Shown here in pieces: positions 1-64,000 of a stretch of 64,000 nt of DNA; positions within the stretch are counted from its first letter, which is position 1; each line of letters begins with the position of its first letter. The notes beneath the pieces were generated by a model. It did not search any database. It was not told the DNA's origin and was given only the letters and a program-made list of their open reading frames with translations. The position numbers and the translations under genes were made by a program. The DNA is taken from positions 310,001 to 374,000 of the forward strand of contig NZ_JAUSXC010000001.1 of assembly GCF_030823405.1 (NCBI RefSeq), given 5' to 3'. The DNA comes from Chryseobacterium ginsenosidimutans (GTDB lineage Bacteria > Bacteroidota > Bacteroidia > Flavobacteriales > Weeksellaceae).

Positions 1-2
1 TT

Positions 3-33
3 AAAGAAACCGCTTTCAATAAGCGGTTTCTTT
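3..33. terminator. Rho-independent terminator of the gene upstream of the window
   Basis: A 13-bp perfect inverted repeat (AAAGAAACCGCTT and its complement, loop TCAAT) ends in TTT. The A/T flanks would let it work in both directions. It closes a gene lying left of the window. Confidence 0.75.
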
Positions 34-72
34 CACATAATAAAGTCTAATATATTTTAAAAATCATTTCTA

Positions 73-2199
73 ATGAAGAAATTACTTCTGTTGACTATTT
101 TATTTGTGTCACAATTGTTTTTTTCACAATCAGATTGCGCAACGGCAATTCCCGTATGTGGAAATTCAAATATTTCTTATGACCCTACAGGTCCCGGAAC
201 TGTAGTAGATTTTCCAGGACCGCCAGACCCTGTTCCTGATGGCCTTTGTCTTAAAGGAGGAGAACATTATTCGGTTTGGTACACATTTACTGTTGCCACA
301 TCAGGAACAATTACTTTTGAAATCACTCCAAATGTTAACGTTGCGCTAGGTCCAGATGCTCCTGGAAACTCTGCCGATTATGACTGGGCAGTTTGGGGAC
401 CGAATCCTACTTGTGGAAATTTAGGACTTCCTGTAACTTGTAACTTTGCAGGGATGACAGGTACATGGCCAAATCCTACGGGATTATCCGCCAACCCACC
501 TAGTGCTCCCAATCCAGGCTATAATGCTCCGATGAATGTAACAGCTGGCCAAACATACGTTTTAGTAGTTGATAACTATAGCCATAATACTCTAGGATTT
601 TCTTTAACTTGGGGTGGAACAGCGACTATTTCTTCTGCTTTTACAGATCCTACTTTAACACCTCATCCATTTATACCACCAGGATCACCAGCAGCAAACC
701 CAGCAGATCCAAACGAAATTCTAAAATGTTCGTTACCAACGATGTTTGATTTCAGTACGTTATCAACCGGAATTATTAATGGTAATCCAAACTTCACAGT
801 ATCATATCATTTAACAAGTAATGATGCTATCACAGGAAACGCTCCTATCACAACACCAATAATGGTAAATGGAACGACTATCTATTATTACAGATTAAAA
901 TATACAGATCCTACAAACCCAACCAATCCTATTAATGGTTGTTTCCAGATTGGAAAATTCAAATTCAGAACAGGAAATATTACAGCACAGGATGCAACCC
1001 TTACTGCATGTAACAACAATGGTGCTGGAACTGCGACATTCAATCTTGCATTAGCTGCCGTCTTTACAGGAAATAATATCACTAAAAAATATTATCCTAC
1101 AATGGCAGATTTAATAGCAGTAACTAATGAAATCACAAATCCTTCAGTTTATGTATCTAGTGAGAAAAAAGTATATGTAAGAGTAACAACTTCAGATGGA
1201 TGCTCTGATGACGCTGAGATTACCCTAGCATTCTTCCCTGTTGTTGTAGTAACAGAAGCCACTCTTGAATCTTGTTATATTGAAACGGCAGTAACAACAG
1301 CTTCATTTGACCTTACGACTGCGACGGTGAATTCTCAAGCCGGAATGACTAAAAAATATTACAAAACGCAGGCTGATGCTTTAGCAGCAGTCAATGAGAT
1401 TTCACCTGCAAATAACTATATTACAGCAACGACTACTGTTTATGCAAGAGTAACCAGTGAGAATGGCTGTTTTGCCATTGCAAAAATTAACTTAAAAGTT
1501 TTACCTCCTGTAAAATCTAACGTTCTGATAGATAAAATCATCTGTATGGAAGACACTACAGTTTTAGATGCAGGACCAGGATTTGACGGCTACGAATGGA
1601 ACACGGGAGCAACAACTCAATCTATTTCAAATGTAGGTGCAGGTGCCTATTGGGTAAAACTAAAAACAGGAAAATGCTATACATTACAGCTAGTGAATGT
1701 ATACGCTTCTGCACAACCTGTTATTACTAATATTGAAATCACCAACGATTCGTTTACAGTAACTGTTAATGGAGGAAAAGCACCTTACAAATACTCTTTA
1801 GACGGAATTACTTGGCAAGATTCTAATGTATTTACAGGTCTTCCGAGAGGTGAAAATAAAGTGTACGTAAAAGATGCTTATGACTGTAACCCGATTGAAG
1901 TTCAGGTAACAGTTCCAAATCTTCTGAACGCAATTACACCAAACGGAGATAATAAGAATGACTATATTGATTATTCAGCATTAGCTTATAAGAAAAATCT
2001 TGTATTTACGGTTTACGATAGATACGGAAATATGCTATACCAGGCTGATAAAATCAGAAACTTTACATGGGACGGAACTTCAGGTGGTAAGAAAATCGTA
2101 ACAGGAACTTACTGGTACACGATCTCGTGGAACGAAAATGATAAAAACAATACCCAAACAAAATACAGCGGTTGGATATTGGTAAAAAATATAGAATAA
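73..2199 (+). CDS. Secreted protein with T9SS type B C-terminal sorting domain
   Basis: 708 aa. An N-terminal signal peptide (about residues 1-18, ending FFSQS) precedes a Cys/Pro/Gly-rich globular region (about 20-200) unlike the lectin domain of the three paralogues downstream. Two tandem beta-rich modules follow (about 305-392 and 393-483), each built as DATLxxC...KKYY...VYVRVT...GC. The C-terminus (about 620-708) starts with ITPNGDNKND and continues YDRYG, W-D-G-T, TGTYWYTI and SGWILVKN, the type B (gliding-motility-associated) sorting signature recognised by the type IX system. The protein is therefore predicted to cross the outer membrane and be surface-attached or released. Function beyond surface exposure or adhesion is not clear. 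The start is the ATG that yields the signal peptide; no good promoter is visible in the 40 bp between the upstream terminator and the ATG. Confidence 0.85.
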   Translation: MKKLLLLTILFVSQLFFSQSDCATAIPVCGNSNISYDPTGPGTVVDFPGPPDPVPDGLCLKGGEHYSVWYTFTVATSGTITFEITPNVNVALGPDAPGNSADYDWAVWGPNPTCGNLGLPVTCNFAGMTGTWPNPTGLSANPPSAPNPGYNAPMNVTAGQTYVLVVDNYSHNTLGFSLTWGGTATISSAFTDPTLTPHPFIPPGSPAANPADPNEILKCSLPTMFDFSTLSTGIINGNPNFTVSYHLTSNDAITGNAPITTPIMVNGTTIYYYRLKYTDPTNPTNPINGCFQIGKFKFRTGNITAQDATLTACNNNGAGTATFNLALAAVFTGNNITKKYYPTMADLIAVTNEITNPSVYVSSEKKVYVRVTTSDGCSDDAEITLAFFPVVVVTEATLESCYIETAVTTASFDLTTATVNSQAGMTKKYYKTQADALAAVNEISPANNYITATTTVYARVTSENGCFAIAKINLKVLPPVKSNVLIDKIICMEDTTVLDAGPGFDGYEWNTGATTQSISNVGAGAYWVKLKTGKCYTLQLVNVYASAQPVITNIEITNDSFTVTVNGGKAPYKYSLDGITWQDSNVFTGLPRGENKVYVKDAYDCNPIEVQVTVPNLLNAITPNGDNKNDYIDYSALAYKKNLVFTVYDRYGNMLYQADKIRNFTWDGTSGGKKIVTGTYWYTISWNENDKNNTQTKYSGWILVKNIE

Positions 2200-2216
2200 T
2201 TAATTTTCAAATATTT

Positions 2217-2247
2217 AAAATCACCTCAGTCTTGAGGTGATTTTTTT
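2217..2247 (+). terminator. Rho-independent terminator
   Basis: AAAATCACCTCA, a GTCT loop and TGAGGTGATTTTTTT form a perfect 12-bp stem with a T-tract, 17 bp after the stop of the preceding secreted-protein gene. Confidence 0.85.
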
Positions 2248-2339
2248 ATGCACAAAAGTAAAGCCTTTCAATACTAATGTTTTAAAACTTACTAACAATA
2301 AATCTTGGTTACTATTTTTTATTTACTTTTCAAAAAAAC

Positions 2340-2347
2340 TATCTTTG
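2340..2347 (+). promoter_or_regulatory. dnaB -7 promoter box (TATCTTTG)
   Basis: Matches the Bacteroidetes TAnnTTTG -7 element. Only 7 nt separate it from the dnaB ATG, so the transcript should start at or very near the start codon. No clear TTTG -33 element is found at the usual spacing. Confidence 0.6.
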
Positions 2348-2354
2348 CATCATT

Positions 2355-3950
2355 ATGGCGCAGAAAGAAACACTATCTTCTTTGACGAACGGAAACTTTG
2401 CGAAAGAGCTCTCTATTGCTGACGGGAAAATGCCTCCAAATGCTTTGGATTTTGAGAGGCTGGTTATCGGTACATTTTTAATTGATAAAAAAGGGCTCGA
2501 TCATTCTATCGACTTACTGACCCCTGAAGTTTTCTACGATCCGAGACATCAGGTGATTTTTACTGCCATTTTAAAACTATACGAAGGCAATCAGCCTGTC
2601 GATTTAATGACCATTATTCAGGCTCTGAAGAAGGAAGACAAATTAAATCAGGCAGGTGGAGATCATTATATTATTGACTTGACAATGGGAGTAAGTTCAT
2701 CTGCTCACATTGAATATCATGTCCGTGTTATCCTTGAAAAATATATTTTAAGAAGTTTAATTAATGTATCCGCCAACGTAATTGATGCTTCATACAAAGA
2801 ATCAACAGACGTTTTTGAACTTTTGGACAAAGCTGAACAATCATTTTTTGAAATCACCAACGGAACCATCAAAAAAGGCTTCGATACCGCTAATTCATTA
2901 GTAAAACAAGCAATTGAAACCATCAAATCCCTAAAAGATAAAGAAGGACTTTCCGGAGTACCTTCAGGATTCCGTGATGTGGATAAAGAAACCGGAGGAT
3001 GGCAAAATTCCGACCTTATTATTATTGCGGCACGTCCGGCGATGGGGAAAACGGCATTTCTTCTTTCCATGGCGAGAAATATTGCGGTTGGTCACAAAAT
3101 CCCGTTGGCTTTATTCTCACTCGAGATGGCTTCGGTACAGCTGATAACGAGGATGATTGCTTCCGAAACAAGAATTTCATCAGAAAAATTAAGAAAAGGA
3201 ACTTTGGACGATGATGAATGGCAAAGACTATTCTCCAACGTATCAGAATTGGAAAATGCTCCTTTATATATTGACGAAACCCCTTCCCTTTCTATTTTCG
3301 ACTTCCGTGCAAAATGCCGAAGATTGGTAATGCAGCATGGTGTAAGACTGATCATGGTCGATTATCTTCAGCTAATGACAGCCGGCAGTGGCGGAAAAGG
3401 AGGCGGAAACCGTGAACAGGAAATTTCCATGATTTCCCGTTCATTAAAGGCAATCGCAAAAGAATTGAACGTTCCGGTAATTGCACTTTCACAGCTTTCA
3501 AGAAGTGTGGAAACACGTCCAGGGAAAAGACCTCAGCTTTCTGACCTGAGAGAATCCGGAGCGATTGAGCAGGATGCAGATATTGTATCGTTCATCTTCA
3601 GACCAGAATATTACAAAATAACCGTTTGGGATAACGATGAAGAAGGACAGGAAACTACAACAGAAAACCAAGCCGAATTAATTATCGCAAAACACAGAAA
3701 TGGCGCAACTGCCGATGTAAGGTTGTCTTTCTTAAAACATTTTGCAAAATTCGCTGATATTGAAGCCGCTTTCGATGGAGGAATGGGCGCAATAGGCTAT
3801 AATTCTAATACTGCTTTAGGCGAGCCAAGCGGTTTTGATAAAATAAAAACTACGATTCAGCCGGGTGCAGCATTTGATTTACCAGACAGCTCGAAGCTTT
3901 CAGGTTCTTCTATGAATGATTTTGATGATGAAGATGATTTTCCTTTTTAA
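2355..3950 (+). CDS. dnaB: Replicative DNA helicase DnaB
   Basis: 531 aa hexameric helicase that unwinds DNA ahead of the replication fork and contacts primase through its N-terminal domain. The N-terminal domain (NALDFERLVIGTFL, about 29-42) is followed by a RecA-like C-terminal domain with Walker A (ARPAMGKT, about 225-232) and Walker B (MVDYLQLM), and the conserved SQLSR and LRESGAIEQDAD motifs. No intein interrupts the Walker A site. The C-terminus is acidic (DDEDDFPF). The ATG lies 7 nt after a TATCTTTG box; a longer overlapping frame starting at 2237 is not real. rnhA follows after 60 nt without a terminator, so the two are probably co-transcribed. They sit between the first and second members of a surface-protein gene family, which is unusual company. 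Confidence 0.97.
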   Translation: MAQKETLSSLTNGNFAKELSIADGKMPPNALDFERLVIGTFLIDKKGLDHSIDLLTPEVFYDPRHQVIFTAILKLYEGNQPVDLMTIIQALKKEDKLNQAGGDHYIIDLTMGVSSSAHIEYHVRVILEKYILRSLINVSANVIDASYKESTDVFELLDKAEQSFFEITNGTIKKGFDTANSLVKQAIETIKSLKDKEGLSGVPSGFRDVDKETGGWQNSDLIIIAARPAMGKTAFLLSMARNIAVGHKIPLALFSLEMASVQLITRMIASETRISSEKLRKGTLDDDEWQRLFSNVSELENAPLYIDETPSLSIFDFRAKCRRLVMQHGVRLIMVDYLQLMTAGSGGKGGGNREQEISMISRSLKAIAKELNVPVIALSQLSRSVETRPGKRPQLSDLRESGAIEQDADIVSFIFRPEYYKITVWDNDEEGQETTTENQAELIIAKHRNGATADVRLSFLKHFAKFADIEAAFDGGMGAIGYNSNTALGEPSGFDKIKTTIQPGAAFDLPDSSKLSGSSMNDFDDEDDFPF

Positions 3951-4010
3951 ATTTTAAACTTAGTTTAGCGATAGACTTCTTTAAACAATTTTAATTTTTG
4001 CATAAACAAT

Positions 4011-4487
4011 TTGAGAATAGAAATATACACCGACGGAGCTTGCAGCGGAAATCCCGGAAAAGGCGGATATGGAATTCTCATGCGGGTACCTGAAAAAAAC
4101 TATCAGAAAACATTTTCCAAAGGCTTCAAAAAGACCACCAACAACAGAATGGAACTTCTTGCAGTCATTACGGCTTTAGAAAAACTTAAATCTCCTGACA
4201 ACGATATCCATGTTTATACCGACAGTAAATATGTTGTGGATGCCATTAATCAGAACTGGTTGGCAGGATGGATCAAAAGAGGATGGAAAAATGTAAAGAA
4301 CCCTGATCTTTGGCAGAAATTTGCAGTATTATACAATTTACATCATCCTAAAATGCACTGGATCAAAGGACACGCAGGACATTTCGAAAATGAATTGTGC
4401 GACAAACTTGCTGTAACTGCCGCTGCATCAAGCGATTTAGAAACAGACATCTATTTTGAAAATCTCGAAAATAATTCTTTGTTCTAA
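4011..4487 (+). CDS. rnhA: Ribonuclease HI
   Basis: 158 aa; degrades the RNA strand of RNA-DNA hybrids such as primers and R-loops. All four catalytic carboxylates are visible: D8 (YTDGAC), E48 (NRMELLA), D71 (VYTDSKY) and D131 (ELCDKLA), with the helper His in KGHAGH at 121. The start is a TTG at 4011; it gives the canonical N-terminus (M)RIEIYTDGACSGNPG, and no ATG in frame would retain D8. The basic loop region IKRGWKN (about 88-94) is present. It lies 60 nt after dnaB in the same direction, consistent with a small replication unit. No clear terminator follows before the next promoter. Confidence 0.95.
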   Translation: MRIEIYTDGACSGNPGKGGYGILMRVPEKNYQKTFSKGFKKTTNNRMELLAVITALEKLKSPDNDIHVYTDSKYVVDAINQNWLAGWIKRGWKNVKNPDLWQKFAVLYNLHHPKMHWIKGHAGHFENELCDKLAVTAAASSDLETDIYFENLENNSLF

Positions 4488-4615
4488 TTTATAACAAAAC
4501 AAAACCGCTATTAAAAGTTTTCAGTATTTTACCTTATAACTTATCATTTATTACCAAATAACCACCAGTTCCGGCAAAATTAACATTAAATATATATTTA
4601 TTGATTGGGATTTAA

Positions 4616-4623
4616 TATCTTTG
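4616..4623 (+). promoter_or_regulatory. -7 promoter box (TATCTTTG)
   Basis: TAnnTTTG match 27 nt before the ATG of the first lectin-type secreted protein. A TTG lies upstream (4601-4603) but at 12 nt it is closer than the usual -33 spacing. Confidence 0.5.
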
Positions 4624-4650
4624 ACACGTCTAATTTAAGTGTACCAATAA

Positions 4651-6906
4651 ATGAATAAAAAAAACTATCTTTTTTTGTTTGTAGGTCTTTTGCTGTGTTT
4701 TTCGCAACATCTTACTTCTCAAACATACCAACTAACAGGAACTCCTATAAATACCACAGGATGGACGATGGTTTCTCCTACAGTAGTAGGAACAGGAGGA
4801 GACTTCATCCAGCTTACTCCTGACACCAACAACCAATCCGGATCTATCAGGTTAAATGACCCCATCAACCTGAAATATTGCGACAAATGGAAAGTAGAAT
4901 TCGATTTCAGAATGGATTCTAACCAAACCGCCAACGGAGATGGTATTGCCTTTTGGTATCTGCAAAATCCGCCGGTGGCAAGTGTCTTAGGTTCAGGTCT
5001 TGGCGTTTCTCAAAACGCAATCGGTCTTGTTGTAGGATTTGACACTTACAACAACACTACCACAGCTGTAATGAGTAAAGTACATGTCGGTTATGGGCAA
5101 ATAGCCAACACAACAGACAGCAACAACGTAGAGTTTTTCAATACCGCAGGAAGTTCTTTCCACTCACCGGACATGAATACGACTCTTCCTTTTCAGGGAA
5201 CTACGTATAAACATGTTGAAGTTACATCACAAGTCGTTCCAGGTACTCAAAACTGGATGATAAAAATTACAATTGATGGTAATTTAATCTGTAATCAGTC
5301 TTTTGCGCCTGCAGGTGCTGCAGCTTCAATGACTGTAGGATATTTCGGATTTTCAGCTTCTACAGGAGGAAATAGATCAAGACATTCTATTAAAAACGTA
5401 AAAGTTTTTGTAGATAAAGTAGCGCTTAACCAAACGACTGTAACAGATACTTTCTGTCCGAATCCTACGACAGGACAAGGGACAGTTAATTTAACAGCTT
5501 ATCAAAACCAATTCGTAACGAATCCTGCAAATTATACATTCTCATACAGTGTTTCAGGAACTCCGATTACGAATCCTACCAGCTATCAGTTCAGTGCAAA
5601 TACAGCAGTCTCTGTCTTAATTAAAGATAATGCCGGAGTTCTTTGTGATAACCCTGACGGAAAAATACAACTGAATCTTTCCCCGTTTACAGCTACACCT
5701 GCTACGCTTACCGAGTGTAACAATAATAATGCAGGAACAGCAACTTTCAACCTAGCTCTTGCCAATGTAAACGAGCCACCAGGTTCTGTGAAAAAGTATT
5801 ATAAAACTTTAGCAGACCTTAATGCAGGAACGAATGAGATCGGTAATTTTGCGACTTATATTTCAGCACCGACAACGGTATATGTAAAAGTAACTACTCC
5901 ACTTGGATGTCAAGGTTCTGCTCCAATTACATTAGCATTCTTCCCTGCAATCGTATCTAACGATGCAACGATAGAGTCTTGTTTTATCGAAAGTACTCCT
6001 ACAACAGCATTATTTGATTTAACTCAGGCGAATGTAACTTCAGCACAGGGTATCACCAAAATATATTACAAAACTCTGGCTGATGCACTAGCGGGAACTA
6101 ATCCTATTGGACCTACGACAGCTTACATCGCGACATCATCAACAGTGTATGTAAGAATTACAAATGTTGCAAATTGCTTTATCATTGTTAAAATAACTCT
6201 GAAAGTTTTACCGCCGATTTATTCTTCAGTTCTGAAAGATAAAACCATCTGTATCGATGCCGAAACAACTCTCGACGCAGGAGCAGGATTCGATACCTAC
6301 CTATGGAGTACAGGCGCTACGACACAATCTATTCAGAATGTTACTCCCGGTCTTTACTGGGTACAGCTGAAATCAGGAAGATGTACAACAATGCAGCTTG
6401 TAAAGGTAAATCCAGCACCTCAACCTGTAATTTCCAGTATTGATATCACAAATAATACAATTACCGTAAATGTAATCGGAGGAAAAGTACCTTATCAATA
6501 TTCTTTAGATGGGATAAACTGGCAGGATTCTAATGTATTCACAGGGCTTGCAAGAGGTGAAGTTGTGGTGTATGTAAGAGATTCTTATAACTGTACACCA
6601 ATTCACGTACAGATTACGGTTCCGAATCTTATCAACGCAATCACACCAAACGGAGATAATGTAAATGATGTGATTGATTATACAGCTTTAGCATACAAGA
6701 AAAATTTAGTTTTCACGATCTATGACAGATACGGAAATAAATTGTATGAAGCCAACAAACTAAGAAATTACAAGTGGGACGGAACAGCAGGCGGCAAAAA
6801 AGTATCCACAGGAACCTACTGGTACACTATCACTTGGAATGAAAACGACAAAAATAATACTCAGACAGTCTACAATGGTTGGGTATTAGTAAAAAATATC
6901 GAATAA
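4651..6906 (+). CDS. L-type lectin domain protein with T9SS type B sorting domain (paralogue 1)
   Basis: 751 aa. Signal peptide (about 1-23, ending LTSQT). Residues about 24-255 match a bacterial L-type (legume-like) lectin fold: INTTGW, DFIQLT, NLKYCDKWKVEFDFR, DGIAFWYLQNP, GLVVGFDTYNN and GYFGFSASTGG are all typical. A beta module (about 256-346) and two repeat modules (about 347-434 and 435-526) follow, then a Cys-containing module (DKTICIDAE...LDAG) and the sorting domain from ITPNGDN (about 662) to GWVLVKNIE. The protein is predicted to be exported by T9SS and displayed on the surface, where the lectin could bind glycans; the ligand is unknown. It is first of three tandem paralogues (with 7101 and 9616) that differ in module number. 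Confidence 0.88.
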   Translation: MNKKNYLFLFVGLLLCFSQHLTSQTYQLTGTPINTTGWTMVSPTVVGTGGDFIQLTPDTNNQSGSIRLNDPINLKYCDKWKVEFDFRMDSNQTANGDGIAFWYLQNPPVASVLGSGLGVSQNAIGLVVGFDTYNNTTTAVMSKVHVGYGQIANTTDSNNVEFFNTAGSSFHSPDMNTTLPFQGTTYKHVEVTSQVVPGTQNWMIKITIDGNLICNQSFAPAGAAASMTVGYFGFSASTGGNRSRHSIKNVKVFVDKVALNQTTVTDTFCPNPTTGQGTVNLTAYQNQFVTNPANYTFSYSVSGTPITNPTSYQFSANTAVSVLIKDNAGVLCDNPDGKIQLNLSPFTATPATLTECNNNNAGTATFNLALANVNEPPGSVKKYYKTLADLNAGTNEIGNFATYISAPTTVYVKVTTPLGCQGSAPITLAFFPAIVSNDATIESCFIESTPTTALFDLTQANVTSAQGITKIYYKTLADALAGTNPIGPTTAYIATSSTVYVRITNVANCFIIVKITLKVLPPIYSSVLKDKTICIDAETTLDAGAGFDTYLWSTGATTQSIQNVTPGLYWVQLKSGRCTTMQLVKVNPAPQPVISSIDITNNTITVNVIGGKVPYQYSLDGINWQDSNVFTGLARGEVVVYVRDSYNCTPIHVQITVPNLINAITPNGDNVNDVIDYTALAYKKNLVFTIYDRYGNKLYEANKLRNYKWDGTAGGKKVSTGTYWYTITWNENDKNNTQTVYNGWVLVKNIE

Positions 6907-6920
6907 TTAACAATTTACAT

Positions 6921-6953
6921 AAAGATCACTCCAATTAGGGGTGGTCTTTTTTT
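6921..6953 (+). terminator. Rho-independent terminator
   Basis: AAAGATCACTCC, loop AATTA and GGGGTGGTCTTTTTTT form a 12-bp stem with some G-T pairs. The left arm is nearly identical to those after the two following paralogues. Confidence 0.8.
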
Positions 6954-7100
6954 ATTTCTTTATAAAAAGAATTCAATCGATTACATGAATAAAATTTCAT
7001 TGCATTCAATTTTGATTTACAAATACAGTCATATTCAATGATAAAAAGCTTAATCTCTAAAAATGCAAAATATTAAAATAACTTAACCAGCTCATCTTAA

Positions 7101-9362
7101 ATGAAAAAATTACTCTTTTATTATTTTTCTATCATTTTCGTTTGTCTTACAGGAAAACTTTCTGCACAGACTTATCAGCTCGTAGGAAACCCTGTAAATA
7201 TTACGGGATGGGACCTCGTCTCCAACGCCTCTGTAAGTGGGGATTTTATACAGCTTACCCAAGATATAGGAAACCAGTTTGGTGTTGTAAAACTCTCTAC
7301 CCCAATTAACCTTAAATATTGTGATAAGTGGAAAGTGGAATTCGATTTTAGAATCGACGGTAACGGAACTACACAATTTGGAAGAGGTGACGGTTTTACA
7401 TTTTGGTATCTAAGCAATCCGCCTACAGGATTTACCAGCGGAGGCGGTCTTGGTATACCTGCAAATGCAAATGGATTAATGGTCGGTTTTGACATCTTTA
7501 ACAATACCACGGAAGGACAGATGAGTAAAATCCATGTTTTATACGGAACCAATAATCTACCTGTCGGAAACAATAATATTGAATATAATACTACTGCAGG
7601 AAGTACTTTTCACTCAGCAGATTTAAATCCTACACAACCATTTGTGGGCTCTACCTACAAACACGTTATTGTTAATGGTGAGATGGACCCAACAAATACA
7701 AATATCTGGAATATTAAAATTCAGCTAGATGGAGTATTAATTGTTGATCAGCCATTTACAGCATCAGGAGGAGCAATCGGGATGACTACCGGCTATTTCG
7801 GGTTCTCCGCAGCTACAGGAGGAGCAAGCGCAAGACATTCTATTAAAAATGCTAAAATTTATATTGATAAAGTTCCAATTTTAACAAATACAGTTACCCC
7901 TTTTGTTTGTGTAAATCCTGCAACAGGAAACGGAACAGTAGATTTGACATCTTTCCAAAACCAGTTTGTAACGAACCCTGCAAATTATGTTTTTACATAT
8001 CTTGGACCTGGAGGAGTACCAATCACCAACCCTACAAATTATCAATATTCAACAGGAACAACAAATGTTACGGTAATTGTAAAAGATCCGTCATCTACAC
8101 TTTGTGACAACGGAGACGGAAAAATAGTATTAACACCCACTCCTTTTGCAGCAAGCGATGTAACATTGACCGGCTGTAATAATAACAATGCAGGAGGAGC
8201 TATATTTGATCTTACTGCAGCGGCTTTATCTTCAGTTCCGGGGAGCACATCTGTGTTCTATAATACAATGTTTGATCTTAATAACCATATTAATCCTATT
8301 ACCAATCCTTCAGCTTATCTTTCTCCGGCAGCAACAATTTTTGCCCAGGTTACAACTCCACTGGGTTGTACGGATGTCGCACAGATTACATTAGCTTTAT
8401 TTCCGGTTGTAGAAGTGCAGGAAGCCACTTTAAGATCTTGCGCGATTGAAACAAAACCTTCAACAGCTTTATTTAATCTTACAACAGCTACAGTAACATC
8501 ACAAACAGCTACTAAAAAATACTACCCTTCTTTAGCTGATGCACAAAATGGTACTAATGAAATTTTAACACCAATCACATACATCTCTCCAAATGGAGTA
8601 ATATATATCAAAGTGATCAACGGAAACGGATGTTATGCTATTGCTAAAGTTAATTTAATTGTAATTCCTCAGGTATTTTCAAATACTCTGGAAGACAAAA
8701 TAATCTGCATGGAAGACAATACAACTCTGGATGCAGGCCCAGGATTTACAAGCTACCAATGGAGCACAGGCGCAACAACACAAACCATCACGAATGTAAC
8801 AGTAGGTACATATTGGGTTAAATTAAAAACAGGAGATTGCGTGACAACACAAACAGTGAAAGTTTATGCAGCAGATCAGCCTGTGATTACAGCTGTTGAC
8901 ATTTCAAATACAACTGTTACAGTTTACGTAAATGGAGGTACTCCACCTTACAAATATTCAATGGACGGAATCAAGTGGCAAAATTCTAATGTATTCAAAA
9001 ATGTTCCGAGAGGTGATAATCATATTTTCGTAAAAGATGCTTATGATTGTGATCCGATCGATATTACAATAGTAGTTCCGAACATAATTAACGTTATTAC
9101 GCCAAATGGTGACGGAATTAATGACGTAATAGATTATTCGGCTCTTGCAGGCAAACAAAATCTTGTATTTAATATATTCGACAGATACGGAGCAAAAATT
9201 CATCAGGCTGACAAATCAACCAAATACAAATGGGACGGAACAGCAGGAGGTCGAAAAGTACCTACAGGAAGTTACTGGTATTCTGTTTCATGGAATGAAA
9301 ATGACAAGAAAAATACACCAATCAAATATTCAGGTTGGATTCTTGTAAAAAACAGAGATTAA
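7101..9362 (+). CDS. L-type lectin domain protein with T9SS type B sorting domain (paralogue 2)
   Basis: 753 aa with the same architecture as its left neighbour. Signal peptide (about 1-22, ending KLSAQT); L-type lectin domain (about 24-258; NLKYCDKWKVEFDFR, DGFTFWYL, GYFGFSAATGG); one beta module (about 259-349); two DATLxxC-type repeat modules (about 350-439 and 440-529); the DKIICMEDNTTLDAG module; and the type B sorting domain from ITPNGDGIND (about 665) to SGWILVKNRD. Its C-terminal quarter is closer to paralogue 3 than to paralogue 1 (shared IINVITPNGDGINDVIDYSALAGKQ-like wording and NRD end), pointing to recent duplication or gene conversion between the last two. No clear TAnnTTTG box is visible in the 150 bp upstream. 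Confidence 0.88.
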   Translation: MKKLLFYYFSIIFVCLTGKLSAQTYQLVGNPVNITGWDLVSNASVSGDFIQLTQDIGNQFGVVKLSTPINLKYCDKWKVEFDFRIDGNGTTQFGRGDGFTFWYLSNPPTGFTSGGGLGIPANANGLMVGFDIFNNTTEGQMSKIHVLYGTNNLPVGNNNIEYNTTAGSTFHSADLNPTQPFVGSTYKHVIVNGEMDPTNTNIWNIKIQLDGVLIVDQPFTASGGAIGMTTGYFGFSAATGGASARHSIKNAKIYIDKVPILTNTVTPFVCVNPATGNGTVDLTSFQNQFVTNPANYVFTYLGPGGVPITNPTNYQYSTGTTNVTVIVKDPSSTLCDNGDGKIVLTPTPFAASDVTLTGCNNNNAGGAIFDLTAAALSSVPGSTSVFYNTMFDLNNHINPITNPSAYLSPAATIFAQVTTPLGCTDVAQITLALFPVVEVQEATLRSCAIETKPSTALFNLTTATVTSQTATKKYYPSLADAQNGTNEILTPITYISPNGVIYIKVINGNGCYAIAKVNLIVIPQVFSNTLEDKIICMEDNTTLDAGPGFTSYQWSTGATTQTITNVTVGTYWVKLKTGDCVTTQTVKVYAADQPVITAVDISNTTVTVYVNGGTPPYKYSMDGIKWQNSNVFKNVPRGDNHIFVKDAYDCDPIDITIVVPNIINVITPNGDGINDVIDYSALAGKQNLVFNIFDRYGAKIHQADKSTKYKWDGTAGGRKVPTGSYWYSVSWNENDKKNTPIKYSGWILVKNRD

Positions 9363-9383
9363 TAATAATAATAATAATAATAA
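9360..9383 (+). repeat. Trinucleotide repeat, eight in-frame TAA stop codons
   Basis: The stop codon of the preceding gene is the first unit of (TAA)8, so eight consecutive in-frame stops close the reading frame. It lies between the stop and the terminator. Confidence 0.9.
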
Positions 9384-9398
9384 CCATTCATCATAAAG

Positions 9399-9431
9399 AA
9401 AGATCACTTCAAGTTTTGGAGTGATCTTTTT
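9399..9431 (+). terminator. Rho-independent terminator
   Basis: AAAGATCACT and AGTGATCTTT form a perfect 10-bp stem that can be extended by TC/GG pairs, followed by T's. The arm sequence is shared with the terminators at 6921 and 11634. Confidence 0.82.
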
Positions 9432-9615
9432 GTTAAAATTAAAAAATAATCTATCGTCTGAATCGACAGTAAGCCGCAACAACAGCTCATTAAACATTTT
9501 TACACATAACCAAATCATAATTAATAAATCAACAATCGAATCATAAAATAACTTTACATAAAAACAACATAAATTAATTATATTTACAAATTATTAAACT
9601 AATAAACTTTCTTAT

Positions 9616-11610
9616 ATGAAAAAAAACTACCCTTTTCTATTTTTCATTTTTTTACTCTCTTTTTTTAGCAGACTTTCTTCACAAACTTACCAGCTTACAG
9701 GATCTCCCATTAACACCACAGGATGGACAATGGTAGCCCCAACAGTAATAGGAACCAGTGGAGACTTCATCCAGCTAACTCCCGATGTTAATGACAACTC
9801 CGGATCGATTCGTCTGAATGAACCTATTAATCTGAAATATTGTGACAAATGGAGAGTAGAATTCGACTTCAGAATGGATTCCAACCAAACTTATAACGGT
9901 GACGGAATTGCGTTTTGGTATCTTCAAAATCCACCAATTGCAAGCGTTTTGGGTTCCGGAATCGGCGTTTCCCAGAATGCAATAGGCTTAGTTGTAGGTT
10001 TTGACTCTTACAACAACGCTTCAGGAAGTTCAGGAATGAGTAAAATACATGTCGGCTATGGGCAAATTGCCAATACAACAGACACCAACAACGTAGAATT
10101 CTTCAATGTTCCGGGAAGCTCTTTTCACTCTCCCGACCTTAATGTAAGCCACCCATTTCAGGGAACGACCTACAAACACGTTGAAGTAACAGCTGAAGTA
10201 GATCCTGCAGCTCCCGCAAACTGGATCATAAAATTAACTCTCGACGGCGCATTGATCTGCAATCAGTCTTTCGCTCCTTCAGGTGCCGCAGCAGCTATGA
10301 CAGTGGGATATTTCGGGTTTTCGGCTTCCACAGGAGGAGCAAGATCCAGGCATTCTATTAAAAACGTAAAAGTTTTTGTAGACAAAATCCCTCTTCTTCA
10401 AGCTGCAATTACAAAAAACATCTGTCCCGATCTTACCGGAATGGCAACGGTTGATTTAACATCATTCAATCCCCAGCTAACGGCAACTCCTGCCAATTAT
10501 AATTTCACGTATTTTACAGGAGGAGCCCCAATTACTAATCCTGCCAATTTCCAATACAGTGCCGATACTAATGTTTCAGTAATCATCAAAGATCCGACAC
10601 AGGTATTGTGCGATAATAACGACGCTACAATAACATTAAAAGTTGCTCCAACAGTTACAACAACAGACGCTTCTTTAAGATCTTGTTTTATCGAAACAAA
10701 TCCTTCCACAGGGCTCTTTAACCTTACAACAGCATCGGTAATAGGCACTTCAGGAGTTACCAAAGAATATTATCCTTCTTTAACAGATGCTCAGAATCAA
10801 ACAAATGCAATTTCAAATCCCATCAACTATATTGCACCGACAGGAGTTGTTTACATCAGAGTAAGCAATGCTTTCGGATGTTTTGATATTGCTAAAGTTA
10901 CATTACAGGTCATTTCTCAGGTTTTTTCTAATGTTTTGGAAGACAAAATCATCTGTATCGAGAACACGACAACCTTGGATGCAGGTCCCGGATTTACGGC
11001 CTACGAATGGAGTACAGGTGCTACCACACAGGCAATTCATAATGTAGGAGTAGGAACCTATTGGGTAAAACTCAAGACAGGAGAATGTATCACTACCCAA
11101 GGCGTAAAAGTATATGCCTCTGAACAGCCCGTGATTTCGAGTGTTGATATTTCAGAAAACACCGTTACAGTACATGTTTTGGGAGGAACTCCTTCTTATC
11201 AGTACTCAATGGATGCAGTTCATTGGCAGGATTCAAATGAATTCAAAAATGTTCCGAGAGGTGACTCTAAGATCTACGTGAAAGACGCTTACGACTGCGA
11301 GCCGATTGACATTACCATCTTAGTTCCTAACCTCATCAACGTGATTACTCCCAATGGAGACGGAATTAACGATGTGATTGATTATTCGGCTCTGGCAGGA
11401 AAACAGAATCTTGTATTCAGCATATTCGACAGATACGGAGCGCAGATTCACAAAGCTGACAAAGAAAACAAATACAGATGGGACGGAACCGTGGGCGGAA
11501 GAAAAGTGCCTACCGGAAGCTATTGGTTCTCCGTTTCATGGAACGAAAATGACAAGAAAAATACACCTTTTAAATATTCAGGCTGGATTCTTGTTAAAAA
11601 CAGAGACTAA
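9616..11610 (+). CDS. L-type lectin domain protein with T9SS type B sorting domain (paralogue 3, one module shorter)
   Basis: 664 aa. Signal peptide (about 1-22, ending RLSSQT), lectin domain (about 24-258, closest to paralogue 1: INTTGWTMV, VLGSGIGVSQNAIGLVVGFD, HVGYGQIANTTDTNN), one beta module (about 259-348), a single DASLRSC repeat module (about 349-440), the DKIICIENTTTLDAG module, and the sorting domain from ITPNGDGIND (about 576) to SGWILVKNRD. It is 89 residues shorter than paralogue 2, which is the size of the one missing repeat module. Its N-terminal half resembles paralogue 1 and its C-terminal half paralogue 2, so it looks like a mosaic. Predicted surface lectin or adhesin; ligand unknown. 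Confidence 0.88.
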   Translation: MKKNYPFLFFIFLLSFFSRLSSQTYQLTGSPINTTGWTMVAPTVIGTSGDFIQLTPDVNDNSGSIRLNEPINLKYCDKWRVEFDFRMDSNQTYNGDGIAFWYLQNPPIASVLGSGIGVSQNAIGLVVGFDSYNNASGSSGMSKIHVGYGQIANTTDTNNVEFFNVPGSSFHSPDLNVSHPFQGTTYKHVEVTAEVDPAAPANWIIKLTLDGALICNQSFAPSGAAAAMTVGYFGFSASTGGARSRHSIKNVKVFVDKIPLLQAAITKNICPDLTGMATVDLTSFNPQLTATPANYNFTYFTGGAPITNPANFQYSADTNVSVIIKDPTQVLCDNNDATITLKVAPTVTTTDASLRSCFIETNPSTGLFNLTTASVIGTSGVTKEYYPSLTDAQNQTNAISNPINYIAPTGVVYIRVSNAFGCFDIAKVTLQVISQVFSNVLEDKIICIENTTTLDAGPGFTAYEWSTGATTQAIHNVGVGTYWVKLKTGECITTQGVKVYASEQPVISSVDISENTVTVHVLGGTPSYQYSMDAVHWQDSNEFKNVPRGDSKIYVKDAYDCEPIDITILVPNLINVITPNGDGINDVIDYSALAGKQNLVFSIFDRYGAQIHKADKENKYRWDGTVGGRKVPTGSYWFSVSWNENDKKNTPFKYSGWILVKNRD

Positions 11611-11633
11611 AGTAAATCATTCTTATTAAAGAT

Positions 11634-11667
11634 AAAAGATCACTCCAAAATTGAAGTGATCTTTTTT
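11634..11667 (+). terminator. Rho-independent terminator
   Basis: AAAAGATCACT and AGTGATCTTTTTT form the stem with an intervening CCAAAATTGA loop region. Same arm as after the two upstream paralogues. Confidence 0.82.
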
Positions 11668-11725
11668 AATCCTAATTTAGAACGAGATATTTTGTTTTAA
11701 GCTTATTTAATTCATATTCAATTCT

Positions 11726-11733
11726 TAAATTTG
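11726..11733 (+). promoter_or_regulatory. -7 promoter box (TAAATTTG)
   Basis: TAnnTTTG match ending 4 nt before the nitroreductase ATG, which implies a leaderless transcript. Confidence 0.55.
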
Positions 11734-11737
11734 TCAT

Positions 11738-12364
11738 ATGAATTATTTAGAAGCTTTAAGCAGACGATATTCTGTAAAAAAGTTTAATCACGAAATTATT
11801 CCTCAGGAAACACTACACAACATTCTTGAATCAGGAAAATTAGCGGCAAGCTCTCTCGGACTTCAGCCTTACAAAATTCTCGTGGTAGAAAGTGAAGAAA
11901 TGAAGCAGAAATTAATTCCTACCTTTTATAATCCGTCTCAGATTTCCACATGTTCTCATTTAATTGTTATTATTTCTAAAAAAAACATTGATGAAAGCTA
12001 CATTAACGGATATTTCAGACACATTTCAGATGTTCGGGAAACTCCGTTGGAAAAGCTCGATCTTTTTAAGAACAGCATCAATCAACATATTAATCAAAAA
12101 AACCAAGATGAAATTTTCAATTGGGCAGAAAAGCAGTCTTATATAGTGCTGGCGAACCTTATGTACGCCGCAGCTCTTGAAAATGTAGACACTTGCCCTA
12201 TGGAAGGCTTCCGCCAGGATCTTATCGAGCAAATTTTAGAGATCAATCCTGAAACCGAAAAAGTAACTGTAAGTCTCGCCTTAGGCTACCGTTCGGAGGA
12301 AGACCATTTCCAACATATGAAAAAAGTAAGAAAACCAAACGAAAAATTGTTTAAATTTATTTAG
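11738..12364 (+). CDS. Nitroreductase family NAD(P)H-dependent flavoprotein
   Basis: 208 aa, the normal size for NfsB-type nitroreductases, which use FMN to pass electrons from NAD(P)H to nitroaromatics, quinones or flavins. The FMN-phosphate motif RRYSVKKF is at about residues 9-16, and ASSLGLQPYKILVVES and the late LGYRSEED motif are typical. No signal peptide, so cytoplasmic. The ATG follows a TAAATTTG box by 4 nt, supporting this start. nadB begins 22 nt after its stop, so the enzyme may be co-transcribed with the NAD-synthesis genes. The physiological substrate cannot be read from sequence. Confidence 0.85.
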   Translation: MNYLEALSRRYSVKKFNHEIIPQETLHNILESGKLAASSLGLQPYKILVVESEEMKQKLIPTFYNPSQISTCSHLIVIISKKNIDESYINGYFRHISDVRETPLEKLDLFKNSINQHINQKNQDEIFNWAEKQSYIVLANLMYAAALENVDTCPMEGFRQDLIEQILEINPETEKVTVSLALGYRSEEDHFQHMKKVRKPNEKLFKFI

Positions 12365-12386
12365 ACAATTGTCTTAAACTAAGGAT

Positions 12387-13958
12387 ATGATAAAAGCGGA
12401 TGTATTAGTAATCGGTTCCGGTATTTCGGGACTTTCTTATGCCATTAAAGTTTCTGAGCAACTTCCCGATGCCAAAATAATTATCGTAACAAAATCTGAT
12501 GAAGATGAAAGCAACACCAAATATGCACAAGGTGGTCTTGCGGTAGTTACAGATTCTAAAAATGATAATTTTGATAAACATATTCAGGATACCATGCGCG
12601 CCGGAGATGGGGAGAATAAGCGCGATGTGGTAGAAATGGTAGTAAAAGAAGCACCCGCAAGATTTAACGAAATAGTAGAATGGGGCGCAAATTTCGACAT
12701 GAAAAACGGAGAATTTGCACTTGGGAGAGAAGGCGGACATACCGAAAACAGAATCGTTCACCATAAAGATATTACTGGTTTTGAGATTGAAAGAGCCTTA
12801 TTGCAGACCGTTAAAAACAGTCCGAATATTGAAATTCTTGACCATCATTATGTAATTGATATTATTACCCAGCACCACGTTCCGGGAAAAATATTGCGGG
12901 AAGGTGAAATACACTGCTACGGAGCTTATATTTTGGATGAAAAGTCTAAAACTATTAAAAAAATAACTTCAAAAATAACCTTAGTGGCAACCGGAGGAGC
13001 AGGACATGTTTACAAGAACACGACCAATCCAACAATTGCTACAGGAGACGGCATTGCCTTTGTAGCAAGAGCAAAAGGAAACGTTTCCAATATGCAGTAT
13101 TACCAATTCCATCCGACAGCTTTATACAGCAAACTCGATGGAATGTTGTTCTTAATTTCAGAAGCCGTTCGTGGAGACGGTGCCAAATTGAGGACAAAAA
13201 GAGGTGAAAAATTCATGCACAAATATGATGAACGCGAAGAATTAGCCTCAAGAGATATTGTTGCAAGAGCTATCGACGCCGAAATGAAGATCACAGGAGA
13301 TGAATTTGTCGGCTTGGATTGTAAAGAAATGAATCATGAAAAATTCTTAGAACATTTCCCCAATATCTATAAAAAATGTAAAGACGAAGGTATTGATCCT
13401 TTCACACAATTAATCCCGGTTGTTCCTGCTTGCCATTATTTGATGGGTGGTATTGAAGTAGACAGAGACGGACAATCTTCGATTAGAAATCTTTTTGCAG
13501 TTGGAGAATGCACAAATTCCGGTCTTCATGGCGCCAACAGACTTGCTTCAAACTCTCTGTTGGAGGGCTTGGTTTTCGGACATAATGCTGCGATGAAAAC
13601 TGTTGATCTTTTAAATGAGAATAATTTTAATTTCGACGATTTAAAAGCAGTTCCGGAATGGAATGAAGAAGGAATGAAAATCATGGACGAAATGGTAATC
13701 ATCTCTTATTTAAGAAAACAGCTTCAGGAAATGATGAGTGACCTGGTAGGAATCGTAAGAAGCAATCGCCGCTTGAATATGGCATTACAAAAACATCAGG
13801 AAATCGCCGCTGCCGTGGACGAAATCTATCACTACTCTATTCTTTCACCTCAATTATCAGAATTAAGAAATTTAACAACCGTTGCGCACCTCATTATTAC
13901 CCAATCTATGGAAATGACAGAGAATAAAGGAGCGTTTTATAATAAAGATTTAGCTTAA
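12387..13958 (+). CDS. nadB: L-aspartate oxidase
   Basis: 523 aa flavoenzyme that oxidises L-aspartate to iminoaspartate, the first step of de novo NAD synthesis. The FAD-binding GSGISGLSYA motif is at the N-terminus (about 9-18), followed by KYAQGGLAVV, GREGGHTENRIVHHKD and ATGGAGHVYKNTTNP, with the flavin-binding ANRLASNSLLEGLVFG near residue 400. A C-terminal helical domain (SNRRLNMALQ) completes the succinate dehydrogenase/fumarate reductase flavoprotein fold. nadC follows after 12 nt. nadA (quinolinate synthase), the partner enzyme, is not in this window. Confidence 0.97.
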   Translation: MIKADVLVIGSGISGLSYAIKVSEQLPDAKIIIVTKSDEDESNTKYAQGGLAVVTDSKNDNFDKHIQDTMRAGDGENKRDVVEMVVKEAPARFNEIVEWGANFDMKNGEFALGREGGHTENRIVHHKDITGFEIERALLQTVKNSPNIEILDHHYVIDIITQHHVPGKILREGEIHCYGAYILDEKSKTIKKITSKITLVATGGAGHVYKNTTNPTIATGDGIAFVARAKGNVSNMQYYQFHPTALYSKLDGMLFLISEAVRGDGAKLRTKRGEKFMHKYDEREELASRDIVARAIDAEMKITGDEFVGLDCKEMNHEKFLEHFPNIYKKCKDEGIDPFTQLIPVVPACHYLMGGIEVDRDGQSSIRNLFAVGECTNSGLHGANRLASNSLLEGLVFGHNAAMKTVDLLNENNFNFDDLKAVPEWNEEGMKIMDEMVIISYLRKQLQEMMSDLVGIVRSNRRLNMALQKHQEIAAAVDEIYHYSILSPQLSELRNLTTVAHLIITQSMEMTENKGAFYNKDLA

Positions 13959-13970
13959 AAAGCATACAAT

Positions 13971-14831
13971 ATGAAAAGACCAGCTTACGTTACAGATAAA
14001 GTTTTAAAACAATTCATCAAAAATGCTTTAGAAGAAGACATTCAGGATGGCGACCATTCTACCCTTTCTACGATTCCGAAAGATCTGGAGCAAAAAGCAA
14101 AACTTTTGGTTAAGCAAAACTGTATTTTGGCAGGTGTTGAATTGGCTGAAATTATATTTAAAACTTTTGATAAAAACCTAAAGGTTGAAACTTTTGTAAA
14201 AGATGGTGATGCCGTGAAAGTGGGTGATATTGCTTTTATTGTGACAGGAAGTGCTAGATCTATCCTTTCAACGGAAAGATTGGTTTTGAACTGTATGCAG
14301 AGAATGAGCGGAATTGCAACTCTTACCCACGATTGGGATTCCAGATTAATAGGAACTAAAACCAAGCTTTTAGATACCAGAAAAACAACTCCAAATTTCA
14401 GAGTCTGCGAAAAATGGGCAGTAGCAATTGGCGGCGGAACCAATCACAGATACGGACTTTATGACATGATCATGCTGAAAGATAATCATATTGACTATAA
14501 CGGAAGCATTACAAATGCTGTAAAAATGGCTAAAGGTTATGTTAAGAAAAATAAAAAGAAGTTAAAAATTGAAGTTGAAACCAGAAACCTTGAAGAAGTG
14601 CGGGAAGCAATCAAAGCAAAGGTTGACAGAATTATGCTTGATAACATGGATGTGAAAACTATGAAACAGGCAGTTAAACTAATTAATGGCTCTTGTGAAA
14701 CCGAAGCATCGGGCGGAATTACCCGTGAGCAACTAAAAGAAATCGCTTCTACAGGCGTTACATATATTTCTGCAGGCGCATTAACACACTCTGCAGAAAA
14801 TATGGATCTGAGTCTCAAAGCCGTGAAATAG
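13971..14831 (+). CDS. nadC: Nicotinate-nucleotide pyrophosphorylase (carboxylating)
   Basis: 286 aa quinolinate phosphoribosyltransferase; converts quinolinate and PRPP to nicotinate mononucleotide, CO2 and PPi. The motifs EDIQDGDHST (about 18-27), LVLNCMQRMSGIATLT, DTRKTTPNFR and GGGTNHRYGLYDMIMLKDNH are canonical, and the C-terminal barrel has EVETRNLEE, DNMD and EASGGI. It lies 12 nt after nadB and is clearly in the same operon. No obvious terminator hairpin follows; the next 208 bp are AT-rich and lead to a receptor gene. Confidence 0.97.
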   Translation: MKRPAYVTDKVLKQFIKNALEEDIQDGDHSTLSTIPKDLEQKAKLLVKQNCILAGVELAEIIFKTFDKNLKVETFVKDGDAVKVGDIAFIVTGSARSILSTERLVLNCMQRMSGIATLTHDWDSRLIGTKTKLLDTRKTTPNFRVCEKWAVAIGGGTNHRYGLYDMIMLKDNHIDYNGSITNAVKMAKGYVKKNKKKLKIEVETRNLEEVREAIKAKVDRIMLDNMDVKTMKQAVKLINGSCETEASGGITREQLKEIASTGVTYISAGALTHSAENMDLSLKAVK

Positions 14832-15040
14832 CGTTGGGTTTTTAATAATAATGATGCCTGTTTATTAAAAATTCAATAATGTGATTTTTTTCATATGAAA
14901 TATCAAATATTATTCAATACATTGTAAATCAAAAAAATAACCCTTATTAAGATCTATTAAAAATTAACATACAGTTAATATTAGTTAAATTTTATTTACC
15001 GAATTTTGCAGAAAATTAAATCTAACTATTACTAACGATT

Positions 15041-17635
15041 ATGAAATTAATCAACAAATCAATGCTAACTGTGATAATTACATTATCAACAGCTAGTGTT
15101 TATTACGCTCAACAAACCCAAGACACTGTTAAAGATACAAGGTCTAAAGATATTGAAGAGGTAATTCTAAGAGGTGTTACTGATATCGCTAAGGATAGAA
15201 AAACACCAGTTGCAGTATCTACAATTAAAGCTGCTCAGATTCTTGAAAGACAAGGAAACCAAGAACTTGTTGAATTATTAAACACTACACCATCCGTATA
15301 TGCTACAAAAGGTGGTGGTGGTTTTGGAGACTCTCAGATTACAATGCGTGGTTTTGAATCTAGAAACATTGCAGTAATGGTAAACGGTATGCCTGTAAAT
15401 GATATGGAAGGTGGTACTGTTTATTTCTCAAACTGGACAGGATTATCTGACGTTACAAGTACATTACAGGTACAAAGAGGTTTAGGATCTTCTAAATTAG
15501 CTATTGCTTCTGTTGGGGGTACTATGAACTTCATTACCCGTTCTGCTGATATGAAAAAAGGTGGGGTAATAAGATTAGGTGTTGGTAACAATGATTACTT
15601 AAAAACATCTTTTGCTTATAATACTGGAAAATCTAACGACGGATGGTCTTCATCAATTTTAATGAGCAGACAAGCCGGAGGAACTTATATTGAAAATACA
15701 GATTATGAAGCATATGCATATTATTTTGCCTTAGGTTGGGAGCCAAACAAAAAACATAACTTCCAATTTACTTTGACATCTGCACCTCAATGGCATGATC
15801 AAAGAACTTTCGCTCCTACAATTCAAAATTATATTAATTACAATCCAGATCGTGACGGATCACCATACAGACAATATAACTCTGACTATGGATATTATAC
15901 TGACGCTTCAGGAAATAAAGTAGCATTAGCCAACAGATCTAACTACTATTCTAAGCCTGTAATGATGTTAAACTGGGATTGGACTATGAACGAAAAGTCT
16001 AAATTAAGTACTGTTTTATACATGTCTAATGGTAGAGGTGGTGGAACTGGCGATTTAGGAAAAGTTGGAGGTAAATCAATCACTGATCCATCTTTTGTTG
16101 ATACTTCTGGACACTTCAACTACGATGCTATTTTTGCAGCTAACCAAGCGGTTAATTTAAACACAGCTGGCGCGGGAAGTACACTTATTCGCAGATCAAG
16201 TGTAAACTCTCACAACTGGTACGGAATTTTAGCTAACTTTCAACATAAGATCAATGATAACTGGAACTTCTCAGTTGGAACTGATGATAGATACTATTAT
16301 GGATATCATTATCAATTGGTTTCAGATCTATATGGAGCTGCAGGATATAAAGATTCTAACAACAAAAATGTACCGCCAAACATTGTTAGCAACAGTTACG
16401 ATTACAAAAAACTTGCTTGGAATCCATTTGGAGGAAAAACAGCTCCTCTACAAGATCAAGTAGGATTCAGCAATGATGGGGAAGTTATTTGGTACAGTGG
16501 ATTTGCTCAAGTAGAATATACTAAAAATGACTTATCTGCATTTGTACAAGGTTCTGTATCTAATCAAGGATATCAAAGAATTGATAATTTCATATTAGAT
16601 GGAAGCCAGTTAAAAGGTCAGACAGTTAACACAAAAACAGGTTTCAAAAACCTATTTGGATATAATATTAAGGGAGGTGCTAACTATAATATTAATGAGC
16701 AAAATAATGTTTTTGCAAATATCGGTTATTACAGTAAGCAACCATTCTTAAATACTGTTTACCCAAACAACCAACAGCTTATTAATCAATCCTTAACCAA
16801 TGAGAAAATCTTCTCAGCAGAAATCGGATACGGATTCAGATCAGCAAAATTCAGTGCTAATGTTAATCTTTACAGAACACAATGGAAAGATAGATGGTTA
16901 AGAAAGACTAACCAAACATTTACATTACCTGATAACACAACAACTACAGGTTATGCTGAAATCAATGGTATTACTGAAATCCACCAAGGTATTGAATTTG
17001 ATGGAACTTACAAACCAACGAACTTCTTAGAATTCAATGGTATGCTTTCTTGGGGAGATTACTATTATAAAGGAAATGCAACAGGAACAGCATTTGATGA
17101 CAACAACAACCCACTTACCTTATCTGGTACTTCAAATACATCTGAATTATACATAGATAAAGTAAAAGTTGGAGGAACAAGTAACAATAGTATTCCACAG
17201 ATGACAGCTTCATTAGGAGCAACTATCAAACCTGTAAAAGATCTTAGTATTTATGGTACTTGGAGATATGTTGGTAAATTATATTCTTCTATTGATATTG
17301 CAACGTTCTCTAATCAATCTGCACAAGACAGGGGCGTATTACAATTACCTGATTTCAACTTATTTGATATCGGAGCTTCTTATAAGCTAAGATTGAGAAA
17401 TGAGTCTCAATACTTTACTGTAGGTGTAAATGTTTATAACTTGTTAGATACAACTTATATCTCTGATGCCGCTACCAATATATTTGGTAATGATACTATT
17501 AATACTAACAACGATCCTGACAAAGGTAAAACTTACGAGCAGGCAGGTAGAATGTATGATGGTATCGCAACTGGTAACCGTGTATATTTTGGATTCGGAA
17601 GAACATGGGCTGCAACACTATCATTCAACTTCTAA
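15041..17635 (+). CDS. TonB-dependent outer membrane receptor
   Basis: 864 aa. Signal peptide (about 1-23, ending VYYAQQ), a TonB-box-like segment (SKDIEEVILRGV, about 34-45), a plug domain (ERQGNQELVELLNTTPSVYATKGGGG, RGFESRNIAVMVNGMPVNDMEGG, RGLGSSKLAIASVGGTMNF), then a 22-strand barrel ending in a terminal F (ATLSFNF). No N-terminal carboxypeptidase-like domain and no SusD partner are adjacent, so this is not a typical polysaccharide-utilisation SusC; an iron-chelate or similar small ligand is possible but not shown. The terminator at 17667 separates it from the next gene, and nothing upstream suggests co-transcription. Confidence 0.9.
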   Translation: MKLINKSMLTVIITLSTASVYYAQQTQDTVKDTRSKDIEEVILRGVTDIAKDRKTPVAVSTIKAAQILERQGNQELVELLNTTPSVYATKGGGGFGDSQITMRGFESRNIAVMVNGMPVNDMEGGTVYFSNWTGLSDVTSTLQVQRGLGSSKLAIASVGGTMNFITRSADMKKGGVIRLGVGNNDYLKTSFAYNTGKSNDGWSSSILMSRQAGGTYIENTDYEAYAYYFALGWEPNKKHNFQFTLTSAPQWHDQRTFAPTIQNYINYNPDRDGSPYRQYNSDYGYYTDASGNKVALANRSNYYSKPVMMLNWDWTMNEKSKLSTVLYMSNGRGGGTGDLGKVGGKSITDPSFVDTSGHFNYDAIFAANQAVNLNTAGAGSTLIRRSSVNSHNWYGILANFQHKINDNWNFSVGTDDRYYYGYHYQLVSDLYGAAGYKDSNNKNVPPNIVSNSYDYKKLAWNPFGGKTAPLQDQVGFSNDGEVIWYSGFAQVEYTKNDLSAFVQGSVSNQGYQRIDNFILDGSQLKGQTVNTKTGFKNLFGYNIKGGANYNINEQNNVFANIGYYSKQPFLNTVYPNNQQLINQSLTNEKIFSAEIGYGFRSAKFSANVNLYRTQWKDRWLRKTNQTFTLPDNTTTTGYAEINGITEIHQGIEFDGTYKPTNFLEFNGMLSWGDYYYKGNATGTAFDDNNNPLTLSGTSNTSELYIDKVKVGGTSNNSIPQMTASLGATIKPVKDLSIYGTWRYVGKLYSSIDIATFSNQSAQDRGVLQLPDFNLFDIGASYKLRLRNESQYFTVGVNVYNLLDTTYISDAATNIFGNDTINTNNDPDKGKTYEQAGRMYDGIATGNRVYFGFGRTWAATLSFNF

Positions 17636-17666
17636 TTATATAAAAACATTAGATTTTATAAATATC

Positions 17667-17691
17667 AATCCCGGCTTTCGCCGGGATTTTT
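17667..17691 (+). terminator. Rho-independent terminator
   Basis: AATCCCGGC, tetraloop TTTC and GCCGGGATT followed by TTT: a perfect 9-bp GC-rich stem. It ends 2 nt before the next gene's -7 box. Confidence 0.9.
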
Positions 17692-17693
17692 GC

Positions 17694-17701
17694 TATATTT
17701 G
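17694..17701 (+). promoter_or_regulatory. -7 promoter box (TATATTTG)
   Basis: TAnnTTTG match 20 nt before the ATG at 17722. The -33 region would fall inside the preceding terminator stem. Confidence 0.5.
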
Positions 17702-17721
17702 CTATCAGAAAAAATAGAATT

Positions 17722-18162
17722 ATGGATTTTTACAAAGTTTTTCTTAACGCCCATAAAGGTTTCGGGTATTTGGAATTGGTTTTAGTTGCATTATTTGTCA
17801 TTGCATTATTAACAACCATGTTTGGGTTCAGCGGAAAAGTGAACAAATTTTTAAAGAAGACGACGCTTTTCACGATGATTTTCTTTCATGTTCAATTTTT
17901 GGTGGGAATATGTTTATTATTCATATTCTCTCCCGGTTTTAAAGCAGCCTTAGATTCCGGAACATTAATGAGCGATTCTTACTCAAGATTCCAATATGTA
18001 GAACATCCGTTTTCTATGTTAATTGCTGCCGTTTTAATGACAATCGTTAACAAAAAAGTAAAGGTTAATCCTACCATTTCTTTAGGAATTGTAATTATGG
18101 GATTAATTGCAGCAGGCTTATTTGCATTTGCATTCCCTTGGGCAAGAGTCTTTGGGGCATAA
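17722..18162 (+). CDS. Conserved small membrane protein, four predicted TM helices
   Basis: 146 aa with four hydrophobic segments (about 17-37, 51-74, 92-110 and 119-141). His residues sit at H10 (NAHKG), near H56 (IFFHVQF) and H97 (VEHPF), the last two close to or within membrane segments, so haem or quinone contact is conceivable but unproven. I recognise it only as a flavobacterial membrane family without assigned function. It has its own TAnnTTTG box and is followed 31 nt later by asd in the same direction, so the two could be co-transcribed. Confidence 0.75.
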   Translation: MDFYKVFLNAHKGFGYLELVLVALFVIALLTTMFGFSGKVNKFLKKTTLFTMIFFHVQFLVGICLLFIFSPGFKAALDSGTLMSDSYSRFQYVEHPFSMLIAAVLMTIVNKKVKVNPTISLGIVIMGLIAAGLFAFAFPWARVFGA

Positions 18163-18193
18163 TATATTAACTTAATAATTTTTAATTAAATCA

Positions 18194-19186
18194 ATGAAAG
18201 TAGCTGTAGTCGGTTCAACAGGAATGGTTGGACAAGTTATGCTTAAAGTTCTTGAAGAAAGGAACTTCCCTATCACAGAATTAATTCCGGTAGCTTCGGA
18301 GAGATCTATTGGTAAAAAGGTGAAGTATAAACAGGAAGAATTTACAATTGTAAGCATAAAGGACGCTATAGCTGCCAAACCGGATATTGCAATTTTCTCT
18401 GCAGGAGGCTCAACTTCACTTGAATTTGCTCCCTTATTTGCAGAAGCAGGAACAACTGTTATCGATAACTCTTCTGCATGGAGAATGGATCCTGACAAAA
18501 AATTGGTAGTTCCTGAGATCAATGCTGATGTTTTAACAAAAGAAGATAAAATCATTGCAAATCCTAATTGTTCTACTATTCAGTTAGTGATGGTTTTAGG
18601 ACCTTTGAACAAAAAATATGATTTAAAAAGAGTAATTGTTTCCACTTACCAATCTGTAACAGGAACCGGTAAAGCAGCTGTAGACCAGTTAAATGCTGAG
18701 ATTAGCGGAGACAATTCTACTCCAAAAGTATATCCTTATCAGATCTTCAAAAACGCACTTCCACACTGTGATGTTTTTGCAGATGACGATTATACAAAAG
18801 AAGAGATTAAATTAATGAAAGAGCCTAAGAAAATCTTAGGGGATGATACATTTAATTTAACAGCAACAGCGGTAAGAGTTCCCGTACAGGGAGGTCATTC
18901 CGAAAGTGTAAACATTGAGTTTGAAAACGAATTTGAACTTGATGAAGTAAGAAAAATCTTATCTGAAACTCCGGGAGTTGTAGTAATGGATAACGTGAAA
19001 AACAACGAATATCCGATGCCGTTATATTCCGAAGGCAAAGACGACGTTTTTGTCGGGAGAATAAGACGAGATCTTTCACAGCCAAAGACTCTGAATCTTT
19101 GGATTGTGGCAGACAATCTGCGAAAAGGTGCTGCAACGAACGCAGTACAGATCGCAGAATACTTGGTATCAAATAACTTAGTATAA
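18194..19186 (+). CDS. asd: Aspartate-semialdehyde dehydrogenase
   Basis: 330 aa; reduces aspartyl-phosphate to aspartate semialdehyde with NADPH, the branch point to lysine/diaminopimelate, threonine and methionine. The nucleotide-binding motif GSTGMVGQVML is at about residues 7-17, SAGGSTS and DNSSAWRMD follow, and the catalytic Cys is C126 in NPNCSTIQ. Later motifs VRVPVQGGHSESVNIEF and GRIRRDLSQPKTLNLWIVADNLRKGAATNAVQIAE are canonical. A terminator follows 14 nt after the stop. The lysine/DAP pathway partners are not nearby. Confidence 0.97.
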   Translation: MKVAVVGSTGMVGQVMLKVLEERNFPITELIPVASERSIGKKVKYKQEEFTIVSIKDAIAAKPDIAIFSAGGSTSLEFAPLFAEAGTTVIDNSSAWRMDPDKKLVVPEINADVLTKEDKIIANPNCSTIQLVMVLGPLNKKYDLKRVIVSTYQSVTGTGKAAVDQLNAEISGDNSTPKVYPYQIFKNALPHCDVFADDDYTKEEIKLMKEPKKILGDDTFNLTATAVRVPVQGGHSESVNIEFENEFELDEVRKILSETPGVVVMDNVKNNEYPMPLYSEGKDDVFVGRIRRDLSQPKTLNLWIVADNLRKGAATNAVQIAEYLVSNNLV

Positions 19187-19200
19187 CCTAACAAAGATAA

Positions 19201-19231
19201 AAAGAGTCTCAAAATCGAGATTCTTTTTTTT
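19201..19231 (+). terminator. Rho-independent terminator
   Basis: AAAGAGTCTC and GAGATTCTTT with an AAAATC loop, then a T-tract, 14 nt after asd. Confidence 0.8.
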
Positions 19232-19240
19232 ATCAAACCT

Positions 19241-20239
19241 ATGGATGTTCAAAAGACTCATAATAAAGATAAATTAGCCTTTCAAAAGCTCATTGCAGCT
19301 TTTGGAGTTATTCTTTTTATAGGAAAAGTTGTCGCATGGAAACTAACGAATTCCGACGCCGTATTTTCTGATGCTATGGAAAGTATCGTAAATGTAATCA
19401 GCGCATTTATGGGGCTTTATTCACTATATCTTGCCGCAAAACCTAGAGATGAAGACCATCCTTACGGACACGGAAAAGTAGAATTCGTTACCTCTGGTAT
19501 TGAAGGTGCTTTAATTGCCATTGCCGGGATCATGATCATTTATGAAGGCGTTAACAGTTTAATTGTAGGAAAAGTTTTAAATAAGCTCGACTGGGGAATC
19601 TGGATCATCGCAGCTACAGCAATTATCAATTACTTTTTGGGATATATTTCCATTAAAAAAGGAGAGCAGGTAAATTCTTTGGTTTTAATCTCATCCGGAA
19701 AGCATCTGCAATCGGATACAATTACGACACTTGGCGTTGTAATAAGTTTGGTTATCGTTTATTTTACTAAAATATATTGGATAGATTCCGTTGTAGCCTT
19801 AATTTTTGGAGGTTTTATCATCATTGTTGGATACAAGATCGTTCGCAGATCTTTAAGCGGAATTATGGATGAACAGAATCCTGAATTATTAAATCAGATT
19901 ATCAAAGTTCTTGAAGATAACAGGCGTACCGAATGGATCGATGTACACAACATGAAAATCCAGCAGTTCGGAGCCCATCTGCACATTGATGCCCATATTA
20001 CTTTGCCTTGGTATTACAGCCTCCGTGATGCGCACAATGAGATGGAAAAGATGATTATTCTTTTAGCGGAAAACATAAATAGAAGCATAGAATTCAATTT
20101 TCATATGGATGACTGCAAACCTATTTCGTGCCCTGTCTGCAAGATAAAAGACTGCCCTGTCCGTGAAAAAGATTTTGTAAAAAGAGTGACTTGGACTCCG
20201 GAAAATGTGACTTGCGTGGATAAGCATACAGCAGAATAA
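19241..20239 (+). CDS. Cation diffusion facilitator family transporter with unusual metal site and Cys-rich tail
   Basis: 332 aa; six TM helices (about 12-30, 45-64, 85-104, 118-136, 160-175, 181-198) and a cytoplasmic C-terminal domain. CDF proteins export divalent metals by proton antiport. TM5 has the standard HxxxD (H155-D159, KHLQSD) and the cytoplasmic loop has HPYGHGK. In TM2, however, the usual (H/D)xxxD reads E47-S-I-V-N51, so the transport site is atypical. The C-terminus adds a cysteine cluster (C292, C297, C300, C305, C325) absent from basic family members such as YiiP. Metal specificity is therefore uncertain. It begins 9 nt after the asd terminator. Confidence 0.88.
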   Translation: MDVQKTHNKDKLAFQKLIAAFGVILFIGKVVAWKLTNSDAVFSDAMESIVNVISAFMGLYSLYLAAKPRDEDHPYGHGKVEFVTSGIEGALIAIAGIMIIYEGVNSLIVGKVLNKLDWGIWIIAATAIINYFLGYISIKKGEQVNSLVLISSGKHLQSDTITTLGVVISLVIVYFTKIYWIDSVVALIFGGFIIIVGYKIVRRSLSGIMDEQNPELLNQIIKVLEDNRRTEWIDVHNMKIQQFGAHLHIDAHITLPWYYSLRDAHNEMEKMIILLAENINRSIEFNFHMDDCKPISCPVCKIKDCPVREKDFVKRVTWTPENVTCVDKHTAE

Positions 20240-20250
20240 CAAAAAAATAT

Positions 20251-20258
20251 TACATTTG
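20251..20258 (+). promoter_or_regulatory. -7 promoter box (TACATTTG)
   Basis: TAnnTTTG match 14 nt before the ATG of the XRE regulator. Confidence 0.5.
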
Positions 20259-20272
20259 TTAAAAATATAAAT

Positions 20273-20629
20273 ATGGGAGTTGGAACAAATCTTAAAAGAC
20301 TTAGAACTAAAACAAAATTTTCTCAACAGGACATTGCAGATAAATTAAATATCGACAGGGTTACCTATTCAAACTGGGAAAACGAAACGTTTGATGTAAA
20401 GTCTCAATACATCCCACAATTAGCTGAAATTTTTGAGGTAGAACTTCATGAGTTCTTTAAAGATGATCAAAAGATCCAGGTTACTAATAATATTGAAAAC
20501 AATGATAAAACAGGAACTGGAGGTGTTGGAGTTCAAAAGGGAAAAATTATTATTAATATGATAATTACAGATGAAGCTTCTGCAGTAAAGCTCGGTGAAC
20601 AATTGGAGAAAATCCTTAATCAAAAATAA
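20273..20629 (+). CDS. XRE-family helix-turn-helix transcriptional regulator
   Basis: 118 aa. The Cro/CI-type HTH occupies about residues 4-65 (GTNLKRLRTKTKFSQQDIADKLNIDR, SNWENE, IPQLAEIFEVELHEFF). The C-terminal 40 residues (GKIIINMIITDEASAVKLGEQLEKIL) could be a small oligomerisation element; no sensor domain is recognisable. It has its own -7 box and a bidirectional terminator. No toxin partner lies next to it, so an antitoxin role is not supported. Target genes are unknown. Confidence 0.85.
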   Translation: MGVGTNLKRLRTKTKFSQQDIADKLNIDRVTYSNWENETFDVKSQYIPQLAEIFEVELHEFFKDDQKIQVTNNIENNDKTGTGGVGVQKGKIIINMIITDEASAVKLGEQLEKILNQK

Positions 20630-20665
20630 TTCTTTTTCATAATTCGAATTTTTAGAATTCGAATT

Positions 20666-20692
20666 AAAGCCTTGCAAATTTTGCAAGGCTTT
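20666..20692. terminator. Bidirectional terminator between convergent genes
   Basis: AAAGCCTTGCAAA and TTTGCAAGGCTTT form a near-perfect hairpin with A- and T-rich flanks. It sits between the XRE gene and the convergent thioredoxin-like gene. Just left of it (20641-20665) the palindrome AATTCGAATT occurs twice. Confidence 0.85.
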
Positions 20693-20727
20693 TAAGTGTT
20701 ATTTAATGATAAATTCAGTTGTATTTA

Positions 20728-21207
20728 TTAAAACTTTTTCTTCAAAACTTGTTTATCAAAAACAAAAGTCATTGGAGTGGAATAATCTGAAATACTTAGA
20801 AATTCTCCAAATGACAGCCTTCTGTCACTATAAACATTTTTCAGAATTTCAGCCTGATAATTATAATTCTCTAAAGTAATATCATTTTGTATCCTGAATT
20901 TTTCAATTGTTTTTTTTATGGCAGCAGAATCTTTATCTAATGAAAGATTATAAACAATTTTATTCTTATCCTGTATAAGCTCCTGATACCTTTCTACAGA
21001 ATATGGACTGTATGACGCCCAGATATTAAGGTAAATAACTTTGGTATTATTTCGAATTGTTTTCTTGTAAAAAGGAGACTGTTCATAAGTATATAATTTT
21101 TTATTAGGATCTATTTTTTTTATTGTTATATCCATACCAAACAATACAATATATAAGACGCCTAAGCAACCGAATATGATAAGACAAATGATAATAGCTT
21201 TTTTCAT
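20728..21207 (-). CDS. Membrane-anchored thioredoxin-like protein lacking redox cysteines
   Basis: 159 aa. One N-terminal TM or signal anchor (about 3-23), then a thioredoxin-like domain. The segment YLNIWASYSPYSVERYQEL aligns with the TlpA/AhpC active-site region WASWCPPC, but both cysteines are serine (S-P-Y-S), so disulfide chemistry is not expected. The cis-Pro strand TPMTFVFDKQ is present. The protein stops abruptly after VLKKKF; in the -1 frame the DNA continues with a thioredoxin-like ending (EEKVLINTTEFIIK, then TAA at 20699), so a 1-nt deletion near the 3' end is possible. It lies 7 nt downstream of a frameshifted lipoprotein gene on the same strand. Function unknown. Confidence 0.65.
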   Translation of the reverse strand: MKKAIIICLIIFGCLGVLYIVLFGMDITIKKIDPNKKLYTYEQSPFYKKTIRNNTKVIYLNIWASYSPYSVERYQELIQDKNKIVYNLSLDKDSAAIKKTIEKFRIQNDITLENYNYQAEILKNVYSDRRLSFGEFLSISDYSTPMTFVFDKQVLKKKF

Positions 21208-21214
21208 TGAATAA

Positions 21215-21707
21215 TTATTTTACTTCTTCTAATTCAAATTGAATAGTGTCTGATGATGCATCATAATAACCATTTTTAATTTTAAGCTTTTGCCCATCCT
21301 CATTGGTATAGATCGATGAATCTGTAATTTCAAAGGCTTTTATAGTAGGATCTTCAGCATTTTTATGAAGTATATGCTTTGGAATTGGCACACAATTCAT
21401 CGTTGCTGTAGTACAACATATTACGGCTGAAGTTTCTACTTCAAAGATACCAATATTTACGTGAATTGTAAACTCATGACAAAAACCTCTTACCCTTCCA
21501 GCATCACTGTTATTAAGATTATTAAAAAAATCTTTCGCAATTTTTTCTTGTTCTGCCTTTGGAAGTTTTGATAATGCAGAGTTTTTTTTAAACCAATTCT
21601 GTTTTAGGCGTACTGTTTTCTAATTTATTGTCATTATCTTCATTACACGATACGGATAATAAAAGAATGCTTAACGCCGTAATTTTAATAAAATTGTTTT
21701 TTTTCAT
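21215..21707 (-). pseudogene. Frameshifted small lipoprotein gene
   Basis: Two pieces of one reading frame. The first (ATG at 21707) encodes MKKNNFIKITALSILLLSVSC-NEDNDN, a clear lipoprotein signal with lipobox LSVSC, and runs into TAA at 21590-21588. The second continues in the +1 frame from about 21601 without a stop to 21215: QNWFKKNSALSKLPKAEQ, then GFCHEFTIHV, VICCTTATMNC and FELEEVK. The +1 frame is closed upstream by a TAG at 21622-21620, so the indel lies between about 21622 and 21590, a segment containing an AAAA run. Restored, it would be a lipoprotein of about 160 aa with a CC motif. I do not recognise the family. Either a recent mutation or a sequence error; the downstream thioredoxin-like gene shows a similar possible defect. 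Confidence 0.7.
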
Positions 21708-21736
21708 TTTTGTAATAATTTGTTTGTTTAACATTA

Positions 21737-21744
21737 CAAACCTA
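21737..21744 (-). promoter_or_regulatory. -7 promoter box of the broken lipoprotein gene (TAGGTTTG)
   Basis: On the minus strand TAGGTTTG fits TAnnTTTG and lies 29 nt before the ATG at 21707. The remaining 250 bp to 21994 are very AT-rich and hold no gene that I can see. Confidence 0.45.
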
Positions 21745-21994
21745 TAAACAAAAAATCATAAATCTTGTAATGGAAACACAACAAATTTTGTTGCACTTTC
21801 CCAACATTTAATTAAAACAAACAATTAACATTCAAAACATTACGAGTATTTTCCTTTTCTATGAAATTTTTACAATCTAAATCAAATTTTCATTGAAAAA
21901 AATTTTACTTTTTTATACTCCAAGGCATTTTAAAGTTTGACTAAAGCAAACTTCCACTTATTCATAAAAATACTTGTAAGAAATGTGCATAAAT

Positions 21995-22423
21995 TTATTT
22001 CGCCATCTGCTTTCTGTAATAAAACATCGGAATAATCAACAATAAAATCAAAGGCTGGATCACAAATCTTCGCATATAAAAAGAAAAAAGATATCCGATA
22101 TCAAACCTGTCATAAACACAGTACAGGTAAATCGGAAAAGTAATGCCGAAAATTATAGCAATTAAAATAGCTCCCTGAATTGTCCATTCTTTATTTCTAA
22201 ACCAACAATGGATAATCAGACAGGAAAAGAATAAATTTAAAGCAAATCTGAAAAGATATCCGGCAATTAATTTCCCCCATTCAAAAGACGGAAAAGGAAT
22301 ATTTTTATTCGCTTCGTGAAAATAATTCAAAAAAGGATCGTAAAAGATTCTGTCTTCAAGCACTCGTACACTCACAAGCCCGAAAACTCCGACAATGACT
22401 AAAAACCAACTAAGAATTTTCAT
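21995..22423 (-). CDS. Exosortase F system-associated membrane protein
   Basis: 142 aa integral membrane protein with about four TM segments (2-21, 49-68, 81-98, 118-138). Its size, topology and position directly after XrtF match the flavobacterial protein that regularly accompanies exosortase F. The start overlaps the 3' end of xrtF by 14 nt, so the two are translationally coupled. A role as accessory of the protein-sorting transpeptidase is inferred from neighbourhood only; there are no catalytic motifs. The gene ends at 21995 in AT-rich sequence with no strong hairpin. Confidence 0.75.
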   Translation of the reverse strand: MKILSWFLVIVGVFGLVSVRVLEDRIFYDPFLNYFHEANKNIPFPSFEWGKLIAGYLFRFALNLFFSCLIIHCWFRNKEWTIQGAILIAIIFGITFPIYLYCVYDRFDIGYLFSFYMRRFVIQPLILLLIIPMFYYRKQMAK

Positions 22424-22940
22424 GTTTTAAAGCAAAGAATTTAATCCAGATCAACCATAATAAAACAACCGTTCCATAGATCACAGCAGGAAAAATATAA
22501 TCATGGGAAATTTTCCCGTACTGCTTATAATCTGTCATCACGATGTTTAGCCCGATAATTCTCAATACATTCATGAGATAAAGCAAAATAAGACCGATCA
22601 ATACAAAGACGATCGTTTTTTTTCCTTTATAAAAAGCAAAAACAAAAGCTACAAAAAGAATCATTACAGAAATCGCATTACAGCCCTCCACCATTCTCGT
22701 CACATACTCGGTTTTCACATAAAACCAGACCTGTTCACTCTTCACATCATTATAAAGCTGTGTCGGAAAACCAATGGAATTTTGAACATTTCTTACCTGC
22801 TCAGCAATCATTCGAGAGAAAGGATCTAAACCGCCATTCTCAAAACGGTTCAGATAAAACTGATACGCAAAAAGCAACACCAGATAAATGATGATGAAAC
22901 GCAGCAGAATGTTTAAAACCGGTTTGAAATCCTTTAGCAT
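22410..22940 (-). CDS. xrtF: Exosortase family protein XrtF
   Basis: 176 aa polytopic membrane transpeptidase. The three exosortase catalytic elements are visible: Cys C87 in EGCNAIS, Arg in MNVLRIIGLN (about 122), and His in SHDYIFP (about 145). Exosortases cleave C-terminal PEP-CTERM-like tripartite signals in the inner membrane and pass substrates to the envelope. No protein in the window carries such a tail (the secreted ones here have T9SS domains), so its substrates must be elsewhere. The ATG is 4 nt from a minus-strand TATATTTG box, and the partner gene overlaps its end. It is divergent from the amgK-like gene. Confidence 0.88.
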   Translation of the reverse strand: MLKDFKPVLNILLRFIIIYLVLLFAYQFYLNRFENGGLDPFSRMIAEQVRNVQNSIGFPTQLYNDVKSEQVWFYVKTEYVTRMVEGCNAISVMILFVAFVFAFYKGKKTIVFVLIGLILLYLMNVLRIIGLNIVMTDYKQYGKISHDYIFPAVIYGTVVLLWLIWIKFFALKHENS

Positions 22941-22944
22941 ATTG

Positions 22945-22952
22945 CAAATATA
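22945..22952 (-). promoter_or_regulatory. xrtF -7 promoter box (TATATTTG, minus strand)
   Basis: CAAATATA on the plus strand reads TATATTTG on the minus strand, 4 nt before the xrtF ATG, so a leaderless mRNA is expected. Confidence 0.55.
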
Positions 22953-22972
22953 GAAATTAGCTTGTAAATTAC

Positions 22973-22980
22973 TATATTTG
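22973..22980 (+). promoter_or_regulatory. amgK-like -7 promoter box (TATATTTG)
   Basis: Same octamer as the divergent xrtF box, 20 bp away, and 8 nt before the ATG at 22989. Confidence 0.55.
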
Positions 22981-22988
22981 TTTCATCT

Positions 22989-24008
22989 ATGAATTCTGAA
23001 AACGCCCAACGATTTTTTGAAAATTATACAGGTAAAAAGCCTTCTGAGTTTATTATTTTAGCTCAAAGCGGTTCTGCGAGAGTAAATTTTTTAGCTAAAA
23101 CCGACCATAAGAAGTATATTATTACGTACAATGAAAATATTCAGGAGAACGAAAGTTTTTTATATTACTCTGAAATTTTCTCACATTTAAAGCTCAACAC
23201 ACCAAAAATCTTTAAAATTTCCGATGACCGGAAAATGTATATACAAGAATTTTTGGGAGAAAATACACTTTCGGAAGTTATTTCAAAAGAAGGTTTATCC
23301 GAAGACATAAAATCTTTGGTAAAACAAACTTTAAAAAAATTGTATGAATTGCAAACTTCAACACAGGGCAAAATAGATTTTACCAAGACTTTTGAGTACG
23401 AAAGTTATGACGAATTTCCCGTAACCCACGATTTATATTATTTTAAAAATTTTGTGGCCGATGTTCTGGAACTGGAATATAACAAATCTGCTCTTTTGAA
23501 GGAATTCAAAAAAATCGTCAACCTCATCGAAAATCTTAACCCGAAAGGCTTAATGATTCGCGATTTTCAGGCAAGAAACATCATGGTAAACGAAAAAAAT
23601 GAGGTTTCATTCATCGATTATCAGTCTGCAATGAAAGGTCCGTTGATGTATGATGTAATTTCTTTTTTGTTTCAGGCCAAAGCAAATTTCCCTGAAGATT
23701 TTAAAAATGAAATGCTTGATTTTTACATTAAACAATTTGAAAATGAAGAAACTCGAATTCAACTAAAAAATTCGGTAAAGCCAATTCAGATGATGAGATT
23801 CTTACAGGTTTTGGGAGCTTATGGCTTCAGAGGACTGATTCAGAGGAAACAACATTTCATTACAAGCATAGAAAAAGGAATTGAAAATATTATAGAATTT
23901 GCAAAAACCTGGGAAAATATAAAAGATTATCCTGAGCTTGAAAAAGTAATTAAACAGTTGAGCTTGAAGAAAACGCAATTGAAAATTGAAGAAATTCTGA
24001 ACCATTAA
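22989..24008 (+). CDS. Aminoglycoside-phosphotransferase-fold kinase, AmgK-like (sugar kinase of cell-wall recycling)
   Basis: 339 aa with the APH/choline-kinase fold: an N-terminal nucleotide-binding lobe, the brace IQEFLGENTL (about 93-102), the catalytic loop MIRDFQARNIMV (about 188-199, with D and N) and the metal-binding FIDYQSAMKGP. AmgK enzymes phosphorylate MurNAc and GlcNAc at the anomeric carbon for peptidoglycan recycling. That role is inferred from the next two genes, a RapZ C-terminal-type protein and a MurU-like nucleotidyltransferase, which would give the AmgK-MurU route to UDP-MurNAc. From sequence alone another small-molecule kinase is possible. Start ATG follows the -7 box by 8 nt. 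Confidence 0.75.
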   Translation: MNSENAQRFFENYTGKKPSEFIILAQSGSARVNFLAKTDHKKYIITYNENIQENESFLYYSEIFSHLKLNTPKIFKISDDRKMYIQEFLGENTLSEVISKEGLSEDIKSLVKQTLKKLYELQTSTQGKIDFTKTFEYESYDEFPVTHDLYYFKNFVADVLELEYNKSALLKEFKKIVNLIENLNPKGLMIRDFQARNIMVNEKNEVSFIDYQSAMKGPLMYDVISFLFQAKANFPEDFKNEMLDFYIKQFENEETRIQLKNSVKPIQMMRFLQVLGAYGFRGLIQRKQHFITSIEKGIENIIEFAKTWENIKDYPELEKVIKQLSLKKTQLKIEEILNH

Positions 24009-24027
24009 GATTAAACGTAAGCTTTTA

Positions 24028-24083
24028 TCATTCCGTAGCAATCTAAAATATTGAAAAAACTAACCTAAATTCCTGCTGAATGA
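24028..24083. repeat. Imperfect inverted repeat in the intergenic gap
   Basis: TCATTCCGTAGCAATCTA (24028-24045) and, as its complement, TCATTCAGCAGGAATTTA (24083-24066) match at 14 of 18 positions, with 20 bp between. This resembles short intergenic repeats in flavobacterial genomes. It would form a hairpin in the transcript between the kinase and RapZ-like genes. Confidence 0.55.
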
Positions 24084-24130
24084 CAAAAGTGATTGAAAAT
24101 TATAATAATTAGAAAATATAAATAAAGAAA

Positions 24131-24538
24131 ATGCTACACATCGACATACACAGTTTTTCGTACAAAAAAGGAGGAATTCCGAAAGATGAAACAGGAAACG
24201 GAGGCGGTTTTACGTTCGACTGCCGCGGAATTCTGAACCCCGGAAGAGTGGAAGAATATAAGATACAAACCGGAAACGATATTGGCGTTCAGGAATATCT
24301 GGAAACAAAAACTGATATGCCAAAGTTTTTAGAATTAATCAAAAGCTTAGTTTCAATTAATATCGACAATTATCTGGGAAGAGGTTTTGAGAATCTTCAG
24401 ATCAATTTCGGATGTACGGGAGGACAGCACAGATCGGTTTATTCAGCAATAAAAATAGCTCATTTTATTGAAGAAAAATATGGTGAAAAAGTGGAAATCA
24501 GCCTTCATCACGACGAACAACATCAACTGAATTCATAA
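24131..24538 (+). CDS. Stand-alone RapZ C-terminal domain protein
   Basis: 135 aa, matching only the C-terminal half of RapZ. FTFDCRGILNPGR (about 28-40) and the signature GCTGGQHRSVYSA (about 96-108) are intact; the N-terminal P-loop kinase half of full-length RapZ is missing. In E. coli the RapZ C-terminal domain senses glucosamine-6-phosphate and binds the small RNAs GlmY/GlmZ. Here the domain lies between an AmgK-like kinase and a MurU-like nucleotidyltransferase (whose ATG follows its stop after 1 nt), so an amino-sugar-phosphate binding or sensing role is a reasonable inference. An RNA role is not shown. Confidence 0.85.
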   Translation: MLHIDIHSFSYKKGGIPKDETGNGGGFTFDCRGILNPGRVEEYKIQTGNDIGVQEYLETKTDMPKFLELIKSLVSINIDNYLGRGFENLQINFGCTGGQHRSVYSAIKIAHFIEEKYGEKVEISLHHDEQHQLNS

Positions 24539-25252
24539 ATGAAAGCTTTAATTTTCGCAGCAGGAAAAGGAACAAGACTGAAACCTTTTACAGATCATCA
24601 TCCCAAGGCATTGGCAAAAGTAAACGGCATTCCGCTTTTGGAAAGAAATATCCATTATCTTAAAAGCTTCGGAATAAAAGATTTTGTTATTAATGTTCAC
24701 CATTTCGGAAACCAGATTATTGATTTTTTAAAGCAAAATGATAATTTCGGATGCCATATTGAGATTTCTGATGAATCTAAGGAACTATTGGAAACCGGTG
24801 GCGGTTTAATTTTTGCCAAACCATTTCTCGATCACGGGGAAGATTTTTTAATCATGAATGCTGATATCTTAACCAATATAAATATCACAGATCTTGTAGT
24901 TTATCATAAAAAGATAAAAGATTTTGCTACATTAGCCGTTTCGGACAGAGAAAGTTCGAGGAAGCTACTTTTCAATGATGATTTGGTTTTAAGAGGTTGG
25001 CTTAATGTGCAGACCGGAGAACAGAGACTTGCGGAATTCAACAAAGGATTCAAGGCATTGGCTTTTAGCGGTGTTCACTGTATTAACCCTAGCATTTTTG
25101 AAAAAATAAAAAGAAAAGGCAAATTTTCTGTTATGGAAGAATATCTGGATTTAATGCATACTGAGCATATTCACGGTTTTGTGCACGACAGCATTCTGAT
25201 AGACGTAGGAAGACCGGAATCCGTAATAGAAGCCGAAAAACACTTTAAATAA
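24539..25252 (+). CDS. Sugar nucleotidyltransferase, MurU-like
   Basis: 237 aa. The N-terminal nucleotide-binding signature AAGKGTRLKPFTDHHPKAL (about 7-25), LETGGGLIFAKPFL and MNADILTN (metal/nucleotide site) are typical of the NTP_transferase family. Short members without the C-terminal left-handed helix, next to an AmgK-type kinase, are MurNAc-1-phosphate uridylyltransferases (MurU); mannose-1-phosphate guanylyltransferase is the alternative. It starts directly after the RapZ-like stop, so the genes are coupled. The LOG-family gene follows after 7 nt. Confidence 0.8.
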   Translation: MKALIFAAGKGTRLKPFTDHHPKALAKVNGIPLLERNIHYLKSFGIKDFVINVHHFGNQIIDFLKQNDNFGCHIEISDESKELLETGGGLIFAKPFLDHGEDFLIMNADILTNINITDLVVYHKKIKDFATLAVSDRESSRKLLFNDDLVLRGWLNVQTGEQRLAEFNKGFKALAFSGVHCINPSIFEKIKRKGKFSVMEEYLDLMHTEHIHGFVHDSILIDVGRPESVIEAEKHFK

Positions 25253-25259
25253 TTTTGTA

Positions 25260-26012
25260 ATGGGAATTGAAGGAAGCAGAGACGAGAGCCTGGTAAATCC
25301 TGAACTTGACAGTAACGAAACAAAGCTACAAAACAGTCTCAGACAAAAAAACTGGGATGAGACCATTATGAAAGACAGCTGGATGGTTTTCAAGGTAATG
25401 GCTGAGTTTGTGGACGGTTATGAAAAATTAGCAAAAATAGGACCCTGTGTTTCTATTTTTGGCTCTGCAAGGCTAAAACCCCAAAGCAAATATTACAAAA
25501 TGGCTGTGGAAATTGCAGAGAAAATTACGGAAATTGGCTTTGGAATCATTACCGGCGGCGGTCCCGGAATTATGGAAGCGGGAAATAAAGGCGCTTTCAA
25601 TGCACAGGGAAAATCCATCGGACTGAACATTGATCTTCCTTTTGAACAGCATTTTAATCCGTATATTAACAGATCCTTCTCCATGAACTTTGATTATTTT
25701 TTCGTGAGAAAGGTAATGTTCGTGAAATATTCTCAAGGTTTTGTAGTGATGCCGGGAGGTTTTGGAACTTTAGATGAACTGACAGAAGCAATGACTCTTA
25801 TCCAAACCAACAAAATCGGAAAGTTCCCGATTGTTTTGGTAGGTTCTGAATTTTGGGGAGGACTTTTAGATTGGTTTAAAAATACTTTGCTTAAAGAAAA
25901 AATGATTCACGAAGAAGATCTTGAACTTTATCGTGTTGTAGACACTGCTGATGAAGCGGTGGCTCACATTAAAGCATTTTATGATAAGTATTCTGTAAAC
26001 GTTAATTTTTAA
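25260..26012 (+). CDS. LOG family protein (Rossmann-fold nucleotide phosphoribohydrolase-like)
   Basis: 250 aa. Contains the LOG-family signatures SIFGSARL (about 64-71), TGGGPGIMEAGNKGA and PGGFGTLDELTEAMTLIQ; PGGxGTxxE is the catalytic motif of cytokinin-activating LOG enzymes, which release ribose-5-phosphate from nucleoside monophosphates. An N-terminal extension of about 55 residues precedes the fold. It lies 7 nt after the MurU-like gene in the same direction. Why a nucleotide hydrolase would travel with amino-sugar genes is not evident; housekeeping of damaged nucleotides is a common suggestion for bacterial members. Confidence 0.88.
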   Translation: MGIEGSRDESLVNPELDSNETKLQNSLRQKNWDETIMKDSWMVFKVMAEFVDGYEKLAKIGPCVSIFGSARLKPQSKYYKMAVEIAEKITEIGFGIITGGGPGIMEAGNKGAFNAQGKSIGLNIDLPFEQHFNPYINRSFSMNFDYFFVRKVMFVKYSQGFVVMPGGFGTLDELTEAMTLIQTNKIGKFPIVLVGSEFWGGLLDWFKNTLLKEKMIHEEDLELYRVVDTADEAVAHIKAFYDKYSVNVNF

Positions 26013-26071
26013 TTGGCATATTATTTGTCACTTAACACAAACAAGCAATGATTGTAAATCTATTAATTAAG

Positions 26072-26542
26072 ATGAAAAAAATTATATATATAACAGGGAT
26101 TTTAACATTTTTTGTGTTAATGAGTTTCACGTATGTAGACTTTTTCTCTTCAATGACAAAAGTGGATTATATTGATGGAAGTAAAACATTGAAGTTCACC
26201 ACAAAAATGAATACGAACCATATTTCTGATGCTATTAAAATTAATCCTAACACAGCTGGATTTGAGGCAGAGGTAAAAAAGTATGTAAACAATAATTTTG
26301 ATGTGTACGTCAATGGCTCACCCAAAACAATAACTTTCACGGGAAGTCAGGTAAGCGGAGAAACTGTATGGGTATATTTTGAAACCGGAGGCGTTTCAGA
26401 TATCAATACCTTAAAGATAAAGAACACGATACTTCTGAGTGCTTTTCCTAAGCAGATTAACCTGGTTAATATTGCATACAAAGGAAATCAGAAAACAATG
26501 AATTTCCAAAGAGGAAAAGAAGTGAATGAAGTTTCTTTTTAG
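26072..26542 (+). CDS. DUF6702-like secreted protein
   Basis: 156 aa from the preferred ATG at 26072; the frame is open from an ATG at 26048, but the internal start gives a standard signal peptide (MKKIIYITGILTFFVLMSFT). Mature part: KVDYIDGSKTLKFTTKMNTNHISDAI, then a beta-rich fold with FDVYVNG and VWVYFET. This matches the pattern of a flavobacterial periplasmic or surface family (DUF6702) of unknown role. It lies 59 bp after the LOG gene and is closed by a strong terminator. Confidence 0.7.
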   Translation: MKKIIYITGILTFFVLMSFTYVDFFSSMTKVDYIDGSKTLKFTTKMNTNHISDAIKINPNTAGFEAEVKKYVNNNFDVYVNGSPKTITFTGSQVSGETVWVYFETGGVSDINTLKIKNTILLSAFPKQINLVNIAYKGNQKTMNFQRGKEVNEVSF

Positions 26543-26562
26543 AAAAAATTAAGTTAGTTAAT

Positions 26563-26594
26563 AAAAAAACCACTGCACTTGCAGTGGTTTTTTT
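26563..26594 (+). terminator. Rho-independent terminator
   Basis: A7-CCACTGC, loop ACTT, GCAGTGG-T7: perfect 14-bp stem. Confidence 0.9.
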
Positions 26595-26697
26595 ATATTT
26601 GAAATATTTAAAAATCACCTTACAGAGATTTATTACGTATAAATACCAATCCCAAAATTTCAGCATTTATACTATAACATTCTCATTTTTAGAGATG

Positions 26698-26705
26698 TAC
26701 ATTTG
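26698..26705 (+). promoter_or_regulatory. -7 box (TACATTTG) and long leader of the PixA-like gene
   Basis: TAnnTTTG match about 108 nt before the ATG at 26814. The roughly 100-nt leader contains short complementary pieces (GTGG...CCAC, GAG...CTC) and is long for this window, where most leaders are under 30 nt. Confidence 0.4.
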
Positions 26706-26813
26706 CTATGTAATATTACAGAACAACAGTGGAGTTCAGAAACCACAATAATCAACGAGGCGATCTCCGAAAAGCCAAATGAGTAGGAAACCACTAAACT
26801 AAAAACTATTACA

Positions 26814-27362
26814 ATGGAAACAACAGACAAATCATCAAGCCAGGATATTAACATCTTGGTAGTAATTGACACTGATTATGTAAAAGATCATTATCCTAAT
26901 CCCAGTAAAGATCCTAATAATCCAACAGGAATCGATCACAACAGCCAGCACATGATCGTATCGAATGCCAATGCCATTTCCGGACAAGGAACTGCTGATC
27001 TTAATTTCAGCGCAAGAGCAGGTGATAATGTTTCTTTCAGAAGCACTTCTATCTATCAGAATTCAGACGATGCTGTAATGATCTACAATATCAAATACTG
27101 GTCTGGAGATCAGGTATTTAATAATTTTATTTACAATGCGGTAACAAGGAAATTAGCAATGGTTCCTAATTATGATTCTCGAAACGGGTTACCAGCCAAT
27201 ACTTCAAATATTACTTTTTCGAGCTTTGACTCTAAAGTAAGAAGCACAGGAACAGAAAACTTCTATGTTCAGTTTGCATTATATATTATAGATCCAAATA
27301 ACAGTGATAGCCAGATTCTGTATGGTTATTATTACTGGGATCCAACAATTACAGTTAAATAA
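26814..27362 (+). CDS. PixA/AidA-family inclusion body protein
   Basis: 182 aa, no signal peptide, so cytoplasmic. The N-terminal block INILVVIDTDYVKDHYPNPS (about 12-31), followed by DPNNPTGIDHNSQHM, is the hallmark of the PixA/AidA family, named after the Xenorhabdus crystalline inclusion protein PixA and the quorum-regulated AidA of Ralstonia and Burkholderia. The later segment GTADLNFSARAGDNVSFR and the tail LYGYYYWDPTI also fit. The biochemical function of the family is unresolved; members accumulate in stationary phase and are linked to host interaction or toxins. Single gene with its own promoter and a strong terminator. Confidence 0.85.
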   Translation: METTDKSSSQDINILVVIDTDYVKDHYPNPSKDPNNPTGIDHNSQHMIVSNANAISGQGTADLNFSARAGDNVSFRSTSIYQNSDDAVMIYNIKYWSGDQVFNNFIYNAVTRKLAMVPNYDSRNGLPANTSNITFSSFDSKVRSTGTENFYVQFALYIIDPNNSDSQILYGYYYWDPTITVK

Positions 27363-27371
27363 AAGAAAATA

Positions 27372-27403
27372 AGAAAATCCACTGCTTTTGCAGTGGATTT
27401 TCT
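27372..27403. terminator. Bidirectional terminator between convergent genes
   Basis: AGAAAATCCACTGC, loop TTTT, GCAGTGGATTTTCT: perfect 14-bp stem, with A/T-rich flanks on both sides. It serves the PixA-like gene and probably the convergent DUF5689 gene. Confidence 0.85.
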
Positions 27404-27462
27404 ATTTCGAAAGGGATTCGAAAAGGAATTTTTAATAGTTAGAATTAGTAAATATTCATCTA

Positions 27463-28869
27463 TTATTGAACCTTAATATCATCTAACTGTACTGTTGTAG
27501 TAATTCCAGAACTATTTCCTTCATATTTAAATACAATAAATCCGTTTCCTGTAAGATTAGCAGGTAAATTGTATGTTCCAGCTGTTGTTAAAGTTCCATA
27601 ACCAGTCGTAGGTGTTACAGGAGTTGTAAAGTTGGATGTAATTTCATTAAGAGTAGCCGTAGTGATCTCTGTTCCCGGAATATAATTAGTTGTTGTATAT
27701 ACTTTAAGAGCATTTCCGTTATAAAAACCAACATTTACTCTATATGACAAGTTATTAGCCGTTGTAAAATCTACAGGAACCAAGAAATAGTTAGTATAAG
27801 TTGTATTAGCAGTTCCTCCATTAGCACTCATTTGAATATACTTATTACCGCTGAATGACTTTACTTGCCAATATCTGTTGCCTATATATGAATAGTTAAG
27901 ATATTTAGGAAAAAGAGCATTGTCTAGAGCATAACTTTCAAAATTTTCTGTAAACGCTCCCGAGTAAGCAAGAGCTGTACCCCCTAAAATACCTTCTGCA
28001 AAACGTGGTTTGGTAAAGTTGATATCACTAACTCCTCTGATAATATTTTGATAAGAAGCAGCACCAACACCAAACTTACTTACAATGAAGGTGATATCTC
28101 CACTCTTATCAGGAATAACATAAGATGTCGGCTTAAAGAAACCATCTGTTCTCAAAACTGCTGTATTACCGGCACCATCAACCAAATTTCTGTTAGTATC
28201 AACATAAGCACCCGATAAATCTTTATTTATTAAAGGCAAACCTATTTCTCCCTTAACAAATTGAATATTTTTAATAATTGCTAAAGTATTAACATATCTG
28301 GCATCTTGTTTAATCTGAGCTAATGTTAATTCCTGAGGAACAATGGTTGCGATATCCAGTCCATTTCCATTACATACTCCTGCAATAAATCTGCTTATAA
28401 TTGATTCGGGAATTCTGCCAATTGCAAAATCGGGATCTGTAACACCTAAAGTAATCACATCATTTGATTTCCCGATAACCATACCGTTTGCTTTTATTCT
28501 GATATGCGCTCCTACAGGAAAATCAGCATAATTTAAAGACTTATTGATACCAACTACCAATCCAACAGTCGGGTTTTGCGGTTTGTCCTGAAAAACAAGT
28601 GTCTTATAAAAGTTTCCATTGGCATCAGAAGAAACAACGTATCCATCAAAAATAACAGCGGGATGTGTAGCATCCTGTGCAGGAACCGAATAAACTCCTG
28701 TAGCAGGAGACAACGCTACAAACTCTGCCATTGTCATTGTAGGAGCATCAAATTTATTATTGCATACAATCTCGGGTGCGTCCCATTTATCATCGTGGAT
28801 ACACGAAATTTGGCCAGCTCCCAATATGGCTAAACTCAAACTGATTTTTAAGAAATTCTTTATTTTCAT
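27463..28869 (-). CDS. DUF5689 domain lipoprotein with C-terminal jelly-roll-like domain
   Basis: 468 aa. Lipoprotein signal (lipobox AGQISC, Cys at about 23). The first part (about 40-285; VIFDGYVVSSDANGNFYKTLVFQD, IRIKANGMVIGKSN) is DUF5689, an OB-fold-like region found in Bacteroidetes surface proteins. The second part (about 300-468; FTENFESYALDNALFP, YWQVKSFSGNKYIQMSA, VQLDDIKVQ) resembles choice-of-anchor or cleaved-adhesin jelly rolls. It follows a TonB-dependent receptor gene by 25 nt, so the pair looks like a surface lipoprotein/receptor complex analogous to SusD/SusC. The divergent secreted EEP phosphodiesterase hints at nucleic acid or phosphate-ester substrates. Confidence 0.85.
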   Translation of the reverse strand: MKIKNFLKISLSLAILGAGQISCIHDDKWDAPEIVCNNKFDAPTMTMAEFVALSPATGVYSVPAQDATHPAVIFDGYVVSSDANGNFYKTLVFQDKPQNPTVGLVVGINKSLNYADFPVGAHIRIKANGMVIGKSNDVITLGVTDPDFAIGRIPESIISRFIAGVCNGNGLDIATIVPQELTLAQIKQDARYVNTLAIIKNIQFVKGEIGLPLINKDLSGAYVDTNRNLVDGAGNTAVLRTDGFFKPTSYVIPDKSGDITFIVSKFGVGAASYQNIIRGVSDINFTKPRFAEGILGGTALAYSGAFTENFESYALDNALFPKYLNYSYIGNRYWQVKSFSGNKYIQMSANGGTANTTYTNYFLVPVDFTTANNLSYRVNVGFYNGNALKVYTTTNYIPGTEITTATLNEITSNFTTPVTPTTGYGTLTTAGTYNLPANLTGNGFIVFKYEGNSSGITTTVQLDDIKVQ

Positions 28870-28894
28870 TTTTTTAATTCTATTTGTTATTTTT

Positions 28895-31783
28895 TTAAAA
28901 TCTGACCTGTAAGTTCACAAAATAAGAACGACCCTGAGTGTACCAGTATTTTGGTGCGAAGTTAGGATGCGTACTGTTGTAGTCGTTCTCAAAATCCACA
29001 TCACCGTTTGAACTTCTGATCTGTTCAAAACCACCTGTAATATATCTTCGGTTATCCAGTATATTATTTACAGATCCTGAAATCAATACATAATATTTAC
29101 CTATAATCCAAGATTTCCCGACATTTGCGTTAACAAAGAATGAGGAAGGAAGCTTTACCTGTTGCATATAATGTGCAATTTTAGGATCATCAAGATTCAA
29201 AAATGGTGTACTGCTGTTATTATTCTGGATAAAATCATCTGTTCGAAGAATAGCTGACGGATCAAGATTATTATCATCTAAATAATTCCAGCTCGCACCA
29301 AACCACCAGTATTTTGGTGAATTGTATCTAAATCCTGCAGAAAAAGCCTTCTGAGCCGTCCCTCCAACCTTGAAATCTTTAACATATGCTGTTCCTAAAT
29401 TAGCATAAGGAGCAGCCATTACGTCTGAAGAAATATATACATTTGGATTATTTGTATATTTATATTCTCCCCAACTTACAACTCCTTGTAATGACAGAGT
29501 TGGCAGGATTTTAACATCTACTCCCAATTCAGCTCCTATATTTCGTTTGTCTACATTAGACATTGTCTGGGTAACAAATGCACTTGCAGTTTTATCCTCA
29601 GCACCTGCATCTCCTTCTGAAACACTGATCTGCAAACCATCTGCAAAGAATCTCTGCACATTAGTATCATTTTGTGTATTCACAATATAAGCTGTTGCCC
29701 TTAATTTTAAGAAAGGTGTTGACATTATATAGCTGATATCATTGGCACTTACGACTGCATTCTTAATATTCGGAACTGCATAATTATTACCCCTGGGATT
29801 GATAAAAATATCTTCTAAAAAAGGTGCCTGAGAAAAATATGCACCATTATAAACAAAGAAGTTCCTACCGTTAAGCCTGTAAATCACTTGCCCTTTCAGT
29901 CCATAATTCAAATAATTATAATCTTTACTTTCACCAACAGAACTGTTTTGATACAAATAACTTTTAAATAAACCTTCTCTGCCGGATGTAGAATATCCGA
30001 ATAAACCACTTACAAAAACATCAAACTTACCTGTTGATAATTTAAGCCCCGGATTTACTTTTATTTCCTGTCTTCTAAGAATATAATTGTAATTAATCTT
30101 ATCTCCAACGTGTTTTGTAAGTTCAGGATCATTCATGTTATAAAATCCCGAAGAGCCTGTCTTATTAGAATCTGCATAAGGATCGACATTCAATGCATAA
30201 TCTGCTCCTAATAAATCATTAACCTCTCTGTAGTATTCTGATTTAAAGTTTTGATAAGAAACATTTAATAAAAATCTCGTTTGATCATTGAAGTTATAAG
30301 TATAATGTGTCGCGGCATTAAAAATCTTATCATCACTTACATCATTCACCAGGAAATATTTAGCTCTTTTCCCTGTAATTCCAAATCTCATAGACATTTC
30401 AGCCTGATCAACTGCATCATTTGCCTGATTTGCAGCATATAATCTAGTCCAGTTAACCTGAGTAACATCCTGATTATTGTTTATCCAATTCTCATTTGCA
30501 GCTTGATATCCCTGCAACAAAGATTCATATTCATTAGCAGGTGTATTATTATGGTACTGACTGTAAAGAATACTATTCTGATAATAACTAGGCAATTTTT
30601 TGTAATAAGTCGGAGACGGGTTCTGTGCATTCTGCCAATCTAATCTGGACCCTTTGTCTTTTCCGAACTGATAAGAAACAGTCGCCCATAAATTTGATTT
30701 TTTGCTGATCTTCCAGAAATCCTGTAATTGAAATATCGGCTGAAAACCTTTTCGTACTCTTTCGTTTCTTTTTTCACCATTTTGCCATCCCCAGTAAGAA
30801 TTATAATGAACACCCCGGTAATCATAAACTTCCTGCGTGCTTGGACTTGAAGTTGATCTTCTGTAAGGAGATGCAAATGCATTAAAAGTAATACTATGAT
30901 TATCATTGAACTTTTTCTCAACACCTAAGTAAGTCCCATAAGCATCATAGAATGTTCCCTCCTGAATACCCTCTTCCGCCCATCTTTTAGCACCCATTAA
31001 AGTAAATGCCCATCCTTTTTTGCTCATACCGGAAGTATATCGCAAAGAAACTCTCTGACGGTAATTTCTGTTGGTCATAGAATAAGTAGCCTGAAACCCT
31101 TTTCTATATTCGCTAGCTTTAGTATTTTTGTAGATAACACCGCTAGTTCCACCAAAAGCATATTCGGAAGGTGAATGGTTTGAAAAGATTTCCGGATATC
31201 TTACGATTTCGTTAAGTCCTCCCCAGTTAGAAAAATCAACATTTCCATTGTCAGACTTTACCATAGAAACACCATTCATCATATTTTCAGAAGTTCTCCC
31301 ATCAATACCCCTTGGCCGAAACCAATAAGCACCAAGATCAAAACTGGCAATTCTGTTAAAAACATCTTGAGAAGATTGTAACAAACCAACTGTAGAAGCT
31401 TGTCCGCTACTGCTGTCTTCGTCGTCACTGCCACTATTGTCTATAATAGCTAAACCTTGATCTGCATTTGTAAGTGCAGAATAAAGGGTAATGACCCCTA
31501 AATCTTTCCTTTTCTCATTGATTACATCAAACTCCATTACTTTGGTTTCGTAATTTGGTTTTGTAATCACAATTTGATAATGTCCCGGCACCAGATCTAC
31601 AAACTGGAAATATCCAATTTTGTCAGCCAACACATCATTGTCGTGTCCTTTAATATCTACTTCTGCCCGTTCAATGGGTTTTCCGTCTGCATCTTTCAGA
31701 TACGCAAATACAGTAGTCTGCGCAAAATAGAATGAAGCCGGAAGCAGGGTAAATAAAGAGACTAATGATAATTTTTTAATCAT
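28895..31783 (-). CDS. TonB-dependent receptor with N-terminal carboxypeptidase-like domain
   Basis: 962 aa. Signal peptide (about 1-21, ending SFYFAQ), a CarboxypepD-regulatory-like beta-sandwich (about 22-95; AYLKDADGKPIERAEVDIKG, GYFQFVDLVPGHYQIVITKP), an acidic linker (NSGSDDEDSSSG), then a plug domain (DVFNRIASFDLGAYWFRPRG, MMNGVSM) and a long barrel ending in VNLQVRF. The organisation is that of SusC-like importers, with the following DUF5689 lipoprotein as candidate ligand-binding lid. Substrate not determined; the divergent EEP nuclease suggests DNA, RNA or organophosphate products. Confidence 0.9.
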   Translation of the reverse strand: MIKKLSLVSLFTLLPASFYFAQTTVFAYLKDADGKPIERAEVDIKGHDNDVLADKIGYFQFVDLVPGHYQIVITKPNYETKVMEFDVINEKRKDLGVITLYSALTNADQGLAIIDNSGSDDEDSSSGQASTVGLLQSSQDVFNRIASFDLGAYWFRPRGIDGRTSENMMNGVSMVKSDNGNVDFSNWGGLNEIVRYPEIFSNHSPSEYAFGGTSGVIYKNTKASEYRKGFQATYSMTNRNYRQRVSLRYTSGMSKKGWAFTLMGAKRWAEEGIQEGTFYDAYGTYLGVEKKFNDNHSITFNAFASPYRRSTSSPSTQEVYDYRGVHYNSYWGWQNGEKRNERVRKGFQPIFQLQDFWKISKKSNLWATVSYQFGKDKGSRLDWQNAQNPSPTYYKKLPSYYQNSILYSQYHNNTPANEYESLLQGYQAANENWINNNQDVTQVNWTRLYAANQANDAVDQAEMSMRFGITGKRAKYFLVNDVSDDKIFNAATHYTYNFNDQTRFLLNVSYQNFKSEYYREVNDLLGADYALNVDPYADSNKTGSSGFYNMNDPELTKHVGDKINYNYILRRQEIKVNPGLKLSTGKFDVFVSGLFGYSTSGREGLFKSYLYQNSSVGESKDYNYLNYGLKGQVIYRLNGRNFFVYNGAYFSQAPFLEDIFINPRGNNYAVPNIKNAVVSANDISYIMSTPFLKLRATAYIVNTQNDTNVQRFFADGLQISVSEGDAGAEDKTASAFVTQTMSNVDKRNIGAELGVDVKILPTLSLQGVVSWGEYKYTNNPNVYISSDVMAAPYANLGTAYVKDFKVGGTAQKAFSAGFRYNSPKYWWFGASWNYLDDNNLDPSAILRTDDFIQNNNSSTPFLNLDDPKIAHYMQQVKLPSSFFVNANVGKSWIIGKYYVLISGSVNNILDNRRYITGGFEQIRSSNGDVDFENDYNSTHPNFAPKYWYTQGRSYFVNLQVRF

Positions 31784-31984
31784 GTGTATGTTTTATTTTA
31801 ATACTTTTATCGTTAATATCCAACAGTTTAAAAGTTTGCTTTAAATTTAAACAAAATTTATAATCAACAAAATTTTTAATGATTTTATTTAAACATCACA
31901 ATTTTTTAAGAATGATTATGTAAAATAAACAACAATATGACTATTTAAATTTAATAATATTCAAATTATACTATGTAAAAAAAA

Positions 31985-31992
31985 TAAATTTG
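31985..31992 (+). promoter_or_regulatory. -7 promoter box (TAAATTTG)
   Basis: TAnnTTTG match 35 nt before the ATG of the EEP gene, in the very AT-rich 244-bp divergent region shared with the TonB receptor. I see no minus-strand box matching the consensus here. Confidence 0.45.
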
Positions 31993-32027
31993 GCATTTAA
32001 TTAATATTAACAATAAACACTAACAAG

Positions 32028-33218
32028 ATGAAAAGATTTTTAAGTCCATTTGCCATCATTTTTTCGATTATGGCATTCTCTCAACAACAAGGAAAACTGA
32101 GAAAAGTAGCAACAGTAGGTTTTCTGAATGTAGAAAACCTTTGGGACACAATTCGCTCAGCAGATTATATTGACGGAACCAAGGATATAAGGAATCCCGC
32201 CTTTCACAGAAGCATCCCAGTTGATTCTATTAAGTTTTTAGAAGCCGAAAAGTACAGCGGGGTATGGAACGATGATGCTTTATTGGGCAAAAAAGTAGTA
32301 AAATATCAAAGCGGTTCTGAAGAATTTACTCCAAAAAGCGCGAAAAACTACAACACAAAGGTGTACAGAACAAAATTAGCTAATGAGGCTAAAGTAATTT
32401 CCGAAATGGGCGCTCAGTACACAAAAACAGCTCCGGCTATTGTTGGCCTTATCGAGGTTGAAAACAGGCAGGTTATTCAGGACCTTGTAAATGAGCCTGC
32501 TTTAAAAAAATACGATTATGGAATTATTCATTATAATTCTTACGATTATAGAGGAATTGATGTTGCCTTAATCTATCAGAAAAGAAGATTCACTCCTACA
32601 AATTCATTAAAAAAAGAGCTAAAAGTTTTTGGCGATGATGGAAAAAGAGAATATACAAGAGATATTTTGGTTGTAACAGGTTTTCTCGATAACGAAAAAG
32701 TAGCTTTTTTTATGAATCACTGGCCTTCAAGAAGAGGCGGTGAAGCTATTTCTTTACCCAAAAGAAATGCAGCAGCAGCATTATTGAAACAACAAATGGA
32801 TAGTATAAGAACGGCAGATCCTACAACAAAACTGTTTGCGATGGGTGACTTTAATGATGATCCTGTAAGCTCAAGTTTAAAAAATTATCTGAAAGCTCAG
32901 GCAAGTCCGAAAGATTTGAATGATACAAACCCTTATCTTAATTTGATGTATCCTTTATATAAAAAAGGAGTGGCTTCATTAGCTTATCAGGATGCACCGA
33001 ATTTATTTGACCAGATTATTGTTTCAAAAAACTTAGTGACTGATCAAGTAACCAAAGATTATTCTGTTTACAAAGCAGAGATCTTTGCTCCTGCTTATTT
33101 AGTCAGTAAAGAGGGAAATTATAAAGGCTATCCTTTCAGGTCCTGGAACGGAGACCAGTTTACAGGCGGTTATAGCGACCATTTTCCTGCATTTGTCGTT
33201 CTCCAGAAAGAACCGTAA
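32028..33218 (+). CDS. Secreted endonuclease/exonuclease/phosphatase (EEP) family protein
   Basis: 396 aa. Signal peptide (about 1-18, ending IMAFSQ). The EEP (DNase I-like) active-site set is complete: N in GFLNVENLW (about 31-39), E in IVGLIEVEN (about 143), YNSYDYRGIDVALIY, NHWPSRRGG, GDFNDDP (about 270) and the terminal GYSDHFPAFV with catalytic Asp-His. Such enzymes cleave phosphodiester or phosphomonoester bonds with a divalent metal. Export plus the divergent TonB receptor/DUF5689 pair suggests scavenging of extracellular nucleic acids or organic phosphate. Inositol-phosphate or sphingomyelin phosphodiesterase activity cannot be excluded from sequence. Confidence 0.88.
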   Translation: MKRFLSPFAIIFSIMAFSQQQGKLRKVATVGFLNVENLWDTIRSADYIDGTKDIRNPAFHRSIPVDSIKFLEAEKYSGVWNDDALLGKKVVKYQSGSEEFTPKSAKNYNTKVYRTKLANEAKVISEMGAQYTKTAPAIVGLIEVENRQVIQDLVNEPALKKYDYGIIHYNSYDYRGIDVALIYQKRRFTPTNSLKKELKVFGDDGKREYTRDILVVTGFLDNEKVAFFMNHWPSRRGGEAISLPKRNAAAALLKQQMDSIRTADPTTKLFAMGDFNDDPVSSSLKNYLKAQASPKDLNDTNPYLNLMYPLYKKGVASLAYQDAPNLFDQIIVSKNLVTDQVTKDYSVYKAEIFAPAYLVSKEGNYKGYPFRSWNGDQFTGGYSDHFPAFVVLQKEP

Positions 33219-33228
33219 AATTTAAGGC

Positions 33229-33246
33229 ACTCATTTTGAGTTTTTT
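33229..33246 (+). terminator. Weak terminator candidate
   Basis: ACTCA-TTT-TGAGT followed by TTTTT, 10 nt after the EEP stop. Only a 5-bp stem. Confidence 0.35.
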
Positions 33247-33421
33247 ATGTGATTAACAATATTTTCTTCGAAATTCCTTAAAATCATAAATAACAATTAT
33301 TAATTTTTTAAGATATTTATTTTCATTTTTTCCTTTATACAAAGGTTAATCAAAACAAAAAAAATACTTTTTTAAAGATAAAATTCATAAAAAATTTAAT
33401 AATATTATTCAATACTTTTAT

Positions 33422-33429
33422 TATATTTG
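33422..33429 (+). promoter_or_regulatory. -7 promoter box (TATATTTG)
   Basis: TAnnTTTG match 54 nt before the ATG at 33484. The surrounding 265-bp gap (33219-33483) is almost pure A/T and otherwise empty. Confidence 0.45.
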
Positions 33430-33483
33430 TTAATAACTAATATAATAATTTATTAGAATTAATTAAAATTTAATAATTTAACC

Positions 33484-34422
33484 ATGAAAAAAGTATTTTT
33501 TTTAGCAGGCTTACTATCTGCTATTTCTCTATCTGCACAAATTACTGAACCGGAAATTACAATCTCTAATTATTCACCTACATTGCTCCTAAAAAGAAAT
33601 ACAGATATTGGAGGTTATATACAAGGTGTTCAATCTCAACTTCAAGACGGCACAAACAATTGGTATTTTGGAAATGATGGTCCTGATTACTGGGTAGTTG
33701 CAAAAGGTGATTATACAGGTAGAAAATTAGTTATTACATCAGAAGGAAATGTTGGGGTAGGATCACCTAATTTGCCTTCATATAGATTACAAGCAAATGA
33801 TGGAATGGTAGCAGCTAAAATTAACAATACTGCTATAAGCCCTGATAACAAAGTGGGATTTACAATTAATGATACTGGCACAGGTATTTTTGATTTGTCA
33901 TACGCAAAAGACGGATTAGATATTGTAAAAATAAACACAATGGTAAACAAGCCTATTTCTATTGGAACAAATAATATTGAAAGAATGAGAATTACAGCAA
34001 ATGGAAACGTCGGAATTGGCTCAAAAAACCCAGATGCCCTATTATCAGTAAAAGGTCTAATACATGCTAACGAAGTAAAAGTGGATCTAGCCGTTCCTGC
34101 GGATTACGTATTCCAAAAATATTATACTGGTAATTCAGCTTTAAAACCAGAATACAAAATGCCTACTCTTGATGAAGTAGAAAAATTCACGAAAGAAAAC
34201 AATCACCTTCCCAATGTTCCTTCAGCAAAAGAAATCCAAACAAAAGGTTTAAACGTCGGGGAAATGTCTAATCTTTTACTTCAAAAAATAGAAGAGCTTA
34301 CTCTTTATACTATAGAACAGAATAAAGCCTTAAAAGAGCAAAACAAAGCTATTCAAGAACAAAATGAAATCATTAAAGAACAGCAGAAAAGAATAGAAAA
34401 ACTTGAAAATAGTAATAAATAA
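33484..34422 (+). CDS. Secreted tail-fibre-like protein with C-terminal coiled coil
   Basis: 312 aa. Signal peptide (about 1-18, ending SLSAQ). Beta-rich repeats of the GNVGVGSPNPxxRLxV type (VITSEGNVGVGS, RITANGNVGIGSKNPDALLSVKG) are typical of trimeric fibre proteins; KYYTGNSALKPEYKMPTLDEVEKF, NNHLPNVPSAKEI and GEMSNLLLQKIEELTLY form the conserved C-terminal block, followed by a long coiled coil (about 270-312, repeating E-Q-N-K). In Bacteroidetes these are chromosomal secreted proteins, not phage remnants. Its motif NWYFGNDG recurs as NWYFGNKA in the next gene, which starts 6 nt after its stop. Confidence 0.8.
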   Translation: MKKVFFLAGLLSAISLSAQITEPEITISNYSPTLLLKRNTDIGGYIQGVQSQLQDGTNNWYFGNDGPDYWVVAKGDYTGRKLVITSEGNVGVGSPNLPSYRLQANDGMVAAKINNTAISPDNKVGFTINDTGTGIFDLSYAKDGLDIVKINTMVNKPISIGTNNIERMRITANGNVGIGSKNPDALLSVKGLIHANEVKVDLAVPADYVFQKYYTGNSALKPEYKMPTLDEVEKFTKENNHLPNVPSAKEIQTKGLNVGEMSNLLLQKIEELTLYTIEQNKALKEQNKAIQEQNEIIKEQQKRIEKLENSNK

Positions 34423-34428
34423 TAATCT

Positions 34429-36144
34429 ATGAAAACAATAAAAATATTATTACTCTTTCTCATAAGTTTCATATATACAGGGGTACCAGCACAAGGAGAA
34501 AATGATAATTGGTACTTTGGAAACAAAGCTGCTGTAAATTTTTCCACGTCCACTCCCACTGCTTTGAATAATAGTCAAATGTTAGCAGATGAAGCCTGCG
34601 GAACAGCGAGTGACGCAAGTGGTAATTTACTTTTCTATACTAATTCCCAGACAATTTGGAATCGTCAGCATCAAGCGATGCAAAATGGCACAGGCCTTTT
34701 AGGAAACCCTTCAAGTCAACAGCTTATTATAGTTAAAAATCCAGCTAATACTAATCAATATTTTGTTTTTATTACAGGCGAAGGAACTAATCCTGTCAGC
34801 TCAATTAATAGAATTTCATATTCTATTGTTGACATGTCACTTGGACCAATAGTAAATGGACAACCACTTGGAGCTGTTTTACAAAATTTTAAAAATATAC
34901 CGATTACAGACAATTTGGGGAATAATTTTGGCTCAGAAGCCATTACTGCTGTTGCCGGTTCTACAGCCAATACATATTGGCTACTTATTCCAAATGGAAA
35001 TAATCTTTACAGCTATCAAATTAATAACCTTGGATTTTCTAATGGAAATCCTGTTGTTAGTAATCTTAACTTTCCAGTTAATTTAGGTTTCAGAAGGTTT
35101 TATAGTATTAAAGCATCACCAAAATTGAATAATCCAAACTTTTCAAATTTTATTTGCATATCACACTGGGTAGACACAAGCACAGGTATTAGTAATCCTC
35201 AAACTATTAATAGGATTGTATCTTTTAATTCTACTACAGGAGCGATAAATAATTCCTATTCTCTTAATGTAAATTCAATTATGGCTTACCTTCCAGAATT
35301 TAACCAAAATGGTTCAGTCTTATTTTTAGGTAATAAATCAATATATGCAATTGATTTACAAAATTCCACAACTGGTAGTGTTAATTCTTTACAGATTTAC
35401 AACGATCCACAAGCAAACGCATATATTAGCCTTCAGCGAAATAAAAATGGTAACATCTATATAACCAGGCTAAATAGTAATTTTTTAGGAGTTATAAATA
35501 ATCCTAATAATTATGGATCAGGCATGAGTGTTACAATGAACTCAATAAATCTCGGTGCAGGGTATAACGTATATGGATTACCACAACTAATTCCTTTAAA
35601 TGGAGAACCAACAGGAGATTATTATCCTTGTATTGATAATTTAGATCTCTTTTCTGAAAGTAATCTTTCTTTCTTTTATCAAATTGGAAATACAATAACA
35701 GCTCAGACCAAATACGTTTTAGGACCTAGACATACTATTACGATGCAAGCAGGAAATAGCGTTCGTCTTTTGCCTGGGACAGAGATTCAGAAAGGAGCAA
35801 ATTATCATGCTTATATAGCACCATGCAGAGCAGGAAGTGTCTCCAAAGAGTTTACTCAAAACAAGAATCAAACAGGAATGATTTTAGATCTGGATAAAAA
35901 AATACAAAATGAAAATTTAATAACAAAAGATATTGAAATATCCCCAAATCCAGCGTCTACATACATTAATATAGATTCAGGAAACGAGAAAATTACTTCT
36001 TGGGAATTATTTGACATTTCAGGAAGAAACATCTTAAAAGGAACTTCTACTCAAGTAAATGTTCAGAATTTACCTAAGACTAATTATATCTTAAAAATAA
36101 ACACATCAAACAAGCAAGTTACCAAAAAAGTTATCGTAAAATAA
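34429..36144 (+). CDS. Secreted protein with T9SS type A C-terminal sorting domain
   Basis: 571 aa. Signal peptide (about 1-21, ending VPAQG). Residues about 22-400 form a repetitive beta fold (NDNWYFGNKAAVNF, DASGNLLFYTNSQTIWNR, NQYFVFITGEG, ANTYWLLIPNGNNLYSYQI), probably a beta-propeller. A short linker (GNTITAQTKYVLGPRHTITMQAG) is of a type often seen before sorting domains. The C-terminus (about 500-571) is a type A T9SS signal: ISPNPASTYINI, WELFDISGRNIL and KKVIVK. Hence secretion through the type IX system. It is co-transcribed with the fibre-like protein 6 nt upstream; the pair may act together on the surface. Function unknown. Confidence 0.85.
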   Translation: MKTIKILLLFLISFIYTGVPAQGENDNWYFGNKAAVNFSTSTPTALNNSQMLADEACGTASDASGNLLFYTNSQTIWNRQHQAMQNGTGLLGNPSSQQLIIVKNPANTNQYFVFITGEGTNPVSSINRISYSIVDMSLGPIVNGQPLGAVLQNFKNIPITDNLGNNFGSEAITAVAGSTANTYWLLIPNGNNLYSYQINNLGFSNGNPVVSNLNFPVNLGFRRFYSIKASPKLNNPNFSNFICISHWVDTSTGISNPQTINRIVSFNSTTGAINNSYSLNVNSIMAYLPEFNQNGSVLFLGNKSIYAIDLQNSTTGSVNSLQIYNDPQANAYISLQRNKNGNIYITRLNSNFLGVINNPNNYGSGMSVTMNSINLGAGYNVYGLPQLIPLNGEPTGDYYPCIDNLDLFSESNLSFFYQIGNTITAQTKYVLGPRHTITMQAGNSVRLLPGTEIQKGANYHAYIAPCRAGSVSKEFTQNKNQTGMILDLDKKIQNENLITKDIEISPNPASTYINIDSGNEKITSWELFDISGRNILKGTSTQVNVQNLPKTNYILKINTSNKQVTKKVIVK

Positions 36145-36166
36145 TAGCTTAAAATACGCATAACAA

Positions 36167-36195
36167 AAAAGGTTCAGAGTAATTCTGAACCTTTT
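36167..36195. terminator. Bidirectional terminator between convergent genes
   Basis: AAAAGGTTCAGA, loop GTAAT, TCTGAACCTTTT: perfect 12-bp stem flanked by A's and T's, between the T9SS protein and sod. Confidence 0.9.
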
Positions 36196-36217
36196 CGTTT
36201 TATAATAGTTGAAAAAA

Positions 36218-36814
36218 TTATTTATTAAACAACTCCTCTACTTTATCCCAGTTTACAACAGAGAAAAACGCTGCAACATAGTCAGGTCTTCTGTTTTGGT
36301 AGTTTAAATAATAAGCATGTTCCCAAACATCTAGTCCTAAAACCGGAGTTCCTTTAACATCTGCAACAGGCATTAATGGGTTATCTTGGTTTGGAGTTGA
36401 AGAAACAGATACAGAACCATCAGCATTTTTTACAAGCCAAGCCCACCCTGAACCGAATCTTGTTTTAGCAACATCAGAAAAATCAGTTTTGAATTTTTCA
36501 AGACCACCATACGTTTCAATTGCAGCTTTTACGTTTCCTACAGGCTCATTGCTTCCACCTGGAGTTAAAATTTCCCAGAACAAAGAGTGGTTAAAATGAC
36601 CTCCTCCATTGTTTCTTACAGCGGGCTTATCAGTTCCAGTCTGGCAAATTTCTTCTATCGTTTTTCCTTCCAGATCAGTTCCTTTGATTGCATTATTTAA
36701 ATTGTCGATATATGCCTGATGGTGCTTTGTATGGTGGATTTCCATTGTTCTTGCATCAATAGTCGGCTCCAATGCATCGTAAGCATATCCTAATTTTGGT
36801 AATTCAAATGACAT
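36218..36814 (-). CDS. sod: Superoxide dismutase, Fe/Mn family (probably Mn-type)
   Basis: 198 aa from the ATG at 36814 ([17 protein letters not shown]); the frame is open further to 36841, but that start adds nonstandard residues and lies inside the promoter. Dismutates superoxide to H2O2 and O2. Metal ligands are visible: His in [12 protein letters not shown] (about 26), His in [11 protein letters not shown], and Asp/His in [19 protein letters not shown] and the Gln in STPNQDNPL are features of Mn-type or cambialistic enzymes rather than strict Fe-type. No signal peptide, so cytoplasmic. Single gene with its own consensus-like promoter and terminator. Confidence 0.95.
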
Positions 36815-36838
36815 AATTTTATTTTTAATGTTATAACC

Positions 36839-36870
36839 CAAAGTTAACCAATAAATGATCTATATTCAAA
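36839..36870 (-). promoter_or_regulatory. sod promoter (TTTG-N20-TAACTTTG, minus strand)
   Basis: Minus strand: -33 TTTG at 36870-36867, 20-bp spacer, -7 TAACTTTG at 36846-36839. This predicts a leader of roughly 18 nt before the ATG at 36814. Confidence 0.7.
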
Positions 36871-36962
36871 AAATGGGGATTACTTTAATAAATCTTTAAC
36901 ATTGATGTTTGCATTCACCATTTTATTCAACTTAGAAACAAAAGTTTAGACAAAATAAAAAT

Positions 36963-36990
36963 AAAAAGCACAGACCTATATCTGTGCTTT
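36963..36990 (-). terminator. Rho-independent terminator after rho
   Basis: AAAGCACAGA and TCTGTGCTTT around a CCTATA loop, with T's on the minus-strand side, 25 nt after the rho stop. Confidence 0.8.
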
Positions 36991-37014
36991 CTATTTAACA
37001 ATATTAAATAAAAT

Positions 37015-38892
37015 TTATTTATTCATAGACATTAGGAATTCTTCGTTATTACGAGTTCCTTTAATGTTTTTATTTACAAATTCCATTGCTTCTATAGGAT
37101 TCATTTCAGAAAGATACTTTCTTAAAATCCACATTCTCTGTGAGGTAACCTCATCAAGAAGCAAATCATCTCTCCTTGTACTTGAAGAAACAAGATCAAT
37201 GGCAGGATAAATTCTTCTGTTGGCAATTTTTCTGTCCAACTGAAGTTCCATGTTACCCGTTCCTTTGAATTCTTCAAAAATAACTTCGTCCATTTTAGAA
37301 CCCGTATCAATAAGAGCCGTTGCAATAATCGTTAAAGAACCTCCTCCTTCAATTTTTCTCGCGGCTCCAAAGAATCTTTTCGGCTTGTGAAGAGCATTTG
37401 CATCTACACCACCTGAAAGAACTTTACCAGAAGCCGGAGTTACCGTATTGTAAGCTCTTGCCAATCTTGTAATTGAGTCTAAAAGAATAACAACATCGTG
37501 CCCACATTCAACCATTCTCTGAGCTTTTGCTAAAACAAGGTTGGCAACTTTCACGTGTTTATCTGCCGCTTCATCAAATGTAGAAGCGATAACTTCTGCA
37601 TTCACACTTCTTTCCATATCGGTAACTTCTTCAGGACGTTCGTCGATCAAAAGAACCATCATATAAACTTCAGGATGATTAGCTGCAATAGAATTAGCGA
37701 TATCTTTCAGCAACATCGTTTTACCCGTTTTTGGCTGAGCAACAATCATAGCTCTCTGCCCTTTTCCTATCGGTGCAATTAAATCTACAATTCTTGTTGC
37801 CATTGTAGAATTACTTCCTGATAAATTAAATTTCTCTTCCGGGAATAATGGCGTAAGATATTCAAAAGCAACACGATCTTTGATAAATGCAAGATCACGT
37901 CCGTTAACTTCAATAGGTTTTAATAAAGAAAAATATTTTTCTCCCTCTTTTGGAAGCCTTACAATTCCTCTTACCGTATCTCCTGTTTTTAAGCTGTAAT
38001 TTCTGATCTGAGCCGTAGAAACGTACACATCATCCGGTGAAGAAATATAACTGAAATCTGATGAACGTAAAAATCCGTAGTTGTCAGGAAGAATTTCCAA
38101 AACACCTTCAATACTTACCATTCCGTCGAAACTGAACTCTTTTTTCTGTTCGTGGTGTTCCTCCTGTCTGTCAGAATGCTGCTGTTGTTGCTGCCTGTTC
38201 TGATTTTGATTAGGATTAGAATTCTGGTTAGAATTTTGATTCTGGTTAGGATTCTGGTTTTGATTGGGATTCCTATGTTGGTTTCCACTGTTCTGTGGAT
38301 GATTTTGCTTTTGAGGCCTAGACTGAGGTTGTTGTTGAGGGTTGTTAGGCTTGTCTTCTGCCGGAGCAGATTCCTGAGATTCTGTGTTTTTAGGAGCTTC
38401 TGTTCTCTCCTGAAGAGGTTGTTCTGTATTTCCGGTATTTGTCGGCAAAACTCTTTTCCTCTTCTGTTTAGTTTGTTGTGGAGGTACGTTTGTTCGTTCT
38501 GTAGCCGTTATTGGTGCTGTTTTTATTTCTTCCGGTTTTTGTTCTTCAGAAATTGGCTTTTCCACATTTACTTCTGTCTTTTCTTCAGGTTTCTGTGTCG
38601 TTTCTTCTTGAGCTTTTACTTCTGTTTTCGGCTTAGCCGCAGGCTTTTTCGGAGCAGCCTTTTTAGCAGGAGCTTTTACCTGCTTTGCTGCTTGTACTTC
38701 TTCAGTAATCATGCTGGTTTCTGTGGTGTTGAAATAATCTTTTGCCACTTTGGGATTTGAAGCCTGAAAGTCGAGAACTGCAAAGATTTTGTCATTTTCA
38801 GTGCTGTTTCTTGCAACTTTAACGCCCAAATCCTTTAAGATTTTAGTCAGCTCCGTTACGGATTTTGACCTTAACGTTTCAATGTTAAACAT
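37015..38892 (-). CDS. rho: Transcription termination factor Rho with long disordered insertion
   Basis: 625 aa, about 200 longer than E. coli Rho. N-terminal Rho_N helical domain (about 1-45; [22 protein letters not shown]), then a low-complexity stretch of about 200 residues: Ala/Lys/Pro- and Glu-rich to about 140, and Gln/Asn-rich (PNQNQN repeats, QQQQQ) at about 190-240. The RNA-binding cold-shock domain follows ([15 protein letters not shown], about 262-276), then the ATPase with Walker A QPKTGKT (about 391-397), Walker [11 protein letters not shown], and the Q- and R-loop regions ([24 protein letters not shown]). Such insertions are common in Bacteroidetes Rho. Monocistronic, driven by a consensus promoter that overlaps the divergent neighbour's. 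Confidence 0.97.
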
Positions 38893-38972
38893 ATTAGTGT
38901 AAAAAATGTAATTAATTGTGAATAAGAAAAGTAAGTCGGGTGACTTTTATTTTCAAGTGCATTCGTATAATG

Positions 38973-39003
38973 CAAATCTACACTTATTTTTGAATTGTGC
39001 AAA
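38973..39003 (-). promoter_or_regulatory. rho promoter (TTTG-N19-TAGATTTG, minus strand)
   Basis: Minus strand: -33 TTTG at 39003-39000, exactly 19 bp spacer, -7 TAGATTTG at 38980-38973. This is a full match to the Bacteroidetes consensus. The leader to the rho ATG at 38892 would be about 75 nt, longer than for most genes here, leaving room for autoregulation. Confidence 0.8.
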
Positions 39004-39019
39004 ATTTATAGTACTTTTG
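38989..39019 (+). promoter_or_regulatory. Promoter of the DUF4293 gene (TTTG-N19-TACTTTTG)
   Basis: -33 TTTG at 38989-38992, 19-bp spacer, -7 TACTTTTG at 39012-39019; ATG 18 nt later. It overlaps the divergent rho promoter by 15 bp, so the two cannot be fully occupied at the same time. Confidence 0.8.
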
Positions 39020-39037
39020 CCTAGGATTTAATATTCA

Positions 39038-39427
39038 ATGCTACAAAGAATACAGACTATATGGACTTTTTTAGCAGTTTTAGCTGCTGTGTTTCTGTTC
39101 GTTACAGGGCAAGATGTTATCATTTCTGATAGCATTCCTGTGATAAATATCGGTTGTATATTACTTGTTCTGGTTGGATTACTGAGTGTATTCAGCTTTA
39201 AAAACAGAAAAAGACAAATTTTGCTGAATAATATCAGCATCATTATAAACGCTTTGTTGATTGGTGTATTGATATACTGGTTACTAAAATTATCCGGAGG
39301 AATTCAGTTTCCTGAGAAGGGTATTGAGCCAATTTTCCCATTGATTGCGATAATCTGTTTGTTTATATCAAACATTTATATCAAGAAAGATGAGAGGCTC
39401 GTAAAATCTGTAGACAGACTTCGATAA
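39038..39427 (+). CDS. DUF4293 family membrane protein
   Basis: 129 aa with four TM helices (about 6-25, 33-50, 63-83, 97-112) and the family start MLQRIQTIWTFLAVLAA. Function is unknown. In Bacteroidetes it is typically found next to rho, as here, where the two share overlapping divergent promoters. A terminator follows 24 nt after the stop. Confidence 0.85.
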   Translation: MLQRIQTIWTFLAVLAAVFLFVTGQDVIISDSIPVINIGCILLVLVGLLSVFSFKNRKRQILLNNISIIINALLIGVLIYWLLKLSGGIQFPEKGIEPIFPLIAIICLFISNIYIKKDERLVKSVDRLR

Positions 39428-39451
39428 CCTTACAACGATTTTTTGAGTGAG

Positions 39452-39481
39452 AACAGCTTCCTTTTTGGGAGCTGTTTTTTT
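39452..39481 (+). terminator. Rho-independent terminator
   Basis: AACAGCTTCC, TTTTT loop and GGGAGCTGTTTTTTT form an 8-10 bp stem with a long T-tract. Confidence 0.85.
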
Positions 39482-39589
39482 ATGACTTATAAGCTTTAAA
39501 TGCAGGCATCCGTAAAATTTTATGGAAAATAAAAATTTAATTGCAACATTTCCGTTTAAGATGCGACAGATTATTTAAATTTTAACTAA

Positions 39590-40510
39590 ATGAAAAAACT
39601 AACCTATCTTACCTTCTCTCTTTTTTCGATATTTACTTTTGCACAAGAAGTATCTAAAGAAAGAATCCAGACTGTACTTTCAACCTTGGCATCAGACGAA
39701 ATGAAAGGCCGGGAAATCGGAACTAAGGAAAATGAAAACGCAGCAAATTATATTGGGAAACTTTTTAAAGAAAACAATTTGGAATACTGTACAGGAAATT
39801 CTTATCTGGTTCCATTTGATTATAAAGGAAAAACAGTTTACAACGTTTGTGGTATTAAGAAAGGGAAAACATCTCAATATTTAGGTTTTTCAGGGCATTT
39901 CGATCACATTGGAACAAGCAATAATGCAAAAGACAATATCTACAACGGAGCAGATGATGATGCAAGCGGAATCACAACTTTGGTAGGAATTGCAGATTAT
40001 TTTAAAAATAAAACTCCTGATTTCTCAATGGTATTCATGGCATTTAATGGTGAAGAAAAAGGAATGCTTGGATCAAGAGCCATCTCGAAGGATAAAAACC
40101 TAGATGAGATTTACAATAATCTCACCACACTTTTCAATTTTGAAATGGTGGCAACAGAATCTGCATTTGGGAAAAATGCATTATTCATGACGGGTGACGA
40201 GGTTTCAGATTTGGATGAATTATTCAATAAAAATGCAGCAAACGGTTTAAAAATACATCCCGATCCTTATTCTTCTGAACAATTATTTTACAGATCCGAT
40301 AATGTAAGTTTTGTGAAAAAGAAAATTATCGCTCACTCATTTTCAACTGTTGATATGACGAAAGCTACTCATTATCACAATGAAAGTGATGACGTGAATG
40401 TTGTTGATTTTGATAACATGACCGAGATTATCAATAATTTCGGAAAGACTCTGGAAAAACTGACTCCGAAGAACTTTACTCCGAAATATAATGATAAAGT
40501 GAGATTTTAA
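39590..40510 (+). CDS. Secreted M28-family zinc metallopeptidase
   Basis: 306 aa. Signal peptide (about 1-18, ending FTFAQE). Aminopeptidase-like M28 fold with the co-catalytic zinc ligands: His/Asp in GHFDHIG (about 102), Asp in NGADDDASG (about 124), Glu pair in FNGEEKGMLGS (about 155), Asp/Glu in NFEMVA, and the C-terminal His in KATHYHNESDD. These enzymes release N-terminal amino acids or dipeptides from peptides. The protein has no T9SS domain, so it is probably periplasmic. Single gene with a terminator behind it. Confidence 0.9.
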   Translation: MKKLTYLTFSLFSIFTFAQEVSKERIQTVLSTLASDEMKGREIGTKENENAANYIGKLFKENNLEYCTGNSYLVPFDYKGKTVYNVCGIKKGKTSQYLGFSGHFDHIGTSNNAKDNIYNGADDDASGITTLVGIADYFKNKTPDFSMVFMAFNGEEKGMLGSRAISKDKNLDEIYNNLTTLFNFEMVATESAFGKNALFMTGDEVSDLDELFNKNAANGLKIHPDPYSSEQLFYRSDNVSFVKKKIIAHSFSTVDMTKATHYHNESDDVNVVDFDNMTEIINNFGKTLEKLTPKNFTPKYNDKVRF

Positions 40511-40533
40511 TAAAATTTTAATCATATAGCACT

Positions 40534-40558
40534 ACCACCATTTTTTGGTGGTTTTTTA
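40534..40558 (+). terminator. Rho-independent terminator
   Basis: ACCACCA, TTTTT loop, TGGTGGT followed by T's. Confidence 0.85.
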
Positions 40559-40653
40559 TTTTAATTTGAAATATTTTGTAACAAATACACTATAACTCAA
40601 ACATATTAGTAAAGTAAAATCAAGTTAGAAACGTCTAATCTCTTAATTTTACG

Positions 40654-40661
40654 TAATTTTG
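40654..40661 (+). promoter_or_regulatory. -7 promoter box (TAATTTTG)
   Basis: TAnnTTTG match 20 nt before the ABC transporter ATG. Confidence 0.5.
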
Positions 40662-40681
40662 CTATCCAATTTTTTCACTGA

Positions 40682-42520
40682 ATGAACCAATATCTTAAAA
40701 TACTAAAGTTCGCAAGACCACACAGAAAATATATTTACGGAAGTTTATTCTTCAACATTCTGTATTCTGTATTTCAAATTGCTTCCCTGGGGACAATTTT
40801 ACCGGTTTTAGGAATGCTTTTCGGAACTATTAAGCCTGAAAAATATGAGTCTGTACCAGTTTACTCCGGAGAGATCACAGATTTTTTCCAATACCTTAAA
40901 GAATATTCCAATTATTATGTTCAGAATTTAGTAACAGAACATGGGGCACTTAATGTATTAGCATGGCTGTGTGTAATCACTGCTTTTATGTTTTTACTGA
41001 GAAACCTTTTCAGATATTTAGGATCTTTTTTATTGATCAATTATCGTGTAGGAGTTACGAAAGACCTTCGTGGCGCGATGTATAACAAAATACTTTCATT
41101 ACCGGTGTCATTTTTCACAGAACGCAGAAAGGGTGACCTTATGTCTCGTATGTCAAATGATGTGGGTGAGGTTGAAGGCAATATTTTAGGAAGTTTAATA
41201 GAATTAATCAATGCTCCGTTTATGCTGATCAGCACATTGGTTACTTTGTTTTTTTTAAGTCCGGAAATGACACTTTTTTCCCTGCTAGTATTACCTGTAA
41301 TGGGAACAATGATCGCATTGGTAGGAAAAAGCCTGAAGAAAGATTCTCATGAAGCTCAACACGAAATGGGAACTATATTTTCTATTGTAGATGAAACATT
41401 GAAGTCGTCAAAAGTCATTAAGATCTTTAATGCCGAAAAAATAATGGGCAACAGATTCACGCAATCTATGCAAAAATGGATCAACAGCTCGATAAGCTTA
41501 GGAAGAAAAAAAGAATTGGCGTCACCGATGAGCGAATTTCTAGGATCGATTACTTTTTTGATAATTGCATGGTACGGTGGAAAACAGATTATCGTAGAAC
41601 AATCAATTTCTCCTGCAGATTTCTTGGTTTTTTTAGGAATGTTCTTCCAGATCTTACCTCCGGCAAAGAGTTTATCAACTTCAATCTCTAATGTTCAGAA
41701 AGGGGAAGCATCTCTTGAGAGAGTGTTGGAAATCCTTGATGCTGATGTAAAAATTGACGAAGTCGCAAATCCTGTTGAAATTTCAACACTTAACAGTCAA
41801 ATTGAATTTAATAATATTGGTTTTTATTATGATAAAGACCACACCATACTTAAGAATTTCTCATTAATCATTCCGAAAGGTAAAACTGTTGCGCTTGTTG
41901 GACAAAGCGGAAGCGGAAAAACTACAATTGCCAACCTTTTGGCAAGATTTTATGATGTTTCAGAAGGCGCGATTCTCATTGACGGAACTGACGTTAAAAA
42001 TTTAAAACTAAAAGAATACCGTCAGCTTCTCGGAATGGTAACTCAGGAATCCGTTTTATTTAATGATACGGTGTACAACAACATTTTGATGGGCAAACCT
42101 GATGCGACTAGAGAAGAGGTGATCGCTGCGGCTAAAATTGCTAATGCAGATGACTTTATCACTCGTCTTCCCGAAGGTTATGATTCTAATATCGGAGATG
42201 ATGGAGGAAAGCTTTCCGGAGGGCAGAAACAGAGAGTTTCTATTGCCAGAGCAGTATTGAAAAATCCACCTATCATGATTTTGGATGAAGCAACTTCTGC
42301 ATTAGATACAGAATCCGAAAGATTTGTTCAGGACGCCTTGGAAAAAATGATGGAAAACAGAACGTCTTTAGTAATTGCTCACCGACTTTCTACCATCCAA
42401 AAAGCAGACTGGATCGTAGTTATGGAGAAAGGTGACATTGTAGAACAGGGAACACACCACGAACTTATCGCGAAAAAAGGAATGTACAACAAACTTGTTG
42501 AGCTACAGAATTTCGATTAA
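40682..42520 (+). CDS. MsbA-like ABC exporter (fused permease and ATPase)
   Basis: 612 aa half-transporter. Six TM helices in about 1-330, then the ATPase with Walker A GQSGSGKT (about 411-418), Q-loop MVTQESVLF, signature LSGGQKQR, Walker B IMILDEATSALD and the switch His in IAHRLST. The order and length match MsbA-type lipid flippases, and it lies two genes from psd-cdsA, which fits a role in lipid export; multidrug export is an alternative. A DUF1801 gene follows after 25 nt in the same direction. Confidence 0.9.
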   Translation: MNQYLKILKFARPHRKYIYGSLFFNILYSVFQIASLGTILPVLGMLFGTIKPEKYESVPVYSGEITDFFQYLKEYSNYYVQNLVTEHGALNVLAWLCVITAFMFLLRNLFRYLGSFLLINYRVGVTKDLRGAMYNKILSLPVSFFTERRKGDLMSRMSNDVGEVEGNILGSLIELINAPFMLISTLVTLFFLSPEMTLFSLLVLPVMGTMIALVGKSLKKDSHEAQHEMGTIFSIVDETLKSSKVIKIFNAEKIMGNRFTQSMQKWINSSISLGRKKELASPMSEFLGSITFLIIAWYGGKQIIVEQSISPADFLVFLGMFFQILPPAKSLSTSISNVQKGEASLERVLEILDADVKIDEVANPVEISTLNSQIEFNNIGFYYDKDHTILKNFSLIIPKGKTVALVGQSGSGKTTIANLLARFYDVSEGAILIDGTDVKNLKLKEYRQLLGMVTQESVLFNDTVYNNILMGKPDATREEVIAAAKIANADDFITRLPEGYDSNIGDDGGKLSGGQKQRVSIARAVLKNPPIMILDEATSALDTESERFVQDALEKMMENRTSLVIAHRLSTIQKADWIVVMEKGDIVEQGTHHELIAKKGMYNKLVELQNFD

Positions 42521-42545
42521 ATCTTTTTAAATAATAATTTAAAAA

Positions 42546-42893
42546 ATGAATCCAATACAAGAGTATTTCTACAGAATTGAAGAACCTGATAGAAGTACTC
42601 TTCTTTTTTTGCGCAAAAAGATCCTTGAATCTGACCCCGAAAATATTACCGAAACCTTGAGTTTTGGACTTCCCTTTTTTAAGTATAGAAAGAAAATGCT
42701 TTGTTATTTATATTACAGCAAAAAATATAAAAAGCATTACGTAAGCTTTTATCATGGCGACAGATTAGATTATCCTCAATTGCTTCAGGAAGGCAGAAAG
42801 AAGTTTAAAATCCTTTTAATTGATATGGAAAAGGATTTGCCTGTGGAGTTTATTTTGAGATTAATTAACGAACTAAAACAATATATAAAATAA
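42546..42893 (+). CDS. DUF1801 domain protein
   Basis: 115 aa, cytoplasmic, all one domain: helical start (EYFYRIEEPDRSTLLFLRKKIL), then ETLSFGLPFFKYRKKMLCYLYYSK and VSFYHGDRLDYPQLL, typical of the YdhG/YjhX-like DUF1801 fold. Biochemical function unknown. It sits 25 nt after the ABC exporter and shares its bidirectional terminator with convergent psd. Confidence 0.8.
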   Translation: MNPIQEYFYRIEEPDRSTLLFLRKKILESDPENITETLSFGLPFFKYRKKMLCYLYYSKKYKKHYVSFYHGDRLDYPQLLQEGRKKFKILLIDMEKDLPVEFILRLINELKQYIK

Positions 42894-42896
42894 AAA

Positions 42897-42924
42897 AAAG
42901 ACTGCCTCTTCCGAAACAGTCTTT
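42897..42924. terminator. Bidirectional terminator between convergent genes
   Basis: AAAGACTG and CAGTCTTT around a 12-nt loop, A's before and T/A after. Confidence 0.75.
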
Positions 42925-42944
42925 AAATATATTTAAGTTAAATC

Positions 42945-43598
42945 TTAATCTTTCATTCTCGCAATCACATCAATACCACCTTTTGTAATGTCTCCGATTT
43001 TGCAAACGATTTCCGTGTCCAAAGGAAGAAAAACGTCCATTCTTGAACCGAATTTGATGAATCCAAACTCATGTCCTGCTTTTGCATCATCACCTTCATT
43101 ACAATAGAAAACAATTCTTCTCGCTACATACCCTGCAATCTGTCTGAATACGACTTTATGATTTGTCAAACTCTCAACTGCAATGGTTGTTCTTTCGTTT
43201 TCTGTAGATGATTTTTCGTGCCAGGCAACTAAATATTTTCCGGGATGATATTTTTTGTAAATCACTTTTCCGGAAACCGGATATCTACAAATATGAACAT
43301 TTAAAGGAGACATAAAAATAGAAACCTGAATGGCTTTTCCTTTAATAAATTCATCTTCATCCACTTCTTTTATCATGACCACTTTTCCGTCTACCGGAGC
43401 GATAACATTTTCTCTGTGATCCAAAATATCACGATTCGGAACCCGGAAGAACCAAAATACTAAGCTGTAAATTACCAACAATGGTAAAATGATCAACAGT
43501 GACCACATTTTAAGGAAATAAATAGCTAAAACAGCCACCACTATAAAAAGAATGGTTGCTACGGTAATTGTTCCTTTCGATTCTCTGTGTAGTTTCAT
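42945..43598 (-). CDS. psd: Phosphatidylserine decarboxylase (short form)
   Basis: 217 aa; makes phosphatidylethanolamine from phosphatidylserine. Two N-terminal TM segments (about 12-48), then the decarboxylase domain: VIAPVDGKVVMIKEV, VSIFMSPLNVHICRYPVSGKV, and the self-cleavage site FIKFGSRMDVFLP, where the Ser of GS becomes the pyruvoyl group. Short Bacteroidetes and archaeal-like forms have GSR at this place instead of LGST. It begins 4 nt after the cdsA stop, so psd and cdsA form one lipid-synthesis operon. Confidence 0.92.
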   Translation of the reverse strand: MKLHRESKGTITVATILFIVVAVLAIYFLKMWSLLIILPLLVIYSLVFWFFRVPNRDILDHRENVIAPVDGKVVMIKEVDEDEFIKGKAIQVSIFMSPLNVHICRYPVSGKVIYKKYHPGKYLVAWHEKSSTENERTTIAVESLTNHKVVFRQIAGYVARRIVFYCNEGDDAKAGHEFGFIKFGSRMDVFLPLDTEIVCKIGDITKGGIDVIARMKD

Positions 43599-43602
43599 GA
43601 GA

Positions 43603-44475
43603 TTAAATAAATTTTTCTAAAATAAAGTACAAATATACGACAGGAACGCAGATTAAAAAACTATCAAGCCTATCTAATACTCCACCATGCCCCGGAATGA
43701 TGTTTCCGCTGTCTTTTACTCCAAAATTTCTTTTAAGCTGGCTTTCCACTAAATCTCCTACCGGAGCAAATGCAGCTACTAAAAACCCGACAATCATCCA
43801 GTTCCCGCGAAGGTCAGAATGATATTGCTCGATGAAATAAGATAAAATTAATGTTAAAACCACGCCGCCAATATATCCTTCCCAAGTTTTTTTAGGGGAA
43901 ATTTTGGGAGCCATTTTATGTTTTCCGAAGAATTTCCCTGTTAAATAAGCAAAAGTATCACTACTCCATATTAAAATAAACAGGAAAAGAACCTCCAAAG
44001 AAAATGAGTTGTCATAACTTGAAAACTTAGGTAAGCCTAATGCAAAACTGAAGGGTAAAGCCACATAAATAACCGTGAAAATCAGTTTTCCGCTGTCGAA
44101 ATACAATTCGTTCGGATATTTAAACAAAGTGATTATAGCAATGATAATTAATACCAAAGCCAGAATTTCACTTATTCTAAAATTAAAAAAGAAATCAAAA
44201 TGAAAATATCTCTTAGAGAAAATATAAAAGATAAAAATAGCTAAAGGAAACACCACAAACCTTTCGTAACCGTTTCCGAATTTCATTATTTTAAAACATT
44301 CCCAAGAACCGACCCCCAGCAAAAGTGTGATTAAACCGTAGTATAAATATTCCTGCTTTACAAGATCAGGAGAAATACTGTTGATTAGCTGTGCACCAAG
44401 CGGAGTTGTACAAAGAATGATGACGGCAACGTAAACAATTCCTGATAGGGTTCTTTGAATGAGATTTTTGTCCAA
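43603..44475 (-). CDS. cdsA: Phosphatidate cytidylyltransferase
   Basis: 290 aa membrane enzyme that makes CDP-diacylglycerol from phosphatidate and CTP. About eight TM helices and the C-terminal signature VESQLKRNFGVKDSGNIIPGHGGVLDRLDS (about 245-275, described here by its key K-D and H-G-G-x-x-D-R residues). It lies upstream of psd and 24 nt after a LUD-domain gene on the same strand, so LUD-cdsA-psd may be one transcript. Confidence 0.95.
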   Translation of the reverse strand: MDKNLIQRTLSGIVYVAVIILCTTPLGAQLINSISPDLVKQEYLYYGLITLLLGVGSWECFKIMKFGNGYERFVVFPLAIFIFYIFSKRYFHFDFFFNFRISEILALVLIIIAIITLFKYPNELYFDSGKLIFTVIYVALPFSFALGLPKFSSYDNSFSLEVLFLFILIWSSDTFAYLTGKFFGKHKMAPKISPKKTWEGYIGGVVLTLILSYFIEQYHSDLRGNWMIVGFLVAAFAPVGDLVESQLKRNFGVKDSGNIIPGHGGVLDRLDSFLICVPVVYLYFILEKFI

Positions 44476-44499
44476 AATTTTAAATTTAGAAGTTGATGC

Positions 44500-45081
44500 T
44501 TAATCTTCAAGCAGCAGTAAAAACAGTTTTGTATTGGTATTTGAAGAGGTATCAAGTTTTGACTGACCTCCACTAATAGAAGTAAGATTTTTGATATTCC
44601 CGTTTCTTTTTATTTTCCCCATCGCATCATTCAGATTATTCACGATTTGGGAAACGTTTGCCATGATAATGATTTTGTTTGGCAGTCTTGAAGAATGGTA
44701 ATGAAGGATATTATTATGAGAAAGCATGATTCTTCCGTCATAAGCAATCAGATATTCACAAGTAATAAAACTTGCATCATTGCCACTTTGTAACTCGGAA
44801 GAGTAAGGAGCTCTCACAACATTCAGAAAGTTCTGAAGATCTTTGTCCCAGCAAAAAAGATTGTTAATCCCTTCTATTTTGATGATCTGGTTTAAAGTCT
44901 GCAAAGCTTCTGCCTCATCTGCACAATAATTGAAAAAACCTCCTGAATGCGTAAACAACTGGGCAAATTTATAGTCGAGATCTGCATTTTTCAGCGAATC
45001 TCCTAATTTTTCCAGACTCTGTTTTTCGTCTTCTTCAGGCTGGTTGGTAAGTTTGCTTACAATCTTCTTGAATAAATTCAA
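44500..45081 (-). CDS. LUD domain protein (LutC/YkgG-like)
   Basis: 193 aa. The region ADEAEALQTLNQIIKIEGINNLFCWD, CEYLIAYDGRIMLSHN and PNKIIIMANVSQIVNNLNDAM matches the LUD (lactate-utilisation) fold of LutC, which is part of a lactate oxidation complex. The partners LutA and LutB are not present here, and in flavobacteria this short protein usually sits between ftsH and cdsA, so a lactate role is doubtful. It has its own TATTTTTG box upstream. Confidence 0.78.
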   Translation of the reverse strand: MNLFKKIVSKLTNQPEEDEKQSLEKLGDSLKNADLDYKFAQLFTHSGGFFNYCADEAEALQTLNQIIKIEGINNLFCWDKDLQNFLNVVRAPYSSELQSGNDASFITCEYLIAYDGRIMLSHNNILHYHSSRLPNKIIIMANVSQIVNNLNDAMGKIKRNGNIKNLTSISGGQSKLDTSSNTNTKLFLLLLED

Positions 45082-45108
45082 CTCAATTTATTTTTAATCA
45101 ACTTTATA

Positions 45109-45116
45109 CAAAAATA
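45109..45116 (-). promoter_or_regulatory. -7 promoter box of the LUD-cdsA-psd unit (TATTTTTG, minus strand)
   Basis: CAAAAATA on the plus strand; the minus-strand box lies 27 nt before the ATG at 45081. Confidence 0.45.
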
Positions 45117-45160
45117 TAAAATTAATTAGATAGAAATCCAAAAATATGCCGATAAATATG

Positions 45161-45194
45161 AAAAAACCTGACAATTTTGAAACTGCCAGGTTTT
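45161..45194 (-). terminator. Terminator after ftsH
   Basis: AAAAAACCTG and CAGGTTTT enclose a second short pairing (CAATTT/AAACTG). On the minus strand it ends in T's, 23 nt after the ftsH stop. Confidence 0.75.
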
Positions 45195-45216
45195 ATTTAT
45201 TCATTTTTAAAGATTT

Positions 45217-47235
45217 TTAAAGTTGAGTCGGGCTTTCAGGAGCCTGAATTTCACTTTCCTTTTCTATTTCTTTATCTTTAATTACAATCGGTTCTGCTGA
45301 TTCACTAACATTAGGAATTGTATTTGTTACAGGTCTTTCCGTTAGTTCCGGATCCCATGCTCTTTTTCCGAATATATCTTCCAGATCTTCACGGAAAATC
45401 ACTTCTTTTTCCAAAAGTTTGGCAGCCAAAGCTTCAAGCTTATCTTTATTATCCGTAAGAATCTGTACTGCCCTCTGATATTGATTTTCAATGATGGATT
45501 TAATCTCAATATCAATTTTCTTAGCTGTTTCTTCAGAATAAGGTTTCCCGAAATTATATTCAGACTGCCCTGAACTGTCATAGTAAGAAATATTCCCAAT
45601 ATTCGGGCTTAATCCGTAGATCGTAACCATAGCCTGAGCTCTTTTTGTTACACTTTCCAAATCTGAAAGTGCACCTGTTGAAATATTGTTAAATATAACC
45701 TGCTCTGCTGCTCTGCCTCCTAAAGTTGCACATAATTCGTCCAACATTTGCTCAGTAGTCGTCAACTGTCTTTCTTCCGGAAGATACCAAGCCGCTCCTA
45801 AAGAACGTCCTCTTGGTACAATCGTTACTTTTAAAAGTGGTGCAGCATGTTCTACCAACCAAGAGATTGTAGCGTGACCTGCTTCATGATAAGCAACTCT
45901 TCTTTTTTCTGAAGGTTTGATTGCCATGTTTTTCTTTTCAAGACCACCAATAATTCTGTCTACAGCATCAAGGAAATCCTGTTTTGTAACTGAAGTATGG
46001 CTATTTCTAGCTGCAATTAATGCTGCTTCATTACAAACATTAGCAATATCTGCTCCACTGAATCCAGGAGTTTGTTTTGCCAAGAAGTCTCTGTCAACAG
46101 TATCGTCTAGTTTGATTTTCTTTAAGTGAACATCAAAAATCTCTCTTCTTTCGTGTAATTCCGGAAGGTCAACATAAATTGAACGGTCAAAACGCCCTGC
46201 TCTCATTAATGCCTTATCTAAGATATCCGCTCTGTTGGTAGCAGCCATAACAATTACGTTTACGTCTGTTCCAAAACCATCCATCTCAGTAAGAAGCTGG
46301 TTCAATGTATTTTCTCTTTCGTCGTTTCCGCCAGAGAAATTATTTTTTCCTCTTGCACGTCCGATTGCATCAATCTCATCAATAAAAATAATTGCAGGAG
46401 ATTTAGCTTTAGCCTGAGCAAAAAGATCTCTTACCCTTGAAGCACCAACTCCAACGAACATTTCCACAAAATCAGAACCCGAAAGTGAGAAAAACGGAAC
46501 TTTCGCTTCACCCGCTACAGCTTTCGCCAATAACGTTTTACCTGTTCCCGGAGGACCTACCAAAAGTACACCTTTAGGAATTTTACCTCCCAATTTTGTA
46601 TATTTTTCTGAATTTTTCAAGAAATCAACAACTTCCTGAACCTCTTCTTTAGCACCTTCCAAACCTGCAACATCTTTAAATGTCACCTGAATTCTTTCTT
46701 TTTCGTCGAAAAGTTTTGCTTTAGATTTCCCGATAGAGAAAATTTGTCCGCCAGGACCTCCTCCACTTCCCATCTTTCTGAAAAGAAGGAAATAAAATAA
46801 TCCTAAAATTGTAATCCAAATTAATGCCTGAATAAGAATACTCATTAAAGGACTTTCTCCTTCTGCATAATCTTTGGATGTTTTTATTGCTGGATTCTGC
46901 AGCTTTACTGCATCAAATTTTTCCAAGAAAAGTCTCAAATCACCAAATTTCAGGCTGTAATCTGCCTTAGGAGCCATTACCAGACTTGAAAAAGGGTTTG
47001 CTTTATCATCTTTTTTTACTGTTGCTGTTTTAGCAGCCTGTGTTAAGAATACATCAGCTTTTTGAGCCTGCTTATCTATTAACACCCTCTGAACTTTCCC
47101 CGTTTGCATTTCTCTGAAGAAACTATCTTCATCAATAGATTTCGCACTGCTATCACCCAAAAAATTAGGGATAAAGAATAACAAAAGAGCTATGATCGCA
47201 ATCGGAAAAAACCAGTTAAATCCTTTATTGTTCAT
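45217..47235 (-). CDS. ftsH: ATP-dependent zinc metalloprotease FtsH
   Basis: 672 aa membrane AAA+ protease that degrades membrane and regulatory proteins. Two TM helices (about 7-25 and 128-147) flank a periplasmic domain. The AAA module has Walker A GPPGTGKT (about 227-234), Walker B IIFIDEID and the arginine-finger region MRAGRFDR. The zinc protease motif HEAGH is at about residue 449, with the third ligand further on. The C-terminal tail is acidic and Glu/Pro-rich. rsfS lies 16 nt upstream on the same strand, so the two are co-transcribed. Confidence 0.97.
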
Positions 47236-47251
47236 TTATACTTTTTAAAAT

Positions 47252-47620
47252 TTAATATTCACTTTCGATTTTTGTGATTGCCGCATCTCCCCAAAGCTCC
47301 TCAATATCATAATATTCGCGGGTTTCTTTTTGGAAAATATGAACTACCACCGTCACATAATCTACCAAAACCCACAGTGAGTTTTCGGTACCTTCTACAT
47401 GCCAAGGTCTGTCTTTAAGATCGTTTCTTACTTTTTTCTCTACGCTTCCTGCTAATGCGGATACTTGTGTGTTTGAGTTTCCGCTACAGATAACAAAGGT
47501 TTCGGCCACCGAATTTTCAATTTTAGAAAGATCGAAGATCATAATATCTTCACCTTTTACATCTTGGATAGCCTCTACAATTTTATCTATTAGCGCTTGC
47601 TTTTCTGCTGTTTTATTCAT
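47252..47620 (-). CDS. rsfS: Ribosomal silencing factor RsfS
   Basis: 122 aa from the ATG at 47620 (MNKTAEKQALIDKI); the open frame extends to 47641 but adds atypical residues. RsfS binds ribosomal protein uL14 and blocks subunit joining in starvation. DIMIFDLSKIENSVAETFVICSG, NDLKDRPWHVEGTENSLWVLVDY and VVHIFQKETREYYDIEELWGDA cover the whole DUF143 fold (each cited only as the family's conserved blocks). It is the first gene of an rsfS-ftsH unit and is divergent from birA. Confidence 0.93.
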   Translation of the reverse strand: MNKTAEKQALIDKIVEAIQDVKGEDIMIFDLSKIENSVAETFVICSGNSNTQVSALAGSVEKKVRNDLKDRPWHVEGTENSLWVLVDYVTVVVHIFQKETREYYDIEELWGDAAITKIESEY

Positions 47621-47705
47621 TAAAATATCTATAATCTGCAAATTTATTGTTTTTCTTTTACTTTAGCCTTACTTTTAGCCTTTTAAAGTCTTAAAGTTTT
47701 CTTAA

Positions 47706-48419
47706 ATGAGTCAATTATTCTACCTAAAGAAGTGCTCTTCTACTAATGACGAAATTTCAAAGTTTTTACTTTACGAAAGTTCAGATTTTATTTCTCTCCA
47801 TACATTCAACCAAACAAAAGGTCGCGGTCAGTACGGAAATACCTGGTCATCAACGGCTGAAAAAAATTTGGCTTTTACTCTGGCTGTAAAGACTGGGCGT
47901 TTTACAATCTCGGATTTTATGTTCAATTATTATACCGCAATTGTTATTAGTGATTTTCTTGCCAATTTGACTGGAAACCCAGTAAAAATAAAATGGCCGA
48001 ACGACATTATCCTTAAAAATAAAAAAATCGTCGGAATTTTAATTGAAAAGAAAAAAATTAACCAAAATAATTATTTTATCATTGGTGGCGGTTTTAATAT
48101 TCTTCAGGAAAAATTTGATGAAATATCTAATGCGGGATCACTTTTAACACAAACCGGAAAACATTTTAATCTTGACGAGCTCGCTTTAAACCTTCATGAT
48201 TTTTTAATCGAAAAATTAAGCGCTAATCCTTCCGAAAAGGAAATTCTAGATCGTTTTAATGCTAATTTATTCCGAAAAGATGAAATTTCAGTTTTTGAAT
48301 TAGACGGAAAGAGACAAAATGGCATCATTAGAAATGCTGACGAAAATGGTGAACTTTGGATCGAACTTGAAGACGGCTTAAAATCTTTTTATCACAAAGA
48401 AATAAAATTACTTTACTGA
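47706..48419 (+). CDS. birA: Biotin--[acetyl-CoA-carboxylase] ligase
   Basis: 237 aa; attaches biotin to the carboxylase carrier protein. Only the catalytic and C-terminal domains are present: STNDEISK, the biotinyl-AMP loop GRGQYGNTW (about 39-47), KWPNDI (about 99-104) and KIVGILIEKKK. The N-terminal HTH of the E. coli repressor is missing, so it is a monofunctional ligase. Its 3' end overlaps the convergent lptF-like gene by 7 nt. Confidence 0.95.
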   Translation: MSQLFYLKKCSSTNDEISKFLLYESSDFISLHTFNQTKGRGQYGNTWSSTAEKNLAFTLAVKTGRFTISDFMFNYYTAIVISDFLANLTGNPVKIKWPNDIILKNKKIVGILIEKKKINQNNYFIIGGGFNILQEKFDEISNAGSLLTQTGKHFNLDELALNLHDFLIEKLSANPSEKEILDRFNANLFRKDEISVFELDGKRQNGIIRNADENGELWIELEDGLKSFYHKEIKLLY

Positions 48420-49525
48420 TTGGCTCTTTTTAGATAAAGATAAGCTGCAAGCGGGAAAAAGACAATATTAGGAAACCACATCGCTAACGCCGGAGACATA
48501 CTTTTGTTCTCTGAAACCACTTTTAATGCTTCAAACGAGAATACAAAAACGAACGCCAAGGAAATACCTAAAGCAAGGTTAATTCCCAGTCCTCCTCGTT
48601 TCTTTTGTGAAGAAAGAGAAAGTGCCAGAAACGTAAGAATAATAACAGAAACAGGCATTGAGGTTCTTTGGTGAAGCTCATTAAGGTGAGCATTCAGGTT
48701 ACTGTTTCCTTTTTCTGTTTCTCTTTTAATAAATTTTAAAAGCTCGGGTGTTGTTTTGTTCTGTCCTAAAAGTTCGTTCGGAAAAAGCTCGTCGGGATCG
48801 TGACCATACTTTTTCTTCAAATCAAAACCATTGGCTAACTTTTCGGTATCGTTTTTATTGATGGTTTTTTCTGTATAAGAATTTAGGACAAAAAACTTTT
48901 TATCTTTATCCCAGGAAACATCAGAAGCCTTTAATTCATAGGTCATCTTTCTGTTTTTATCAAACTTCTGATATAAGAATCCGGAGCCTCTTTTTTCTCT
49001 TTTATTCCATGAATTAATAAAAATATACTCCGTTTTGCTTAACTGTGCAGAAACAGGAGCCGTACCTAAGACCTTTTCCTTATTGGCTGCATTATAAGTA
49101 TAAGCTTCCAACTGGTTTTTCTGAATATTTGCCCAAGGTAAAACGAAATGATTAATTCCTAAAGACAAAACCGCGATAAACAAAGACGTTAATAAATACG
49201 GTCTTGCAAATCTGTGAAAACTAGCACCACTGCTTATTACGGCAACAATTTCCGTATTATTTGCCATTCTCGACGTGAAATAAATCACCGAAATAAAGAC
49301 CAGAATCGAAAGAAAGGTCATGACAAGATTAATAATCCAGAATGGATAAAAATGAATCAAAAAGTACGTAACATTTAATTTTGCATCAATTGCCGTTGCA
49401 TTTTCAATTCTCGGGATTTTCTGCTGAACATCAATTACTAAAACAACTATAGACAACAATATAAGCATGAAACTAAAAGTTCCAAGGTATTTTTTAACGA
49501 TATATCTGTCTATAATTTTCAGCAT
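48413..49525 (-). CDS. LptF/LptG family lipopolysaccharide export permease
   Basis: 370 aa. N-terminal start LKIIDRYIVKKYLGTFSFML is typical; TM helices at about 13-33, 56-78 and 100-118 precede a periplasmic jellyroll (about 130-265), and three more TM segments lie at about 275-365. With LptB and its partner it would extract LPS from the inner membrane towards LptC/A/D. Whether this is LptF or LptG cannot be decided from sequence. tgt lies 63 nt upstream on the same strand. Its stop overlaps birA by 7 nt. Confidence 0.88.
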   Translation of the reverse strand: MLKIIDRYIVKKYLGTFSFMLILLSIVVLVIDVQQKIPRIENATAIDAKLNVTYFLIHFYPFWIINLVMTFLSILVFISVIYFTSRMANNTEIVAVISSGASFHRFARPYLLTSLFIAVLSLGINHFVLPWANIQKNQLEAYTYNAANKEKVLGTAPVSAQLSKTEYIFINSWNKREKRGSGFLYQKFDKNRKMTYELKASDVSWDKDKKFFVLNSYTEKTINKNDTEKLANGFDLKKKYGHDPDELFPNELLGQNKTTPELLKFIKRETEKGNSNLNAHLNELHQRTSMPVSVIILTFLALSLSSQKKRGGLGINLALGISLAFVFVFSFEALKVVSENKSMSPALAMWFPNIVFFPLAAYLYLKRANQ

Positions 49526-49588
49526 TATTTTCTGTTTTAATGCGTTTACCCTTTAATTTTGATAGGATTATTACCTAATTCTTATATT

Positions 49589-50722
49589 TTAAAGCCTCTG
49601 TCTAAGAATCGGATCTACATATCTTTTCCATTCGTAGAAATCTCCAGCCAAAATGTGCTCTCTCGCAACTTTTACCAAATCTAAATAAAATGCCAAGTTG
49701 TGAATCGAAGCAATTTGTTTTGCTAAATATTCTTTAGAAACAAACAAATGCCTCACATACGCTTTTGAATATTCTCTGTCTACGAAACTCGTTCCAAACT
49801 CATCCAAAGGCGAAAAATCTTGTTTCCACTTCTCGTTTTTCATGTTCATGACACCTTGCCACGTGAAAAGCATCGCATTTCTTGCATTTCTTGTCGGCAT
49901 TACGCAATCCATCATATCGATTCCCAAACCGATTGACTCCAGAATATTCCACGGAGTTCCCACGCCCATTAAATATCTAGGCTTATCTTTTGGTAAAATA
50001 TCGGTAACCTCATCGGTAATTCTGTACATTTCCTCTTCAGGCTCACCTACGGAAAGTCCGCCAATTGCATTTCCTTCTGCTCCGGCTTCTGCAATTACTT
50101 CCGCTGAAATTTTTCTTAAATCTGAATAGGTAGAACCCTGAACGATTGGAAAGAATCTTTGTTTATGACCATATAATTCCGGATTTTTCTCATTCCAGTC
50201 AATACATCTTTTCAACCATCGGTGTGTCATTTCCATAGAAGCTTTCACCTGATTGTATTCGCATGGATAAGCAACACATTCATCAAAAGCCATAAAAATA
50301 TCAGCTCCGATCTGTCTCTGGATTTCCATAGATTTTTCTGGAGTGAACAAATGAACGCTTCCGTCAATATGAGATTTGAATTTTACCCCTTCTTCGGACA
50401 TCTTTCTTGTTCCTGAAAGTGAAAACACCTGAAAACCTCCTGAATCGGTAAGAATAGGAAGATCCCAGTTCATAAATTTATGCAAACCTCCTGCAGCTTC
50501 CATTGTTTCCATTCCCGGGCGAAGGTATAAATGATAGGTGTTACCCAAAATGATCTGGGCTTTTATGTCTTCTTTTAATTCTCTTTGGTGTACAGTTTTA
50601 ACACTGGCAACAGTTCCTACGGGCATAAAAATCGGCGTCTGAACTTTACCGTGATCTGTGGTAAGCTCACCTGCTCTTGCCTTTCCCTCCGAGGTCTTTT
50701 CTATATTAAAAAACTTTTGCAT
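49589..50722 (-). CDS. tgt: tRNA-guanine(34) transglycosylase, zinc cysteines replaced
   Basis: 377 aa; exchanges G34 of Asp, Asn, His and Tyr tRNAs for preQ1 on the way to queuosine. The catalytic regions are intact: TDSGGFQVFSL (about 91-101), GGLSVGEP, and the nucleophile Asp in MMDCVMPTRNARNA (about 268-281). The usual zinc site C-x-C-x2-C before YSRAYL is absent: here it reads DEFGTSFVDREYSKAY, so the three cysteines are G310, S312 and D315, while the fourth ligand His in ASIHNLAF (about 341) remains. This is probably a lineage variant, not decay, since everything else is conserved. It starts 6 nt after the DUF4296 stop. Confidence 0.95.
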   Translation of the reverse strand: MQKFFNIEKTSEGKARAGELTTDHGKVQTPIFMPVGTVASVKTVHQRELKEDIKAQIILGNTYHLYLRPGMETMEAAGGLHKFMNWDLPILTDSGGFQVFSLSGTRKMSEEGVKFKSHIDGSVHLFTPEKSMEIQRQIGADIFMAFDECVAYPCEYNQVKASMEMTHRWLKRCIDWNEKNPELYGHKQRFFPIVQGSTYSDLRKISAEVIAEAGAEGNAIGGLSVGEPEEEMYRITDEVTDILPKDKPRYLMGVGTPWNILESIGLGIDMMDCVMPTRNARNAMLFTWQGVMNMKNEKWKQDFSPLDEFGTSFVDREYSKAYVRHLFVSKEYLAKQIASIHNLAFYLDLVKVAREHILAGDFYEWKRYVDPILRQRL

Positions 50723-50728
50723 CTTTAA

Positions 50729-51103
50729 TTATCTCGATAAAACAGGAGTCTGAAGAGTCCCTGCCTTACTTTTTTTATCCTTTACATATTTATCCGCTTT
50801 CGGATCTTTTTCTAATACTATTTTCTGGGCATCTTCTGCAATTCCGTTCATCTTTTCTTTGATCACATAATATTTAAAACTTTCAACGAAATCATTAGAT
50901 TTTACATTATGCATCTTCAAAACATATCTTGTTCCGGCTTCGAGATTTGAATTCGGATACATGAACGTTGCCTGATCATTAATTGATAAATCAGCCAAAA
51001 TTTCGGCCATCTGATCTTTTGGAATAAGATTTTTTGGCTTGTCGATATAATCTCCACAAGAAAACATACACATCAAAACGAAAATGAAGATCAGTTTTTT
51101 CAT
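50729..51103 (-). CDS. DUF4296 lipoprotein
   Basis: 124 aa from the ATG at 51103, which gives a lipoprotein signal (MKKLIFIFVLMCMFSC); the open frame to 51127 has a poorer start. Mature domain: KPKNLIPKDQMAEILADLSI and YVLKMHNVKSNDFVESFKYYV, matching DUF4296, unknown function, widespread in Bacteroidetes and often beside tgt. Its start overlaps the end of the glycosyltransferase gene by 4 nt, and tgt follows 6 nt after its stop, so the three form an operon. Confidence 0.82.
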   Translation of the reverse strand: MKKLIFIFVLMCMFSCGDYIDKPKNLIPKDQMAEILADLSINDQATFMYPNSNLEAGTRYVLKMHNVKSNDFVESFKYYVIKEKMNGIAEDAQKIVLEKDPKADKYVKDKKSKAGTLQTPVLSR

Positions 51104-51816
51104 AATCTGTTGATTATAGATTTCCATTTTAAATTTAAAACTCCAAAAACCGCTTCATGAATGATCCCGCCATTCATTTTGCTTTCTCCTAAGATTCTAT
51201 TTGTAAAAATAATCGGTACTTCCACAATTCCGAATCCTTTTTTAAAAGCTCTGAATTTCATTTCAATCTGAAATCCATATCCTTTTAATCTCACATTATC
51301 CAAACCGATCTCTTCCAGTACTTTTCTTGAAAAACAAACGAAACCTGCCGTTGTATCATGAATTGAAAGCCCTAAAACAAATCTCACATACTTTGAGGCA
51401 AAATAAGAAAGCAAAACCCTTCCCATTGGCCAATTCACTACATTTACTCCTTTTGAATATCGTGAACCGATTGCCATATCTGCATTTTTACAGGCTTCAA
51501 AAAGCTTCGGTAAGTCATTCGGATTGTGAGAAAAATCGGCATCCATTTCAAAAATATAATCGTATTTACCTTCGATTGCCCATTTAAATCCGTGGATGTA
51601 GGCTTTTCCAAGCCCGTCTTTTACTTTTCTGATGGATAAATGCAAATGGTGCGGAAACCTCTTCTGCAAGCCCTTTACCACTTCTGCCGTTCCATCGGGA
51701 GACGAGTCATCCACTACCAAAATATGAAAGTCATCTTCCAATGCAAAAACCGCGGAAATAATATTTTCAATATTTTCCTTTTCGTTGTAAGTCGGAATTA
51801 TGACCAGTTTTTTCAT
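51100..51816 (-). CDS. Family 2 glycosyltransferase, polyprenol monophosphomannose synthase-like
   Basis: 238 aa from the ATG at 51816 (MKKLVIIPTYNEKENI); the frame is open to 51861 but that region holds the promoter. GT-A fold with VVDDSSPDGTAEVV, LGKAYIHGFKWAI and the DxD-like EMDADFSHNP, then GSRYSKGVNVVNWPMGR and GYGFQIEMKFRA, matching dolichol/polyprenol-phosphate mannose synthases that supply lipid-linked sugars for envelope glycans or protein O-glycosylation. No TM tail. First gene of the GT-DUF4296-tgt unit. Confidence 0.9.
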   Translation of the reverse strand: MKKLVIIPTYNEKENIENIISAVFALEDDFHILVVDDSSPDGTAEVVKGLQKRFPHHLHLSIRKVKDGLGKAYIHGFKWAIEGKYDYIFEMDADFSHNPNDLPKLFEACKNADMAIGSRYSKGVNVVNWPMGRVLLSYFASKYVRFVLGLSIHDTTAGFVCFSRKVLEEIGLDNVRLKGYGFQIEMKFRAFKKGFGIVEVPIIFTNRILGESKMNGGIIHEAVFGVLNLKWKSIINRL

Positions 51817-51825
51817 TTCAGTTTG

Positions 51826-51833
51826 CAAAGATA
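51826..51833 (-). promoter_or_regulatory. -7 promoter box of the glycosyltransferase operon (TATCTTTG, minus strand)
   Basis: CAAAGATA on the plus strand; box ends 9 nt before the ATG at 51816. Confidence 0.55.
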
Positions 51834-51870
51834 GTTTATTTAACCTTTTTATTTTATACAAAATAATCTA

Positions 51871-51878
51871 TAATTTTG
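51871..51878 (+). promoter_or_regulatory. -7 promoter box of the DUF4271-hemD unit (TAATTTTG)
   Basis: TAnnTTTG match inside the 5' part of the longest open frame, which argues that translation begins downstream of 51880. Confidence 0.5.
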
Positions 51879-51892
51879 CAAAAAACATTCCG

Positions 51893-52561
51893 TTGCTGTT
51901 ATCACAAAACATTACAAACCATATAAGAATACCCGAGAACAACGATTGGGTAATATTTATATTGCTAGGCTGCATCTTTTTATATCTTTTTATGATGAAT
52001 ATCGTAGAGAGAGAAGCCAACCTGAAAGATTTTCTGCTTCAAAAATATTTTGATGCAAGTAACAACCTTCCGAGCTGGGTGATTACCTCCTGTGTAATTG
52101 CTCTCACTTTATCGGTTTTAATCTCACAATACATTCCGACTGTCCCAAAATACATTGCAGATTTGCAGGTTTTAGGCTATCAACTGAACAAATTTGGGTT
52201 TTGTTTAATTTGTGTGGTACTTTTTTATTTAGTAAAATCAGGTCTAGGTTTTTTGTTTTACCAAAGTATAGGAGACGGAAAAAAATGGACTATTTTTTAC
52301 TTTACCTCCACAAAATTTTATTTCATCTTATCATTTTTGTTAATAATTCTATGTGTAACCCACTATTATTTCCCGGTCGACAGAAATAAATTATTTTTAT
52401 ATTATTTCTCATTTTTCGCTACAGTATTCATTTTTAAAGTTTTTTTCTATTTATTTCATAAGAACAACATCTTACCCGAAAAATGGTATTATAAATTTTT
52501 GTATATTTGCACCCTCCAAATTGCACCATTATTATTGCTTTGGAAACTATTATTTTTTTAA
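51893..52561 (+). CDS. DUF4271 integral membrane protein
   Basis: About 222 aa from a TTG at 51893. The open frame reaches back to an ATG at 51800, but that would overlap the divergent glycosyltransferase start and cross the -7 box at 51871, so the shorter form is preferred; the next ATG (51992) would remove conserved sequence (NHIRIPENNDWVIFIL). Six to seven TM helices. FYLVKSGLGFLFYQSIGDGKKWTIF is typical of DUF4271. Function unknown; it regularly precedes hemD in Bacteroidetes, and hemD starts 3 nt after its stop here. Confidence 0.75.
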   Translation: MLLSQNITNHIRIPENNDWVIFILLGCIFLYLFMMNIVEREANLKDFLLQKYFDASNNLPSWVITSCVIALTLSVLISQYIPTVPKYIADLQVLGYQLNKFGFCLICVVLFYLVKSGLGFLFYQSIGDGKKWTIFYFTSTKFYFILSFLLIILCVTHYYFPVDRNKLFLYYFSFFATVFIFKVFFYLFHKNNILPEKWYYKFLYICTLQIAPLLLLWKLLFF

Positions 52562-52564
52562 CAA

Positions 52565-53314
52565 ATGTCAGTGATGAGAATAAAGTCTATATTGGTTTCT
52601 CAACCAGCGCCAAGTGAGTCTTCTCCATATCTGGATATAGCGAAGAAGGAAAAAATAAAGATTGATTTCCGTCCTTTTATCCATGTCGAAGGAGTTGACA
52701 ATAAAGAATTAAGAACACAGAAGATTGATCTTACACAATACACGGGAATTATTTTCACGAGTAAAAACGCTATAGATCATTATTTCAGATTAGCAGAAGA
52801 GCTACGCTTTACGGTTCCTGATACGATGAGATACATCTGTCAGTCGGAAGCAATTGCGAATTATCTTCAAAAGCATATTGTTTACAGAAAAAGAAAAATC
52901 AGTTTTGGGGAGAAAAACTTTGCCGATCTACTGCCTCTGTTTAAAAAATTTCCAACTGAGAAATATTTATTGCCATCTTCAGACGTATCGAGCCCGGAAA
53001 CTGTTAAAACATTAGACGCAGCCAATATCAACTGGACAAGAGCAATTATGTACAAAACAGTTTGTAGCGATCTTACTGATATTACGATCAAAGATTACGA
53101 CATGCTGATTTTCTTCAGTCCACAAGGAATTAAGTCATTACAACAAAACTTCCCGGATTTTGTACAGGATGAAACTAAAATCGGTGTTTTTGGAACAACG
53201 ACTTTGGCAGCAGCCGAAGAAGCAGGATTAAGAGTCGATTTAATGGCTCCTACAAAGGAAACTCCGTCCATGACAATGGCACTGGAAAAGTATATTAAAT
53301 CACTTCATAAATAA
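52565..53314 (+). CDS. hemD: Uroporphyrinogen-III synthase
   Basis: 249 aa; cyclises hydroxymethylbilane to uroporphyrinogen III in haem synthesis. The family is poorly conserved, but IKSILVSQPAP, GIIFTSKNAIDHYF (about 59-72), YLLPSSDVSSPETVKTL and MLIFFSPQGIKSLQQNFPDF, with VFGTTTLAAAEEAGL near the end, fit the two-domain HemD fold. An ATG at 52574 is a possible alternative start. It is coupled to DUF4271 (3-nt gap). A promoter-like TATATTTG lies inside that gene at 52502-52509. Confidence 0.88.
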   Translation: MSVMRIKSILVSQPAPSESSPYLDIAKKEKIKIDFRPFIHVEGVDNKELRTQKIDLTQYTGIIFTSKNAIDHYFRLAEELRFTVPDTMRYICQSEAIANYLQKHIVYRKRKISFGEKNFADLLPLFKKFPTEKYLLPSSDVSSPETVKTLDAANINWTRAIMYKTVCSDLTDITIKDYDMLIFFSPQGIKSLQQNFPDFVQDETKIGVFGTTTLAAAEEAGLRVDLMAPTKETPSMTMALEKYIKSLHK

Positions 53315-53338
53315 GATTTTTAATATAAAATATAAAGC

Positions 53339-53374
53339 AACCGTCTTTTCATACAGGAAAGATGGTTTTTTTTT
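53339..53374 (+). terminator. Rho-independent terminator
   Basis: AACCGTCTTTTC and GAAAGATGGTT pair with one G-T and one bulge, followed by T8. Confidence 0.7.
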
Positions 53375-53377
53375 AAT

Positions 53378-53385
53378 TAAATTTG
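53378..53385 (+). promoter_or_regulatory. -7 promoter box (TAAATTTG)
   Basis: TAnnTTTG match immediately after the hemD terminator and 18 nt before the ATG at 53404. Confidence 0.5.
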
Positions 53386-53403
53386 AACAAGAATTAATAT
53401 TGA

Positions 53404-55455
53404 ATGAAAGTTCCACAGGCAAAAAAAGTAGAAAAAATACTCGAAATACACGGAGATAAAAGGATTGACAATTATTTTTGGCTCAATGAAAGAGAAAATC
53501 CCGAGGTCACAAAATATCTTGAAGAAGAAAATGCTTACGCAGAATTTGTGATGAAAGATACAGAAAACCTTCAGGAAGAGCTTTTCGAAGAAATGAAGGC
53601 CCGATACAAAAAAGATGATGAATCTCTGCCGTATTTCTTTAACGAATATTGGTATATCGTCCGCTATGAAGAAGGAAAAGAATATCCGATTTTTTGCAGA
53701 AAATATAAAAGCCTAGACAACGAAGAAGAAATCATTCTAGACGTTAATATTTTGGCAGAAGGAGAAGACTATTTTGAGGTCGGAAGTGTTGCTGTTGCTC
53801 AAAATAATGAATTGGTTTCATTTTCAAGCGATAACGTGAGCCGCAGAATCTATACTATTAATTTTAAAAATTTAAAAACCGGGGAAATCCTTTCTGATAA
53901 AATTGAAAACACAACAGGAAAAGCTGTTTGGGCAAAAGACAACGAGCATGTTTTTTATATCAGAAAAGATGAAAGTTTAAGAGCCTTTCAGGTTTACAGA
54001 CATAAATTAGGAACAGATTCTTCAGAAGATATTTTAATCTTCCATGAAAAGGATGATACTTTTGATGTGAATGTCTTCAAAACCAAATCTTTGGAATATA
54101 TCTTTATTGCGAGTTCGAGCACAATTTCGGATGAGCACAGATTTATTCCTGCAGATAATGTTTTTGCGGACTGGAAGATTATTCAGCCAAGAATTGATGA
54201 CCTGGAATATTCTGTAGAGCATTACGAAGACGAGTTTTATATTATCACCAATGCAGACGATGCTACCAATTTCAAAATTGTAAAAACAAAAATCAACAAT
54301 TGCGGAATGGAAAACTGGGTTGATGTGATCCCGCACCGTGAAAAAGTTCTATTGGAAGGTTTTGAAATCTTTAAAAATTATCTGGTTCTTGAAGAAAGAG
54401 AGGAAGGATTATTGCAAATAAAAATTATTGACGAAAAAGCTCAGGAATCTTATTATTTACCTTTTTCAGATCCCACATATACAGCTTATATCGGAGTCAA
54501 TCTGGAGTTTGATACAGAAATTTTACGTTACGGCTACACCTCTTTAACTCAGCCAAGCTCAACGTACGAATATAACATGAAAGAAAAAACCACCAAACTT
54601 TTAAAACAACAGGAAGTTTTGGGCGGAAAATTCTTTGCTGAAAATTATATTTCCGAAAGAATTTGGGCTGATTCAAGAGATGGTGAATCAAAAGTTCCGA
54701 TTTCTCTTGTTTATCATAAAGACACTGAAAGATCTGCGGATACTCCGTTGCTTTTATACGGCTATGGAAGTTACGGACATACAGTGGATGCCAGTTTTTC
54801 AAATGTAAGACTGTCAATTTTAGACAGAGGATTTATTTATGCAATTGCTCATATCAGAGGTGGCGAATACTTGGGAAGAGAATGGTATGAAGAAGGAAAA
54901 ATGCTGTTTAAGAAAAATACATTCTTCGATTTTATTGATGCCGGAAAACATTTAATTAAAGAAAATTACACTTCATCAAAACATCTGTATGCGATGGGCG
55001 GAAGTGCCGGAGGATTACTGGTTGGCGCTGTAATGAATTATGAACCCTCTTTATTCAACGGAATTGTAGCTCAAGTTCCTTTTGTAGATGTAGTATCAAC
55101 AATGCTGGATGAAACAATACCTTTAACAACTGGGGAATATGACGAATGGGGAAATCCGAATGATGAAGAATATTATCATTACATGAAATCTTATTCACCT
55201 TACGATAATGTAGAAGCAAAAGATTACCCGAATACATTGATAACAACAGGATTGCACGATTCTCAGGTTCAATATTGGGAACCCGCAAAATGGACTGCAA
55301 AATTGAGAGAATTGAAAACAGACGACAATCTTTTAGTTTTCAAAACGGATATGAGCGCCGGACACGGAGGAGCAAGTGGACGATTTGAATCGTTGAAGGA
55401 AGACGCATTAGAATATGCCTTTTTATTAAAATTAGAAAAGAAAAAAGATGATTAA
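53404..55455 (+). CDS. ptrB: S9 family peptidase, oligopeptidase B-like
   Basis: 683 aa serine peptidase with an N-terminal beta-propeller (about 70-400) that restricts substrates to short peptides and a C-terminal alpha/beta-hydrolase domain. Motifs: NYFWLNERENPEV at the start, LLYGYGSYGHTVD, AHIRGGEYLGREWYEEGK, the nucleophile S534 in MGGSAGGLLVGAV, Asp in TGLHDSQVQYWEPAKW and His in SAGHGGASGRF. The last two and the length are typical of PtrB, which cleaves after Arg or Lys. No signal peptide, so cytoplasmic. A small conserved gene overlaps its 3' end by 8 nt. Confidence 0.92.
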   Translation: MKVPQAKKVEKILEIHGDKRIDNYFWLNERENPEVTKYLEEENAYAEFVMKDTENLQEELFEEMKARYKKDDESLPYFFNEYWYIVRYEEGKEYPIFCRKYKSLDNEEEIILDVNILAEGEDYFEVGSVAVAQNNELVSFSSDNVSRRIYTINFKNLKTGEILSDKIENTTGKAVWAKDNEHVFYIRKDESLRAFQVYRHKLGTDSSEDILIFHEKDDTFDVNVFKTKSLEYIFIASSSTISDEHRFIPADNVFADWKIIQPRIDDLEYSVEHYEDEFYIITNADDATNFKIVKTKINNCGMENWVDVIPHREKVLLEGFEIFKNYLVLEEREEGLLQIKIIDEKAQESYYLPFSDPTYTAYIGVNLEFDTEILRYGYTSLTQPSSTYEYNMKEKTTKLLKQQEVLGGKFFAENYISERIWADSRDGESKVPISLVYHKDTERSADTPLLLYGYGSYGHTVDASFSNVRLSILDRGFIYAIAHIRGGEYLGREWYEEGKMLFKKNTFFDFIDAGKHLIKENYTSSKHLYAMGGSAGGLLVGAVMNYEPSLFNGIVAQVPFVDVVSTMLDETIPLTTGEYDEWGNPNDEEYYHYMKSYSPYDNVEAKDYPNTLITTGLHDSQVQYWEPAKWTAKLRELKTDDNLLVFKTDMSAGHGGASGRFESLKEDALEYAFLLKLEKKKDD

Positions 55456-55792
55456 CGACGCAGAATATTGGCAGAAAATACAACAGTTTTTCATTGAAAA
55501 TTTTGACACCGAAAAAGACGCCCCCATTGAAACTTATTTATTTCTAATAGGACTTCAGGAATTGGGAAGCGGTCAGCAGAAATACACGAAGGATGATAAG
55601 CTTAATCTACTTCACATCGCCGTTTGCAGACTGCTGGAACCTTTTGGATATTATAAATTTTCACATTATGACGATGATGGATATCCTCATTTTGAAGAGC
55701 TGGAAAAACTTCCGGAACTTAAACCCAATGAACAGCAGATATTAATGAAAAAAGCAATTATTCAGTATTTTCAGGATGAAGAGCTGATTTAA
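55448..55792 (+). CDS. Conserved hypothetical protein coupled to the peptidase gene
   Basis: 114 aa, soluble, acidic. IETYLFLIGLQELGSGQQKYTKDDKLNLLHIAVCRLL and YYKFSHYDDDGYPHFEELEKLP look like a single compact helical domain (cited as two conserved stretches only in part here: LIGLQELG and SHYDDDGYP). I do not recognise a characterised family. The start overlaps the oligopeptidase stop by 8 nt, so the two are translationally coupled and the protein may work with the peptidase. Confidence 0.7.
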   Translation: MINDAEYWQKIQQFFIENFDTEKDAPIETYLFLIGLQELGSGQQKYTKDDKLNLLHIAVCRLLEPFGYYKFSHYDDDGYPHFEELEKLPELKPNEQQILMKKAIIQYFQDEELI

Positions 55793-55796
55793 AAAT

Positions 55797-55830
55797 AAAA
55801 ACGGAAAGCAATAATACTTTCCGTTTTTTT
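55797..55830. terminator. Bidirectional terminator between convergent genes
   Basis: AAAAACGGAAAG, loop CAATAATA, CTTTCCGTTTTTTT: perfect 11-12 bp stem. Confidence 0.9.
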
Positions 55831-55831
55831 A

Positions 55832-56323
55832 TTATTGATTTTTCAAAATTTCTTCTAATTGACTCAGTCCCATTTTAAAACCTTCCTCAAAACCCATATC
55901 AATCAGTCCTTTCATAGCTTCACTTGTAGGAAAATGAATATTTACAGTTACTTTTGTTCCTTCTTGAACTCCCGTAAAACCAAATAACCATTTTGCCTCA
56001 GGAAAATCTGGATTAACGTTACCGTTTTCATCGCAGAAAGTATCAATCCCGTCAAAGCTTCTGTGTTCCGAGATTTCACCATACTTTACCTGAGCATAAT
56101 GTCTTTCTCCTTCCGGACCAATCATTGAGTACAACCAAATTCCTCCTTCTTCAAAATCTTGTTTTTTGGTTTCGCATTTCCAGGGTTTTGGAGCCCACCA
56201 TTGGTCAAGTAATTCTGATTTTGTAAAATAATCCCATACTTTTGAAACTTCAGCGTTATATATTTTCATTATGTAAACACTGTTCGAATCAAAATCTTTG
56301 TTAAAAATGATATTAGATTCCAT
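55832..56323 (-). CDS. SRPBCC (AHSA1/START-like) protein
   Basis: 163 aa. IMKIYNAEVSKVWDYFTKSELLDQWWAP, then KPWKCETKKQDFEEGG, GEISEHRSFDGIDTFCDENG and the long C-terminal helix GFKMGLSQLEEIL make an Aha1-like hydrophobic-pocket fold. Members bind lipids or hydrophobic ligands, or act as toxin/stress proteins; no specific role can be read here. The stop is 2 nt from the bidirectional terminator. The ATG lies 19 nt from a TAGCTTTG box. Confidence 0.82.
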   Translation of the reverse strand: MESNIIFNKDFDSNSVYIMKIYNAEVSKVWDYFTKSELLDQWWAPKPWKCETKKQDFEEGGIWLYSMIGPEGERHYAQVKYGEISEHRSFDGIDTFCDENGNVNPDFPEAKWLFGFTGVQEGTKVTVNIHFPTSEAMKGLIDMGFEEGFKMGLSQLEEILKNQ

Positions 56324-56342
56324 AAATAATATTTTGTTTAAG

Positions 56343-56350
56343 CAAAGCTA
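56343..56350 (-). promoter_or_regulatory. -7 promoter box of the SRPBCC gene (TAGCTTTG, minus strand)
   Basis: CAAAGCTA on the plus strand, 19 nt before the ATG at 56323. Confidence 0.5.
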
Positions 56351-56527
56351 CTTTTTTCTTTTTTTACGACACTTTTCATATGACAAGTATTTAAAAACCT
56401 ATAAATAAATGTTAAAAAACACTCTTTTAAGAAAAATAACACAATTTCTTGGCTCGTTTTTTGTTTATCTAGTCGTAAAATAATTAATTTTAACATTCAT
56501 TTTAAAAAAACTTATAAAATAAAGTAA

Positions 56528-58075
56528 ATGAATAATAAATTCATCCCAATAATCTCGGTGTTTATGACGATCTCATTGATTGTCTTCGTCACGCTCCAAT
56601 TTTATTGGCTGAAGCGTTATTACGGTGCTTTGGATCAAGACTTTTCTTCCAAAGTATATTCTGCTTTGGAAAACACCTCAAAAATCATTGGCGAAGTTGA
56701 AGTTGATAAATACATGAATGAAGACAATAAAGATTTCAGATCAAATATTCTTGCCAACAGCAGCCAGCCGTCTTTAACAACAATCCAGCAGGTAGAAGAT
56801 TCTGGCACGCAGAGACAGATTGTTTATTCAAAAAATATTATTGAAAAAAATCAGCTTCCACTTTCTCAAAAAGGAGATACTTTAAAATTAACAACTTTAT
56901 ATTCCGATGAAGCCGCTTACAAAATAAAAAGGGACACTACAAGCCGTGAGCTTTTAACAGCAGATCTTAACCGAGATATCGAGAATGGAGACTATGCTAT
57001 GAAAGAATTTGTGAAGGTTAATGGAAGTAATCTACCGATCACAAAAAGAGTCAACGAAAAGATTCTGGATTCCGTTATCACCAAAGAATTGAGGATAAGA
57101 GGAATTTCCGCAACATTCGGATACGGAATTACAGATAAAAACAATAAGCTTACAAGCGTTGTCAACAAGCTTTACAAAGAGAAAAAAGACAATAATACTT
57201 ACAATTATCCTCTTTTTACAGATTCCAAAGAAAGAACTTTATACAGCCTGGCGTTGGTTTTTCCGAAAAAAGAATATTCTTTAGCGATGAATAACTGGCC
57301 GATGCTTTTGGGAACATTTCTTTCGCTACTGACAATTTTGGGAATTTATATTATTTCCATTAATTATATGATGAGGCAGAAAAAACTGGCGGAAGTGAAA
57401 ACAGATTTCATCAATAACATGTCACATGAGTTTAAGACTCCGTTGGCAACGATTTCCGTGGCAACAGATTCCTTAGCGAATGACAAGATTGCAACCAATC
57501 CTGATAAGGTTAAATATTATTCAAACCTCATCAAACAGGAAAATCTCAGGATGAAAAAACAGGTGGAGAATGTATTGAACATGTCCAAGCTTGAAAGAAA
57601 TGAAGTGAGGTTATTCTTAAAAGAAGCCAATGTGAGAGAGCTGATTCGAAAAACAACAGAATCTTTCAATCTGATTGTGCAGCAAAGAAACGGAACTCTT
57701 AAACAGGAATTTAATGCCTCGAATTACACCTTTAAAATAGATGAATTCCACATTTCAAATATGCTTGTGAATCTATTGGACAATGCCAACAAATATTCGC
57801 CGGAAGCACCTGAAATAAGCATTAAAACCAGTAATGAGGGAAATTGGTACGTTATCGAAATTTCAGACAAAGGAATGGGAATGGAAACGCAGAATAAAAC
57901 CAAAATTTTCGAGAAATTCTTTAGAGAAGAAACCGGAAATATCCATAACGTAAAAGGGCAAGGTTTAGGGCTTTCTTACGTTAAAAAAATTGTAGAACTT
58001 CATAAAGGTCAGATCATTGTAGACTCTCATAAAGATCAGGGAAGTACGTTTACGATAAAACTGCCGATGAGTTAA
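56528..58075 (+). CDS. Two-component sensor histidine kinase
   Basis: 515 aa. TM1 at about 7-28, a periplasmic sensor region of about 225 residues without a recognisable domain, TM2 at about 256-277, no clear HAMP, then the dimerisation domain with phospho-accepting H300 (NNMSHEFKTPLAT) and the ATPase domain: N-box MLVNLLDNANKYS, G1 EISDKGMGM, F-box KIFEKFFRE and G2 GQGLGLSYVKKI. The response regulator gene follows after 91 nt. The downstream genes encode a His/Cys-repeat lipoprotein and a metal-binding TonB receptor, which suggests an envelope or metal signal, but the sensor domain has no obvious Cys/His cluster. Confidence 0.92.
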   Translation: MNNKFIPIISVFMTISLIVFVTLQFYWLKRYYGALDQDFSSKVYSALENTSKIIGEVEVDKYMNEDNKDFRSNILANSSQPSLTTIQQVEDSGTQRQIVYSKNIIEKNQLPLSQKGDTLKLTTLYSDEAAYKIKRDTTSRELLTADLNRDIENGDYAMKEFVKVNGSNLPITKRVNEKILDSVITKELRIRGISATFGYGITDKNNKLTSVVNKLYKEKKDNNTYNYPLFTDSKERTLYSLALVFPKKEYSLAMNNWPMLLGTFLSLLTILGIYIISINYMMRQKKLAEVKTDFINNMSHEFKTPLATISVATDSLANDKIATNPDKVKYYSNLIKQENLRMKKQVENVLNMSKLERNEVRLFLKEANVRELIRKTTESFNLIVQQRNGTLKQEFNASNYTFKIDEFHISNMLVNLLDNANKYSPEAPEISIKTSNEGNWYVIEISDKGMGMETQNKTKIFEKFFREETGNIHNVKGQGLGLSYVKKIVELHKGQIIVDSHKDQGSTFTIKLPMS

Positions 58076-58166
58076 ATTAAATAGAATATCAAACCAATAA
58101 ACAAAATATAAGAAGAGAAGAGTGACATGTTCATTCTTAAACATTAATTATTAATTAGTTAAAACT

Positions 58167-58853
58167 ATGAGCAACAGAATATTATTAGTAGAAGACGACC
58201 AAAGTTTCGGGGCAGTGTTGAAGGATTATTTAACGATAAATAATTTTGAAGTTAATCTTGCCACAGACGGTGAACAGGGTTTAAAAGAATTTACAGAAAA
58301 TGAATTTGACATCTGTATTTTTGACGTGATGATGCCTAAAAAAGATGGATTTTCATTAGCGGAAGACGTAAAAAAGATTGACAAGAACACACCAATCATT
58401 TTCTTGACAGCAAGAAATATGAGAGAAGATATTTTAAAAGGATATCAGTTAGGAGCAGATGACTACATCACAAAACCATTTGATACTGAGCTACTTTTAT
58501 ATAAAATAAAGGCTATTCTACAGAGAAGTTCCACATTGGAAAATGAAGAGCAGGAACAGTTCAAGATCAGTAATATTTTCTTCGATTCTATGTTGAGACA
58601 ATTGAGAGTTGGTGATAACGAATACAAACTTTCTCCAAAAGAAAACGAATTATTAAAACTTCTTTGTATCCACAGAAATGATTTTATGCCAAGAGATTTG
58701 GCTTTAAGAAAAATCTGGAAGAAAGAAAACTACTTCACTGCAAGAAGTATGGACGTTTATATCGCAAAGCTTCGTAAATTATTAAAAGATGACGAAGGAT
58801 TGGAGATCATCAACGTTCACGGAGAAGGATTTAGGCTTTTAGTTAAGAATTAA
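58167..58853 (+). CDS. OmpR/PhoB-family response regulator
   Basis: 228 aa. Receiver domain with acidic pair (VEDD, about 7-10), phospho-acceptor D53 (IFDVMMPKKDG), T in FLTARN and K in YITKPF. The C-terminal winged helix (about 130-228; KLSPKENELLKLLC, ARSMDVYIAKLRKLL, INVHGEGFRLLV) binds DNA. It pairs with the kinase 91 nt upstream. Its terminator stem overlaps the promoter of the next gene. Confidence 0.95.
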   Translation: MSNRILLVEDDQSFGAVLKDYLTINNFEVNLATDGEQGLKEFTENEFDICIFDVMMPKKDGFSLAEDVKKIDKNTPIIFLTARNMREDILKGYQLGADDYITKPFDTELLLYKIKAILQRSSTLENEEQEQFKISNIFFDSMLRQLRVGDNEYKLSPKENELLKLLCIHRNDFMPRDLALRKIWKKENYFTARSMDVYIAKLRKLLKDDEGLEIINVHGEGFRLLVKN

Positions 58854-58876
58854 TTCTAAAATATTATTATAAATAT

Positions 58877-58914
58877 AAAATTAGCAAAGCAATTAAAAAT
58901 GTTTTGCTAATTTT
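58877..58914 (+). terminator. Terminator of the response regulator, overlapping the next promoter
   Basis: AAAATTAGCAAA and TTTGCTAATTTT form a perfect 12-bp stem with a 14-nt loop. The right arm includes most of the -7 box TAATTTTG of the next gene. Confidence 0.65.
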
Positions 58915-58915
58915 G
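58908..58915 (+). promoter_or_regulatory. -7 promoter box (TAATTTTG) and RBS of the repeat lipoprotein
   Basis: TAnnTTTG match 17 nt before the ATG at 58933; AAAAGGA just before the ATG is a purine-rich ribosome binding site. The box lies inside the upstream terminator's right arm. Confidence 0.5.
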
Positions 58916-58932
58916 TTTTATACCAAAAGGAT

Positions 58933-59586
58933 ATGAAGAATACATTTTTAGGCGTTATTGCCATCTCGATACTCACAGTTTCTTGTAAAAAAGACGAAAG
59001 AGCAACCTATTTAACAGAAGAAGCAGGCATTCAACAACCTGCTGTTGCAGTGAATAACGCTCCGAAACCTTCTCTTCTGGATCAGGCTGGAGTTCAACCG
59101 AATCAAAATGTAGCTTCTCCTGCAACAGCAGTTACTGCACCCGGAATGAATCCACCTCACGGACAGCCAGGTCACAGATGCGATATTCCTGTTGGGCAAC
59201 CTTTAAACAGTAAACCAGCTCCAACTCCGCAACAGGGAAATCAAAATATAACAGTTAACGCCAACCAAGGTCAAACCGTACAAATTGACCCCAATTCCAT
59301 GCAGCCCGGGAAATTCACCGTTGAAAATGGAAAAGCAAAAACTATAAAAACGGCTCCCGGAATGAACCCTCCACATGGTGAACCAGGACACAGATGCGAC
59401 ATTCAAGTTGGGCAGCCTTTGAATAGCAAACCGGCTCCGGCTCCACAACAAGTACAAACAATAGCTCAAAATACACCAGTTCCCGCTCCAACACCTGCAC
59501 CTACAGGACCAAAGCCTGCATTAAACCCTGCTCATGGTGAGCCTTGGCATAATTGTGCAGTAAAAGTTGGAGAAACATTACCATAA
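58933..59586 (+). CDS. Lipoprotein with three His/Cys repeat motifs (HGxPxHxC)
   Basis: 217 aa. Lipoprotein signal (lipobox LTVSC, Cys18), then Pro/Ala/Gln-rich, mostly disordered sequence. It carries three repeats: residues 69-97, 141-169 and 196-217. Each has the core PGMNPPHGxPGHRCDIxVG or the variant LNPAHGEPWHNCAVKVG; the invariant residues are H76/H81/C83, H148/H153/C155 and H201/H206/C208. The HxxxxHxC spacing suggests a metal or haem ligand set, but no assay-based function is known to me for this motif. It lies between a two-component system and a metal-binding TonB receptor locus. Probably on the periplasmic or outer membrane side. Confidence 0.8.
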   Translation: MKNTFLGVIAISILTVSCKKDERATYLTEEAGIQQPAVAVNNAPKPSLLDQAGVQPNQNVASPATAVTAPGMNPPHGQPGHRCDIPVGQPLNSKPAPTPQQGNQNITVNANQGQTVQIDPNSMQPGKFTVENGKAKTIKTAPGMNPPHGEPGHRCDIQVGQPLNSKPAPAPQQVQTIAQNTPVPAPTPAPTGPKPALNPAHGEPWHNCAVKVGETLP

Positions 59587-59591
59587 TTTTG

Positions 59592-59599
59592 TATTTTTG
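59592..59599 (+). promoter_or_regulatory. -7 promoter box (TATTTTTG)
   Basis: TAnnTTTG match 5 nt before the GTG start at 59605; a second match (TAATTTTG) lies directly upstream at 59584-59591. Confidence 0.5.
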
Positions 59600-59604
59600 C
59601 AGCT

Positions 59605-59973
59605 GTGAAGCTATTTCAGATCATAGCCATTATCTTCTGCTTGGGAATTTTTTTAATTCCCAAAGATAATTTCTATGCTCAAAATACGCAGGAAACATGC
59701 TGTAAAACAGATTCAGGAATGAATTGTTGCAAAAATGATCACAAACAGCATTCTAAAGATAATCAAAACAAAAAAGAACAAAAATCTTCTTGTAATGATG
59801 ACTGTTGCTCAATCTGTGTTGCCTGTTATACTTTTATAGAAACTCCATTTTCAAAGAGTCTGCAACTGGAAATTTCTTATTATAAATCAAATAAAAATTT
59901 ACAGTTTCAATATTCTGATCCGCGTATTTCAGATCGTTTGAAAGAGATTTGGCAACCGCCGAAAATAGTTTAA
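59605..59973 (+). CDS. Small secreted Cys/His-rich protein
   Basis: 122 aa, GTG start 5 nt after a -7 box. Signal peptide (about 1-25, ending NFYAQ). The mature N-terminal half is rich in Cys, His and Lys: CCKTD, MNCCKNDHKQH, SSCNDDCCSICVACY (ten Cys in about 45 residues). The second half ends DRLKEIWQPPKIV. The layout (secreted, CC pairs, terminal PP) resembles small proteins often found beside TonB receptors in Bacteroidetes, but I cannot place it firmly in a family. Together with the HMA-type receptor that follows after 66 nt, metal binding in the periplasm is the simplest inference. Confidence 0.72.
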   Translation: MKLFQIIAIIFCLGIFLIPKDNFYAQNTQETCCKTDSGMNCCKNDHKQHSKDNQNKKEQKSSCNDDCCSICVACYTFIETPFSKSLQLEISYYKSNKNLQFQYSDPRISDRLKEIWQPPKIV

Positions 59974-60039
59974 TTCAATCAACAAAGTTCATTAATTTTT
60001 TAGTGAACAGTTTTTTAATTAATCTAAACTTTAAACAAA

Positions 60040-62718
60040 ATGAAATTATATATTTCCAGGATTATTCTTGGTGTATTCTTATTATCTACACAACTTATAT
60101 TCGCTCAAAACTTTTCTAAAAACCAGTTCAAAGTAAAAGGAAACTGCGAAATGTGCAAAGAAAGGATTGAAAGCACAGCCAAAAAAGCAGGTGCAAAAGA
60201 AGCAAGATATTCTATTGATTCACAAATTTTAACCTTAGAAACCGAAGACAATATTTCTCCCGATGAAATATTGAAAAAAGTTGCAGAAGCCGGTCATGAC
60301 AATGAAAAATTCAAATCATTAAATGAAAATTATGAAAGTCTTCCTGAATGTTGTCATTATGAAAGAAATTTGCAATCTTCAAGTGTAGAAAACCACGATC
60401 ATCAATCAAAAAAAGAGAATGAATTTTATGTAAAAGGAAACTGCGAATCCTGTAAAGCAAGAATTGAGAAAGCAGCAAAAGATGCCGGAGCAGATTCTGC
60501 AGAATGGAATGCAGAAAAACAGTTGGTTACTTTAAATTTTGATTCTTCAAAAACTTCATCAAATAAAATTTTAAAGAAAATCGCAGAGGTTGGTCACGAC
60601 AACGAAAAGTATAAATCAAAGGATAATACTTATAAAAATTTGCCTTCATGCTGTCTTTACGACAGAGAAATTCCTTTTGGTGAGGCTAATCCGAAAGTAC
60701 ATTTTGAAGAAGGTGAAAAATCTGAACATTCCGATCACAACGATCATAATTCTTCAGATGAAAATAATGAAAAACACATTGAAGGAATTACTGTAACAGG
60801 ATCAAAAGCCGCAACTTCCCTAAACAAAAAAGAAGCAGGCCTTGTTTTCAACATTGACAGAAAAGAATTATTAAAAGCAGCTTGCTGTAATTTATCCGAA
60901 AGTTTCGAAACCAATGCAACTGTTGATGTTTCTTTCAGCAATGCTGTTACGGGAACAAAACAATTGAAAATGCTTGGTTTAGATCAGAAATACACAAGCT
61001 TAACGAAAGAATTGTTGCCAGAAATCAGAGGTCTTGCTTCAGCGTATGGTTTAAATTTCATTCCCGGAAGATGGATTGAAAGCATTCAGTTAACAAAAGG
61101 CGGAAGTACGGTTACAAACGGTTATGAAAGTATCACAGGACAAATAAATACCGAGTTTTTAAAAAATGCAGAAAAGCCTGAAACTTCATTGAATCTTTTT
61201 GCAGATTTTAATGGAAGAGCAGAAGCCAATATCACCAGTGTTTCCCGTATCGACGACAAATGGTCGCAAACTTTTTTACTTCATGGAAACGGAACTTTTG
61301 GGGATACAGACATGAACAATGACGGTTTTCTTGATCGTCCGAAAGGAACTCAGATAAACGCAGCCTATTTATTGAATTATAATGATCTGGAAAAATCAGG
61401 ATTCGGTTCTCATTTCGGAATTAATTTCATTAAAGACGAAAGAACAGCCGGACAAATCGGATTTAATAAAAATATAGACCAAAAAGAACAGTCACTTTAC
61501 GGAGTCGGAATCGATATTTCAAGATTTCAGGTTTGGAATAAAACAGGATATGTCTTTAAAGGAAAGCCTTATCAAAGTTTGGGGTGGATGAATCAGTATA
61601 CTTTCCATCAGCAGGACAGTTTCTTCGGTTTGAGGAATTATTCCGGAAAGCAACAGACTTATTATTCAAATTTAGTTTTTGAAAGTATTCTAGGAAATAC
61701 CAACCATAAATATAAAGCCGGAGCAAGCTTTATGTATGACGGTTACGATGAAACTTATTTAAAAGATAATTTTAAGAGAAACGAAATTGTTCCGGGAATT
61801 TTTGCAGAATATACGTTAACAGGCTTAAAATATACTTTAGTTGCCGGAGGCAGAGCTGATTTTCACAATTTGACCGGAACACAATTTACTCCAAGATTGA
61901 ATTTTAAATATGATTTTACTCCACAGACTATTTTGAGACTTTCTGCAGGAAGAGGTTTCAGAACGGCGAATGTTTTTGCGGAAAGCCAGCACTATTTTGC
62001 GTCAAACAGAAGTATTCAAATCTTACAAAACGGTGGAAATATCTATGGTTTAAAACCTGAAATTGCCTGGAATTACGGAGCAAGTTTACAACAAGAATTT
62101 AAAATTTTAGGAAGAAAATCTACCATTGTTGCAGACTTTTTCAGAACAGATTTCCAGGATCAGGTTTTAGTGGATTTAGACCGTTCACCTCAACAATTGA
62201 CTTTTTACAATTTAGAAGGAAAATCTTTCGCCAATTCTTTTCAAACGCAGTGGGATTTTATGCCTTTCAAAAACTTTGATGTAAGATTAGCTTACAAGTA
62301 TTATGATGTTCAGGCAGATTATCTGGCTGGAAGAAGAGAAATTCCGTTTATGGCAAAACACAGAGGCTTTGTAAATCTGGCGTATTCAACCAACAAAAAT
62401 AAAAACGGTGGATTTTGGAGTTTTGACACGACTTTAAATTGGGTTGGAAAACAAAGACTTCCCAACACTTCAAGCAATCCGGAAGAATTTCAGTTACCAA
62501 CACATTCTGAATCTTACGCTGTTTTGAATGCACAGATTTCGAGAAATTTCAATAAAAAGATCAGAGCCTATTTAGGTGGTGAAAATTTGACTTCTTACTA
62601 TCAAAAAAATGCGATCGTTGATTTTAAAAATCCGTTCGGTAATTATTTTGACGGCGGAATGGTTTATGCGCCGATCATGAAAGCTAATTTCTATGTTGGA
62701 TTGGATGTTACTTTTTAA
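60040..62718 (+). CDS. TonB-dependent receptor with two N-terminal heavy-metal-binding (HMA) domains
   Basis: 892 aa. Signal peptide (about 1-22, ending IFAQ). Two tandem HMA modules follow: first C36-x-x-C39 (KGNCEMCKE, about 28-110), second C135-x-x-C138 (KGNCESCKA, about 127-210), each ending in a CC motif (LPECCHYER and LPSCCLYDR). A His-rich linker follows (about 222-247; HSDHNDH). Then the plug: GITVTGSKAATS, KAACCNLSESFETNATVDVSFSNAVTG (cysteines again), GYESITGQINTE, and a 22-strand barrel ending in VGLDVTF. HMA domains bind soft metals, chiefly Cu(I); receptor fusion suggests copper or similar metal uptake or sensing at the outer membrane. Preceded by a small Cys-rich secreted protein. 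Confidence 0.9.
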   Translation: MKLYISRIILGVFLLSTQLIFAQNFSKNQFKVKGNCEMCKERIESTAKKAGAKEARYSIDSQILTLETEDNISPDEILKKVAEAGHDNEKFKSLNENYESLPECCHYERNLQSSSVENHDHQSKKENEFYVKGNCESCKARIEKAAKDAGADSAEWNAEKQLVTLNFDSSKTSSNKILKKIAEVGHDNEKYKSKDNTYKNLPSCCLYDREIPFGEANPKVHFEEGEKSEHSDHNDHNSSDENNEKHIEGITVTGSKAATSLNKKEAGLVFNIDRKELLKAACCNLSESFETNATVDVSFSNAVTGTKQLKMLGLDQKYTSLTKELLPEIRGLASAYGLNFIPGRWIESIQLTKGGSTVTNGYESITGQINTEFLKNAEKPETSLNLFADFNGRAEANITSVSRIDDKWSQTFLLHGNGTFGDTDMNNDGFLDRPKGTQINAAYLLNYNDLEKSGFGSHFGINFIKDERTAGQIGFNKNIDQKEQSLYGVGIDISRFQVWNKTGYVFKGKPYQSLGWMNQYTFHQQDSFFGLRNYSGKQQTYYSNLVFESILGNTNHKYKAGASFMYDGYDETYLKDNFKRNEIVPGIFAEYTLTGLKYTLVAGGRADFHNLTGTQFTPRLNFKYDFTPQTILRLSAGRGFRTANVFAESQHYFASNRSIQILQNGGNIYGLKPEIAWNYGASLQQEFKILGRKSTIVADFFRTDFQDQVLVDLDRSPQQLTFYNLEGKSFANSFQTQWDFMPFKNFDVRLAYKYYDVQADYLAGRREIPFMAKHRGFVNLAYSTNKNKNGGFWSFDTTLNWVGKQRLPNTSSNPEEFQLPTHSESYAVLNAQISRNFNKKIRAYLGGENLTSYYQKNAIVDFKNPFGNYFDGGMVYAPIMKANFYVGLDVTF

Positions 62719-62733
62719 AACATTTTAATTCAA

Positions 62734-62888
62734 CCACAAAAGATGCAAAATATTTAAACACTTTAGTTATTAAGCTAAAATAAAACTGCAAAGAAGAGTA
62801 CATAAGTTTCTGAAAATCTTAGATTTTCAATTTGTGAACTTTAATTTTTAAGTTAAAGCTCAATATAAAGCCTTTGTGACTTTTGTGG
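62734..62888. repeat. Small intergenic element with terminal inverted repeats (MITE-like)
   Basis: The ends CCACAAAAGATGCAAA (62734-62749) and, complementary, CCACAAAAGTCACAAA (62888-62873) match at 13 of 16 positions. The 155-bp interior has no ORF, and includes an AAAATC-TTA-GATTTT palindrome. Its shape is that of an interspersed noncoding repeat. Only one copy is in this window. Confidence 0.5.
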
Positions 62889-62899
62889 TAAAAAAAGCC

Positions 62900-62944
62900 A
62901 AGCATGATTTCGATAATTTAATGGTTATCAAATCATGCTTTTTT
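62900..62944 (+). terminator. Hairpin with T-tract before the AraC gene
   Basis: AAGCATGATTT and AAATCATGCTT pair perfectly, extended inside by GATAA/TTATC after a bulged C, then TTTT. It may terminate transcription from the receptor gene. Confidence 0.7.
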
Positions 62945-62967
62945 GTATCTTTAAATAAACTAAATTC

Positions 62968-63837
62968 ATGTCGCAAACTCTTGTTTTTGAAGATAATTAT
63001 AAAAAGTTTGGACTCAATGTATTTTCTAATGAAAATCTTGAAGTTATCGACAAAATAAAGTCTCAACCCTATATAAAAATACTTTTTGTTCCTGCAGATT
63101 ACGAAATTACTGTAGATTTCAGCCATTATAAAACTGAAGCCCCCACTTTATTCTTCCTTACTTATCAGTATTTGAATATTAAAAACGGAAGTTCCGACAA
63201 CGCTTCTCTACTTTATTATAATAGAGACTTTTACTGTATTCAAATCCATGATAAAGAAGTAGCTTGTGACGGATTGCTTTTTCATAATATTTTTGAAATT
63301 CCGAAAATTGATCTTGATGATTCTGAAACTTTTATCATTAAAAATTTATTTCAAAGCATAAAAGAAGAGCTCGAATGGAAAGAATCTTCAAGCGAAGAAA
63401 TGATTAGAACTTATTTAAAACAACTCATCATCCGTGCCACCAGAAAATGGAAAAAACAAAATATTGACAATGACAATGTGAAAATTCCAAGCAATGAACT
63501 GGATATTTTCCGTAATTTCAGCCGACATCTCGAAATTCATTTCAGAGAAAAACACAATGTTGCAGATTATGCTGAATTACTGCATATTGCACCCAAAACA
63601 TTAACTCACAAATTCAAAAGTTTAAACTTAGAATCTCCCAACCAGTTTATCATTAACAGGATCTTGTTGGAAGCGAAAAGATTATTATTTTACACAGATA
63701 AACCTGTTAAAGAAATTGCCTATGATCTTGGTTATGAAGATCCGGCTTATTTTAACCGGATTTTTACCAATAAAATCGGAAGTACACCGACAAATTTCAA
63801 GAAAAATTACATTTCGGGAAAAAAGTACAATAGTTAA
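62968..63837 (+). CDS. AraC-family transcriptional regulator
   Basis: 289 aa. N-terminal sensing region (about 1-180) of cupin-like type without a clear ligand motif, then two HTH motifs in the C-terminal 100 residues: NVADYAELLHIAPKTLTHKFK (first, about 197-217) and VKEIAYDLGYEDPAYFNRIFT, which with GSTPTNF is the AraC signature. It is followed by an OsmC-type gene with its own promoter. Target unknown; regulation of the adjacent osmC-like gene is plausible. Confidence 0.9.
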   Translation: MSQTLVFEDNYKKFGLNVFSNENLEVIDKIKSQPYIKILFVPADYEITVDFSHYKTEAPTLFFLTYQYLNIKNGSSDNASLLYYNRDFYCIQIHDKEVACDGLLFHNIFEIPKIDLDDSETFIIKNLFQSIKEELEWKESSSEEMIRTYLKQLIIRATRKWKKQNIDNDNVKIPSNELDIFRNFSRHLEIHFREKHNVADYAELLHIAPKTLTHKFKSLNLESPNQFIINRILLEAKRLLFYTDKPVKEIAYDLGYEDPAYFNRIFTNKIGSTPTNFKKNYISGKKYNS

Positions 63838-63873
63838 GTCGTTTTATCTATTTATTTAAACTTATAACCACCA

Positions 63874-63881
63874 TATCTTTG
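63874..63881 (+). promoter_or_regulatory. -7 promoter box (TATCTTTG)
   Basis: TAnnTTTG match 45 nt before the ATG at 63927, with a near-consensus TTTA at the -33 position 19 bp upstream. Confidence 0.55.
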
Positions 63882-63926
63882 TACCATCAAAAACAAACAA
63901 TATTTAATAATCAAAAAATAAACATT

Positions 63927-64000
63927 ATGAGACGTAACGCAACAGCCGTTTGGAACGGTAACATCAAAGAAGGAAACGGACACATCACAACTCAAAGCAC
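63927..64000 (+). CDS. OsmC-family protein, 5' end only (cut by window end)
   Basis: 24 codons, MRRNATAVWNGNIKEGNGH then ITTQS, which is the standard N-terminus of OsmC/Ohr-type peroxiredoxin-like proteins that reduce organic hydroperoxides. The catalytic cysteines lie beyond the window. It is 89 bp after the AraC regulator. Confidence 0.75.
   Translation, partial: MRRNATAVWNGNIKEGNGHITTQS

Follow-up and report, generated by a model that had tools for sequence, protein, structure and literature searches.

The stretch analysed here (the window) comprises 64,000 nucleotides of Chryseobacterium DNA, and the receptor gene, its parts and the two genes described upstream of it lie on the + strand. 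An intact open reading frame (60040..62718) encodes an 892-residue TonB-dependent receptor with two extended HMA units at its N-terminus, as assigned from the reading frame, Pfam and homologs. A putative signal peptide (residues 1-22; 60040..60105), read from the sequence and modelled as a helix over residues 2-19, is followed by unit 1 (residues 29-108; 60124..60363) and unit 2 (residues 128-208; 60421..60663), both recognized by Pfam, by our own HMM and in the structural model. A linker that is probably disordered (residues 210-258; 60667..60813) leads to the plug and to a beta-barrel (residues 346-892; 61075..62715) identified by Pfam, the model and Foldseek. The ten cysteines of the protein form five pairs, none of them in the barrel. 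They make up the CxxC motifs of unit 1 (C36, C39; 60145..60156) and unit 2 (C135, C138; 60442..60453), the CC tails of unit 1 (C104, C105; 60349..60354) and unit 2 (C204, C205; 60649..60654), and a CC in the plug (C282, C283; 60883..60888) within the motif ACCNLSESFET.

An earlier note on this DNA had read two HMA units in the receptor N-terminus and had proposed a Pfam search of this arm together with structure prediction. The Pfam HMA profile PF00403 matched two stretches with 39.8 bits, above the curated cut-off of 24.8 (E 5.9e-10), and the barrel profile PF00593 gave 95.3 bits against a cut-off of 27. The plug profile PF07715 scored 17.3 bits with a cut-off of 23.9, which two relatives pass (L064, 26.1 bits; L070, 36.9 bits). 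The spacing of about 70 residues given in the note between CxxC and CC was also found, the CC pairs lying 68 residues after C36 and 69 residues after C135, and the plug does begin with a CC pair. The linker had been called His-rich; it contains five histidines between arm and plug (221, 230, 233, 236 and 246), but its richness is only mild. Units 1 and 2 are 54% identical and their alignment scored 220, compared with a maximum of 20 among 500 shuffles (mean -15, s.d. 11.5), and we therefore regard them as a true internal repeat, in agreement with the duplication suggested in the note. Two features had been missed, namely that the arrangement is common to many orthologs and that the unit is more than a plain HMA domain. 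In the alignment the CC tail and the CxxC motif are equally invariant, each being present in 66 of 66 aligned units. We also considered whether the cysteine motifs might be a matter of chance and rejected this, since profile, fold and repeat score agree.

In structure prediction the units have a confident ferredoxin-like fold, with the CxxC motif starting the first helix. Unit 1 modelled alone had a mean pLDDT of 95.7, and the full-length model one of 78.8 (pTM 0.65). In the latter, ten-residue block means were 79-93 for both units and most of the barrel exceeded 80; pLDDT fell below 50 at residues 221-253 of the linker and at residues 280-287 and 292-330 of the plug, so that the region of about 280-330, including its CC, is poorly predicted. 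The CC tail lies outside the aligned range in 44 of the 50 fold matches listed, which by itself does not show the tail to be without a known fold. According to Foldseek, the nearest solved barrels are mostly siderophore and cobalamin receptors, with OprC lower in the ranking; since the barrel resembles FepA/PfeA, BtuB and OprC alike, the fold gives no substrate name. Three barrel histidines (415, 523 and 609) and Met 311 of the plug are kept in at least 61 of 65 aligned receptors and may represent a candidate substrate site.

The gene 66 bp upstream of the receptor (59605..59973) encodes a small Cys-rich protein ending in IWQPPKIV, found at position -1 in seven loci. Shortly before its GTG start lies a TAnnTTTG box, which we take to be a Bacteroidota-type consensus. 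Further upstream, an open reading frame (58933..59586) encodes a lipoprotein-like protein of 217 residues with repeated PPHGxPGHRCD units, for which Pfam and NCBIfam gave no match up to E 1; its relatives occur in seven loci, six of them upstream and one downstream of the receptor. A scan for promoters and terminators counted 23 promoter-like sites (13.9 expected) and 4 terminator-like sites (2.6 expected), giving no clear operon signal. Four large proteins encoded close together elsewhere in the window (73-2199, 4651-6906, 7101-9362 and 9616-11610) share a similar C-terminal region with the pattern 'NGD..ND.IDY'.

In related loci, a small protein of the NCBIfam family HYC_CC_PP is a frequent neighbour (90.1 bits against a cut-off of 28 for the example tested, from L059). 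Such proteins were counted by motif and then with our own profile built from four seeds, and the latter detected them in 59 of the 77 receptor loci of our phylum sample versus 0 of 21 control stretches. With this profile they were absent from all seven double-fusion loci of the sample, where the slot is taken by the Cys-rich protein ending in IWQPPK. A similar Cys-rich protein, ending in IWQPPKIS, is encoded beside a DUF3347 fusion in the copper cluster of the same genome (L112 12409-12801). Other HMA-like proteins were seen in passing. Directly upstream of the receptor, L058 (8235-8969) encodes an HMA domain joined to a membrane protein (Pfam HMA and MauE), and L061 (4900-5679) a protein that is assigned the same composition by resemblance. 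AraC-type proteins with an HMA-like 'NMVCxRC' N-terminus are encoded in L063 (2459-3049), L112 (15872-16435), L113 (7566-8126) and L080 (5414-5980). They adjoin a copper ATPase in L063 and L112, and a likely, unscored one in L113; Pfam matched only the HTH part of those in L063 and L112, and they are possibly copper-sensing regulators.

The architecture is neither a single-genome oddity nor a frameshift artefact, since both HMA and barrel domains appear in the precomputed Pfam assignments of 117 among the 120 listed homologs, all being similar in length. The other 119 homologs listed are 84-93% identical to the window protein, and those named by organism belong to Chryseobacterium. Some sources name these proteins 'outer membrane receptor ... 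/ copper chaperone CopZ', and the architecture is thus visible to annotation pipelines. We searched Bacteroidota genomes with the whole protein and found matches in 184 of 296. The phylum sample consists of the 77 strong matches, from the own genome and 76 others, and one receptor (G146, L106), broken into two frames, was left out of the counts over 76 aligned orthologs. Every one of these 76 has the plug CC. The extended HMA unit is fused or adjacent in 55 of the 76: double fusions account for 7 (the own genome, five congeners and one member of the same family) and single fusions for 3, and in 45 the unit is encoded by a separate neighbouring gene. All 45 separate genes are on the receptor's strand and 40 lie within 200 bp of it. 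The fetched flanks of the other 21 loci contained no extended unit, five of these loci (L049, L079, L098, L103 and L111) ending 206-530 bases past the gene on the downstream side; this class also contains L093, whose weaker HMA neighbour (55 bits) falls under the 80-bit threshold and was counted as a neighbour at the 50 bits used for the tree.

Applied as a control to 20 loci of other receptors from the phylum, which share 25-28% identity with the query, the identical script detected the unit in none, some of these control stretches being cut by contig ends (L121, L129 and L135); control stretch 21 (L119) has no receptor match. Genome-wide, a strong unit match (E 1e-22 or better) was present in 69 of the 77 receptor-bearing genomes versus 19 of 219 others (Fisher p 2.7e-40, uncorrected for kinship), and absent from the whole genome in 8 of the 77. 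The unit profile also has weaker matches, in 253 of 296 genomes, which makes the choice of the strong threshold important.

Within the window's family, the arm query matched 191 of 197 genomes and 26 of 28 genera. Twenty family loci, chosen as one or two per listed genus rather than at random, have arms with one unit (6 loci), two units (13) or three units (1), and in three of the loci with one unit a further, separate unit adjoins. In the three-unit receptor (L180 5917-8925), the aligned parts of units 2 and 3 are identical, which by its sequence is to be read as a recent duplication. Among the best 80 of 583 confirmed loci with named organisms, N-terminal fusions occur in records of Chryseobacterium, Kaistella, Soonwooa, Epilithonimonas, Cloacibacterium, Elizabethkingia, Amniculibacterium and Bergeyella and in Pedobacter, Chitinophagaceae and Flammeovirgaceae assemblies, and separate units in Flavobacterium, Tenacibaculum, Polaribacter, Winogradskyella, Formosa, Flavivirga, Myroides and Empedobacter. 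The presence of the unit in all 80 of these loci is biased because the query held the arm, and the phylum sample is the fair one. The named class with one unit fused comprises eight loci including L248, which we do not count as a fusion. In this metagenome assembly (3947-6430) no stop codon separates the receptor from a downstream HMA gene, placing the unit at the C-terminus; this may be an error or a C-terminal fusion.

A FastTree phylogeny of 170 receptors, built without the arm and containing several long branches, requires at least three changes of the fused state, of which well-supported branches force two, gain and loss not being separable. It omits L043, L220, L223, L227, L245 and L260, whose motif was missed by the pattern, as well as L106; a tree of the units themselves has few columns and is little resolved. 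The receptors of L064 and L070 have, after the arm, a carboxypeptidase-like domain that is absent from the Pfam matches of the window protein. Judged from these domain orders, an origin of the fusion in separate events is favoured.

Metallochaperone models gave sub-threshold scores on the window protein. Two CopZ models of NCBIfam reached 32.8 bits (cut-off 95) and 30.2 bits (cut-off 91), the MerP model TIGR02052 reached 12.9 bits (cut-off 92.55) and the best mercury model 26.6 bits, also under its cut-off; NCBIfam matches up to E 1 included no copper-receptor family. Elsewhere, the extended unit is found in metal systems. In L266 it is fused as the C-terminal domain to an efflux adaptor that passes the RND adaptor model (136 bits, cut-off 94.9), and a pump of the CusA/CzcA family (775.6 bits, cut-off 701) is encoded alongside. 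L268 and L269 look similar to this locus, and in L278 the unit stands alone beside such a pump (757 bits). Since the L266 adaptor scored about equally with the CzcB/NccB model (121.5 bits, cut-off 319) and that for CusB (117 bits, cut-off 390), and CusA and CzcA fall under a single pump model, the efflux context does not separate copper from zinc-type systems. L267 has the unit joined to DUF3347, next to the gene of a copper P-type ATPase (617 bits, cut-off 397). In the own genome, a DUF3347 fusion belongs to a cluster that also encodes a multicopper oxidase and a copper ATPase (593 bits). The oxidase has passing Pfam Cu-oxidase domains, and its score with the copper-resistance oxidase model is 374 bits, under the cut-off of 479. 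The DUF3347 fusion of this cluster itself gave 26.8 bits with each of the MerP and MerT/CopZ models and 23.1 bits with CopZ, all under cut-off. Copper genes are rare next to the receptor, which speaks against a copper role for it. P1B-type ATPases, counted by motif, occur there in none of the 80 named loci and in 2 of 77 phylum loci (L063 and L093, both passing the copper model); a Csp1-like protein near the receptor in L080 is under its model's cut-off. The ATPases of L063, L093, L112 and L267 pass the copper cut-off and also, with a lower score, that of the cadmium model. By these scores the P-type ATPases favour copper, which is our best guess, from fold and gene context, for the metal of the receptor system.

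Since TonB receptors have their N-terminus in the periplasm, the arm is expected to lie on the periplasmic side. We propose, with a probability slightly above one half (about 0.57), that the receptor is an outer-membrane copper importer with a built-in periplasmic metallochaperone that takes metal from the plug, copper being suggested by fold and gene context. A copper ion or complex would cross the barrel through TonB-driven movement of the plug, as the receptor family implies, and the direction would be import. The invariant cysteine pair at the start of the plug would take the metal and pass it to the arm, whose units may bind it through CxxC, the His of the GHD motif and the CC tail, a ligand set suggested by conservation. 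The arm would then buffer the metal and give it to periplasmic acceptors. The unit is tethered and doubled here, and 45 of the 76 sampled orthologs have it next to the receptor gene as a protein of its own. A wider form of this proposal, which we offer tentatively as somewhat less than an even chance, is that the receptor with the ACC plug, the extended unit and, outside the Chryseobacterium group, HYC_CC_PP form a widespread copper-acquisition system of Bacteroidota. It would work as a cysteine relay from plug to a string of chaperones; in Chryseobacterium and its nearest genera the chaperone would be welded on as one to three beads, joining import and periplasmic trafficking in one polypeptide.

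Other readings of the arm have to be weighed against copper import. The strongest is that it acts as a copper sponge or safety device, which would either sequester Cu(I) at the outer membrane to give resistance or feed efflux, with the barrel importing a siderophore, a chalkophore or another chelate. Its strength lies in the fact that the unit also serves efflux loci, as the tail of an adaptor, as a neighbour of CusA/CzcA-family pumps and as part of a DUF3347 protein beside copper P-type ATPases, where it may have a detoxification role; the preponderance of siderophore and cobalamin receptors over OprC among the nearest barrels agrees with it. However, the unit keeps to this receptor type, with none in the 20 control receptors, and the plug of this type has its own invariant CC, and overall we consider a sponge unlikely. 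We think it less likely still that the metal is another soft or borderline one (Zn, Ag, Hg or Cd). The lower cadmium scores of the four ATPases that pass the copper cut-off and the lead of the best CopZ model over the best mercury model on the window protein argue against this, even though MerP and zinc-ATPase domains share the fold and appear in our searches, the adaptor was not resolved between CusB and CzcB types, and the own DUF3347 fusion reaches more bits with MerP models than with CopZ. According to the available part of PMC3763678, CxxC domains that traffic Cu(I) bind Zn(II) in vitro as well.

The arm might instead sense the metal load or gate the receptor, metal binding altering TonB coupling or signalling to a regulator. 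Other TonB receptors carry signalling domains at the N-terminus, and an AraC-type regulator gene follows the receptor here (62968-63837) and in L007, L008 and L009. The receptors of L010, L011 and L012 have no such gene after them, a unit encoded separately in so many orthologs is harder to square with a tethered sensor, and the Pfam and NCBIfam matches of the window protein include no STN or anti-sigma domain, which together make sensing very improbable. We give least credence, and very little, to the idea that the cysteine pairs carry out disulfide exchange and bind no metal. It would fit the pairing of all ten cysteines and the TlpA-like gene (by its WCGPC motif) adjoining the receptor in L064 and L070, but TlpA-like neighbours are few (7 of 77 loci) and the unit has a metallochaperone fold and occurs in metal systems elsewhere. 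The interpretation in the earlier note is accordingly upheld in part: HMA identity, the internal duplication and the idea that a periplasmic arm may hand metal on are backed by profile, fold, conservation and gene context, whereas its alternative of sensing was neither borne out nor refuted.

Returning to the copper-importer reading, the fusion on which it builds is real, ordinary within its own genus, widespread and, as far as searched, undescribed. Among the open-licence PMC papers listed, searched by titles and abstract beginnings, we found no description of an HMA/TonB-receptor fusion or of HYC_CC_PP, and the word 'copper' is absent from the main text of the F. psychrophilum transcriptome paper. 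The receptor is of a known kind; what would be new is the metallochaperone attached to it. Copper acquisition across the outer membrane of Gram-negative bacteria is poorly known, and the available parts of the literature name OprC, CrtA and methanobactin receptors as routes. If the proposal is correct, copper enters a large and common group of Bacteroidota through an importer of their own, whose chaperone is attached or encoded adjacently, and the passing of metal from a TonB plug to a chaperone becomes open to direct testing. It would also supply a functional hypothesis for receptors that several sources name iron or ferrienterochelin receptors.

Among known systems, OprC is described in the available text of PMC8610252 as the copper TonB-dependent transporter of Pseudomonas aeruginosa, and the part of PMC11213822 at hand gives CxxxM-HxM as its copper site motif. 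The window protein is likewise a TonB-dependent outer-membrane receptor with a similar barrel (6z8u, TM 0.72 by target length, rank 36) and a proposed task in copper import. Unlike OprC, it has its cysteines in plug and arm, and we rejected membership of the OprC type because CxxxM and HxM are absent from all 892 residues. CrtA/BfrG of Bordetella pertussis, presented in the available portion of PMC12914433 as a TonB-dependent copper uptake receptor linked to oxidases, resembles it in TonB dependence and in the proposed function; CrtA orthologs are stated there to have no conserved Cys or Met, in contrast to the conserved cysteines here, and neither 'HMA' nor 'heavy metal-associated' occurs in the main text of that paper. 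BaCopZP1-3 of Bizionia argentinensis are described, in the accessible part of PMC11213822, as periplasmic CopZ-like exported HMA proteins and called copper chaperones. That part links them to no receptor, unlike the window arm, and proposes an OprC-like receptor for copper, other TonB proteins being without OprC similarity and motif; BaCopZP1-3 may include the separate form of the extended unit. The units share the fold of CopZ, Atx1 and MerP over residues 2-67 of the 90-residue model, with CxxC starting helix 1, but differ in being exported, in tandem, fused to a receptor and extended by the invariant CC tail, and the window protein scores far below the CopZ and MerP model cut-offs. The CusB/CzcB-like adaptor of L266 carries the extended unit as the receptor does, but in an RND efflux system.
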